Below are positions 1-33,998 of a stretch of 33,998 nt of DNA, piece by piece. The notes under the pieces were generated by a model. That model made no database searches. It saw nothing but the letters and a program-made list of their open reading frames with translations, and was not told the origin of the DNA. The stretch is from an uncultured Bacteroidales bacterium. Its GTDB lineage: Bacteria; Bacteroidota; Bacteroidia; Bacteroidales; Paludibacteraceae. Position 1 is the first letter of the stretch. The number at the start of each line of letters is the position of its first letter. The DNA lies in contig CACXPH010000020.1 of NCBI GenBank assembly GCA_902769535.1, forward strand, positions 1 through 33,998, written 5' to 3'. The translations under genes were made by a program, and so were the position numbers.

Positions 1-18
1 TCCCTTCGTCTATTATCA

Positions 19-259
19 GGGCAATTCCATTGCCCGCTCTCTTCTAAACCGGCTCGCTCAATAGCGGGCTGGTTTTTCTTTCTTCTTTTCCTGGCAGATC
101 TAATCTGCCGCTTTAATAGTTTCGTCTATTGCTCCGCCTGGTAGGCGGTTTTCTTTCTTCTTTTTCCTGGCGGATTTAATCCGCCAATATAAAAGCTTTG
201 TTTATTATCTCGGATATTATCCGAGTACTCCGTCCGTTGCGTCCGGATCTAATCCGGAC
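19..259. repeat. Array of seven different short hairpins
   Basis: Seven inverted repeats follow one another at 19-35, 49-72, 93-109, 134-148, 169-185, 209-225 and 241-259. Stems are 6-10 bp; six loops have 3 nt and one has 4. The stem sequences differ (for example GGGCAAT/ATTGCCC, GGCAGAT/ATCTGCC, GTCCGGAT/ATCCGGAC) but all stay paired; the 49-72 stem pairs through two G-U type wobbles. Centres lie 33-40 bp apart. Linkers are alike: pyrimidine-rich on the plus strand (tttcttcttttcc), or variants of cgtctattatc. The array lies 3' of the minus-strand gene at 431-787 and may continue past the left edge. I see no convincing coding frame. It could be a structured RNA, a REP/BIME-like element or a DNA-level hairpin array. 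Confidence 0.8.
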
Positions 260-267
260 ATAATTTC

Positions 268-399
268 GTCCTACTTGCTTCCTTTCATTCTCCTATCTCC
301 CTCCTACTTGCCTCCTACGTGCCACCTACTTGCAATGGGTGCTGAATGGATACTGAAAGGATGCTGAATGGGTCCTCAATGGGAGCTCCATCCAACATC
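268..399. repeat. 11-bp tandem repeat, 12 units in two subfamilies
   Basis: Read in register from 268, the sequence divides into twelve 11-mers. The first six resemble CTCCTACTTGC (268, 279, 290, 301, 312, 323). The next five resemble AATGGRTGCTG (334, 345, 356, 367, 378). The last, at 389, is weak. The change of consensus happens without loss of register. Eleven bp is close to one DNA helical turn, so the motifs would face one side of the helix. No function is known to me. The array sits between the hairpin array and the 3' end of the gene ending at 431. Confidence 0.75.
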
Positions 400-430
400 C
401 TTATTCTATCGGTACAATTTCTACCTATTT

Positions 431-787
431 TCAAGCGATCTCCTCGCCTCGCTTCATAGCCTCACTCACCTCATGCCTCAAATAGTCAATAAACCTACCT
501 TGCACAAACTTCCCGTGCCTTCTCGCTTTGCGTTTAGCCTCCTCATACCTCGCTTCCCATATAGCTTTGCGTGCTGGGTCGTGTTGTATCTCTTGACACG
601 CGGCAATATTGCGGGAAAAACTCTTGCATGTAGGGTGAGCCGCTTTCTTTTTCTTCGTTTTCTTGCTTAACTCCGGTTTCGCGCACACCGCAGCCCATTC
701 ACCGTTTCCGGGAATATGCCGCGCATAGTGTTTCGGACCAACACCACCTTTGGCGTCATTTATCAACAGCGTCCACTTAACTTTCAT
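431..787 (-). CDS. Small basic hypothetical protein (118 aa)
   Basis: I do not recognise the family. The protein has a Gly/His/Trp-containing N-terminal half with two Cys (about residues 35 and 54), then a Lys run, and a C-terminal half dominated by charged helix (residues 70-117, rich in Arg, Lys and Glu). It has no signal peptide or membrane segment. A basic, helical, cytoplasmic nucleic-acid-binding protein is plausible but is inference. The reading frame is supported by a -33/-7 promoter (809-840, minus) 22 bp before the ATG and an A-rich leader (aaaggaaagca). It is divergent from the frd operon. The repeat arrays at 1-400 lie just downstream, so they may be its 3' region or a mobile unit that includes it. 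Confidence 0.6.
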   Translation of the reverse strand: MKVKWTLLINDAKGGVGPKHYARHIPGNGEWAAVCAKPELSKKTKKKKAAHPTCKSFSRNIAACQEIQHDPARKAIWEARYEEAKRKARRHGKFVQGRFIDYLRHEVSEAMKRGEEIA

Positions 788-808
788 TGCTTTCCTTTAA
801 ATTTTTTG

Positions 809-840
809 CAAAGATACGAAAAAAATCCAATATATGCAAA
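809..840 (-). promoter_or_regulatory. Bacteroidota-type promoter of the 118-aa gene
   Basis: On the minus strand TTTG (840-837), 20 bp, then TATCTTTG (816-809) match the -33/-7 consensus exactly. It is back-to-back with the frd promoter; the two -33 boxes are 5 bp apart. Confidence 0.75.
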
Positions 841-845
841 TTTTG

Positions 846-877
846 TTTGCACAATTCAAATATTTTTTGTAATTTTG
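846..877 (+). promoter_or_regulatory. Promoter of the frd operon with a palindrome at the -7 box
   Basis: TTTG (846-849), 20 bp spacer, TAATTTTG (870-877). The -7 box merges into a palindrome at 873-887 (TTTTGC acc GCAAAA). The same arrangement occurs at 7201-7215 and 11715-11729. The leader to the frdC ATG is about 55 nt. Confidence 0.8.
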
Positions 878-939
878 CACCGCAAAATGTCTGACACACA
901 AAAATAACTTAAATACTAATCAAAATTTAAACAATCTTT

Positions 940-1629
940 ATGTGGTTAAAAGACTCTTCTATCGGCCGTAAGTTCGTTATGTCGATCAGCGGCCTGGCGT
1001 TGGTGCTCTTTCTGATTTTCCACGGCTGCATGAACCTGGCGGTGGTCTTCTCGGAGGATGCTTACAACATGATTTGTCATTTGCTGGGAGCTAACTGGTA
1101 TGCCCTCATCGGTACGATCGGTCTGGCCTTCCTGGTGCTGGTGCATTTCTGCTACGCAATCTATCTGACGATCCAGAACCGCGCAGCGCGTGGTAACGAC
1201 CGTTATGCCGTAACGGGCAAGAAAGAAGGCGTAGACTGGGCTTCGGAGAACATGCTCGTGCTTGGTTTCTGCGTGCTCGGCTTCCTCGTTCTGCACCTCT
1301 ACAATTTCTGGTTTAAGATGCAGTTTGCGGAGATCACCGGCATCGAGACCGGCGCATTTGACCCGCAGAACGGTGCGGCTTACGTGAAAGCGCTGTTCAC
1401 CGAACCTGTTTGGGGCCAAATCTACTGCGCGCTCTACCTCATCTGGTTGGCTGCCCTCTGGCTCCACCTGAACCACGGCGTTTGGTCCGCTCTGCACACG
1501 CTCGGCTGGAACAACCTCGTGTGGATGAAACGTATCAAAGTGATCGGTTGCATCATCGCTTCCTTGGCTATCGCTCCGTTCGCAATCGTTGTATTGTATT
1601 ACCTCGGCATGGGTATCGCTATGCTCTAA
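940..1629 (+). CDS. frdC: Fumarate reductase/succinate dehydrogenase cytochrome b subunit
   Basis: Membrane anchor of quinol:fumarate reductase/succinate dehydrogenase. It carries heme b and passes electrons between menaquinol and the FrdB iron-sulfur clusters. The 229 aa contain five hydrophobic helices (about 13-38, 52-77, 105-125, 157-180, 200-227), as in the b558 family. Likely axial heme ligands are His28, His69, His119 and His176 or His179, one per helix; assignment is by position. It is first in frdC-frdA-frdB with 12 bp to frdA, the order usual in Bacteroidota and epsilonproteobacteria. The promoter is at 846-877. Nothing looks damaged. Confidence 0.93.
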   Translation: MWLKDSSIGRKFVMSISGLALVLFLIFHGCMNLAVVFSEDAYNMICHLLGANWYALIGTIGLAFLVLVHFCYAIYLTIQNRAARGNDRYAVTGKKEGVDWASENMLVLGFCVLGFLVLHLYNFWFKMQFAEITGIETGAFDPQNGAAYVKALFTEPVWGQIYCALYLIWLAALWLHLNHGVWSALHTLGWNNLVWMKRIKVIGCIIASLAIAPFAIVVLYYLGMGIAML

Positions 1630-1641
1630 AAATTTACGACT

Positions 1642-3684
1642 ATGGCAACGAAAAAAGAAGACATCAAAGAAGCTGCAGTTAAGGCAGCTAAGAAAGTAGC
1701 CGTAAAGGCAGCTAAAGCAGCTGTAGAGGCTGCTGAGGTAGTCGTTGAGAAAGCGGCAAAGGCCATGAAAGAGGCGGCTACTCCTGTTATCACGCCGGAA
1801 ATGGCAAAGATCCCTGAGGGTCCGCTGGAGCTCAAATGGACCAATTATAAGAACCATCAGAAACTCGTCAACCCTGCTAATAAACGTCGTCTCGACGTCA
1901 TCGTGGTAGGTACGGGTTTGGCTGGCGCTTCGGCTGCGGCTTCCCTCGCAGAGATGGGCTTTAACGTGCTAAATTTCTGTATTCAGGATAGTCCGCGTCG
2001 TGCGCACTCGATTGCTGCACAGGGTGGTATCAACGCTGCGAAGAACTACCAGAACGACGGTGACTCCGTTTATCGCCTCTACTACGATACCATCAAGGGT
2101 GGTGACTACCGCGCTCGTGAGGCAAACGTATATCGTCTCGCCGAGGTATCTAACAATATTATCGACCAGTGCGTAGCACAAGGCGTGCCTTTCGCTCGTG
2201 AGTACGGAGGTCTGCTTGACAACCGTTCGTTCGGTGGCGCGCAGGTTAGCCGTACCTTCTATGCAAAGGGTCAGACCGGTCAGCAGTTGCTGCTCGGCGC
2301 ATACAGCGCCCTCAGCCGTCAGATCGGTAAGGGCAAAGTGAAGATGTACACCCGTTACGAGATGCTCGACATCGTCCTCATCCCGGACGAGAACGGCGAG
2401 AAGCGTGCACGTGGTATCATCGCTCGTAACCTCGTTACCGGCCGCATCGAGCGCTTCTTCGCACATGCAGTGGTAGTTGGTTCGGGTGGCTACGGAAACA
2501 CCTTCTTCCTCTCCACCAACGCCATGGCTTCCAACGGTTCGGCTGCTATGCAGATGTACCGCCACGGCGCATTGTTCGCAAACCCGTGCTATGCACAGAT
2601 TCACCCGACCTGTATTCCGAAGCACGGTGACTTCCAGTCCAAACTGACCCTTATGTCCGAGTCGCTCCGTAACGATGGACGTATCTGGGTGCCGAAGAAA
2701 CTCGAAGACGCAAAGCGTCTCCAAGCCGGTGAGATAAAAGGTCGTGACATCCCTGAAGAGGACCGCGATTACTATCTCGAGCGTCGTTATCCGGCTTTCG
2801 GTAACCTCGTTCCGCGTGACGTCGCTTCCCGCGCTGCTAAAGAGCGTTGCGATAAGGGTTACGGTGTGAACAACACCGGTCTGGCAGTCTTCCTGGACTT
2901 CTCTGAGGCCATCCAACGTCTCGGCAAGGATGTGGTAGCACAGAAATACGGAAACCTCTTCCAGATGTACGAGAAGATCGTGGACGAGAACCCGTACGAG
3001 AACCCGATGATGATCTTCCCGGCTATCCACTATACGATGGCGAACTTCTCCGACCACGGTGCAAACCGTCTCGGTGCGTCCGCGTTGATGCAAGGTCTCG
3101 CGGATGGTTACTTCGTTCTGCCGTACACCATCCAGAACTACCTCTCGGACCAGATCGGTGTACCGCGCATGAGTACCGACCTGCCGGAGTTCGCTGAGGC
3201 TGAGAAAGCTGTTCAAGACAAGATCGACAAACTGATGGCTATCCAAGGAAAGCGCTCGGTTGACTCCATCCATAAAGAGCTCGGTCTCATCATGTGGGAC
3301 TTTGTCGGCATGGGTCGTACCGCTGAAGGCCTCAAGGAAGGTATCAAGAAGATCGATGCTATCAAGAAAGAGTTCTGGACGAATGTCTATATCCCGGGCA
3401 CGGCTGACCACCTCAATAACGAGTTGGAGAAAGCCCTCCGTCTCGCAGACTTCATTGAGATCGGTCGTCTGATGGCAGTTGACGCCCTCCATCGTGAGGA
3501 GAGTTGCGGTGGTCACTTCCGCGAGGAATACCAGACGCCGGAAGGCGAAGCACTCCGTCAAGATGACAAGTTCTCGTACGTTGGCTGCTGGAAATACATG
3601 GGTGAGGACCAAGAGCCGCAACTCATCAAGGAGCCGCTCGACTACGAGTTCACGGAGCGTAAGACCCGTAACTATAAATCATAA
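1642..3684 (+). CDS. frdA: Fumarate reductase/succinate dehydrogenase flavoprotein subunit, with internal deletion and extra N-terminus
   Basis: Catalytic subunit interconverting fumarate and succinate on covalent FAD. Visible: Rossmann GTGLAG (residues 90-95), FAD-linking HSIAAQGG (122-129), substrate HPTCIP (321-326), HYTM (463-466), GANRLGAS (473-480) and the C-terminal [14 protein letters not shown] region (618-631). Two oddities. First, residues 1-53 are an Ala/Lys/Val-rich helix absent from the family members I know, which begin near IPEGPL (residue 57); Met54 is an alternative start. Second, HYTM runs straight into [12 protein letters not shown], whereas homologues have about 21 residues between (GG-(I/L)-WVDY...PGL...GE) that contact substrate and FAD. 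The frame is kept. It is either a real deletion that should impair the enzyme or an assembly error. The stop codon lies inside a heptad repeat. Confidence 0.93.
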
Positions 3685-3710
3685 ATTTGAAATCATAAAT
3701 TTGAAATAAT
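3676..3710 (+). repeat. Heptad repeat spacer between frdA and frdB
   Basis: Five 7-mers: aaatcat, aaatttg, aaatcat, aaatttg, aaataat. The last codons and stop of frdA (AAA TCA TAA) are read from the first heptads. The same design recurs at 27409 and 29759. Confidence 0.85.
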
Positions 3711-3713
3711 TTT

Positions 3714-4469
3714 ATGGATCAGTATATTGATATCAAAGTACGGGTGTGGCGTCAGGCCGGCCCGAAGGCTCAAGGACATTTTGAGACCTATGAACTCAAG
3801 CACGTCTTCCAAGGTGCTTCGTTCTTGGAGATGATTGATATTCTCAACGAGCAACTCGTTGCAGAGCACAAAGACCCCGTTACCTACGATCACGACTGCC
3901 GTGAGGGTATCTGCGGTATGTGCTCCATGTACGTTAACGGTCACCCGCACGGACCTGACAGCGCCATCACGACCTGCCAGCTCCACATGCGTAAGTTCAA
4001 AGACGGCGAGACCATCACCGTAGAACCGTGGCGTAGCCGTGCGTTCCCTGTAATCAAGGACCTCATGGTGGACCGTGGCGCATATGACAAGATCATGCAG
4101 GCCGGCGGTTTCGTTTCCGTCAACACCGGTGGTGTACCTGACGCAAACGCCATTCCTATTCCGAAGCCGGTAGCTGACGAAGCAATGGACGCTGCGTCCT
4201 GCATCGGTTGCGGTGCGTGTGCAGCCGCTTGTAAGAACGGTTCGGCAATGTTGTTCGTAGCCGCTAAGGTTTCGCAACTCGCTCTCCTGCCGCAAGGTAA
4301 GATCGAGGCTGCGGCTCGTGCAAAGGCCATGGTGGCGAAGATGGACGAACTCGGATTCGGTAACTGTACCAACACCGGCGCTTGTGCTGCCGAGTGCCCG
4401 AAATCCGTCAGCCTCGCGAACATCGCTCGCCTCAACCGCGAGTTCCTCTGCGCGAAGTTCCAAGATTGA
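3714..4469 (+). CDS. frdB: Fumarate reductase/succinate dehydrogenase iron-sulfur subunit
   Basis: Electron-transfer subunit linking FrdC heme to FrdA FAD. At 251 aa it has the expected size. The N-terminal ferredoxin domain holds the [2Fe-2S] ligands Cys62, Cys67, Cys70 and Cys88 ([10 protein letters not shown]). The C-terminal domain has [11 protein letters not shown] (Cys163, 166, 169, 173) and Cys218, Cys224 and Cys228. By homology Cys163/166/169/228 bind [4Fe-4S] and Cys173/218/224 bind the third cluster. All ligands are present, in contrast to the damage in FrdA. The stop TGA overlaps the next start as TGATG. Confidence 0.95.
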
Positions 4470-5494
4470 TGAAACGTCATCTCTTGATAGTACTTGGCTT
4501 GGCGGCTGCACTCATCGTGCAAGCCGCCTTGCCTGCTGTACCGAACCTTGGTAACCCGCGTATCGTCGTTCTTGCCAACAACCTCGAGAACTTCTACTAC
4601 AACTACGACGAGTCTTCCCGTCCGTCGTATAATACCGACGCCGGTCGTGAAGCAAAAACCCAGAAGATCGTGCAGATGATGCTTACCTCCAATGCGGACA
4701 TCTTTGCATTCTGCGAAGTAGAAGCAAAGCCAATTACGCTGCAATACCTGGTGCAAGCACTCAACACGGCTTCGGGAGGAAACGATTATGCGGCGGTAGA
4801 AGATGGCATCAATGTAGCGACTGACTCCTACGACAATGCCATCAAATCAGGCTTTGTTTATAAGATAGCTACCGTTGAACCGTATTCTGGCAACTATGCG
4901 GCAACGAATGTCAGCTACTACAAGAATACCATGCGTATTCAGGCCTGGACGGAAAAGGCTACAGGTGAGAAATTCACCCTCTCGATGAACCACTTCAAGG
5001 CAAAAACAGACGATGCTTCTATCTCCAAACGCGTTGATAACGCCAACTGGCTCATGGCCGGTTTGTCTAACTCCTCTAAAGTCAAAGATCCGGACATCCT
5101 CATCATGGGTGACCTCAACGCACAGATGGGTGAGCAGTGTCTGACGATCATTCAGAACAACGGATACGTAGAGCAGCTTCTTCGCTTTGATGCAGATGCC
5201 TATTCCTACATCTATTACGGCTCGCATGAACTCATCGACCATGCCTTCGCGAACTCAACTATGGCGCAGCAGATAACAGCTGCCGCGGTATGGCATACCA
5301 ATACGTCGCAGTCGTATAACCAGCGCTATTCGGATCACGATGCGGTGCTGGTGGGTTTACGTTTAGGTGAACAGCTGTCTGACATCGAAACGATAGATGT
5401 TACAGTGCCTGCCTATAAAGAGATTCGCCACGGACAGATTATTATCATCCGTGGCGGCGTAGAATATACGCTCACAGGCGCGCGCCTAAAATAG
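4469..5494 (+). CDS. Secreted endonuclease/exonuclease/phosphatase-family protein with short C-terminal tail
   Basis: Predicted exported phosphodiesterase or nuclease of the EEP fold (341 aa). Signal peptide at residues 1-20. EEP metal and catalytic residues are in order: Asn41 (NLENFY), Glu83/Glu85 (FCEVE), His175 (MNHF), Asp215 and Asn217 (GDLN), Asp257-His258, Asp289-His290 (SDHD). The last 25 residues form a short Gly-Arg-Gly-Tyr-Gly tail (HGQIIIIRGGVEYTLTG) like those of two other secreted proteins here, which suggests T9SS sorting. I chose the ATG at 4469, not the upstream in-frame codon inside frdB, because it gives the signal peptide and a TGATG overlap. The natural substrate is unknown. 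Its 3' end overlaps the convergent pectate lyase by 23 nt. Confidence 0.85.
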   Translation: MKRHLLIVLGLAAALIVQAALPAVPNLGNPRIVVLANNLENFYYNYDESSRPSYNTDAGREAKTQKIVQMMLTSNADIFAFCEVEAKPITLQYLVQALNTASGGNDYAAVEDGINVATDSYDNAIKSGFVYKIATVEPYSGNYAATNVSYYKNTMRIQAWTEKATGEKFTLSMNHFKAKTDDASISKRVDNANWLMAGLSNSSKVKDPDILIMGDLNAQMGEQCLTIIQNNGYVEQLLRFDADAYSYIYYGSHELIDHAFANSTMAQQITAAAVWHTNTSQSYNQRYSDHDAVLVGLRLGEQLSDIETIDVTVPAYKEIRHGQIIIIRGGVEYTLTGARLK

Positions 5495-7088
5495 AATAGG
5501 TGTTCCCGGCGCGGAGAATGAGCACCTTACCATCGCGTAGCACTTTCCGTGCTACGCTTTTTGTTGGAATAGGGCTGAGGCTTGTTACGCTGTCGCCCGT
5601 TATCTCAAAGCACACCTGACTGATACGCGTGCTCGTGCCGGCTGAACGCTGGATGGTGAAAGAAGTGGCTTCAGCAGGTGCTACCAGACTTACCGACTCT
5701 TTCGTTGGACCTGAAATAGTGTACTGGGTGTTGGCATTGTGGTTCCAGTGGTAGGCTATCGTATTCTTTTCTGCCGTCCAGTTAGGAATGGTTACGTCGA
5801 ATTCCACCGCGGCGATAGTGGCACTGTAGGCCGAGAAATCAAAGGAAATATAATCGGCGTTACCGCCTAAATTCAGAAAGCCCTGATCCCAGGTGCTCTT
5901 TGTCATGTTTGTCGTAATAGACAACAACCTGAAATCGGTCGGAATACCGTTGTTCGCCACTGTCGGCGCCACACCCAGACTCAAGTCCACGCAGCAATCA
6001 CCGCTTACGATAATACTGTCTTGGGGGTGAGGATCGACAGGCGTGTCGCTGTCACACGAAGAGGACACCTCGGTTTGGTTCGTCACGGTCAGCGTAGCAC
6101 CGGCGCCGCAAGAGGAGTTCGTTACGTAGTTCTTCGCTGTGACAGGTGTCAATTGGTCATAGGTATAACTCGGAGCAGATACCGGAGTGGATGAGCTCGT
6201 CGGCAGGTTACCAGTGCAGTTGACAAACGTACAGTAGTTAGTCGTGTTGTTATAGGGCTGCCAAATCTTTGACGGACTATTAGCCTTTCCTGCAAACGTA
6301 CAACCCTCAAAATAACACTTGGCATTCTCCGGACCCACATAATAATCCGCTACCGAGCTGTTCCAGTAGCAGTTGAGGAAATGCAGTGCGCAGTTACGAC
6401 AACGCGTCATTCGTTGCTTGCAACCTTCATCCCACCAACAGAAACCGTAGGTAATGTTATACGTGCCATCTGCAGGTTTGTCGTTTGAGCCGGAACCTAC
6501 GAGATTGGAGAAACGGTGGTCATCGGTCTCCAAACCACCGGCTTTGGGTGCTTTGAGATAACGGAAACGACACCAGGTGACAGTGATGTTATCGGAAGTG
6601 CTATTGATGTCAAAATTGCCGTCACAGCCGTCTTGGAAATCACAGTGGTCCACCCAGATGTTCTGCGAACCGGTTACCGTTAGATTGTCTCGGCCGTCGC
6701 AGTCATAAGCGCCCGGACCTTCGAAAGTGATGTTACGGAGAATGATGTTCGTGCTGGTTTTTATCGCAAGGATACCGGAAGTGGTTTTCGTCTGCGATTC
6801 GCTGATAAGTTTCTTGCCGGGCAGTGCCAATAAGGTAATATGATTTTTACCCTCAATAGAAACTTGGTTGCTCACGGTGATGTTTTGGGTAATGATCACC
6901 ACTTTATTGCTGTTCTTCAGTGCGTTCTTCAATTCATTTTCGTTGGTGACGAGAGTGGGCGCCGCAGTGCCTCCTCCGGTCACATTGCCGGCATAGCCCC
7001 AACTCTCCGTAGCGCAGTAATTAACAGCCTGTACATCAACCAAAGGACTAAGTACCAAGGACAAAATACAAAAGACAATCTTTTTCAT
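5472..7088 (-). CDS. Secreted pectate lyase-like protein (PL1 family) with C-terminal tail
   Basis: Predicted extracellular pectate lyase cleaving polygalacturonate by beta-elimination (538 aa). Signal peptide at residues 1-21. The parallel beta-helix spans about 50-330 and contains the PL1 signature IWVDHCD (144-150), a calcium-site stretch GNFDI (157-161) and the Arg-rich catalytic strand QRMTRCR (225-231). A beta-sandwich-like module follows (about 375-510), then the tail DGKVLILRAGNTYSILGARL. The start is the Met giving the signal peptide; the open frame continues 40 codons upstream through the promoter. Promoter at 7107-7138. It implies use of plant pectin. Substrate is inferred from family. 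Confidence 0.88.
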   Translation of the reverse strand: MKKIVFCILSLVLSPLVDVQAVNYCATESWGYAGNVTGGGTAAPTLVTNENELKNALKNSNKVVIITQNITVSNQVSIEGKNHITLLALPGKKLISESQTKTTSGILAIKTSTNIILRNITFEGPGAYDCDGRDNLTVTGSQNIWVDHCDFQDGCDGNFDINSTSDNITVTWCRFRYLKAPKAGGLETDDHRFSNLVGSGSNDKPADGTYNITYGFCWWDEGCKQRMTRCRNCALHFLNCYWNSSVADYYVGPENAKCYFEGCTFAGKANSPSKIWQPYNNTTNYCTFVNCTGNLPTSSSTPVSAPSYTYDQLTPVTAKNYVTNSSCGAGATLTVTNQTEVSSSCDSDTPVDPHPQDSIIVSGDCCVDLSLGVAPTVANNGIPTDFRLLSITTNMTKSTWDQGFLNLGGNADYISFDFSAYSATIAAVEFDVTIPNWTAEKNTIAYHWNHNANTQYTISGPTKESVSLVAPAEATSFTIQRSAGTSTRISQVCFEITGDSVTSLSPIPTKSVARKVLRDGKVLILRAGNTYSILGARL

Positions 7089-7106
7089 AGCAACATTATT
7101 TGCGTA

Positions 7107-7138
7107 CAAAAGTACTGCTTTTTTTGTATATAGCCAAA
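7107..7138 (-). promoter_or_regulatory. Promoter of the pectate lyase gene
   Basis: Minus strand TTTG (7138-7135), 20 bp, TACTTTTG (7114-7107), about 18 bp before the ATG. The longer upstream ORF would run through this promoter, which supports the start at 7088. Confidence 0.75.
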
Positions 7139-7173
7139 TATTCCGCTCAAAAAATACATTTTTTGTGCGAAAA

Positions 7174-7205
7174 CTTGTATATTCCAAATAATTGTAGTAC
7201 CTTTG
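7174..7205 (+). promoter_or_regulatory. Promoter of the 1143-aa gene with a -7 palindrome
   Basis: CTTG (7174-7177), 20 bp, TACCTTTG (7198-7205). The palindrome CTTTGC acc GCAAAG covers 7201-7215, so the likely start point is in its right arm. Confidence 0.7.
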
Positions 7206-7233
7206 CACCGCAAAGTGTGTATTAGTCTGTTAG

Positions 7234-10200
7234 ATGAAGCGATTTCTGCACATACTCATATGGCTAATGACGCTGCTCTTTAGCAGTGTTTTTTCTTGGG
7301 CAGCAGCTGATTGTCCGCTTGATTCTATTCTCACCTTCGATATCGATTCAGTCCTCACGGAAGTTACTGTTTTTACCTATGACGAAGCCGGCCACACGAT
7401 TAGCGAGGTCGTTTGGACCGTCACCGATGGTTCGCGTGTTGGTAAGAGTAAAAAAGAAGATCGGTATGAGGGCAATACGCAAGTGATGACATCCACTTAC
7501 GTGTGGAATAATACGACCTACAAATGGGAAGGCGTTGCTAAAACCGAATACGAATATGCAAATGGCAAAAATACCGCCATTACTGTTTTCGACTGGCCTA
7601 CTAACACATGGTCTGCCAAATCGAAAGAGACTTATGTTTATGATGCAGCAGGTCGCGAGGTTGAGTACTACAAATACATACGAAATAGTAACTCCCAGCT
7701 ATCATTGTCCGAAGGTCGTTTTCACGATTATAATCCAAATGGTAAGCTTATTTTGGAAATTATTTATACAGCTCACGATGGTACGACTTGGTCTGCGGGA
7801 TCAAAAAAAGTGTATGAATATGATGCATCCAATCGTCAAACGTTGGTAGAATATTACTCGTCTTATTCTAACGGAACGTGGAATGGCAGTACACGAGAGG
7901 TGTACAGCTACGATGCGGCCGGGAATAAGACGCTGGAGGAGAAATATTCGGGAATGACTGATGGTGTATGGAAAGGATCTTCCAAATATACGGCTTCGTT
8001 CAATGCAAATAAAAAGGAGACAGAGCATATTAACTTTAAGTGGATCACTACCTCTAAAAAATGGCAGGAGAATACGAGGACCACTAAAGAGTATGATGGC
8101 AATAATGTAACAGATGACGCATCCTATACATGGAGTAATGGTTGGGTAGGAAAGGCACGCACATCTAAAACCTATTCCGGTACGCTTGTTACTTCGGAAA
8201 TCGAATGGAAATGGTCTAGTAATCGCTGGGAGCGTAACAAGACGACAGAAACCCAATATACCGGTTCTAACATCAGTACACAGACTAAATCTGTATGGAA
8301 AAATTCAGGATGGGTAAACGTATCCCAACTCACCAACACGTACGTTTCTAATCATCTCACGGAAGCAAATACCAAGGCTTGGCGCAATGGAGCATGGCAG
8401 GATAGTGTACGCACGGTCAATACCTACGATGCCAAAAATATCAATACTTTATCCGTTACAGCAGTGTATAAGGGATCGGAATGGATGTCTACAGACTCCA
8501 CAACAAGAGAAGTGACCTATACCACGATTGGCTCAATAGACTATGTGCTGGAAGATGTTTCGATGAAATGGACGGCAGCTTCTAATAAATGGGCAGGTGT
8601 TAAACGTGAAACCAAGGAATATGATACATCGGGCAATGTGACCCAATGGGATACCTATACCTATGTGTCTGGGGAGGGGTGGGTAAATAATGTGCGTCGC
8701 CACTATGCCTACAAGGATGGTAATAAGAATCTAGAAACTCTGAATGACTATTTGCAATGGAATAATACCACCAAAGTGTGGAAAGGTACTTCGCGAACAG
8801 AAAAAGAGTATGATGAGACGAATCGTCAGGTCAAGACTTCTATCTACTCTTGGAACGTTCCTCATAATGATTGGGCTGGTGTTTCAAGTTCGGAGGATGT
8901 CTATAAGAATGGCGTTAAAGTAACTACCTATTCCTATACTTGGGATTATGACGATTGGCAATGGATTGGCATGTTCCAACATGATTATACCTATACATCC
9001 TCCGGCAAAGTTGCACAACAAATCGATTGGCGATACAATAAGACTACCGGTTGGTATTACGATACGAGGGTGACCTATACGTATGACAACAAGGAAAGAA
9101 CAATTCGGACGGTAAAAGACGAGTGGGATGCAACGAATAACCGATGGTGTATGACCTCAACCAGCCAAACAACCTATGATGCTGATGCGGATGGAGGAAA
9201 ACTTCGAGAACAGTTAGCGGCTACCGGCAGTAATTGTGCGGTTACAACTTACGCGCTTCAGCACTACATGTATGGTTGTGATCCGCGGTATTATACGATC
9301 CGCTTTGTCAATGAAGATGGCTCTGAACTGAGTCGCGATACGCTGGAATACGGTGCGACCCCCACGCATGACGATCCCATTAAAGAATCCACCGCTCAAT
9401 ATACCTATACCTTTTCTGGCTGGACTCCGGCTATCCAACCCGTCACCGGAGATGCGACCTATACCGCCACCTTTAGCAATACGGTGAATACCTACACCAT
9501 CACTTGGCTCAATGACGATGGCTCTAAACTGAGTCACGAGACCTTGGAATACGGAGCTACCCCCACGCATGATGCTCCCGTCAAAGAGTCCACCGCTCAA
9601 TATACCTATACTTTTGACGGCTGGAATCCGGAGATAATCTCCGTCACGGGTAATGCTACCTACCAAGCTACGTTCTCTAGCACGGTAAATACCTACATAG
9701 TCACGTGGTTGAATGATGATGGTACCGAGATTGGCCATGAGACCATGGAATACGGTGCTGTTCCCTCGCATGACGATCCCGTCAAAGAGTCCACCGCTCA
9801 ATATACCTATACTTTTACCGGCTGGAGTCCGGAGATAACTTCCGTCACAGGCAACGCAACATATATAGCTACATTCTCTAGCACGGTGAATACCTATACG
9901 GTGACTTGGCTCAATGAAGATGGCTCTGAACTGAGTCGCGAGACTCTGGAATACGGTGCAGAGCCTATATATCATGGCGCCGAACCTACGAAAGAACCGG
10001 ATGGCCAATATATCTATACCTTTGAAGGTTGGACTCCTGATGTTGAACCTGTCACCGGAGATGCTACTTACACTGCTACTTTTACCGCTATCAGTTGTGG
10101 GGATTATCCGCTCCTTCCTGTGGTAGATTTGTATGATTGGCTCCTTATGTTGGATGTGCGATCTGCTCGTGCTATGGGGTATGTTTTCAGCGAAGAAGAT

Positions 10201-10665
10201 GTGACTTGGTATCGTGTACAGGGAGAGCCGGACAAAATGAGTGATGGTGTAGCCGCAGATGACGTACGCGTGGGTACCGGGTATTCCTTTACTCTCAATG
10301 AGTCGCTCGCCAATACCGGCGATTATTATGCAATGGTAGATGTGAGCAGTAGCTCGACAGGCGTTCCATGTACCGGCATGGTGCGTTCAAATATGATCCA
10401 TTGCACGGCTTCATCCGGTATGTCTACTCCGGTTTTAGCTCCAACGCTCGTACAACCCGGAGAACCGCAACAAGTCATAGGCTTGAATCCCGATGCATCC
10501 ACCATCATGGATGTCTATGATATATCCGGACGTCTGTTACGAACCGTCTCTGGTGAGGGTGTTGATCGACTGGATGTAAAAGCGGAAACAATCCCCGGTT
10601 GCTATCAAGTAATCGTTCAAAACGGCAATCAACGAGCTATATTGAGATATATGGTGGTGCAATAA
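7234..10665 (+). CDS. Large secreted repeat protein with InlB-like repeats and T9SS-type sorting domain
   Basis: A 1143-aa surface or secreted protein. Signal peptide at residues 1-24. Residues about 45-660 are a long series of roughly 40-aa imperfect units built around Trp and Tyr (pattern W...W.G......YDxxG), similar to RHS/DUF3836-like beta-rich repeats. Residues 687-950 are four 67-aa units beginning YTIR, YTIT, YIVT and YTVT, of the InlB B-repeat/Listeria-Bacteroides type (GxxLSxETLEYG...YTYTFxGWxPxI). The C-terminus (about 1080-1143) resembles a type-A T9SS sorting domain: VYDISGRLLRT, then GCYQVIVQ, ending RYMVVQ. Adhesion or glycan contact is a guess. An outer-membrane barrel gene follows after 13 bp. 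Confidence 0.85.
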   Translation: MKRFLHILIWLMTLLFSSVFSWAAADCPLDSILTFDIDSVLTEVTVFTYDEAGHTISEVVWTVTDGSRVGKSKKEDRYEGNTQVMTSTYVWNNTTYKWEGVAKTEYEYANGKNTAITVFDWPTNTWSAKSKETYVYDAAGREVEYYKYIRNSNSQLSLSEGRFHDYNPNGKLILEIIYTAHDGTTWSAGSKKVYEYDASNRQTLVEYYSSYSNGTWNGSTREVYSYDAAGNKTLEEKYSGMTDGVWKGSSKYTASFNANKKETEHINFKWITTSKKWQENTRTTKEYDGNNVTDDASYTWSNGWVGKARTSKTYSGTLVTSEIEWKWSSNRWERNKTTETQYTGSNISTQTKSVWKNSGWVNVSQLTNTYVSNHLTEANTKAWRNGAWQDSVRTVNTYDAKNINTLSVTAVYKGSEWMSTDSTTREVTYTTIGSIDYVLEDVSMKWTAASNKWAGVKRETKEYDTSGNVTQWDTYTYVSGEGWVNNVRRHYAYKDGNKNLETLNDYLQWNNTTKVWKGTSRTEKEYDETNRQVKTSIYSWNVPHNDWAGVSSSEDVYKNGVKVTTYSYTWDYDDWQWIGMFQHDYTYTSSGKVAQQIDWRYNKTTGWYYDTRVTYTYDNKERTIRTVKDEWDATNNRWCMTSTSQTTYDADADGGKLREQLAATGSNCAVTTYALQHYMYGCDPRYYTIRFVNEDGSELSRDTLEYGATPTHDDPIKESTAQYTYTFSGWTPAIQPVTGDATYTATFSNTVNTYTITWLNDDGSKLSHETLEYGATPTHDAPVKESTAQYTYTFDGWNPEIISVTGNATYQATFSSTVNTYIVTWLNDDGTEIGHETMEYGAVPSHDDPVKESTAQYTYTFTGWSPEITSVTGNATYIATFSSTVNTYTVTWLNEDGSELSRETLEYGAEPIYHGAEPTKEPDGQYIYTFEGWTPDVEPVTGDATYTATFTAISCGDYPLLPVVDLYDWLLMLDVRSARAMGYVFSEEDVTWYRVQGEPDKMSDGVAADDVRVGTGYSFTLNESLANTGDYYAMVDVSSSSTGVPCTGMVRSNMIHCTASSGMSTPVLAPTLVQPGEPQQVIGLNPDASTIMDVYDISGRLLRTVSGEGVDRLDVKAETIPGCYQVIVQNGNQRAILRYMVVQ
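9292..10083 (+). repeat. Four 201-bp tandem repeats within the 1143-aa gene
   Basis: Units start at 9292, 9493, 9694 and 9895 with an exact 201-bp period (67 aa). DNA identity stays high in parts (aaagagtccaccgctcaata recurs), which suggests recent duplication or gene conversion and possible copy-number change. Confidence 0.9.
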
Positions 10666-10678
10666 TACGGTAATCTGA

Positions 10679-11611
10679 ATGCAGAATGTTAAATCCATAT
10701 TAATCCTTGTTTTTGGTTCCATCCTTTTGGCTCCTTCCCTCTTCGCTCATACCTCGCAGATAGGTCTTGGTTTACGAGGCGGTGGACAGATGGTTATGCC
10801 TTCCACAAACAACGAGATAAAAAGCAACATAGGATGGGTAGGAGGAATGGATCTGCGATACACTTTCTATAGCCCTGTGACAGGACAAGTAGATCTTGGA
10901 TTTGTGGTAGGCGCAGGTGTTGGATGCGGCTCTACCTCGATAAAAGGTACCAATACGGACCAATATACGAATTACGATTATCTTGCTAATCGCATGGATT
11001 ATACGATTGATGCCAAATACCTTCAGACCGATAAATTCTTCCAAGCGAATGCATCGCTGCTATTCGCCTTCCGGTATGGCGGTTTGAGCGTTAATCTTGG
11101 TCCACGTTTCATGCTTCCTTTCGCATCCTCGTCGTCCTTTACGGTGAACGAAGCGCATATAAATGTCTATTATCCGAAGTACGAAGTATCCGTGATGGAT
11201 AAACTGATTACCGGCGTATTAGAGACTCCATACACATCACACATCACACATCACACATTACCCCGTTATTCCGTCCTTTTAGGCGCCGAAATAGGCTATG
11301 AATGGGATATCACGGACAAATTAAGCGCAGGCGTTCAGCTCTATGCCGATGTGAGTGTCTGGAACTCCAAATTGGCAACACCCAATAACCCATTACCCAT
11401 GATTGAGGTTGCACCAATTACGGATGCCTCCAACCCTGTTCCGACGGTAAGTGTCAATCCTATCAGCGGACAAATAAGTAGCATGCGCTATTTGGATTTC
11501 GGTGTGCGTGCTTTTATTTCCATTTCAGTAGCAAAAGATAGTGAGTATCGATATTATTATAACGCTCGACACGATACCCGCAAGCATAGAAACCGCTATC
11601 TTTGGTGGTGA
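10679..11611 (+). CDS. Outer-membrane beta-barrel protein, unknown function
   Basis: 310 aa with a signal peptide (residues 1-23) and alternating hydrophobic/polar strands with Gly and aromatic residues (for example IGLGLRGGG, VDLGFVVGAGVG, LSVNLGPRFML), typical of an eight- to ten-strand outer-membrane barrel. I do not recognise a specific family. It starts 13 bp after the 1143-aa gene, with no promoter, so they are probably co-transcribed; a partner role at the outer membrane is inference. Residues about 186-193 (TSHITHHT) are encoded by a 7-bp repeat, probably a loop. The end is very basic (ARHDTRKHRNRYLWW). Confidence 0.75.
   Translation: MQNVKSILILVFGSILLAPSLFAHTSQIGLGLRGGGQMVMPSTNNEIKSNIGWVGGMDLRYTFYSPVTGQVDLGFVVGAGVGCGSTSIKGTNTDQYTNYDYLANRMDYTIDAKYLQTDKFFQANASLLFAFRYGGLSVNLGPRFMLPFASSSSFTVNEAHINVYYPKYEVSVMDKLITGVLETPYTSHITHHTLPRYSVLLGAEIGYEWDITDKLSAGVQLYADVSVWNSKLATPNNPLPMIEVAPITDASNPVPTVSVNPISGQISSMRYLDFGVRAFISISVAKDSEYRYYYNARHDTRKHRNRYLWW
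11232..11259 (+). repeat. Heptad repeat inside the barrel gene
   Basis: Four units acacatc, acacatc, acacatc, acacatt, in frame within the coding sequence, giving a His/Thr/Ser loop. Confidence 0.85.
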
Positions 11612-11616
11612 TTTTT

Positions 11617-11642
11617 GGGCGCAAAGTCCTTGTTTTGCCCCA
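11617..11642 (+). terminator. Possible terminator after the barrel gene
   Basis: GGGCGCAAA and TTTTGCCCC can pair around a short loop with one bulge, just after the stop at 11611; a T-rich tract follows only about 20 bp later. Weak call. Confidence 0.35.
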
Positions 11643-11687
11643 ATATACATAAAAAAACATTTTTTTTCTCATTTTTTTCTTCATTTA

Positions 11688-11719
11688 CTTGCGTATGTGA
11701 AATTTTTTTTATAATTTTG
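11688..11719 (+). promoter_or_regulatory. Promoter of the 564-aa secreted protein gene with a -7 palindrome
   Basis: CTTG (11688-11691), 20 bp, TAATTTTG (11712-11719), and palindrome TTTTGC gcc GCAAAA at 11715-11729. The leader to the ATG at 11806 is about 80 nt. Confidence 0.7.
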
Positions 11720-11805
11720 CGCCGCAAAATGTGATGTGCATATATAAACAATTAAATAATCGTGGCGTAAGCCACACGGTATTAACAAAAACACTTAAAA
11801 ACAAA

Positions 11806-13500
11806 ATGAGAAAAATTTATTCTCTCGTGCTGATGGCAACTATGTTGCTGATGGGCACAAATGTGAAGGCTGTAGATGTTAAGAATTGGTCGGAACTTTC
11901 TACTGCTCTTGCGGGTAGTGCTACAGAAATTACTTTGATCGGAAACATTGCAATGCCTGACGATGGTCAAATCGCAATCAACGGAGGTAAGTCCCTTGTC
12001 CTGAATTTGAATGGTTTTAGTATTGCACACAATCCAAGTCAGGCTTCCATAACAGCAAAAACAGCAACTTCCTATCCTATTTTGCTGGATGGTGGTAACT
12101 TGACCATTAATGGTAATGGTACTATTTCAAGTACATACTATGCTGTCGTTAAGGTTGTTGGTTCGTACTATGACGTAGCTAACTATTCTGTTATGACTGT
12201 GAATACTGGTGTGAACATGACTTCTGAAGGTAGTTATGCTTTTGTCGTAGCTCAGGCTAAGGTACCTGGTACAACTTCGAATTCTAATCATGGTTATGGA
12301 ATCGTTATAAACTTCGATGGTACATTAACGGCATCTGGTAATGAGGGCACTGCTTTCTGGGTTCTAGGTAACATCAAAGATACTGAAGGACACATTCCTC
12401 AAATTATCATTGGTCCGCATGCCGTTCTTACAGGTGCTGATAACGGTGTAGGCTACTATGCAGGTGGTTATGCAGAAAATACAATTCAAGGTAGCGTTTC
12501 TGGTGGTGCAGGTATCTATGCTAAAGCAGGTGAAATTATTATTGATGGTGGTACAGTGCAAGCAACTTCCACTACTTATTCAAATCCTACAGCCAATGGC
12601 AATGGTTTTAGCGGCGGTATGGGCTGCGCTATCGTTTCTGATTCTCATAAGGGCTATCAGGGTGAAATGGAGATTGTTATTACCGGCACTGCTACAATTG
12701 GAACCAGCGCTACTGAGGGTTACGCTATCAAAGAGGTTGTAACCGACAATAACAACCAAACTAAGACTGAGAGCCTTGTAATTGAGAGTGGTACTATCAA
12801 TGGTGACCTTAACACAACTGCAGAGTTGAAAGAGAACATTATCCTTAATGGTACTATCACCGGTGGCACATATACAGGAAATGTCACTGAATATCTCAAC
12901 GACGAAGCAACTAATTACGAAATAGTTGACGGTAAATACGTTATTAAAGTTGCTGTTGATGTAAAACTGAATAGTTATGGCTACGCTACTTTTTCAGCAA
13001 AGAAGAATGTAGATTTGCCGGCTACCGGTCTTACAGTATGGAAGGCAACCGAACTTTCCGGAACTGACTTAGTCGTAGAAGCTGTAGCAGGCGCAGTTAT
13101 TCCGGCCAACACTGGTGTCATCCTCGTAGGTGAAGCGAATGGCCAGTTTACATTAACTGAGACTGCAACGGCCGCTTCTGCTATCGCCGATAACCTCATG
13201 AAACCGGCTACTGCATGGTCTGCTTCTTATGTTGGCAATGCATACATTCTGCACGATAACGAGTTGTGGCTTTACAACGGTAATGAGTTCAAGGCGAATA
13301 AGGCATTCTTCGTCTTCAGCGGTTCTAGCGCTGCTCCGAAGCGTCTCCGCATGGTTCTCAACCAAACAGAGACTCCGACAGCTGTTGAGAACGTAGAGAC
13401 CCAAAACGTTAAGGCTGTTAAGTTCGTAGGCGAGGATGGTCAACTCTACATCCGCCGCGGTGAGGCAGTTTATACGGTACAAGGTCAAGTAGTTAAATAA
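11806..13500 (+). CDS. Secreted beta-helix-like protein with short C-terminal tail
   Basis: 564 aa. The ATG at 11806 is chosen because it begins a clear signal peptide (MRKIYSLVLMATMLLMG...VKA); the longer frame from 11731 adds 25 residues overlapping the leader. Residues about 25-360 are rich in Gly, Thr, Asn, Ile and Val with repeated short strands (LTINGNGTI, EIIIDGGTV, LVIESGTI), suggesting a right-handed beta-helix, as in polysaccharide-active or adhesive proteins. Residues about 375-525 form a second domain beginning VKLNSYGYATFSA. The tail DGQLYIRRGEAVYTVQGQ matches the other two short tails in the window. No catalytic motif seen; function unknown. Base composition is more AT-rich than in the frd genes. 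Confidence 0.8.
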   Translation: MRKIYSLVLMATMLLMGTNVKAVDVKNWSELSTALAGSATEITLIGNIAMPDDGQIAINGGKSLVLNLNGFSIAHNPSQASITAKTATSYPILLDGGNLTINGNGTISSTYYAVVKVVGSYYDVANYSVMTVNTGVNMTSEGSYAFVVAQAKVPGTTSNSNHGYGIVINFDGTLTASGNEGTAFWVLGNIKDTEGHIPQIIIGPHAVLTGADNGVGYYAGGYAENTIQGSVSGGAGIYAKAGEIIIDGGTVQATSTTYSNPTANGNGFSGGMGCAIVSDSHKGYQGEMEIVITGTATIGTSATEGYAIKEVVTDNNNQTKTESLVIESGTINGDLNTTAELKENIILNGTITGGTYTGNVTEYLNDEATNYEIVDGKYVIKVAVDVKLNSYGYATFSAKKNVDLPATGLTVWKATELSGTDLVVEAVAGAVIPANTGVILVGEANGQFTLTETATAASAIADNLMKPATAWSASYVGNAYILHDNELWLYNGNEFKANKAFFVFSGSSAAPKRLRMVLNQTETPTAVENVETQNVKAVKFVGEDGQLYIRRGEAVYTVQGQVVK

Positions 13501-13534
13501 GAGTGATATATCTCTTGATTGTTAAACCTTTTAA

Positions 13535-13696
13535 ATGAGTATAAAGAAAATGAAAAAGAATTATATTGCTCCGAACACGGTAGCTGCTACTTGGACTTCG
13601 ATGGGACTGATGCAAGCTCCGAACATTGGAATGTCTTCTGCTTCTGGTGGTATAGGAGGTCCTCAACAAACAGGCAACATGGAGGATATCCAATAA
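13535..13696 (+). CDS. Small 53-aa protein (MKKNYIAP type)
   Basis: Begins MSIKKMKKNYIAPNTVAATW and ends with a Gly/Ser/Gln-rich stretch (SGGIGGPQQTGNMEDIQ). It resembles small Bacteroidales ORFs with an N-terminal KK-YIAP motif that I know only as hypothetical proteins, often near secreted proteins. It lies 34 bp after the 564-aa gene in the same direction, followed by hairpins and a strong terminator, so it is probably the last gene of that transcript. Met6 is an alternative start. It could be a peptide precursor or a small secreted partner; no leader cleavage motif is visible. Confidence 0.6.
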   Translation: MSIKKMKKNYIAPNTVAATWTSMGLMQAPNIGMSSASGGIGGPQQTGNMEDIQ

Positions 13697-13710
13697 TTGG
13701 ATCCATTCAA

Positions 13711-13725
13711 ACACGCAAAGCGTGT
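13711..13725. repeat. Short hairpin ACACGC aaa GCGTGT
   Basis: Perfect 6-bp stem and 3-nt loop between the 53-aa ORF and the terminator. It could stabilise the 3' end of that transcript. Confidence 0.5.
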
Positions 13726-13734
13726 GGGTATAAA

Positions 13735-13767
13735 AAAAGCATCTCGCTATCTTGGCGAGATGCTTTT
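13735..13767. terminator. Bidirectional intrinsic terminator overlapping the ybeY stop
   Basis: 13-bp perfect stem (AAAAGCATCTCGC / GCGAGATGCTTTT) with a 7-nt loop, A-rich on one side and T-rich on the other. It ends the plus transcript of the 53-aa ORF. It also overlaps the last codons of minus-strand ybeY, whose TAG (13749-13747) starts at the stem-loop boundary. Confidence 0.85.
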
Positions 13768-14169
13768 ATTTAGTGCTTTATCTTCTTTGGCAGTCATTTG
13801 GGCTTTGGTCTCCGGCGTCTTGTCTCCTTGACCGGTAAGATGCAAAATGCCGTGGATAAGGATGCGATACAATTCTTCTTCAAACGTCACACCCACCATC
13901 TCTGCATTGCTCCGCACGGTGTCCAGTGAGATAAAGATGTCCCCGTTCAGCGTCGAGGCAGTGGAGTAGTCGAATGTGATGATGTCCGTGTAGTAGTCGT
14001 GACCTAAGAACTCGCGGTTAACTTCCAACTCCCGCTCGTCCGAACAGAAGATATAATGGATATTACCTATGGTAAAGCCATAATCGGCCGCCACGGCGCG
14101 AATCCATCGGCCTACTTTCCGCTCGTCGATTTGCGGCATTTCTGTATTTTGAACGCTAAAAGAAATCAT
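13747..14169 (-). CDS. ybeY: Endoribonuclease YbeY (16S rRNA maturation)
   Basis: Zinc-dependent endoribonuclease for 16S rRNA 3'-end maturation and ribosome quality control. 140 aa, typical length. The signature is HGILHLTGQGD (residues 106-116): His106 and His110 are ligands, and the usual third His position is Asp116, a variant I believe is common in Bacteroidota. The TFDYST segment (65-70) is the conserved substrate strand. It begins 3 bp after the upstream nucleoside-gate gene and is co-transcribed with it. The last residues are encoded within the terminator stem. Confidence 0.9.
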   Translation of the reverse strand: MISFSVQNTEMPQIDERKVGRWIRAVAADYGFTIGNIHYIFCSDERELEVNREFLGHDYYTDIITFDYSTASTLNGDIFISLDTVRSNAEMVGVTFEEELYRILIHGILHLTGQGDKTPETKAQMTAKEDKALNKSISPR

Positions 14170-14172
14170 ATG

Positions 14173-15405
14173 TTATCCAAAGAAAATAGGCGCAATCGCG
14201 AAGGCTGCTATTGCACCTGCCAAGTCAGCTAATAAACAACATACAACCGCGTGTCCTGTATCTTTGATATTCACGCTTCCGAAATAGACTGCCAGGACGT
14301 AGAACGTGGTGTCTGTAGTGCCTTGTAAGATACAGCACAGTCGACCTACAAGACTATCTGCGCCGTAGTTTGTCATCGCCTCTAACATTAATCCCCTTGC
14401 TCCGCTTCCGCTCAGCGGTTTCATGAGTGCCGTAGGAACTGCTCCTGCCAAATCCGGATTGATACCGCACGCCGCAAAACACCATGCAATGACGTTTTCC
14501 AGCAATCCCATCGCACCGCTCGCGCGGAACATACCTACTGCCACCAGAATAGCAATGAGGTAAGGAATAATACCGATAGCCGTCTGAAAACCGCCCTTGG
14601 CTCCGTCAATAAAGGCATCATAGACATTGATCTTCTTGGCTGCAGCTTGCAGTACGAACCAGCAGATGACACCTAACAGCAGGATTGCTGCAATAGCAGC
14701 CGATACTACGGACAGTGCGTGCGGACTCAATAAAGTGGCACCCCAAACGAGCAAACCTACCAAAGCCGTCAAGCCGATGATCGTACCTAACACCACCGGA
14801 TCTTTCATTCGTATCTTCTGCGCGATGCAGACGCAGATGAGTCCGACCAGTGTGGCCACATAGGTGGCAATAAGAATAGGCAGGAAGACATCCGCAGGAT
14901 TGGCTGCGCCGAGTTGTGCGCGATACGCCATGATGGTGGTCGGAATAAGCGTTAAACCACTTGCTCCTAACACCACAAACATCACCATCGCGTTGGACGC
15001 TTTGGTCTTGTCGGAATTCAGTTCTTGCAACTCACCCATCGCTTTGAGTCCCATCGGCGTAGCCGCATTATCGAGACCAAGCATGTTCGCTGCTATATTC
15101 ATGAGCATCGAGCCGAACACAGGATGACCTTTCGGAATCTCCGGGAAGATACGACTGAAGAAGGGATTGATCACCTTGCCGAGCGAGTTAACCGCACCTG
15201 CTTTCTCACCGATCTTCATGATGCCCATCCAAAGAGCAAGCACGCCTGTAAGGCCTAAGGACAATTCAAAACCTGTTTTGGCACTGTCAAAGGTAGAATT
15301 GAGAATGGTGGAGAAGATATCCACATTCCCGTAAAAGATGGCTTGCACTAGACCCATCAAAACGGCCAGCAGAATGAGCGAAATCCAGATATAATTCAAA
15401 ATCAT
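14173..15405 (-). CDS. Nucleoside recognition (gate) domain membrane protein, SpmA-SpmB-like fusion
   Basis: Inner-membrane protein of 410 aa with about 10-12 hydrophobic helices and two gate-type (nucleoside recognition) halves. The first half contains NPFFSRIFPEIPKGHPVFGS and the NIAANMLGLDNAATPMG motif typical of SpmA; the second has the GGFQTAIGIIPYLIAI region and the KPLSGSGARG motif (SpmB-like). In non-sporulating Bacteroidota such fusions are common; the transported solute is not known. The -7 box (TAATTTTG) lies only 4 bp before the ATG, so the mRNA would be leaderless or nearly so. Confidence 0.85.
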   Translation of the reverse strand: MILNYIWISLILLAVLMGLVQAIFYGNVDIFSTILNSTFDSAKTGFELSLGLTGVLALWMGIMKIGEKAGAVNSLGKVINPFFSRIFPEIPKGHPVFGSMLMNIAANMLGLDNAATPMGLKAMGELQELNSDKTKASNAMVMFVVLGASGLTLIPTTIMAYRAQLGAANPADVFLPILIATYVATLVGLICVCIAQKIRMKDPVVLGTIIGLTALVGLLVWGATLLSPHALSVVSAAIAAILLLGVICWFVLQAAAKKINVYDAFIDGAKGGFQTAIGIIPYLIAILVAVGMFRASGAMGLLENVIAWCFAACGINPDLAGAVPTALMKPLSGSGARGLMLEAMTNYGADSLVGRLCCILQGTTDTTFYVLAVYFGSVNIKDTGHAVVCCLLADLAGAIAAFAIAPIFFG

Positions 15406-15409
15406 GCGA

Positions 15410-15441
15410 CAAAATTACACTTTTTTTTGCATATGTGCAAG
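15410..15441 (-). promoter_or_regulatory. Promoter of the gate-domain/ybeY operon, interleaved with the divergent promoter
   Basis: Minus strand CTTG (15441-15438), 20 bp, TAATTTTG (15417-15410). Its -33 box lies within the spacer of the plus-strand promoter (15426-15457), so both cannot easily be occupied at once. Confidence 0.7.
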
Positions 15442-15457
15442 ATTTTTTGTATTTTTG
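15426..15457 (+). promoter_or_regulatory. Promoter of the methyltransferase gene
   Basis: TTTG (15426-15429), 20 bp, TATTTTTG (15450-15457). The ATG is at 15466, 8 bp after the -7 box, so the leader is extremely short or absent. Confidence 0.75.
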
Positions 15458-15465
15458 CACGATAA

Positions 15466-16275
15466 ATGGCAAAAAGTGGTGATTTTCATAGAGTTTGGGC
15501 GTTCATAAGGCATTTCTTTACCTCTTGGAACACCACGGGCGAAGGGATTCATTCGCCCTATCTGTTTGAACTCGTGCGTTTTATCCTTCGAGACGAGAAT
15601 ACCTATTATTGCTTTGCGGATATCGAGCGCCGACGCGAAATGCTCTTGGCCTGCGACGATGAGTTGGACGTGGTGGATTACGGTTCTGCCGGTTCGCCGG
15701 AAGGCAAACACATAACGCGCAGCGTCTCCGAGATTGCTCAAACGCATCTGGAGCGAGCAAAGGTAGGGCAGGCTCTGTTCCGTTTGGTGAACTGGCTTGG
15801 CATGCACGAACAACGACCGCTGGAGATATTGGAGTTAGGTACTTCTTTGGGAATCACTACTTCCTATCTAGCAGCTGCGGATAGCCGAAATAAGGTCACT
15901 ACCTTAGAAGGCAGCGAAGCGGTTCTGAAGGTCGCTCAGGGTGTTTGGAAAACCTTAAAACTGGAGAATATCTCCTGGGAAGCAGGTAACATAGATACCA
16001 CCTTATTAAATCGCGCGCACGCATTAGATCTCGCCTATGTGGATGCCAACCATACCTATGAGGCTACGATGCGCTATGTGCAGTATCTATTGCCCCTCAT
16101 GACCACGAAGGGAGTGATTGTATTGGATGACATCCATTATACGGAGGAAATGGAGCGCGCGTGGAAGGAATTGAAGAACGACCCGCGGGTGACTACCTCG
16201 ATGGATCTGTATCATGTGGGAATACTCTTCGTTGATCCGCATTATTTGAAACGTCATTATATTATCAGACTATGA
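15466..16275 (+). CDS. Class I SAM-dependent (O-)methyltransferase-like protein
   Basis: 269 aa, soluble. The SAM-binding motif I is ELGTSLGITTSYLA (residues 123-136), followed by an acidic strand-2 end (TLEGSE). A motif like that of catechol-type O-methyltransferases follows: LAYVDANHTYEAT, then VIVLDDIHYTEEMERAW. These features match the Methyltransf_24 type seen in Bacteroidota. The substrate cannot be read. Its stop overlaps the next start by 4 nt (ATGA), so it is translationally coupled with the cobalamin adenosyltransferase gene. A corrinoid link is only inference. Confidence 0.8.
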   Translation: MAKSGDFHRVWAFIRHFFTSWNTTGEGIHSPYLFELVRFILRDENTYYCFADIERRREMLLACDDELDVVDYGSAGSPEGKHITRSVSEIAQTHLERAKVGQALFRLVNWLGMHEQRPLEILELGTSLGITTSYLAAADSRNKVTTLEGSEAVLKVAQGVWKTLKLENISWEAGNIDTTLLNRAHALDLAYVDANHTYEATMRYVQYLLPLMTTKGVIVLDDIHYTEEMERAWKELKNDPRVTTSMDLYHVGILFVDPHYLKRHYIIRL

Positions 16276-16781
16276 TTTATACGAAAACTGGAGACAAAGG
16301 TGAAACCTCGCTGGCAAGCGGCTTGAGAGTGCCTAAAACGGATGCACGTATTGAGGCCTATGGGACGGTTGATGAACTGAATTGCTACATAGGAAAGCTG
16401 CGTGTTTCATATGGCAGTTTGGAATTACTGTGGATACAAAACAAGTTGTTCAACTTAGGCGCATTGCTTAGCGATGCACCCGGCGAGTGGATTACGGAAC
16501 GGGATGTAAAGCAATTAGAGGCATGGATTGATGAACTCCAGGCGCAACTTCCGGTACTTCACGCTTTCGTCTTGCCTGCCGGTAATATCTTAGCATGCAA
16601 TTGCCATATTTGCCGTACCGTATGTCGTCGCGCCGAGCGCCGGATGATTGAAGCCAATGCAGATTCCACTGCGCTATGTTTCATCAATCGGTTGAGTGAT
16701 TATTTATTTGTTTTGTCTCGCTATTTAAATTGCCACTTCAAAATGGAAGAAGAGACTTGGAATAAAGATCAAAATGTGTAA
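16272..16781 (+). CDS. PduO-type ATP:cob(I)alamin adenosyltransferase
   Basis: Transfers the adenosyl group of ATP to cob(I)alamin to make coenzyme B12. 169 aa, slightly short. It has the N-terminal ATP loop YTKTGDKGETSLASG, then RVPKTDARIEAYGTVDELN, and the C-terminal CRRAERR motif and NRLSDYLFVLSRYLN helix, all diagnostic of the family. It overlaps the methyltransferase by 4 nt. The last codons (AAT GTG TAA) lie in the first copy of a 19-bp direct repeat. Confidence 0.92.
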   Translation: MIYTKTGDKGETSLASGLRVPKTDARIEAYGTVDELNCYIGKLRVSYGSLELLWIQNKLFNLGALLSDAPGEWITERDVKQLEAWIDELQAQLPVLHAFVLPAGNILACNCHICRTVCRRAERRMIEANADSTALCFINRLSDYLFVLSRYLNCHFKMEEETWNKDQNV

Positions 16782-16820
16782 AAATTGACGGATTTGGGTT
16801 GAAATGTGTAAAAATTGACG
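16772..16820 (+). repeat. 19-bp direct repeat, two copies 30 bp apart, with an inverted repeat
   Basis: aaatgtgtaaaaattgacg occurs at 16772-16790 and 16802-16820. The second copy leads into an inverted repeat ATTGAC (gaaaatt) GTCAAT at 16814-16832, just upstream of the promoter at 16847. Position suits an operator; no regulator is known. Confidence 0.75.
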
Positions 16821-16846
16821 AAAATTGTCAATATTTGGAAGATTTA

Positions 16847-16878
16847 TTTGCATAAATCGGAGATTTTTACTACTTTTG
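16847..16878 (+). promoter_or_regulatory. Promoter of the DUF2795-like/T9SS run
   Basis: TTTG (16847-16850), 20 bp, TACTTTTG (16871-16878), 23 bp before the ATG at 16902. It is the only strong promoter I see before the porPKLMN genes, so it may drive the whole run. Confidence 0.75.
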
Positions 16879-16901
16879 CACGCTTTTTTGTTTAAACGCG
16901 T

Positions 16902-17129
16902 ATGTATTGGACACTAGAATTAGCTTCGAGATTGGATGACGCGCCGTGGCCGGCGACGAAAGATGAGTTATTGGATTATGCTAACCGCGAGGGTCTTCCT
17001 TTGGAAGTAATTGAGAACTTGCGAGAGTTGGAAGGGGACGATGAGGAACAGTATGAAAGTATTTTGGACATATGGCCTGATTTCCCTACTAACGATGATG
17101 ATTTCCTTTATAACGAGGAGGAATATTGA
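16902..17129 (+). CDS. Small acidic DUF2795-like protein (75 aa)
   Basis: Conserved small Bacteroidota protein: MYWTLELASRLDDAPWPATK, a helical middle (LLDYANREGLPLEVIENLRELE), and a very acidic C-terminus ending NDDDFLYNEEEY. It is the Bacteroidota form of the DUF2795 type as I know it; molecular role unknown. It lies 4 bp before the GTG start of porP, which suggests co-transcription with the secretion genes. Confidence 0.85.
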   Translation: MYWTLELASRLDDAPWPATKDELLDYANREGLPLEVIENLRELEGDDEEQYESILDIWPDFPTNDDDFLYNEEEY

Positions 17130-17133
17130 TTTT

Positions 17134-18099
17134 GTGAAACGACTAACTATTGCCCTGTTCGGTCTGTTGACCGTCGTGACTGCGAGTGCGCAGTTTGATC
17201 CGCAAATGGGGCAATACATGTATTTACCGACAGCGTTTAATCCTGCGGCAGTAGGGGAAGGCGACTTGATGAAGGTAGCGGGAATGCACAGAATGCAATA
17301 TGTGGACATTTCCAATGCGCCGATGAGTACCTGGTTCAGTTTCTGTTCGCCTTTTGTGATCGGGAAGACGAGTCACGGGGCAGGAGTGAGGTTCTTGAAT
17401 GACCGCTACGGATTATTTACAACGCAATCGTTCTATGCTCAGTATGCATACAGACAGAAATTGGGGAAAGGATACTTGAGCGTAGGTGTGGATCTGGGAT
17501 TTGTGAATGTGGGTTTCAAAGGCGATTCGGTGAACTTGAGTCAGATGGGAGATGAGTACCACGATGCGAACGATCAGGTGGTTCCGACGGGAAGCAAGTC
17601 CGGTATGAAGTTCGATATGGGAGTTGGCCTGTACTACAGCACTCCGACGTGGTGGGTTGGCGCAAGTTACAGCCATTTGACCCGACCGAAAGTGGATTGG
17701 AGTGACGGAACGAGCGGGGCAGAACAAGTGGTAACATTGGTCGGAACGATGTATGTGGTAGGCGGATACCATTTTAGACTGAAAAACTACCGTGAATGGG
17801 TGTTGACGCCGAGTGCGATGGTGATGAGCGATTTCGCGAGTTGGGATGTGAACTTGACGTTGATGTGCGATTACAAGGACAAATACCGTTGGGGATTAGG
17901 GTATCGCATCATGGGTAGTGTGAATATATTGTTAGGAATAGACATTATCTCCGGTCTGCAGTTGGGTTACAGTTGCGAATTGCCGACCAACAAACTGCTA
18001 CTGGAGAGTTATGGAAGTCATGAGATATATCTGGCATACGGATTTGATATCCTGAAGCCGAAAAGGACGAATAAATATAAATCAATTAGATACTTGTAA
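17134..18099 (+). CDS. porP: Type IX secretion system outer-membrane protein PorP/SprF family
   Basis: Outer-membrane beta-barrel of the T9SS (PorP/SprF), which links the translocon to the PorK-PorN ring and cell-surface substrates. Start taken as GTG 17134, giving 321 aa and a good signal peptide (VKRLTIALFGLLTVVTASAQ). The open frame from the ATG at 17011 overlaps the whole end of the previous gene and adds a non-signal N-terminus. The mature start FDPQMGQYMYLPTAFNPAA is diagnostic of the family. The end (SYGSHEIYLAYGFDI) is the last strand. porK follows after 2 bp. Confidence 0.92.
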   Translation: MKRLTIALFGLLTVVTASAQFDPQMGQYMYLPTAFNPAAVGEGDLMKVAGMHRMQYVDISNAPMSTWFSFCSPFVIGKTSHGAGVRFLNDRYGLFTTQSFYAQYAYRQKLGKGYLSVGVDLGFVNVGFKGDSVNLSQMGDEYHDANDQVVPTGSKSGMKFDMGVGLYYSTPTWWVGASYSHLTRPKVDWSDGTSGAEQVVTLVGTMYVVGGYHFRLKNYREWVLTPSAMVMSDFASWDVNLTLMCDYKDKYRWGLGYRIMGSVNILLGIDIISGLQLGYSCELPTNKLLLESYGSHEIYLAYGFDILKPKRTNKYKSIRYL

Positions 18100-18101
18100 G
18101 T

Positions 18102-19448
18102 ATGAAAATCAGTAAGATTTTGCCATTGATCGCATTAGCGTTTGTAGTGGCTAGTTGCAACAGACCGGCTGGAGAACTCGTGGGAGCAAACAGGTCGGGT
18201 AATTTTAAGGAGGCAAATCCTTATGGTATGTTGTTTATCAAGAAAGGTAGTTTTATGATGGGTGCCAACACGCAATCCGCTGTTTTCGAGCAGCCGGATA
18301 ACGTGGTAATGGTTACGGTAGATGCATTCTGGATGGATGAGACGGAGATCACCAACAATGAGTACCATCAGTTCGTTGACTGGGTACGTGACTCTATCGC
18401 ATTGACCAACTTGATTGCTTCCGGTATGACCGATTATGCTGTTCAACCGAAGGATGGCGATTTTGATGAGGATAATTTCAGTATCAACTGGAGCAAGAAG
18501 GTGCCTTGGAATAGCAAGGAAGAGGACGTAGTAGATGCGTTGTCGTCGTTGTTTTATTCGGATGGTAGTCTCAATACGAACAACCTGCATTATCGCTACA
18601 GTTGGGTGAATATGGACGAGGCGCTGCCGCAACGTAATAAGTTCGATGTGGCTACCAGCACTTATCCTAAAGGAGCAACGGCACGTGTAGATACCTTCTG
18701 GGTAAACGCGAACAATGAGATCAAGGACTCGACGATCATTCGTCCGCTTCGTGAGCCGAAAGATCTGCTCACCGAGAAGATCATCTGTATCTATCCGGAT
18801 ACCTTGGTTTGGGCACGTGACTTCCAGTTCTCGTACAACGATCCGTTGCTGCATATGTATTTCAGACACCCGGGTTACTCAGATTACCCTGTAGTAGGTG
18901 TAACATGGGATCAGGCGCATGCATTCTGTAACTGGCGTACGAAATATTTTAATATGCATTCGTCGATGGAGGTGAACGAGTATCGTTTGCCGACCGAGGC
19001 ACAGTGGGAGTATGCTGCTCGTGGCGGTCGCAAGTTGGCGATGTATCCGTGGGGTAGTAACTACGCTCGTGATGGCAAGGGTTGTTTCTTTGCTAACTTC
19101 AAGCCGTACCGTGGTGCTTACAACGATGATACGGGTACAACCACGATGAAGGTGGCACAGTTCCGTCCGAATGACTTCGGTCTGTTCGATATGGCAGGTA
19201 ACGTAGCTGAGTGGACAAACTCGGCATACCAGAGTGGCGCGAATACGCATATACATGACTTGAACCCGGACTACAGCTACATGGCTCGTAAGGCCGATCC
19301 GGACATCCTGAAACGTAAAGTGGTTAAGGGTGGTAGCTGGAAGGATATCAGTTACTTCATGCAGTGCGGTGTTCGTACGTATGAGTATCAGTACGAGAGC
19401 CGTCCGTACATCGGCTTCCGTTGCGTTCGCGCATATATAGGCGAATAA
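18102..19448 (+). CDS. porK: T9SS lipoprotein PorK/GldK
   Basis: Periplasmic outer-membrane lipoprotein that forms the T9SS ring with PorN. 448 aa. Lipobox VVASC gives lipidated Cys19. Residues about 40-446 form a formylglycine-generating-enzyme (SUMF1)-like fold: GSFMMG, DETEITNNEYHQF, YRLPTEAQWEYAARGG, GLFDMAGNVAEW, VVKGGSWKD and IGFRCVRA, used structurally in this family. A large insertion (about residues 115-265) is usual for GldK. It sits in the conserved porPKLMN order. Confidence 0.95.
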   Translation: MKISKILPLIALAFVVASCNRPAGELVGANRSGNFKEANPYGMLFIKKGSFMMGANTQSAVFEQPDNVVMVTVDAFWMDETEITNNEYHQFVDWVRDSIALTNLIASGMTDYAVQPKDGDFDEDNFSINWSKKVPWNSKEEDVVDALSSLFYSDGSLNTNNLHYRYSWVNMDEALPQRNKFDVATSTYPKGATARVDTFWVNANNEIKDSTIIRPLREPKDLLTEKIICIYPDTLVWARDFQFSYNDPLLHMYFRHPGYSDYPVVGVTWDQAHAFCNWRTKYFNMHSSMEVNEYRLPTEAQWEYAARGGRKLAMYPWGSNYARDGKGCFFANFKPYRGAYNDDTGTTTMKVAQFRPNDFGLFDMAGNVAEWTNSAYQSGANTHIHDLNPDYSYMARKADPDILKRKVVKGGSWKDISYFMQCGVRTYEYQYESRPYIGFRCVRAYIGE

Positions 19449-19484
19449 TTTTAATGGTGTAATTTAATAAAAAGCAATACAACT

Positions 19485-20405
19485 ATGGCTACAGAAAAAG
19501 CTGCAAATCAAGGATTTGGTGCAAAATTCTTTCACTGGTATGAGTCGTATCAGGGAAAAAATGTGGTTAACATCGTTTATTCGGCAGGTGCATCCGTCGT
19601 TATTATCGGTGCCTTGTTTAAGATTCTTCACTGGCCGGGAGCAAGTCAGGTACTGATGCTCGGTATGTTTACCGAGGCGTTCTTGTTCTTGATCGGTACG
19701 TTGGAGCATCCGCATCCTGAGTTCCATTGGGAGAACGTGTTCCCGCAATTGTTGGAGTATGGTACCAAGCCTGAGTTGTTAGAGGAGAAATCCAAACAGG
19801 CTCGCCCGACTTTGTTAGGTGCAGGCGTTGCAGGTGCTCCTGCAGATGCTGCTACCGGTCTTGCAGCGGCTTCGCAAGCTGAGGCTGCTAAGGCTCCGAG
19901 TCTGAAGGATGAGGATTTCAAGGCTTTGAAGGAAGGTATCGCAGAGCTTTCTAAGACTGCTACGCAGTTCGCTGAGTTGGGTAAAGTGGCTCAGACGGGC
20001 GTTAAACTGAATGATAAGTTGGTAGCAGCAGAGGCTGCTACGACCGAGTATGCCGCTAAGTTGGCTGCTGTGGGTCTGGCAACGGATAACCTCACTCAGG
20101 CTACCGGTGGTCTGTCGGGTACGTATGCTCAGATCGGCGCAGATATGAAGAGTGTGGCTGAAGAGACCAAGGCTTATAAAGAAGGTGTTGAGCTGGTTGG
20201 TAAGAACATCGCTTCGCTCAATACGGTTTACGAGATGCAATTGCAGGCTGTTAATGCCCAGACGGAAGCTCAGAAGAATGCAGCTGCTGCCGCTAAAGAG
20301 GCTGCTGAGGCACAGGTAGTTTTTGCAGCAGGTGCTAAGCAACTGCAAAAGCAAGTAGCTGACCTCAACGGCATCTATGGTAATATGCTGAATGCGCTCG
20401 CATAA
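19485..20405 (+). CDS. porL: T9SS inner-membrane motor protein PorL/GldL
   Basis: Part of the proton-powered T9SS motor with PorM. 306 aa: two N-terminal membrane helices (about 28-46 and 54-72), including a membrane-embedded Glu64 (MFTEAFLFLIG) of the kind needed for proton coupling. The long cytoplasmic Ala/Lys/Glu-rich coiled coil (about 125-300) begins LKDEDFKALKEGIAELSKTA. The conserved loop ALFKILHWPGA and the EHPHPEF segment after helix 2 are diagnostic. 36-bp spacer after porK. Confidence 0.94.
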   Translation: MATEKAANQGFGAKFFHWYESYQGKNVVNIVYSAGASVVIIGALFKILHWPGASQVLMLGMFTEAFLFLIGTLEHPHPEFHWENVFPQLLEYGTKPELLEEKSKQARPTLLGAGVAGAPADAATGLAAASQAEAAKAPSLKDEDFKALKEGIAELSKTATQFAELGKVAQTGVKLNDKLVAAEAATTEYAAKLAAVGLATDNLTQATGGLSGTYAQIGADMKSVAEETKAYKEGVELVGKNIASLNTVYEMQLQAVNAQTEAQKNAAAAAKEAAEAQVVFAAGAKQLQKQVADLNGIYGNMLNALA

Positions 20406-20457
20406 GCTATAACGAATTGTAAAACAGGTAATTAGAATATTCTAAAACACTTCAGCA

Positions 20458-22029
20458 ATGGGTGGAGCAAAAAACTGTCCGGAAACCCCGAGACAAAAAA
20501 TGATTGGTATGATGTACTTGGTGCTCACCGCTATGTTGGCGTTGAACGTAAGTACGGATATCCTCAATGGTTTTACATTGGTGGATAACAGTCTGCACTC
20601 CTCTATTGAAGCATCGGATACACGTAATGCAAAGCTCTATAACGATTTCAAGGCGGCTAATGCCGATAACCCCGAGAAGACGCAGGAGTGGTTCGATAAA
20701 GCAGTAGAAGTACAGAAACGCGCAGATTCGCTCTTCAATTATATTCAGGATTTCAAGGAGCACATCGCTATGCTGGCTGACAGCAAGAAGAAAGTGGAAG
20801 AGTTGAAGGCGCAAGGTATTGATCCGACGAGACATATCGAGGGAAACTCGAACTTGGATGTAACCGGCCAATACGCGATTGTTCAAGGTAATGGTACGAT
20901 CTTGAAACAGATGGTAGCTTACTATCGCGATTACGCTGCCGGTTTGGCAGAGCAAGATGCGGAGTTGCGCAACTCAATCCTGCAGAACCTCGCTACCGAG
21001 CGCGGATGGAATGCGCACGAGAAAGATTCCTGCGATTGGGAAATAGCTATCTTCGACGGTATGCCTGTAGGCGCTTCGATCACGATCCTGACGAAGATGC
21101 AGAACGATGTACGTCAGACCGAGAGCCAGTTGATCCAGTACTTGATGGATCGTACGGACGCGGGTGACCTGCGCGTAAATAAATTGAACGCGTACGTGAT
21201 ACCGAATTCGAACTATGTGATTCGTGGCGGTAAATATTCCGCACAGATTATTCTGGCAGCTATCGACTCAACGCAGCGTCCGGAGTACTATGTAGAGGGT
21301 CAGCGTATCAACGACCACGGTATCTACGAAGTAGCTGCTTCGGGTGTGGGCGTTAAGAAATACTCCGGTTGGATCGCTTATCAGAACCGTGCAACGGGTG
21401 AGATAGAAAACCTGCCGTTCACGGGCGAGTATAGTGTAGGTGAGCCGGCTGTGACTATTTCCAATACGGATCTCAACATCATGTACCGCGGCTACGATAA
21501 TAAGTTCTCGATCTCCGTTCCGGGTGTATCGAACGATAAGGTCAAAGTGAGCGTGAGTGGCGCTGCTGTTCGTCAGCAAAGTGGTCTGTGGATCATCAAG
21601 CCGGGCGATGGCGCTAAGAGCGTGACGATCTCCGTATCGGCTGAGTTGGACGGACGTATGCAACCGATGGGTAACAAAGAATACCGCGTGAAGGCGCTGC
21701 CGAAACCGGGTGCTTACTTCAAGTCGGGTGAAAACGAGTACAACGGTGACAAGGCCATTCCACGTAGTGCATTGTTGAATGCCGCTGCAACGGTTATTGC
21801 GTCCTACGGTCCGGACGGTCTGTTGGATCTGCCGTTCCAGATCTCCGGTTTCCGCGCAAACATCAACGGTGTATATCTGGAGTCGAAGGGTAATAAGTTC
21901 ACCCGCGAGCAGTTGGATCGTTTAGGCAAACTCAAACCGGGTAACTCGGTAATCATCACGGATATTCGTGCAAAAGGTCCGGATGGTAAAGAGATCCGTT
22001 TGTCGCCGATTCCTTTAACTCTGAATTAA
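20458..22029 (+). CDS. porM: T9SS inner-membrane/periplasmic protein PorM/GldM
   Basis: Periplasm-spanning motor shaft of the T9SS. 523 aa. The short cytoplasmic N-terminus GGAKNCPETPRQKMIGMMYL is diagnostic, followed by one membrane helix (about 15-34, MMYLVLTAMLALNVSTDIL), a helical first periplasmic domain (to about 220) and three beta-rich domains to the end. No truncation relative to the family's usual length. Confidence 0.95.
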   Translation: MGGAKNCPETPRQKMIGMMYLVLTAMLALNVSTDILNGFTLVDNSLHSSIEASDTRNAKLYNDFKAANADNPEKTQEWFDKAVEVQKRADSLFNYIQDFKEHIAMLADSKKKVEELKAQGIDPTRHIEGNSNLDVTGQYAIVQGNGTILKQMVAYYRDYAAGLAEQDAELRNSILQNLATERGWNAHEKDSCDWEIAIFDGMPVGASITILTKMQNDVRQTESQLIQYLMDRTDAGDLRVNKLNAYVIPNSNYVIRGGKYSAQIILAAIDSTQRPEYYVEGQRINDHGIYEVAASGVGVKKYSGWIAYQNRATGEIENLPFTGEYSVGEPAVTISNTDLNIMYRGYDNKFSISVPGVSNDKVKVSVSGAAVRQQSGLWIIKPGDGAKSVTISVSAELDGRMQPMGNKEYRVKALPKPGAYFKSGENEYNGDKAIPRSALLNAAATVIASYGPDGLLDLPFQISGFRANINGVYLESKGNKFTREQLDRLGKLKPGNSVIITDIRAKGPDGKEIRLSPIPLTLN

Positions 22030-22041
22030 TAGCATAAGTTT

Positions 22042-22989
22042 ATGATAAAGAAAATTAGTATTATTGCTTGCTTGATGCTTGGCGTTATTACCGCTCAGGC
22101 ACAGCACAAGGTTATCTCGTTCTTCGACGAGATGGGTAGCGCTCGTATTCAGACAGAGGAGTTCTCTCAGGCGCATGATACCATCGTTAAGGTGGATCAC
22201 CGTATAGACGATGTGATCTGGGCGCGTTATGTATACCGTATCATTGATATGCGTTACAAACAGAACTACCAGCTCTATTTCCCAACCAAGTCGGACGACG
22301 CGGATTATCGTAACCTGTTCAAGGTGATTGCTGACGCTGTAGTGGATGGTCTGCCTATCTTTGAAAAGAATATGGAGACTATCAAACCGGATTTCAAGCA
22401 GGAACCGTTGGCAAAGGAAATGATCCCGATGATGTTCATGGCCGATGATCCTACGGCCGACTATTCGGATGATCCGACCCACTTCGACATTACTGCTTCC
22501 GATGCTATGCTCATTCACTATGACAGTATCACGGATGAGTTGTCGGGCCATTTCTATCGCTTCGAGCCGATCGTGAAGAACCAACTGAAATACCTGATTC
22601 AGGAGGTTGTCTTCTTCGACAAGCACACGTCTCGTCTGCATACAAAGATCATGGGTATCGCTCCGCTTCAGGCTGACCTGATTACGACCCGTGACAGTTC
22701 GAATGTGATGGCTTCGCTGCGTGAGTCGATCATGTTCTGGATTCCGTTTGACAATCTGCGTCCGTACCTGGCAATGCAGTACGCTATTCCGAACCGTAAC
22801 GAGGTGAAACGTGTAACGTTTGACGAGTTTTTCCAGAAACGTCTGTTTACTTCGTATATCGTTGGTGAGGGTAATATGTACAACCGCTGGATTCCGGACT
22901 ACGCACGTACGGTGGAAGAGGTGAAGAAAGAGCAAGCTCGTATTGCTGAAGAATTGCTTACCTTCGAGCAAGATCTCTGGGAATATTAA
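22042..22989 (+). CDS. porN: T9SS periplasmic ring protein PorN/GldN
   Basis: Partner of PorK in the periplasmic ring. 315 aa with signal peptide MIKKISIIACLMLGVITAQA, then the GldN domain: VWARYVYRIIDMR-type motif (here IWARYVYRIIDMRYKQN) and TSYIVGEGNMYNRWI near the end. The stop TAA shares its last base with the A of the ftsX ATG, so the T9SS run continues directly into the next housekeeping genes. Confidence 0.94.
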   Translation: MIKKISIIACLMLGVITAQAQHKVISFFDEMGSARIQTEEFSQAHDTIVKVDHRIDDVIWARYVYRIIDMRYKQNYQLYFPTKSDDADYRNLFKVIADAVVDGLPIFEKNMETIKPDFKQEPLAKEMIPMMFMADDPTADYSDDPTHFDITASDAMLIHYDSITDELSGHFYRFEPIVKNQLKYLIQEVVFFDKHTSRLHTKIMGIAPLQADLITTRDSSNVMASLRESIMFWIPFDNLRPYLAMQYAIPNRNEVKRVTFDEFFQKRLFTSYIVGEGNMYNRWIPDYARTVEEVKKEQARIAEELLTFEQDLWEY

Positions 22990-23849
22990 TGCGAAAACAT
23001 CGCTTTAATAATTCATATCTGATTTCCGCAATCAGCGTTTCGCTGGTATTGTGTCTTATCGGAATGGAATGTGTGCTCCTGCTGTCGGCAGGGGCACTTG
23101 TTACACGCATGCGCGAGAACATCACGATCACCGCGGTGCTCTCGTCTGACGCGGATACGACCCGATGTGGGCGTTTAGAGATGATCCTCGATCATAGTGA
23201 CTGGTGTAGCGGATATACGTATATATCTGCCGAAGAGGCACTGGAGGAGCATATACGTTCCTTAGGCGAAGACCCGAGTACTTTCTTGGGATTCAACCCG
23301 CTCCGGGCGAGTTATGAGATCCATCCGACGGATGTGTACAGCGAGGCGGACAGCCTGGCTGTGATAGCCGATCAGTTGCAAGCCCTGCCGTATGTGTCGG
23401 AGGTACTGTATCCCCGCGACCTGGCGGATCTAATGAGCAGCAACGTGCATGATTTCTCGTTGGTCTTGTTGGCTATCGCGTTGGTATTGCTGTTGGTCTC
23501 GATGGTGCTGATTGTCAATACCATCCGCCTGCAGATATACGCCAAGCGCTTTATCATCAACACGATGACACTCGTGGGTGCCACTTCGTGGGTGACCCGA
23601 CGTTCGTTCGTGTTGAAAAATATGCTAATGGGTCTGCTGGCCGGTCTGGTAGCCTTGGCAGTCATGAGCGGACTGGTGTATTACACCGAGTGTTCCTTGG
23701 GCTTGATGCTGTTCCCGCTCACGTGGCAGAACATCGCCATGGTGTGTGCCGTGGTGCTCTGTTCCGGTCTGCTGATCACGCTCTTTGCGTCCCTGATTGC
23801 TACCGGCAAGTATATCCGCATGGATAATAACTCGCTCTACGAGATCTGA
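22989..23849 (+). CDS. ftsX: Cell division protein FtsX
   Basis: Membrane subunit of the FtsEX complex, which controls septal peptidoglycan hydrolases. 286 aa with the FtsX layout: short cytoplasmic N-terminus, TM1 (about 12-35), extracytoplasmic domain (36-150, with LEEHIRSLGEDPSTFLG), then TM2-TM4 (about 153-175, 206-229, 246-270). The NTIRLQIYAKRFIINTMTLVGAT loop between TM2 and TM3 is typical. ftsE is not in the window. It overlaps porN by one base and leads to DUF3098. Confidence 0.92.
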   Translation: MRKHRFNNSYLISAISVSLVLCLIGMECVLLLSAGALVTRMRENITITAVLSSDADTTRCGRLEMILDHSDWCSGYTYISAEEALEEHIRSLGEDPSTFLGFNPLRASYEIHPTDVYSEADSLAVIADQLQALPYVSEVLYPRDLADLMSSNVHDFSLVLLAIALVLLLVSMVLIVNTIRLQIYAKRFIINTMTLVGATSWVTRRSFVLKNMLMGLLAGLVALAVMSGLVYYTECSLGLMLFPLTWQNIAMVCAVVLCSGLLITLFASLIATGKYIRMDNNSLYEI

Positions 23850-23881
23850 TAACTGAATGCTGAAAAACTGACTACTGTTAT
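23846..23881 (+). repeat. Heptad-type spacer between ftsX and the DUF3098 gene
   Basis: ctgataa, ctgaatg, ctgaaaa, then one extra base and ctgacta, ctgttat. It contains the ftsX stop and abuts the next ATG (23880). Confidence 0.7.
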
Positions 23882-24095
23882 GAAACATACATTACCGAAA
23901 CTCAACCTCATCCTGATTGCTGTCTGTGTCGTGATTATCGTGATTGGTTTTGCACTGATGGCGGGTGAACCGTCCGGTGAGGTCTATAATCCCGATATCT
24001 TCTCTTTTCGTCGTATAACGGTCGGACCGATGATTGCGTTGTTCGGCTTTGTGGCGATGATCTTTGCGATCCTGTTCCGCGGTAAGAAGAAATGA
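23880..24095 (+). CDS. DUF3098 small membrane protein
   Basis: 71 aa with two membrane helices (about 9-28 and 48-66), separated by the family motif [19 protein letters not shown]. Bacteroidota-specific, normally between ftsX and uppP as here; function unknown. Its stop overlaps the uppP ATG by 4 nt. Confidence 0.9.
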
Positions 24096-24898
24096 GTTGG
24101 TTAGAAGCACTCATATTAGGTATCGTGCAGGGTCTGACGGAGTTCCTGCCTGTGTCCTCGTCCGGTCACTTGGAGATCGGTCAGGCGCTGTTAGGCACGG
24201 CCGGAGAGGAGAACCTGACCTTCGCCATCATCGTGCATGCCGCAACGGTTCTGTCCACGCTGGTCATCTTATGGCACGAGGTGGCGCAACTGTTCAAGGG
24301 CACATTTACGACCTTTCAATGGAATAGCGAGAAGGACTATGTGGCGAAGATCCTAGTGTCGATGATACCGGTCTTCATTGTGGGTATGTTCTTCAAGGAC
24401 CAGGTCGAGTCCTTCTTCGGTAACGGTCTGCTGCTTGTCGGTATATGCCTGCTTATCACGGCAGGACTGTTGGCCTTGAGCGAGTGGTTGCAGAAGAGAC
24501 GTCAGACCGTCGGACACGAGGTGACGTATCGCGATGCGATCATCATCGGTCTGGCGCAAGCCTGCGCTGTACTGCCGGGTCTGAGTCGTTCGGGCACGAC
24601 CATCGCTACCGGACTGCTGTGTGGCGTGAAGAAAGAAAGTGTGGCGCAGTTCTCGTTCCTGATGGTACTCATCCCTATCTTAGGCGAAGCTTTCCTCGAC
24701 CTGCTCGACCTGCTCAAAGACGAGATGACGAGTTCCTTAGGCCTTGTGCCGGCTGTCGTGGGATTTGTGGCAGCGTTCGTTACCGGTTGTTTCGCTTGTA
24801 AGTTCATGATCGAGATCGTGCGTCGTCAACGCCTCGTATGGTTCGCGCTCTATTGCGCCGTCGTAGGCACCGTTACGATCATCTGTACCGTTTGCTGA
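24092..24898 (+). CDS. uppP: Undecaprenyl-diphosphatase UppP/BacA
   Basis: Recycles the cell-wall lipid carrier by dephosphorylating undecaprenyl diphosphate; inner membrane. 268 aa and about eight helices. Active-site motifs: [15 protein letters not shown] (residues 13-27, with Glu17 and SSSGH) and [14 protein letters not shown] (second motif). Length and motifs are complete. It overlaps DUF3098 by 4 nt and ends 1 bp before truB. Confidence 0.95.
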
Positions 24899-24899
24899 T

Positions 24900-25595
24900 A
24901 TGTGGGATTTTGAGCAAGGCGAGGTCTTGGCGTTTGACAAACCGCTCCATTGGACGTCGTTCGATCTGGTGGCCAAAGTGCGGTGGAACCTGTGCCGGAA
25001 CTTAGGCACCAAGAAACTGAAAGTAGGTCATACGGGCACCTTAGACCCGTTAGCAACCGGAGTGGTGATTATCTGTACGGGTAAAAAAACGAAACTGATT
25101 GACCAACTCCAATACGATGTGAAGGAATATATAGCGACCCTGCAGTTAGGCGCTACGACCCCTTCCTACGACCTGGAGAAAGAGATTGACGCGACCTATC
25201 CGACGGCGCATATAACGCGTGAACTGATAGACCGGACGATACCGCTCTTCTTGGGCGAACAATGGCAAGTGCCGCCTATGTTCTCCGCCGTCCAGATCAA
25301 CGGCAAGAGAGCGTATCAATTGGCGCGCAAAGGCGAGAGCGTTGAACTCAAACCCAAACTGCTGGTCATCGACGAGATAGAGGTGCTGAGCTTTGATCAG
25401 GAGACCATGCAACTGACCATCCGCGTCGTGTGCTCCAAAGGAACGTATATCCGGGCTCTGGCACGAGATATCGGCGAGAAACTGAACTCCGGCGCGCATC
25501 TGATTGCGTTACGTCGCACTCGAGTAGGCAACACCAAAGTGGAAGACTGCTACACGATAGAAAACTTTTTGGACGAACTAAATGCTGAAAGCTGA
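24900..25595 (+). CDS. truB: tRNA pseudouridine(55) synthase TruB
   Basis: Makes pseudouridine 55 in the T-arm of tRNA. 231 aa, the short Bacteroidota form without the C-terminal PUA domain. Catalytic motif KVGHTGTLDPLATGV with Asp49. KPLHWTSFDLV at the N-terminus and the GTYIRALARDIGE motif near residue 181 are present. It starts 1 bp after uppP. Confidence 0.95.
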   Translation: MWDFEQGEVLAFDKPLHWTSFDLVAKVRWNLCRNLGTKKLKVGHTGTLDPLATGVVIICTGKKTKLIDQLQYDVKEYIATLQLGATTPSYDLEKEIDATYPTAHITRELIDRTIPLFLGEQWQVPPMFSAVQINGKRAYQLARKGESVELKPKLLVIDEIEVLSFDQETMQLTIRVVCSKGTYIRALARDIGEKLNSGAHLIALRRTRVGNTKVEDCYTIENFLDELNAES

Positions 25596-25607
25596 CAACT
25601 TAAGACT
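25582..25607 (+). repeat. Heptad-type spacer between truB and queA
   Basis: atgctga, aagctga, caactta, agact, leading into the queA ATG. The truB stop lies within it. Confidence 0.6.
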
Positions 25608-26729
25608 ATGTACAAAACCAATGATATGAGACTGTGCCAGTTTAAGTTTAAACTGCCAGAAGAACTGATTGCTCAATACCCTGCGCCTTACCGCGACGAG
25701 GCACGTTTGATGGTCGTTCACCGCAAATCAGGTGAGATAGAGCATAAGACCTTACCGGAACTGGTCAATTATTTTGACGAGGGTGACTTGTTTGTGTTCA
25801 ACGACACGAAGGTCTTCCCGGCACGTCTGTGGGGCCATAAGGAGAAGACGAACGCGCTTATCGAGGTGTTCCTGCTGCGCGAACTGAACCACAAGACCCG
25901 TTATTGGGATGTGCTGGTTGAGCCGGCTCGTAAGATCCGTATCGGTAACAAGATCACGTTCGAGGATGACCCGTCTATCGTAGCGGAAGTCATTGATAAC
26001 ACCACCAGCCGCGGTCGTACTTTCCGTTTCCTCACGGACTATGAGAATGAGGAGTTTGTGCCGCATCTCTATGCTTTGGGTAGCGCTCCGCTGCCTAAGT
26101 ACATCAAGCGACCGATGGATCCGGAGACGATGGAGAAATATACGGAGATCTTCCATGACCAACCGGTTCGTGAGATGGATTTTGATCGGTATCAGACCAT
26201 TTTCGCAGATAAGATCGGTGCAGTTGCAGCTCCGGCTTCCGGTTTGCATTTCTCCAAGCAGTTGCTCAAGCGCATGGAGATCCGCGGCATCGAATCGACC
26301 TTCATGACCAGCCATATATCCCTTGGTATCTTCAAAGAGATTGATGTAGAAGACCTGACGAAGAACAAGATGGAGTCCGAGCAGATCACGCTGCCCGAAC
26401 CGATGGTGCAAGCCGTCAACAAGGCACATGAGGAGCAGCGACGCGTTTGTGCGGTAGGAACGGAGGTTATGCGCGCCATGGAGCACGTGGCCGGCACGAA
26501 CGGCTTGCTCAAGGCCTACGAGGGATGGACGAACAAGTTCATCTTCCCGCCGTACGACTTCTCGGTAGCCAATTCGTTCTTCGTGAACTTCTACATGCCG
26601 CAGTCCAGCCAGATGATTATGGTGGCTGCCTTTGCAGGTTTCGACCTGACGATGCAGGCGTACGAGGAGGCCGTCAAGGAAGGTTATCGCTTCGGCGACT
26701 ACGGCGATGCGATGCTGATTGTCGATTAG
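25608..26729 (+). CDS. queA: S-adenosylmethionine:tRNA ribosyltransferase-isomerase QueA
   Basis: Transfers the ribosyl part of SAM to preQ1 in tRNA, making epoxyqueuosine. 373 aa. Motifs: FVFNDTKVFPARLWG, LLVEPARKIRIGNK-like stretch, DRYQTIFADKIGAVAAPASGLHFS, MTSHISLGIF and YEGWTNKFIFPPYDF. Homologues usually start at the equivalent of Met7 (MRLCQFKFKLPEELIA), so the ATG at 25626 may be the true start. It is downstream of truB, the other tRNA-modification gene. Confidence 0.94.
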   Translation: MYKTNDMRLCQFKFKLPEELIAQYPAPYRDEARLMVVHRKSGEIEHKTLPELVNYFDEGDLFVFNDTKVFPARLWGHKEKTNALIEVFLLRELNHKTRYWDVLVEPARKIRIGNKITFEDDPSIVAEVIDNTTSRGRTFRFLTDYENEEFVPHLYALGSAPLPKYIKRPMDPETMEKYTEIFHDQPVREMDFDRYQTIFADKIGAVAAPASGLHFSKQLLKRMEIRGIESTFMTSHISLGIFKEIDVEDLTKNKMESEQITLPEPMVQAVNKAHEEQRRVCAVGTEVMRAMEHVAGTNGLLKAYEGWTNKFIFPPYDFSVANSFFVNFYMPQSSQMIMVAAFAGFDLTMQAYEEAVKEGYRFGDYGDAMLIVD

Positions 26730-26747
26730 AGAGTTAGTGAGTTAGAG

Positions 26748-27410
26748 ATGAACGTACGTATAGAGGAGTCATGGCGCAAGGTTTTGCAAGCGGAGTTTGA
26801 CAAACCGTATTTCGAACTCCTCACTTCGTATGTTCGTTCCCAATATCAGACCCGTCGGTGTTTTCCACCGGCCGGTCTGATTTTTAATGCCTTCGACTCC
26901 TGCCCGTTCGATAAGGTGCGTGTAGTCATCATCGGCCAGGATCCGTATCATGAGGACGGTCAGGCGATGGGGCTAAGTTTCTCGGTACCGGAAGGTGTGC
27001 AGATTCCCCCGTCGCTCGTGAATATCTACAAGGAGATCCACCGTGATCTCGGCAAACCGATCCCCGCCTCCGGTGATTTACATCGTTGGGCGGAACAAGG
27101 AGTGCTGCTGCTCAACGCCACGCTTACGGTGGAGGCTCATAAAGCCGGTAGCCATCAAGGCAAAGGATGGGAAGAACTGACCGATGCGGCGATCGCGGCG
27201 CTTAATAAAGAACGCCAGCACCTCGTCTATATGCTATGGGGCTCGTATGCGCAACGCAAAGGCCAGTATATAGACCGACGGAAGAACCTGGTGCTGACCA
27301 CCTCGCATCCCTCGCCACTGTCCGTCTATCGCGGTTTTGACGGGTGCGGTCATTTCAGCACGGCGAACAACTACTTGATCCAACACGGCCTGCAACCCAT
27401 AGATTGGTAA
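26748..27410 (+). CDS. ung: Uracil-DNA glycosylase Ung
   Basis: Removes uracil from DNA in base excision repair. 220 aa. The water-activating motif GQDPYH (residues 63-68, Asp65), LLLNATLTV, and the DNA-intercalating HPSPLSVYRGF near the C-terminus are all present. The preceding spacer is an 8-bp repeat (gttagtga, gttagaga) ending in the ATG. The following heptad spacer leads to polA; both act in base excision repair. Confidence 0.95.
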   Translation: MNVRIEESWRKVLQAEFDKPYFELLTSYVRSQYQTRRCFPPAGLIFNAFDSCPFDKVRVVIIGQDPYHEDGQAMGLSFSVPEGVQIPPSLVNIYKEIHRDLGKPIPASGDLHRWAEQGVLLLNATLTVEAHKAGSHQGKGWEELTDAAIAALNKERQHLVYMLWGSYAQRKGQYIDRRKNLVLTTSHPSPLSVYRGFDGCGHFSTANNYLIQHGLQPIDW

Positions 27411-27441
27411 ATCAAAAATCTGAAATCTAAAATCTAAAATG
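27409..27441 (+). repeat. Heptad repeat spacer that supplies the polA start codon
   Basis: aaatcaa, aaatctg, aaatcta, aaatcta, aaatg. The fifth unit contains the ATG of polA (27439). The first overlaps the ung stop. Confidence 0.85.
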
Positions 27442-29760
27442 AAGAAGCTCCTTCTCATAGATGCTTACGCGATGATCTTTCGCGCGTACTATGCCTTTAT
27501 CCGTGCCCCGCGCATGAATAGCAAAGGGGAGAACACCTCCGCTATCTTCGGTTTCTGCGTGACCTTGGAGGACCTTATCCGTAAGATCAACCCGACGCAT
27601 GTGGGTGTCGCGTTTGACCCTGCCGGTGGTACCTTCCGTCACGAGGCCTACGAGCAATACAAAGCCCAGCGACCCGAGACGCCGGAGGACATACGTAAAG
27701 CCGTGCCGGTCATCAAGCAACTGTTGGAAGCGATGAATATACCTGTGCTGGAAGTACCGGGTTTTGAGGCGGATGACGTCATCGGTACGCTCTCCAAGCA
27801 AGGCGAGCAAGCCGGTTACGAGGTCTATATGGCGACGCCCGACAAGGACTACGGCCAACTTGTGTCCGATCATGTGTTCATGTATCGTCCGCGCCATACG
27901 GGTGGGTTCGAACTGATGGGACCCAAAGAGGTGTGCGATAAGTATGGGTTGAGTAATAAGGATCAGGTGATTGACCTGCTCGGGCTCATGGGCGATGCGT
28001 CTGATAACATCCCCGGTTGCAAAGGGGTAGGAGAGAAGACCGCCGTGGCGCTGCTGCAACAGTTCGGGAATATCGATACGATGCTCGCGCATACGGATGA
28101 GATCAAAGGGGCACTGCGTACCAAAGTGGAATCGCAGGTCGAGCAGATCAAGTTCTCCCGCTTCTTAGCTACCATCCGCACGGATGTGCCGATTGCGTTG
28201 GACGAGAACCTGCTCGCCAAGAAGGATCCCGACATAAACGCCCTCTCCGCCCTCTACCGTGAACTGGAGTTCAATACCCTCCTGCGCAAACTAGAGCAGA
28301 CAGCTCCGCTCACCGCTAACCGCTCACCGCTAACCGTTACCAAAAAATCCAAACCCGCCGATCCAAGTCAACTCGACCTCTTCGCCGAACCCGAAGAACA
28401 ACCCGTAACCGGTAACCCCTCACCCGTAACCCATGATACAATCGAAAATCGTCTGTGTCAATACCTGCTCAATCCCGAGGTGGCGTTCAATCCCTATAAA
28501 GAGCCGGACTGGAATGCCCTCAAGGCCGATGCAGACCTATGGAACCTGTATAACGAGGTAGAACTGCCGCTTGTGCCGGTGTTGCGAGAGATGGAAGCCG
28601 CCGGTGTGCGGGTGGATGTAGCTAAACTCAAAGAGGCTGAGGCTACGCTCACGGCCGAACTGAACGCACTCGAGCAGCGTATCTACGAACTCGCGGGTGA
28701 ACCCTTTAATATCAACAGTCCGAGGCAAGTAGGCGAATTGCTTTTCGATAAACTCAAACTCGATACGAAAGCCAAGAAGTCCAAGACCGGACAGTACTCG
28801 ACCTCCGAAGACGTGCTGGTGGCACTCAAAGAGAAGCACGAGATAGTAGGAGCCATCCTGGAATATCGCGAACTGAAAAAACTCGTTACAACCTATATAG
28901 CCGCGCTCCCGGGGTATATCGCTGAGGACGGTAAGATCCATACGACCTATAACCAGACTGTGACGGCTACCGGACGTCTCTCGAGCTCCAATCCGAACCT
29001 GCAGAACCTGCCGATCCGTTCGGAGCGCGGACGTTTCATTCGTGAGGCAGTCATACCCGACGAGGGTTGTCTCTTCCTCAGCGCCGACTACAGCCAGATC
29101 GAGTTACGACTCATGGCGCATTTCTCGCAAGACGAGCATATGTTAGCCGCTTTCCGTTCCGGTCAGGATATCCATGCAGCCACGGCAGCGAAGATATACG
29201 GTTTGCCTATTGAGCAAGTCACCAAGGACCAACGTCGCAAGGCCAAGACAGCCAATTTCGGAATCATCTACGGTATCTCCGCATTCGGTCTGGCGCAACA
29301 ACTCGACTGCTCGCGTACGGAAGCCAAACAACTGATCGACGATTATTTTGCGGCTTTCCCGCGCGTGATCAGTTATATAGAAGCGCAGAAAGAACTGGCG
29401 CGTCAACGCGGTTACGCCGAGACACTCTTCGGTCGCAAACGTTACCTGCCGGATATCACCTCGCAGAACGCCACCGTGCGTTCGTTCGCCGAGCGCAATG
29501 CGGTCAACGCACCGATCCAGGGTACGGCGGCTGACATCATCAAGATGGCGATGGTGAGCATCCATCGTCGCCTCAAAGAGGAAAACCTGCAGGCGCAGAT
29601 GATCATGCAGGTGCATGACGAACTCAACTTCAACGTGCCTGCAGCCGAAATAGACCGCGTACGCGAGATCGTCGTGAACGAGATGCAGAATGCTGTTCAT
29701 TTATCCATTCCCTTAATTGCCGAATGTGGCGTAGGAGAGAACTGGCTCGAGGCACACTAA
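27439..29760 (+). CDS. polA: DNA polymerase I lacking most of the 3'-5' exonuclease domain
   Basis: Gap-filling repair and Okazaki-fragment polymerase. 773 aa, far shorter than the roughly 930 of E. coli. The 5' nuclease domain is intact (about 1-285: PGFEADDVIGTL, TPDKDYGQLV, GLMGDASDNIPG). The polymerase domain is intact (about 370-773): motif A DYSQIELRL (550-558), motif B RRKAKTANFGIIYG (599-612), motif C QVHDE (724-728). Between them only about 80 residues remain; no DxE proofreading motif is present, and only traces such as YLLNPE (342-347) and ADADLWNLYNEVELPLVPVL survive. The junction is low-complexity sequence encoded by two heptad arrays (28308-28342, 28404-28431). Proofreading is therefore predicted absent. 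Confidence 0.95.
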   Translation: MKKLLLIDAYAMIFRAYYAFIRAPRMNSKGENTSAIFGFCVTLEDLIRKINPTHVGVAFDPAGGTFRHEAYEQYKAQRPETPEDIRKAVPVIKQLLEAMNIPVLEVPGFEADDVIGTLSKQGEQAGYEVYMATPDKDYGQLVSDHVFMYRPRHTGGFELMGPKEVCDKYGLSNKDQVIDLLGLMGDASDNIPGCKGVGEKTAVALLQQFGNIDTMLAHTDEIKGALRTKVESQVEQIKFSRFLATIRTDVPIALDENLLAKKDPDINALSALYRELEFNTLLRKLEQTAPLTANRSPLTVTKKSKPADPSQLDLFAEPEEQPVTGNPSPVTHDTIENRLCQYLLNPEVAFNPYKEPDWNALKADADLWNLYNEVELPLVPVLREMEAAGVRVDVAKLKEAEATLTAELNALEQRIYELAGEPFNINSPRQVGELLFDKLKLDTKAKKSKTGQYSTSEDVLVALKEKHEIVGAILEYRELKKLVTTYIAALPGYIAEDGKIHTTYNQTVTATGRLSSSNPNLQNLPIRSERGRFIREAVIPDEGCLFLSADYSQIELRLMAHFSQDEHMLAAFRSGQDIHAATAAKIYGLPIEQVTKDQRRKAKTANFGIIYGISAFGLAQQLDCSRTEAKQLIDDYFAAFPRVISYIEAQKELARQRGYAETLFGRKRYLPDITSQNATVRSFAERNAVNAPIQGTAADIIKMAMVSIHRRLKEENLQAQMIMQVHDELNFNVPAAEIDRVREIVVNEMQNAVHLSIPLIAECGVGENWLEAH
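28308..28342 (+). repeat. Heptad repeat inside polA, first block
   Basis: gctcacc, gctaacc, gctcacc, gctaacc, gttacca; translated as residues 291-301 (LTANRSPLTVT) at the lost exonuclease domain. Confidence 0.9.
28404..28431 (+). repeat. Heptad repeat inside polA, second block
   Basis: cgtaacc, ggtaacc, cctcacc, cgtaacc; translated as about residues 322-331 (PVTGNPSPVT). Confidence 0.88.
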
Positions 29761-29791
29761 ATCATAAATCATAAATTACAAATCACAAATG
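29759..29791 (+). repeat. Heptad repeat spacer between polA and the DUF4886 gene
   Basis: aaatcat, aaatcat, aaattac, aaatcac, aaatg. As at 27409, the last unit contains the ATG of the next gene (29789), and the first overlaps the previous stop. Confidence 0.88.
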
Positions 29792-30553
29792 TTAAAATTA
29801 CTTTTAATTTTAACGATCCGCGTCCTTTGCATCGGCAACTCCTTCTCCTGGGATGCCGTAGAGCACGAGTTAGTGCCCTTATGCGACGCGGAGAACGTGC
29901 AGATTGAGGTCCATAACCTCTATTACGGCGGGTGCTCGTTGCAGCAGCACGCTGAGTTCCTCTTGCGTGACACGGCCGCGTATTCGCATCGCGTGTGCAC
30001 GAATGCCGAACCGCGTATCGTGGCAGATACGATCTCGCTCAAGCAGGCGTTGCGGAATGGTACGTACGATTATATATCGCTCCAGCAAGCCAGTCACGAC
30101 AGCGGAATCAAGAGCACATACGAACCCTGGCTCTCCTTATTAATAGATAGCGTGCGCGCGTATCAACCGACCGCACAACTGTGTTGGATGCAGACCTGGG
30201 CATACAGCCGGGACTCCAATCATCCTGCCTTTCCGCGTTATCATAGTGACCAGCAGGAGATGTATGACAGTATTCAATCCTGCCTCAAATCACAAATCAT
30301 AAATCACAAATCACAAATGCACGTAGTGCCTTGCGGTACCGCCATCCAGTTGGCGCGAGAAACGAAATTGGGTGACATTTTCTGTCGGGATGGCTATCAT
30401 CTGAGTCCGATAGGGTGGTACACGGCTGCGGCTGTTTGGTATGAGATTCTTACCTCAAAAGATGTACGAACCAATCGGTACCAACCGGAGAGTTTGACCG
30501 AAGAACAACGCAAAATTGCCCAAAAATCTGCCCATCGAGCGGTAAAGAAGTAA
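29789..30553 (+). CDS. DUF4886/SGNH-like hydrolase
   Basis: 254 aa. SGNH blocks: VLCIGNSFSWDAVEHEL (GNS, nucleophile Ser18), YGGCSLQQH (Gly block), YISLQQASHDSG, and DGYHLSPIGWY (Asp-His of the triad). Esterase or deacetylase action on sugars is a family-level guess. The N-terminus has only about ten hydrophobic residues (MLKLLLILTI) before the first strand, and no cleavage site, so the signal peptide looks cut short; an in-frame stop in the spacer rules out an earlier start. Residues about 167-176 (SQIINHKSQM) are encoded by a heptad array. Confidence 0.8.
   Translation: MLKLLLILTIRVLCIGNSFSWDAVEHELVPLCDAENVQIEVHNLYYGGCSLQQHAEFLLRDTAAYSHRVCTNAEPRIVADTISLKQALRNGTYDYISLQQASHDSGIKSTYEPWLSLLIDSVRAYQPTAQLCWMQTWAYSRDSNHPAFPRYHSDQQEMYDSIQSCLKSQIINHKSQMHVVPCGTAIQLARETKLGDIFCRDGYHLSPIGWYTAAAVWYEILTSKDVRTNRYQPESLTEEQRKIAQKSAHRAVKK
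30287..30319 (+). repeat. Heptad repeat inside the DUF4886 gene
   Basis: aaatcac, aaatcat, aaatcac, aaatcac, aaatg: the same sequence and the same terminal ATG as the spacer at 29759, but here within the coding frame. Confidence 0.9.
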
Positions 30554-30554
30554 G

Positions 30555-30581
30555 AAAATGCACTTTTTTTGCATTTTTTTT
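30555..30581 (+). terminator. Terminator after the DUF4886 gene
   Basis: AAAATGCA (30555-30562) pairs with TGCATTTT (30570-30577) followed by more T. It lies 2 bp after the stop. AT-rich, so moderate strength. Confidence 0.55.
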
Positions 30582-30589
30582 CAAAAAAA

Positions 30590-30621
30590 TTTGGTCAATT
30601 CAGAAAAAAGCAGTACTTTTG
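30590..30621 (+). promoter_or_regulatory. Promoter of the tRNA-Asp remnant
   Basis: TTTG (30590-30593), 20 bp, TACTTTTG (30614-30621), 27 bp before the tRNA sequence. The promoter is intact although the tRNA is not. Confidence 0.7.
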
Positions 30622-30647
30622 CACCCGCTTTTGAAAAGAAGACTACT

Positions 30648-30702
30648 GGTGCGGTAGTTCAGTTGGTTAGAATACCGGCCTGTCACGCCGTAGGTCGCGA
30701 GT
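30648..30702 (+). pseudogene. Truncated tRNA-Asp (GTC)
   Basis: The first 55 nt match bacterial tRNA-Asp: acceptor strand GGTGCGG, D-arm GTTCAGTTGGTTAGAAT, anticodon arm CCGGC CTGTCAC GCCGT with anticodon GTC (30682-30684), then ...GTCGCGAGT. After 30702 the T loop and 3' acceptor strand (expected TTCGAGTC... and CCGCACC) are replaced by unrelated sequence. The last pair of the anticodon stem is C-T, suggesting decay. The integrase gene 136 bp downstream suggests insertion at this tRNA. A functional copy must exist elsewhere. Confidence 0.75.
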
Positions 30703-30732
30703 GACGCGTTGAAATCGACCCAAAATCTGCCC

Positions 30733-30762
30733 AAATGACTTTCACGATTGTGGAAGTCATTT
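30733..30762. terminator. 13-bp hairpin downstream of the tRNA remnant
   Basis: AAATGACTTTCAC and GTGGAAGTCATTT pair with one wobble around a GATT loop. It could be a terminator or an element-end structure. Confidence 0.5.
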
Positions 30763-30786
30763 GCTGTTTATAGGACATTCATTAAC

Positions 30787-30831
30787 TTTTTTTCTTGCCG
30801 CAATCAGAAATGGTTCGCGGTAAGAAAAAAA
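30787..30831. promoter_or_regulatory. 15-bp inverted repeat just before the integrase start
   Basis: TTTTTTTCTTGCCGC (30787-30801) and GCGGTAAGAAAAAAA (30817-30831) are complementary except for one wobble; the loop is 15 nt. The ATG follows 6 bp later, so the structure would cover the leader and ribosome entry site, or act as an operator. Confidence 0.6.
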
Positions 30832-30837
30832 ATTAGT

Positions 30838-32076
30838 ATGTTACAACAAAATTTCGGAGCTCTGAGGAAATATGTTCCGGCAGAACTCAAACACAATTCC
30901 AAAGGATGGTACATTGAGTACTACCGCCTTAACCCTATTCTTAATGAGTACGAACGCATTCGGTTGATGATGAACCGTGAACGTAAACGCTGCAAGACAC
31001 TCACCGAGTTCAAACTACAGACCAGTGCAATCATTCTTCAGATCAACAATCAACTCGCTGCTGGATTTATTAACGTCCAGCAAACGCTTCCCTCTTATGG
31101 CTTTGGAGCGCAGGATACTACGTCCGGCGACAATGTGCGTTTCTATACACCTTTAGAGCAGGTGATAGATTTGTATGAAACAGACCGTAGCAAAGAGCTA
31201 AAAGAAACGACTATGCGCAGTTATAGCTGCTTCTGCAAGCAGTTCAAGCAATGGATCCATGCGCACTATCCCACTATGTCTGCTTCGACTTTCTCGCAAG
31301 TACAAGCAAGCCAGTACATGGAATTTGTCTTGGAAGGAAATAACTCCAAGGGAAAAAAGTCCGTCCGCAAGATGATTAACGAAGACCGTGTGAGCGCGCG
31401 TACGTACAATAATAATATAAAGTTAGCGCGCGCACTATTTAGTTGGGCGATAGAGAAAAGCTACGCACGTATCAATCCCTTTGAAAAACTCAAAACGAAG
31501 AAGGAACAGGGTAAAGACCGTACAATCATCCCGAAGGAAGTACGCGATCGGATTGTAGCATATTTCCGTGTGAAGAATCCGGTATTCATTATCATTATGC
31601 AATTGGTGTATAAATCTTTCCTGCGTCCGGTTGAGATTACTCGCGTAAAGGTGAACCAACTGAACTTTGCAGAACATTGTATCGAGATGCATTGCACTCA
31701 GACGAAAAACGGCAAAGCACACAATAGCCGTATGGATAAAGATTTGGAGGCATTGCTCCGCGAGCATATTAAAGGAGCAGATCCGGATGATTATGTTTTT
31801 GGAGCTGGTACATGGTTGCCGGGCAAAACACCTTCCGCGTCACATTCATACACAATCATCTGGGATAGAATGCGTGACGCATTGAAGTTGCCCAAAGAGT
31901 ATCAGTTGTACTCTCTTCGCGATAGCGGCATTAACAACCTTCTCCGCGCAGGTGCGAAAGACTTGGATGTCGTTCAGATCGTTGGTCATAGTGACCTCGC
32001 TATGACATTCCGCTACGCAAATCATGTGGATAAGGACTTGATAAATCGTATCAATAAGATAGCTCCAGAGTTCTAA
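30838..32076 (+). CDS. Tyrosine recombinase/integrase
   Basis: 412 aa (start at 30838; the longer frame from 30748 runs through a hairpin). N-terminal arm-binding-like region (1-100), SAM-like core-binding domain (about 103-210), catalytic domain (about 225-405). Catalytic set: Arg263 (FLRPVEI), Lys near 290 (TQTKNGK), Arg361 (YSLRDSG, where the usual first His is Tyr358), His384 (GHSD), nucleophile Tyr393 (FRYANHV). This pattern is normal for Bacteroidales integrases of transposon or island type. Neighbours: truncated tRNA-Asp upstream, strong terminator and a 25-27-bp array downstream. No other mobility genes are visible, so the element may be a remnant or a small unit. Confidence 0.9.
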   Translation: MLQQNFGALRKYVPAELKHNSKGWYIEYYRLNPILNEYERIRLMMNRERKRCKTLTEFKLQTSAIILQINNQLAAGFINVQQTLPSYGFGAQDTTSGDNVRFYTPLEQVIDLYETDRSKELKETTMRSYSCFCKQFKQWIHAHYPTMSASTFSQVQASQYMEFVLEGNNSKGKKSVRKMINEDRVSARTYNNNIKLARALFSWAIEKSYARINPFEKLKTKKEQGKDRTIIPKEVRDRIVAYFRVKNPVFIIIMQLVYKSFLRPVEITRVKVNQLNFAEHCIEMHCTQTKNGKAHNSRMDKDLEALLREHIKGADPDDYVFGAGTWLPGKTPSASHSYTIIWDRMRDALKLPKEYQLYSLRDSGINNLLRAGAKDLDVVQIVGHSDLAMTFRYANHVDKDLINRINKIAPEF

Positions 32077-32096
32077 AATCTTGTGCCTAAGCGCAC

Positions 32097-32137
32097 AAAA
32101 ATCCGTCTGCTTGCAACCATAAGCGGACGGATTTTTT
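32097..32137 (+). terminator. Strong intrinsic terminator after the integrase
   Basis: AAATCCGTCTGCTT (32099-32112) and AAGCGGACGGATTT (32121-32134) pair with one wobble; T-run follows. A smaller hairpin TTGTGC/GCACAA (32081-32098) precedes it. Confidence 0.85.
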
Positions 32138-32396
32138 ATGTCCATGAGGGCGGTTGTGGAGTGGCAAAAATTAAAAATCCTCGCAAATGCCTGCGAATCA
32201 ATATATTATCTAAATTTAGTACGAATTACACAAATTAGGAACAAAAAGGGTGTTTTTATTCTATCTTATTGATATACAGCTAATTGTAAGAATACGATTT
32301 GCAAGAAAAGCGTACAATTTTAGAACGCGCAGTTCTACAGTTGTGCGTTTTTTTCGGTGATTAAAATCGTAAATTATTGAAAATAAGCCAGATAGC
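32138..32396. other. Gene-free AT-rich stretch
   Basis: I see no gene. The only structure is a terminator-like hairpin AACGCGCA/TGTGCGTT (32324-32349) followed by a T-run. It might end a short RNA beginning near 32270-32300, but no consensus promoter is present. Confidence 0.4.
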
Positions 32397-32422
32397 AGCG
32401 GAAGATAGTAAAATCTTCCGCT
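32397..32422. repeat. Perfect 10-bp inverted repeat at the left border of the periodic array
   Basis: AGCGGAAGAT (32397-32406), loop agtaaa, ATCTTCCGCT (32413-32422). It lies about 50 bp before the first array unit. Confidence 0.7.
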
Positions 32423-32473
32423 CTTTCCCTCTGGAGAGCCCCAACCGCCCTGCTATATTGACGCTCCCAAACG

Positions 32474-32786
32474 AGTCTTCAAAAGCGGAATATGCAGTCA
32501 ACACTTTCAACATTTTCCTCATAAGTCTTGCGTACTTTCTATGCCAAAGGTCTCTCTTATTTAACCAAGCGAAAGTCTTTGCCTTTTCCATTCCCAAGAG
32601 TCTCCTTTCTTCACGCTGCAAGGGTCTTCACTTTGCGCGACCTTACAAGTCTCTATTGTGCACTGACCTTGTGAGTCCTCATCAATTTCATTGACCCCCA
32701 AGTCTCCGTTTGCTCGCCAACCTCGCGAGTCTCTAACCACTCCGCCACCTCAAAAGTCTTTTTGCGCTCGCGCGCCTTTGAGGTCT
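32474..32786. repeat. 25-27-bp periodic array with conserved RGTCY core
   Basis: A/GGTCT (once AGTCC) begins at 32474, 32524, 32549, 32574, 32599, 32623, 32648, 32674, 32701, 32728, 32755 and 32782; a weak copy (AGTCA) is at 32496. Steps are 25, 25, 25, 24, 25, 26, then exactly 27 four times. A second conserved block, ACC(T), sits 4-8 bp before the core in many units (for example ACCTTACAAGTCT, ACCTCGCGAGTCT, ACCTCAAAAGTCT). The rest of each unit is unique. No reading frame fits the period in the 25-bp part. It lies downstream of the integrase and is flanked by hairpins at 32397-32422 and 32800-32832. I know no described element that matches. Confidence 0.8.
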
Positions 32787-32799
32787 TTTATAAACAAAA

Positions 32800-32832
32800 C
32801 TACCGCACGTTTCATCACGAAAAGCGCGGTAG
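32800..32832. repeat. 7-bp inverted repeat at the right border of the periodic array
   Basis: CTACCGC (32800-32806) and GCGGTAG (32826-32832) with a 19-nt loop, 14 bp after the last array core. It could be a border structure or the terminator of the minus-strand hydrolase gene, though it has no T-run. Confidence 0.55.
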
Positions 32833-32882
32833 CGACGAGAAGGGAACCGTCAAAGTGAATTAGATAGTAAACGACAAACGCC

Positions 32883-33491
32883 TCACACCTCGTTTGTGTA
32901 TGATAGTTCAATTAACATCCTCTCTGCCAGCGGCACATACCATGTGCGGACTTCATCAGCGGTGGGAGTATGTCCTCCGGGGAAATGGAATGAACGGTTG
33001 TAGTGCTCTAAGAAGAGCGATTCGAAATGCGCTAAAGTGTCTTGCTCACCGAATAATCCCCACACTTGATCGCTGAATTGAGGATTGTAATTATCGAATT
33101 GAGTTGCCTCCAGTGCAGCAAACTCTTCAACCAAGGCTTCATCTATAACGAATGATTGCTTGCCATCCTTGCGCGGCGATTTATACTCGTGCTGACCTAT
33201 GCGCTGCTTTAGGAACTCTGACATTCGAAAATGCGGATTACCAAGCAAAGCAGGAATGTCCACAACAGGAGCAATCATCTGCGCGTAGAAAGAGCCACAA
33301 CTATTCCCTACGAGCAAATCGGGCTTTTCTCGGTCAGTTAGTTCGCGAATGAAACGTAGCGAGTCCTGCGGATGCATGGGCAAGTCCGGTGTCAGTACAT
33401 CAGCACGCCCTGCGAATGCTTCGCGCAATGCAATAGCAGGAACACATTGTCCGCTTGCATAAAAGCCATGTAGGAATAGTATCTTTTTCAT
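32883..33491 (-). CDS. YqiA/YcfP-like alpha/beta-fold esterase
   Basis: 202-aa cytoplasmic alpha/beta hydrolase. Oxyanion segment FLHGFYASG (residues 6-14), nucleophile elbow GNSCG with Ser64, acid Asp151 (GEQD), His174 (PGGHTP). Size and the HGF...GNSxG layout match the YqiA/UPF0227-like esterases; substrate unknown. Its ATG overlaps the stop of the upstream alkD-like gene (ATGA), so the two are translationally coupled. Confidence 0.82.
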   Translation of the reverse strand: MKKILFLHGFYASGQCVPAIALREAFAGRADVLTPDLPMHPQDSLRFIRELTDREKPDLLVGNSCGSFYAQMIAPVVDIPALLGNPHFRMSEFLKQRIGQHEYKSPRKDGKQSFVIDEALVEEFAALEATQFDNYNPQFSDQVWGLFGEQDTLAHFESLFLEHYNRSFHFPGGHTPTADEVRTWYVPLAERMLIELSYTNEV

Positions 33492-33998
33492 TTCACTCGC
33501 AAGGTTTTTAGCAATGCCTTTTGCTCGTCCGTTATACGATAACTCTCAATAGCCTTTTGAATAGCCTTATTATGCGTCCATGGATGCAAACGATGTTGCT
33601 CTATATAAGGCAGCGTAGCATCCCATTGTTTGGCAAGTGCCGTAGCAAAGAACCATGCCTGCATCATGCGGATGTAATACTCATCGCTTTTGATAGATGC
33701 AACCCATTCCAAGTACTCCGGTCGGAAAGCCTCGTCCAAAAAGTAGCGCATTAGCGTCTCGATGCCAAAGCGTTTCGTATAGGTATGCTTGCTTCTCATC
33801 CACTTGCGAATGAGCGGTAACAACTCCTTCGTGTACTTCTTAAAGCAACACGGCGATAGTTGGTCACATGTTGCCCAATTATCCACATACGGCAGGAAGT
33901 GCTCCAGATATGCAATACAGGTGTTGAAATCTTTCTCTTCCGATAGGATAAACGCGTGCAGTTGGTTCTCGTCAAAATAGCGATGTGGCAAACTGTGC
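33488..33998 (-). CDS. DNA alkylation repair protein, AlkD-like (5' end outside the window)
   Basis: Partial; at least 169 codons are visible and the frame is open to the window edge without an ATG, so the start lies beyond 33998. HEAT-repeat-like helices with the family stretch FLPYVDNWATCDQLSP, KRFGIETLMRYFLDE, YYIRMMQAWFFATALAKQW and PWTHNKAIQKAIESYR fit the AlkD DNA glycosylase type, which removes alkylated bases. The helix containing YVDNWATCD carries the Trp and Asp expected near the active site. It overlaps the esterase gene by 4 nt. Confidence 0.85.
   Translation of the reverse strand, partial: HSLPHRYFDENQLHAFILSEEKDFNTCIAYLEHFLPYVDNWATCDQLSPCCFKKYTKELLPLIRKWMRSKHTYTKRFGIETLMRYFLDEAFRPEYLEWVASIKSDEYYIRMMQAWFFATALAKQWDATLPYIEQHRLHPWTHNKAIQKAIESYRITDEQKALLKTLRVK

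Follow-up and report, generated by a model that had tools for sequence, protein, structure and literature searches.

What is a short, regularly phased chain of sequence motifs doing directly behind a tyrosine recombinase gene in an uncultured Bacteroidales bacterium of the family Paludibacteraceae? The window, i.e. the whole stretch of 33,998 nucleotides analysed here, carries one such chain, and a sequence-only reading had left it as a recombination or amplification substrate, a protein-binding array or a decayed minisatellite. The comparisons presented here place it in a family of noncoding elements that is carried by phages or prophages and by tRNA-integrated islands of rumen Paludibacteraceae, and that sits either just behind an integrase gene or beside a tape-measure gene, with a lysis amidase opposite where one is recognised. 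At what we judge to be even chances, the array of the window forms the body of a small representative of this undescribed family, probably a long RNA with a protein-binding array.

Geometry and conservation of the array

The window array consists of 13 RGTC cores between 32474 and 32786, 12 of which read RGTCY and one (32497) AGTCA; the G of each GTC lies at 32475, 32497, 32525, 32550, 32575, 32600, 32624, 32649, 32675, 32702, 32729, 32756 and 32783. Core-to-core spacing is 22-28 bp, about 25 bp at first and exactly 27 bp later, so that the two adjoining period classes and the twelve RGTCY cores described earlier are real, while the "strict" register then claimed for them is slightly too strong. 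With steps of 24-29 bp allowed, the longest chain comprises 12 cores at steps of 24-28 bp. The longest chain in 3000 dinucleotide shuffles of 32471-32790 had three cores and none of 2000 mononucleotide shuffles reached five, i.e. shuffled sequence gives no comparable periodicity, and a second chain of at least five cores is absent from both strands of the whole window. Repeat programs are blind to the array because only the core and the period recur (the unit consensus is roughly RACCTC-RAAAGTCTCC, its GTC being fixed by how units were picked): Tandem Repeats Finder (minimum score 30) listed no 25-27 bp array at the site, and a direct-repeat finder returned zero direct-repeat families over 32000-33300. 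Elsewhere in the window, a 1143-aa open reading frame contains a 201-bp tandem repeat (3.2 copies, 9308-9959).

Among 14 distinct short arrays of the window type, one reading frame is fully open in five and none in nine; the window-type array is therefore non-coding, in agreement with the earlier reading. AGTC core positions are 99-100% identical between related loci, against 81%, 89% and 93% for the remaining unit in three groups of related loci (six locus pairs, chosen by us). Judged from this difference, the RGTC cores are, or until recently were, under selection.

A decayed minisatellite, or a neutral relic of an old prophage, would account for diverged copies sharing one period, for window-type loci that have no tail genes and in two cases a broken integrase, and for a copy number that shifts by about whole units: array length is alike in most loci, with L023 about three whole units shorter than L027, and 83-bp three-unit blocks vary in the prophages described below. 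It would not lead one to expect cores conserved above spacers between loci, a leader and core kept across different surroundings, or long prophage arrays beside open tape-measure and amidase frames, and the whole-unit likeness of a minisatellite was not found. This explanation, disfavoured by the core conservation, is regarded as quite improbable.

The array is one part of a larger element with a common layout, in which a 5' leader (a stem, CCCCAACCGCCCTGC, about 31 nt and GCGGAATATGC) is followed by the RGTC array and a 3' GCGGTAG hairpin (Table 1). The two inverted repeats said to bracket the array, P1 and the 3' hairpin, were both confirmed in the sequence, and the integrase does end about 400 bp before the array. 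Homology between loci with different integrases starts at approximately the A+T-rich block. As a T-rich stretch stands behind the 3' hairpin on the minus strand of the window, the hairpin may also be the terminator of the convergent operon beyond it. The leader inverted repeat was considered as a recombination core site and rejected: with at most three mismatches allowed, it occurs in the organism's own genome in the two leaders only, and its sequence varies among subfamilies.

Table 1. Features of the window in and around the element.
Feature	Position	Strand	Basis or remark
Truncated tRNA-Asp (GTC), presumed island integration site	30648..30702	+	Whole tRNA in near-identical locus L039
Tyrosine recombinase (ATG start, 412 aa; with TTG 30748 as start, 442 aa)	30838..32076	+	Pfam Phage_integrase 3.3e-14
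Inverted repeat then T run, probable integrase terminator	32097..32136	+	Repeat finder, sequence
Conserved A+T-rich block, candidate promoter region	32354..32396 (approximate limits)	+	Locus alignments
Leader stem P1, perfect 10-bp arms, 6-nt loop	32397..32422	+	Stems of other sequence at the same place in other subfamilies
Leader signature CCCCAACCGCCCTGC ... GCGGAATATGC	32439..32495	+	Near-invariant in 20 chosen loci
Array body, 13 RGTC cores, 22-28 bp spacing	32473..32786	+	Core positions; core conservation between loci
3' hairpin with GCGGTAG	32800..32832	.	On the minus strand TTTTGTTTAT comes after
UPF0227/alpha-beta hydrolase gene, nearest gene of convergent mosaic operon; outside the element	32883..33491	-	Family match

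Islands with a tyrosine recombinase

The organism's own genome (1.89 Mb, 85% complete) holds a second copy of the element at the end of another contig, C22, where a leader 81% identical to that of the window over 150 bp again lies just 3' of a tyrosine recombinase; the two integrases are only about 30% identical. Relatives of the window recombinase share 81-83% identity within the genus, the second class about 30%. A search of 200 related genomes with the leader DNA matched 16, 13 of them in the genus (own genome included), and three weak matches elsewhere in the order (L016-L018) were dropped as they look like A+T-rich chance. The order integrase, leader, array and 3' hairpin is common to the genus loci that were read, apart from some deviations: L003 stops inside the array, L028 is without the last units and the hairpin, the integrase of L022 is a remnant, and L034 and L022 have other downstream genes.

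An integrase-alignment scan of one genome per species (84,980 species) gave 24 loci, mostly in assemblies whose titles point to Bacteroidales or Paludibacteraceae of the rumen or herbivore gut, "RUG" in a title being taken by us to denote rumen. After three loci whose contigs stop inside the integrase (L050, L052, L060) were left out, a leader and/or RGTC chain was found directly behind the integrase in 20 of the remaining 21, bearing out the linkage to integrase homologues that had been proposed. The lone exception, L053, has a 40%-identical homologue that in our view comes from another genus. A tRNA gene for Asp, Leu or Gln stands just before the integrase in all 24 rows displayed, further integrase loci are preceded by tRNA-Pro and tRNA-Lys, and window-type loci accordingly have the look of tRNA-integrated islands. 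ARAGORN detected no tRNA in the whole window: the tRNA-Asp at 30648-30702 is without its 3' part, which is intact in L039, through either an attachment-site deletion or an assembly fault. The whole tRNA-Asp is present at the matching place in L039 and eight further loci shown, with one 3'-end mismatch in L062. Almost all of these genomes look like assemblies from metagenomes, with contigs that often stop within 5 kb of the array, and the loci examined yielded neither the far end of an island nor a second copy of the three tRNA 3' ends.

Beyond most window-type arrays lies an operon that reads toward the array and comprises the UPF0227 hydrolase, a GNAT/DNA-alkylation gene and then varying genes. 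The hydrolase adjoins most integrase-type arrays examined and was not found beside L022, L034, L119, L134 and L145, which have different genes behind the array; since the genes behind the same array differ, this cargo does not belong to the element. Islands (window 32883-33998; L026-L028, L031, L036-L038) swap hydrolase, GNAT, DNA-alkylation, NUDIX-like and other genes at gene boundaries; within the swapped blocks identity reaches 98%, and the neighbours outside them are unrelated. Insertion of cassettes at the array was rejected, as the variable genes lie further out and the breakpoints are at gene boundaries. By eye, one cargo gene of a tRNA-Lys island (L164:6723-7289) is like the ArdA antirestriction protein. 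A tyrosine recombinase, an adjacent cis region and same-orientation neighbours of varying content recall integron attI/attC systems, although here the cargo reads toward the integrase and phages carry the element at a distance from the integrase. Three islands hold only short repeats of two to three copies, which do not recur at gene junctions, and inspection revealed no obvious shared site where genes are exchanged at boundaries.

A second niche beside tail genes

The element is not confined to islands. Searching 358 genomes of the family with the core-and-period pattern, as the earlier reading had suggested, matched 20 genomes and yielded new long arrays in which the spacers differ and the leader words are shared. 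Three hits were excluded as unrelated repeats (L083, which has no chain, and L101 and L102, judged by eye), and L097 has no chain of five cores. The leader pattern (CCCC, three degenerate bases, CGCC[CA]TGC, a gap and ATATGC) occurs in 39 of the 358 genomes, against none for the reversed control, and in none of 392 genomes of an order sample besides the organism's own. Nine IMG/VR contigs carry it, six matching a near-identical pattern and eight a looser form, with five in common; only these gapped patterns found the contigs; the integrase alignment and two exact leader words returned nothing from IMG/VR. In total, 141 locus rows reduce to 44 distinct leaders, of which 21 are integrase-linked and 21 tape-measure-linked, i.e. 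with the gene in question at most 520 bp upstream of the leader. The two with neither gene are L126, in which no tape-measure gene is recognisable in 13 kb upstream, and L152, with only 137 bp of upstream sequence.

The new long arrays lie in prophages. There the integrase is followed by a 607-aa protein, the tail tape-measure protein and the array, which is on the opposite strand; a 184-aa protein comes next and then an amidase endolysin. The array is about 6.1 kb from the integrase where the integrase lies on known sequence. Tape measure and amidase were named on L114 only (tape measure: Pfam PhageMin_Tail 2.5e-20, PHROG tape measure 3.1e-55) and traced to other loci by tblastn. The amidase or the 184-aa protein was recognised on the other side of the array in many tape-measure loci and was not recognised within 1.5 kb in, for example, L138, L142, L143 and L146; the 184-aa protein has no family match and our guess is a spanin. 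A tRNA-His gene is close behind the array in eight of 24 loci scanned (L113, L114, L121, L122, L123, L125, L127, L150). Closely related prophage arrays (L114, L121, L122) differ in the copy number of 83-bp three-unit blocks (27+28+28). No partner protein besides the integrase is conserved across both niches. The window array matched nothing in phage and plasmid records, and the tape-measure protein has remote relatives among named phages, with below 60% identity in all 185 records and query coverage of at most 42% among the 25 matches listed.

An alignment of leaders from 20 chosen loci crosses the boundary between the niches: integrase-type L145 has its closest match in tape-measure-type L138 (79%), and the leader of tape-measure-type L128 shares 77% identity with that of integrase-type L134 and 74% with that of integrase-type L096. 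These similarities suggest that the element has probably switched between the integrase and tape-measure settings more than once.

The second niche weighs on the idea of an integrase recombination array, made of arm-type sites, decoy att sites or tRNA 3'-end remnants. Such an array would be present, as it is, at nearly every integrase locus with enough downstream DNA; its core RAGTCTC resembles the tRNA T-arm TTCGAGTCTC next to the integrase, and GAGTCTC is common to the array and the 3' ends of tRNA-Asp and tRNA-Leu. At the tRNA-Gln site of G062 (L079), moreover, about 800 bp between tRNA and remnant are too short for an integrase and the array is reduced to about its last three units, two RGTC and one ATGTC. 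However, almost half of the distinct leaders adjoin a tape-measure gene, about 6.1 kb from the integrase where that lies on known sequence, and the array is also found behind integrases at tRNA-Pro and tRNA-Lys, its units are without the TTC of the T-loop, and a second copy of the three tRNA 3' ends was not found in the loci examined. Leader and core are alike with both integrase classes, INT1 and INT2, rather than following the enzyme as a recombinase site would, and they outlast a broken integrase in L022/L062 (G007) and in L051/L166 (G226), where the open frame is down to 253 aa. The link to an integrase proposed by the sequence-only reading is thus real; the tape-measure half of the family, the divergent integrases and the broken-integrase loci nevertheless make it unlikely that the array is the substrate of one recombinase, and the recombination array as a whole is considered improbable. 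From these comparisons, the protein-binding array appears the most plausible of the options first named, within a larger noncoding element. At L079:6421-6680 (G062), L059 and L081, a shared CTCTGTCGATTATTGC precedes incomplete copies of the 3' end of tRNA-Gln or of a similar sequence, and these copies are probably scars of successive integrations.

Folding, known relatives and the case for an RNA

Three kinds of body occur behind the leader, namely RGTC arrays, AGTTT-rich bodies and G+C-rich bodies. The arrays have about 8 to 30 units at steps mostly of 24-31 nt, some of 13-22; in L119, L128, L134 and L155, AGTTT by eye largely takes the place of AGTC; and G+C-rich bodies are found in the viral contigs L124, L126, L129, L162 and L163. 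The G+C-rich body of L124 and L129 (IMG/VR), about 700 nt and without an Rfam match, is a candidate new large structured phage RNA, and L162 and L163 (also IMG/VR) have a larger one of about 1 kb or more. Against dinucleotide shuffles, L124 and L129 have fold z values of -4.80 and -3.68 on the plus strand and -3.42 and -3.16 on the minus strand. The structured body had no match in phage and plasmid records, its exact 31-mer occurs in two contigs only, both already in the locus set, and a search of 393 order genomes gave an empty answer to which, by the search tool's own caution, no evidential weight attaches.

The RGTC arrays contain no repeated structure. In the largest prophage subgroup, their folding does not surpass that of shuffled sequence (z of +0.7 to -1.6, either strand), and the window type reaches -2.0 to -3.5 on the plus strand and -0.4 to -2.8 on the minus strand with its strong terminal hairpins included. 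No column pair of 253 non-redundant units showed a clear excess of within-unit complementarity (the largest value, 0.51 against 0.40 expected, is for neighbouring spacer columns), and the unpaired probability by unit phase on the plus strand, on which alone the control was run, is close to that of spacer-shuffled sequence. The folding predictions therefore point to a sequence motif, not a hairpin, as the unit, and a unit-level RNA hairpin was rejected. In the leader, by contrast with the array, pairing is maintained: by our reading the P1 position holds 15 of the 22 distinct best stems listed, in about six unlike sequence groups, with pairing kept in all.

Strand evidence is mixed. Fold z values are stronger on the plus strand for the window type, L136, L138, L127, L124 and L129, and stronger on the minus strand for L116 (-5.43 against -3.75) and L115 (-2.62 against -1.20). 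P1 stems by our reading contain two G-U and no A-C pairs, which favours the plus strand, all 22 stems including upstream hairpins have five of each, and the 3' hairpin has three G-U against ten A-C in the 13 detected, four of the A-C being in probably accidental hairpins. Because L116 and L115 fold better on the minus strand, the lean to the plus strand is no more than slight.

Comparison with known systems gave no named relative. Rfam at gathering threshold had no match in the window; at E up to 5, positions 32300-32900 gave three chance-level matches to unrelated families, and 15 relatives (E up to 1 or 0.5) gave tRNAs and one chance-level microRNA match only. Covariance models of ROOL and GOLLD, described in the available part of their source as RNAs of phages and prophages, often near tRNAs and of unknown function (PMC12286853), matched neither the window nor the 15 relatives. 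The likeness is one of habit: the element is noncoding, several hundred nucleotides long and resident in phages and prophages, with a tRNA close by at some loci, and some relatives of the window element have a structured body. Its habitat agrees as well, with 21 of 44 leaders at a tape-measure gene, nine IMG/VR contigs and tRNA-His at eight loci. The window-type body differs in being a periodic array in which no folding was detected, and conservation lies in the 5' leader. The portion of a report on phage ICP1 available here describes its most abundant transcript as a noncoding RNA of about 800 nt adjoining the lysis cluster, and an abundant noncoding transcript in its satellites (PLE) too (PMC7567579); our element is likewise near lysis genes. 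By description, it is also like the PLE IIR transcript in belonging to a phage-related mobile element with a noncoding transcript, here a predicted one, and periodic cores go unmentioned in that portion of the source (PMC7567579). No description of a leader-array element was found in open-licence literature at the level of titles and abstract openings.

Short repeats set at even intervals behind a leader, with spacers that differ and with carriers among both phages and islands, also bring to mind a CRISPR- or TIGR-like guide-RNA array. CRISPR has the leader and the regular spacing, but here the conserved repeat is only 4-5 nt, the spacing is uneven and spacer order is kept between species, so that the orthologous, vertically inherited spacers of the window type do not look acquired. 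Identical direct repeats of at least 20 bp are absent from 32000-33300, where the conserved core is RGTC only, no cas genes are among the neighbouring genes scanned, nor a nuclease among the few neighbours scanned, and the earlier dismissal of CRISPR stands. TIGR arrays share short conserved motifs between variable stretches and presence in phages; as given in the accessible part of their source, they have edge and loop repeats and 36-nt RNAs (PMC12045711), whereas the element has a single core, no dual repeats and units mostly of 24-31 nt, some shorter. The Nop-domain protein PF01798 was found in none of 10 genus genomes with the element and matched four of 14 control genomes. A guide array is thus highly improbable.

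A more serious alternative, although still an unlikely one, is a DNA-level cis element, in which the cores would be double-stranded sites bound by a DNA-binding protein of phage or host, as in a replication origin, partition, packaging or chromatin-like silencing. Cores that are a sequence motif without detectable RNA structure, present in about 8-30 copies at near-constant phase and common to phages and islands able to share machinery, are as expected of such sites; a leader stem that preserves its pairing and a structured body are not. The spacing, mostly 24-31 bp with some of 13-22, is also looser than the usual phasing of iterons.

The RNA reading is favoured by a leader and core common to loci with about 30% identical integrases, different tRNAs and different cargo, by P1 stems that change sequence and keep pairing, by a structured body behind the same leader, and by a position near lysis genes and tRNAs that resembles ROOL, GOLLD and the ICP1 RNA as far as their sources were available. 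It is weakened by the largest prophage subgroup, which folds no better than shuffles, by conflicting strand signals, by L126, which is without a tape measure, by a promoter represented by the conserved block only, and by the lack of a shared partner other than the integrase. Under the RNA reading, the element would work as a long noncoding RNA from its own promoter, slightly more probably one with the sequence of the plus strand of the window. The array would offer sequence-specific sites, about 12 in number and in prophages up to about 30, that gather many copies of one phage or host protein as a scaffold or sponge during the lytic programme; structured bodies would do an equivalent job by folding. 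More tentatively, the family may represent a new class of long noncoding RNA in which a fixed 5' leader is joined to interchangeable bodies, folded or "beads on a string" (about 12-30 protein-binding motifs at near-constant phase), that replace each other beside tail genes, and the tail-less tRNA islands may parasitise or mimic phages.

ROOL, GOLLD and other large noncoding RNAs of phages have striking structures but no known function. Here, an element occupies a similar slot without a sequence match, and its body in part of the family is a short motif repeated about 12 to 30 times, which makes a binding partner directly searchable and could reveal what such bulky RNAs do. If the reading of a leader with interchangeable bodies is true, folded and unfolded multivalent RNA scaffolds would swap within one genomic slot beside tail genes. 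Furthermore, phages and tail-less tRNA islands are linked by a shared noncoding element, which may be a sign that some rumen Bacteroidales islands behave as satellites.
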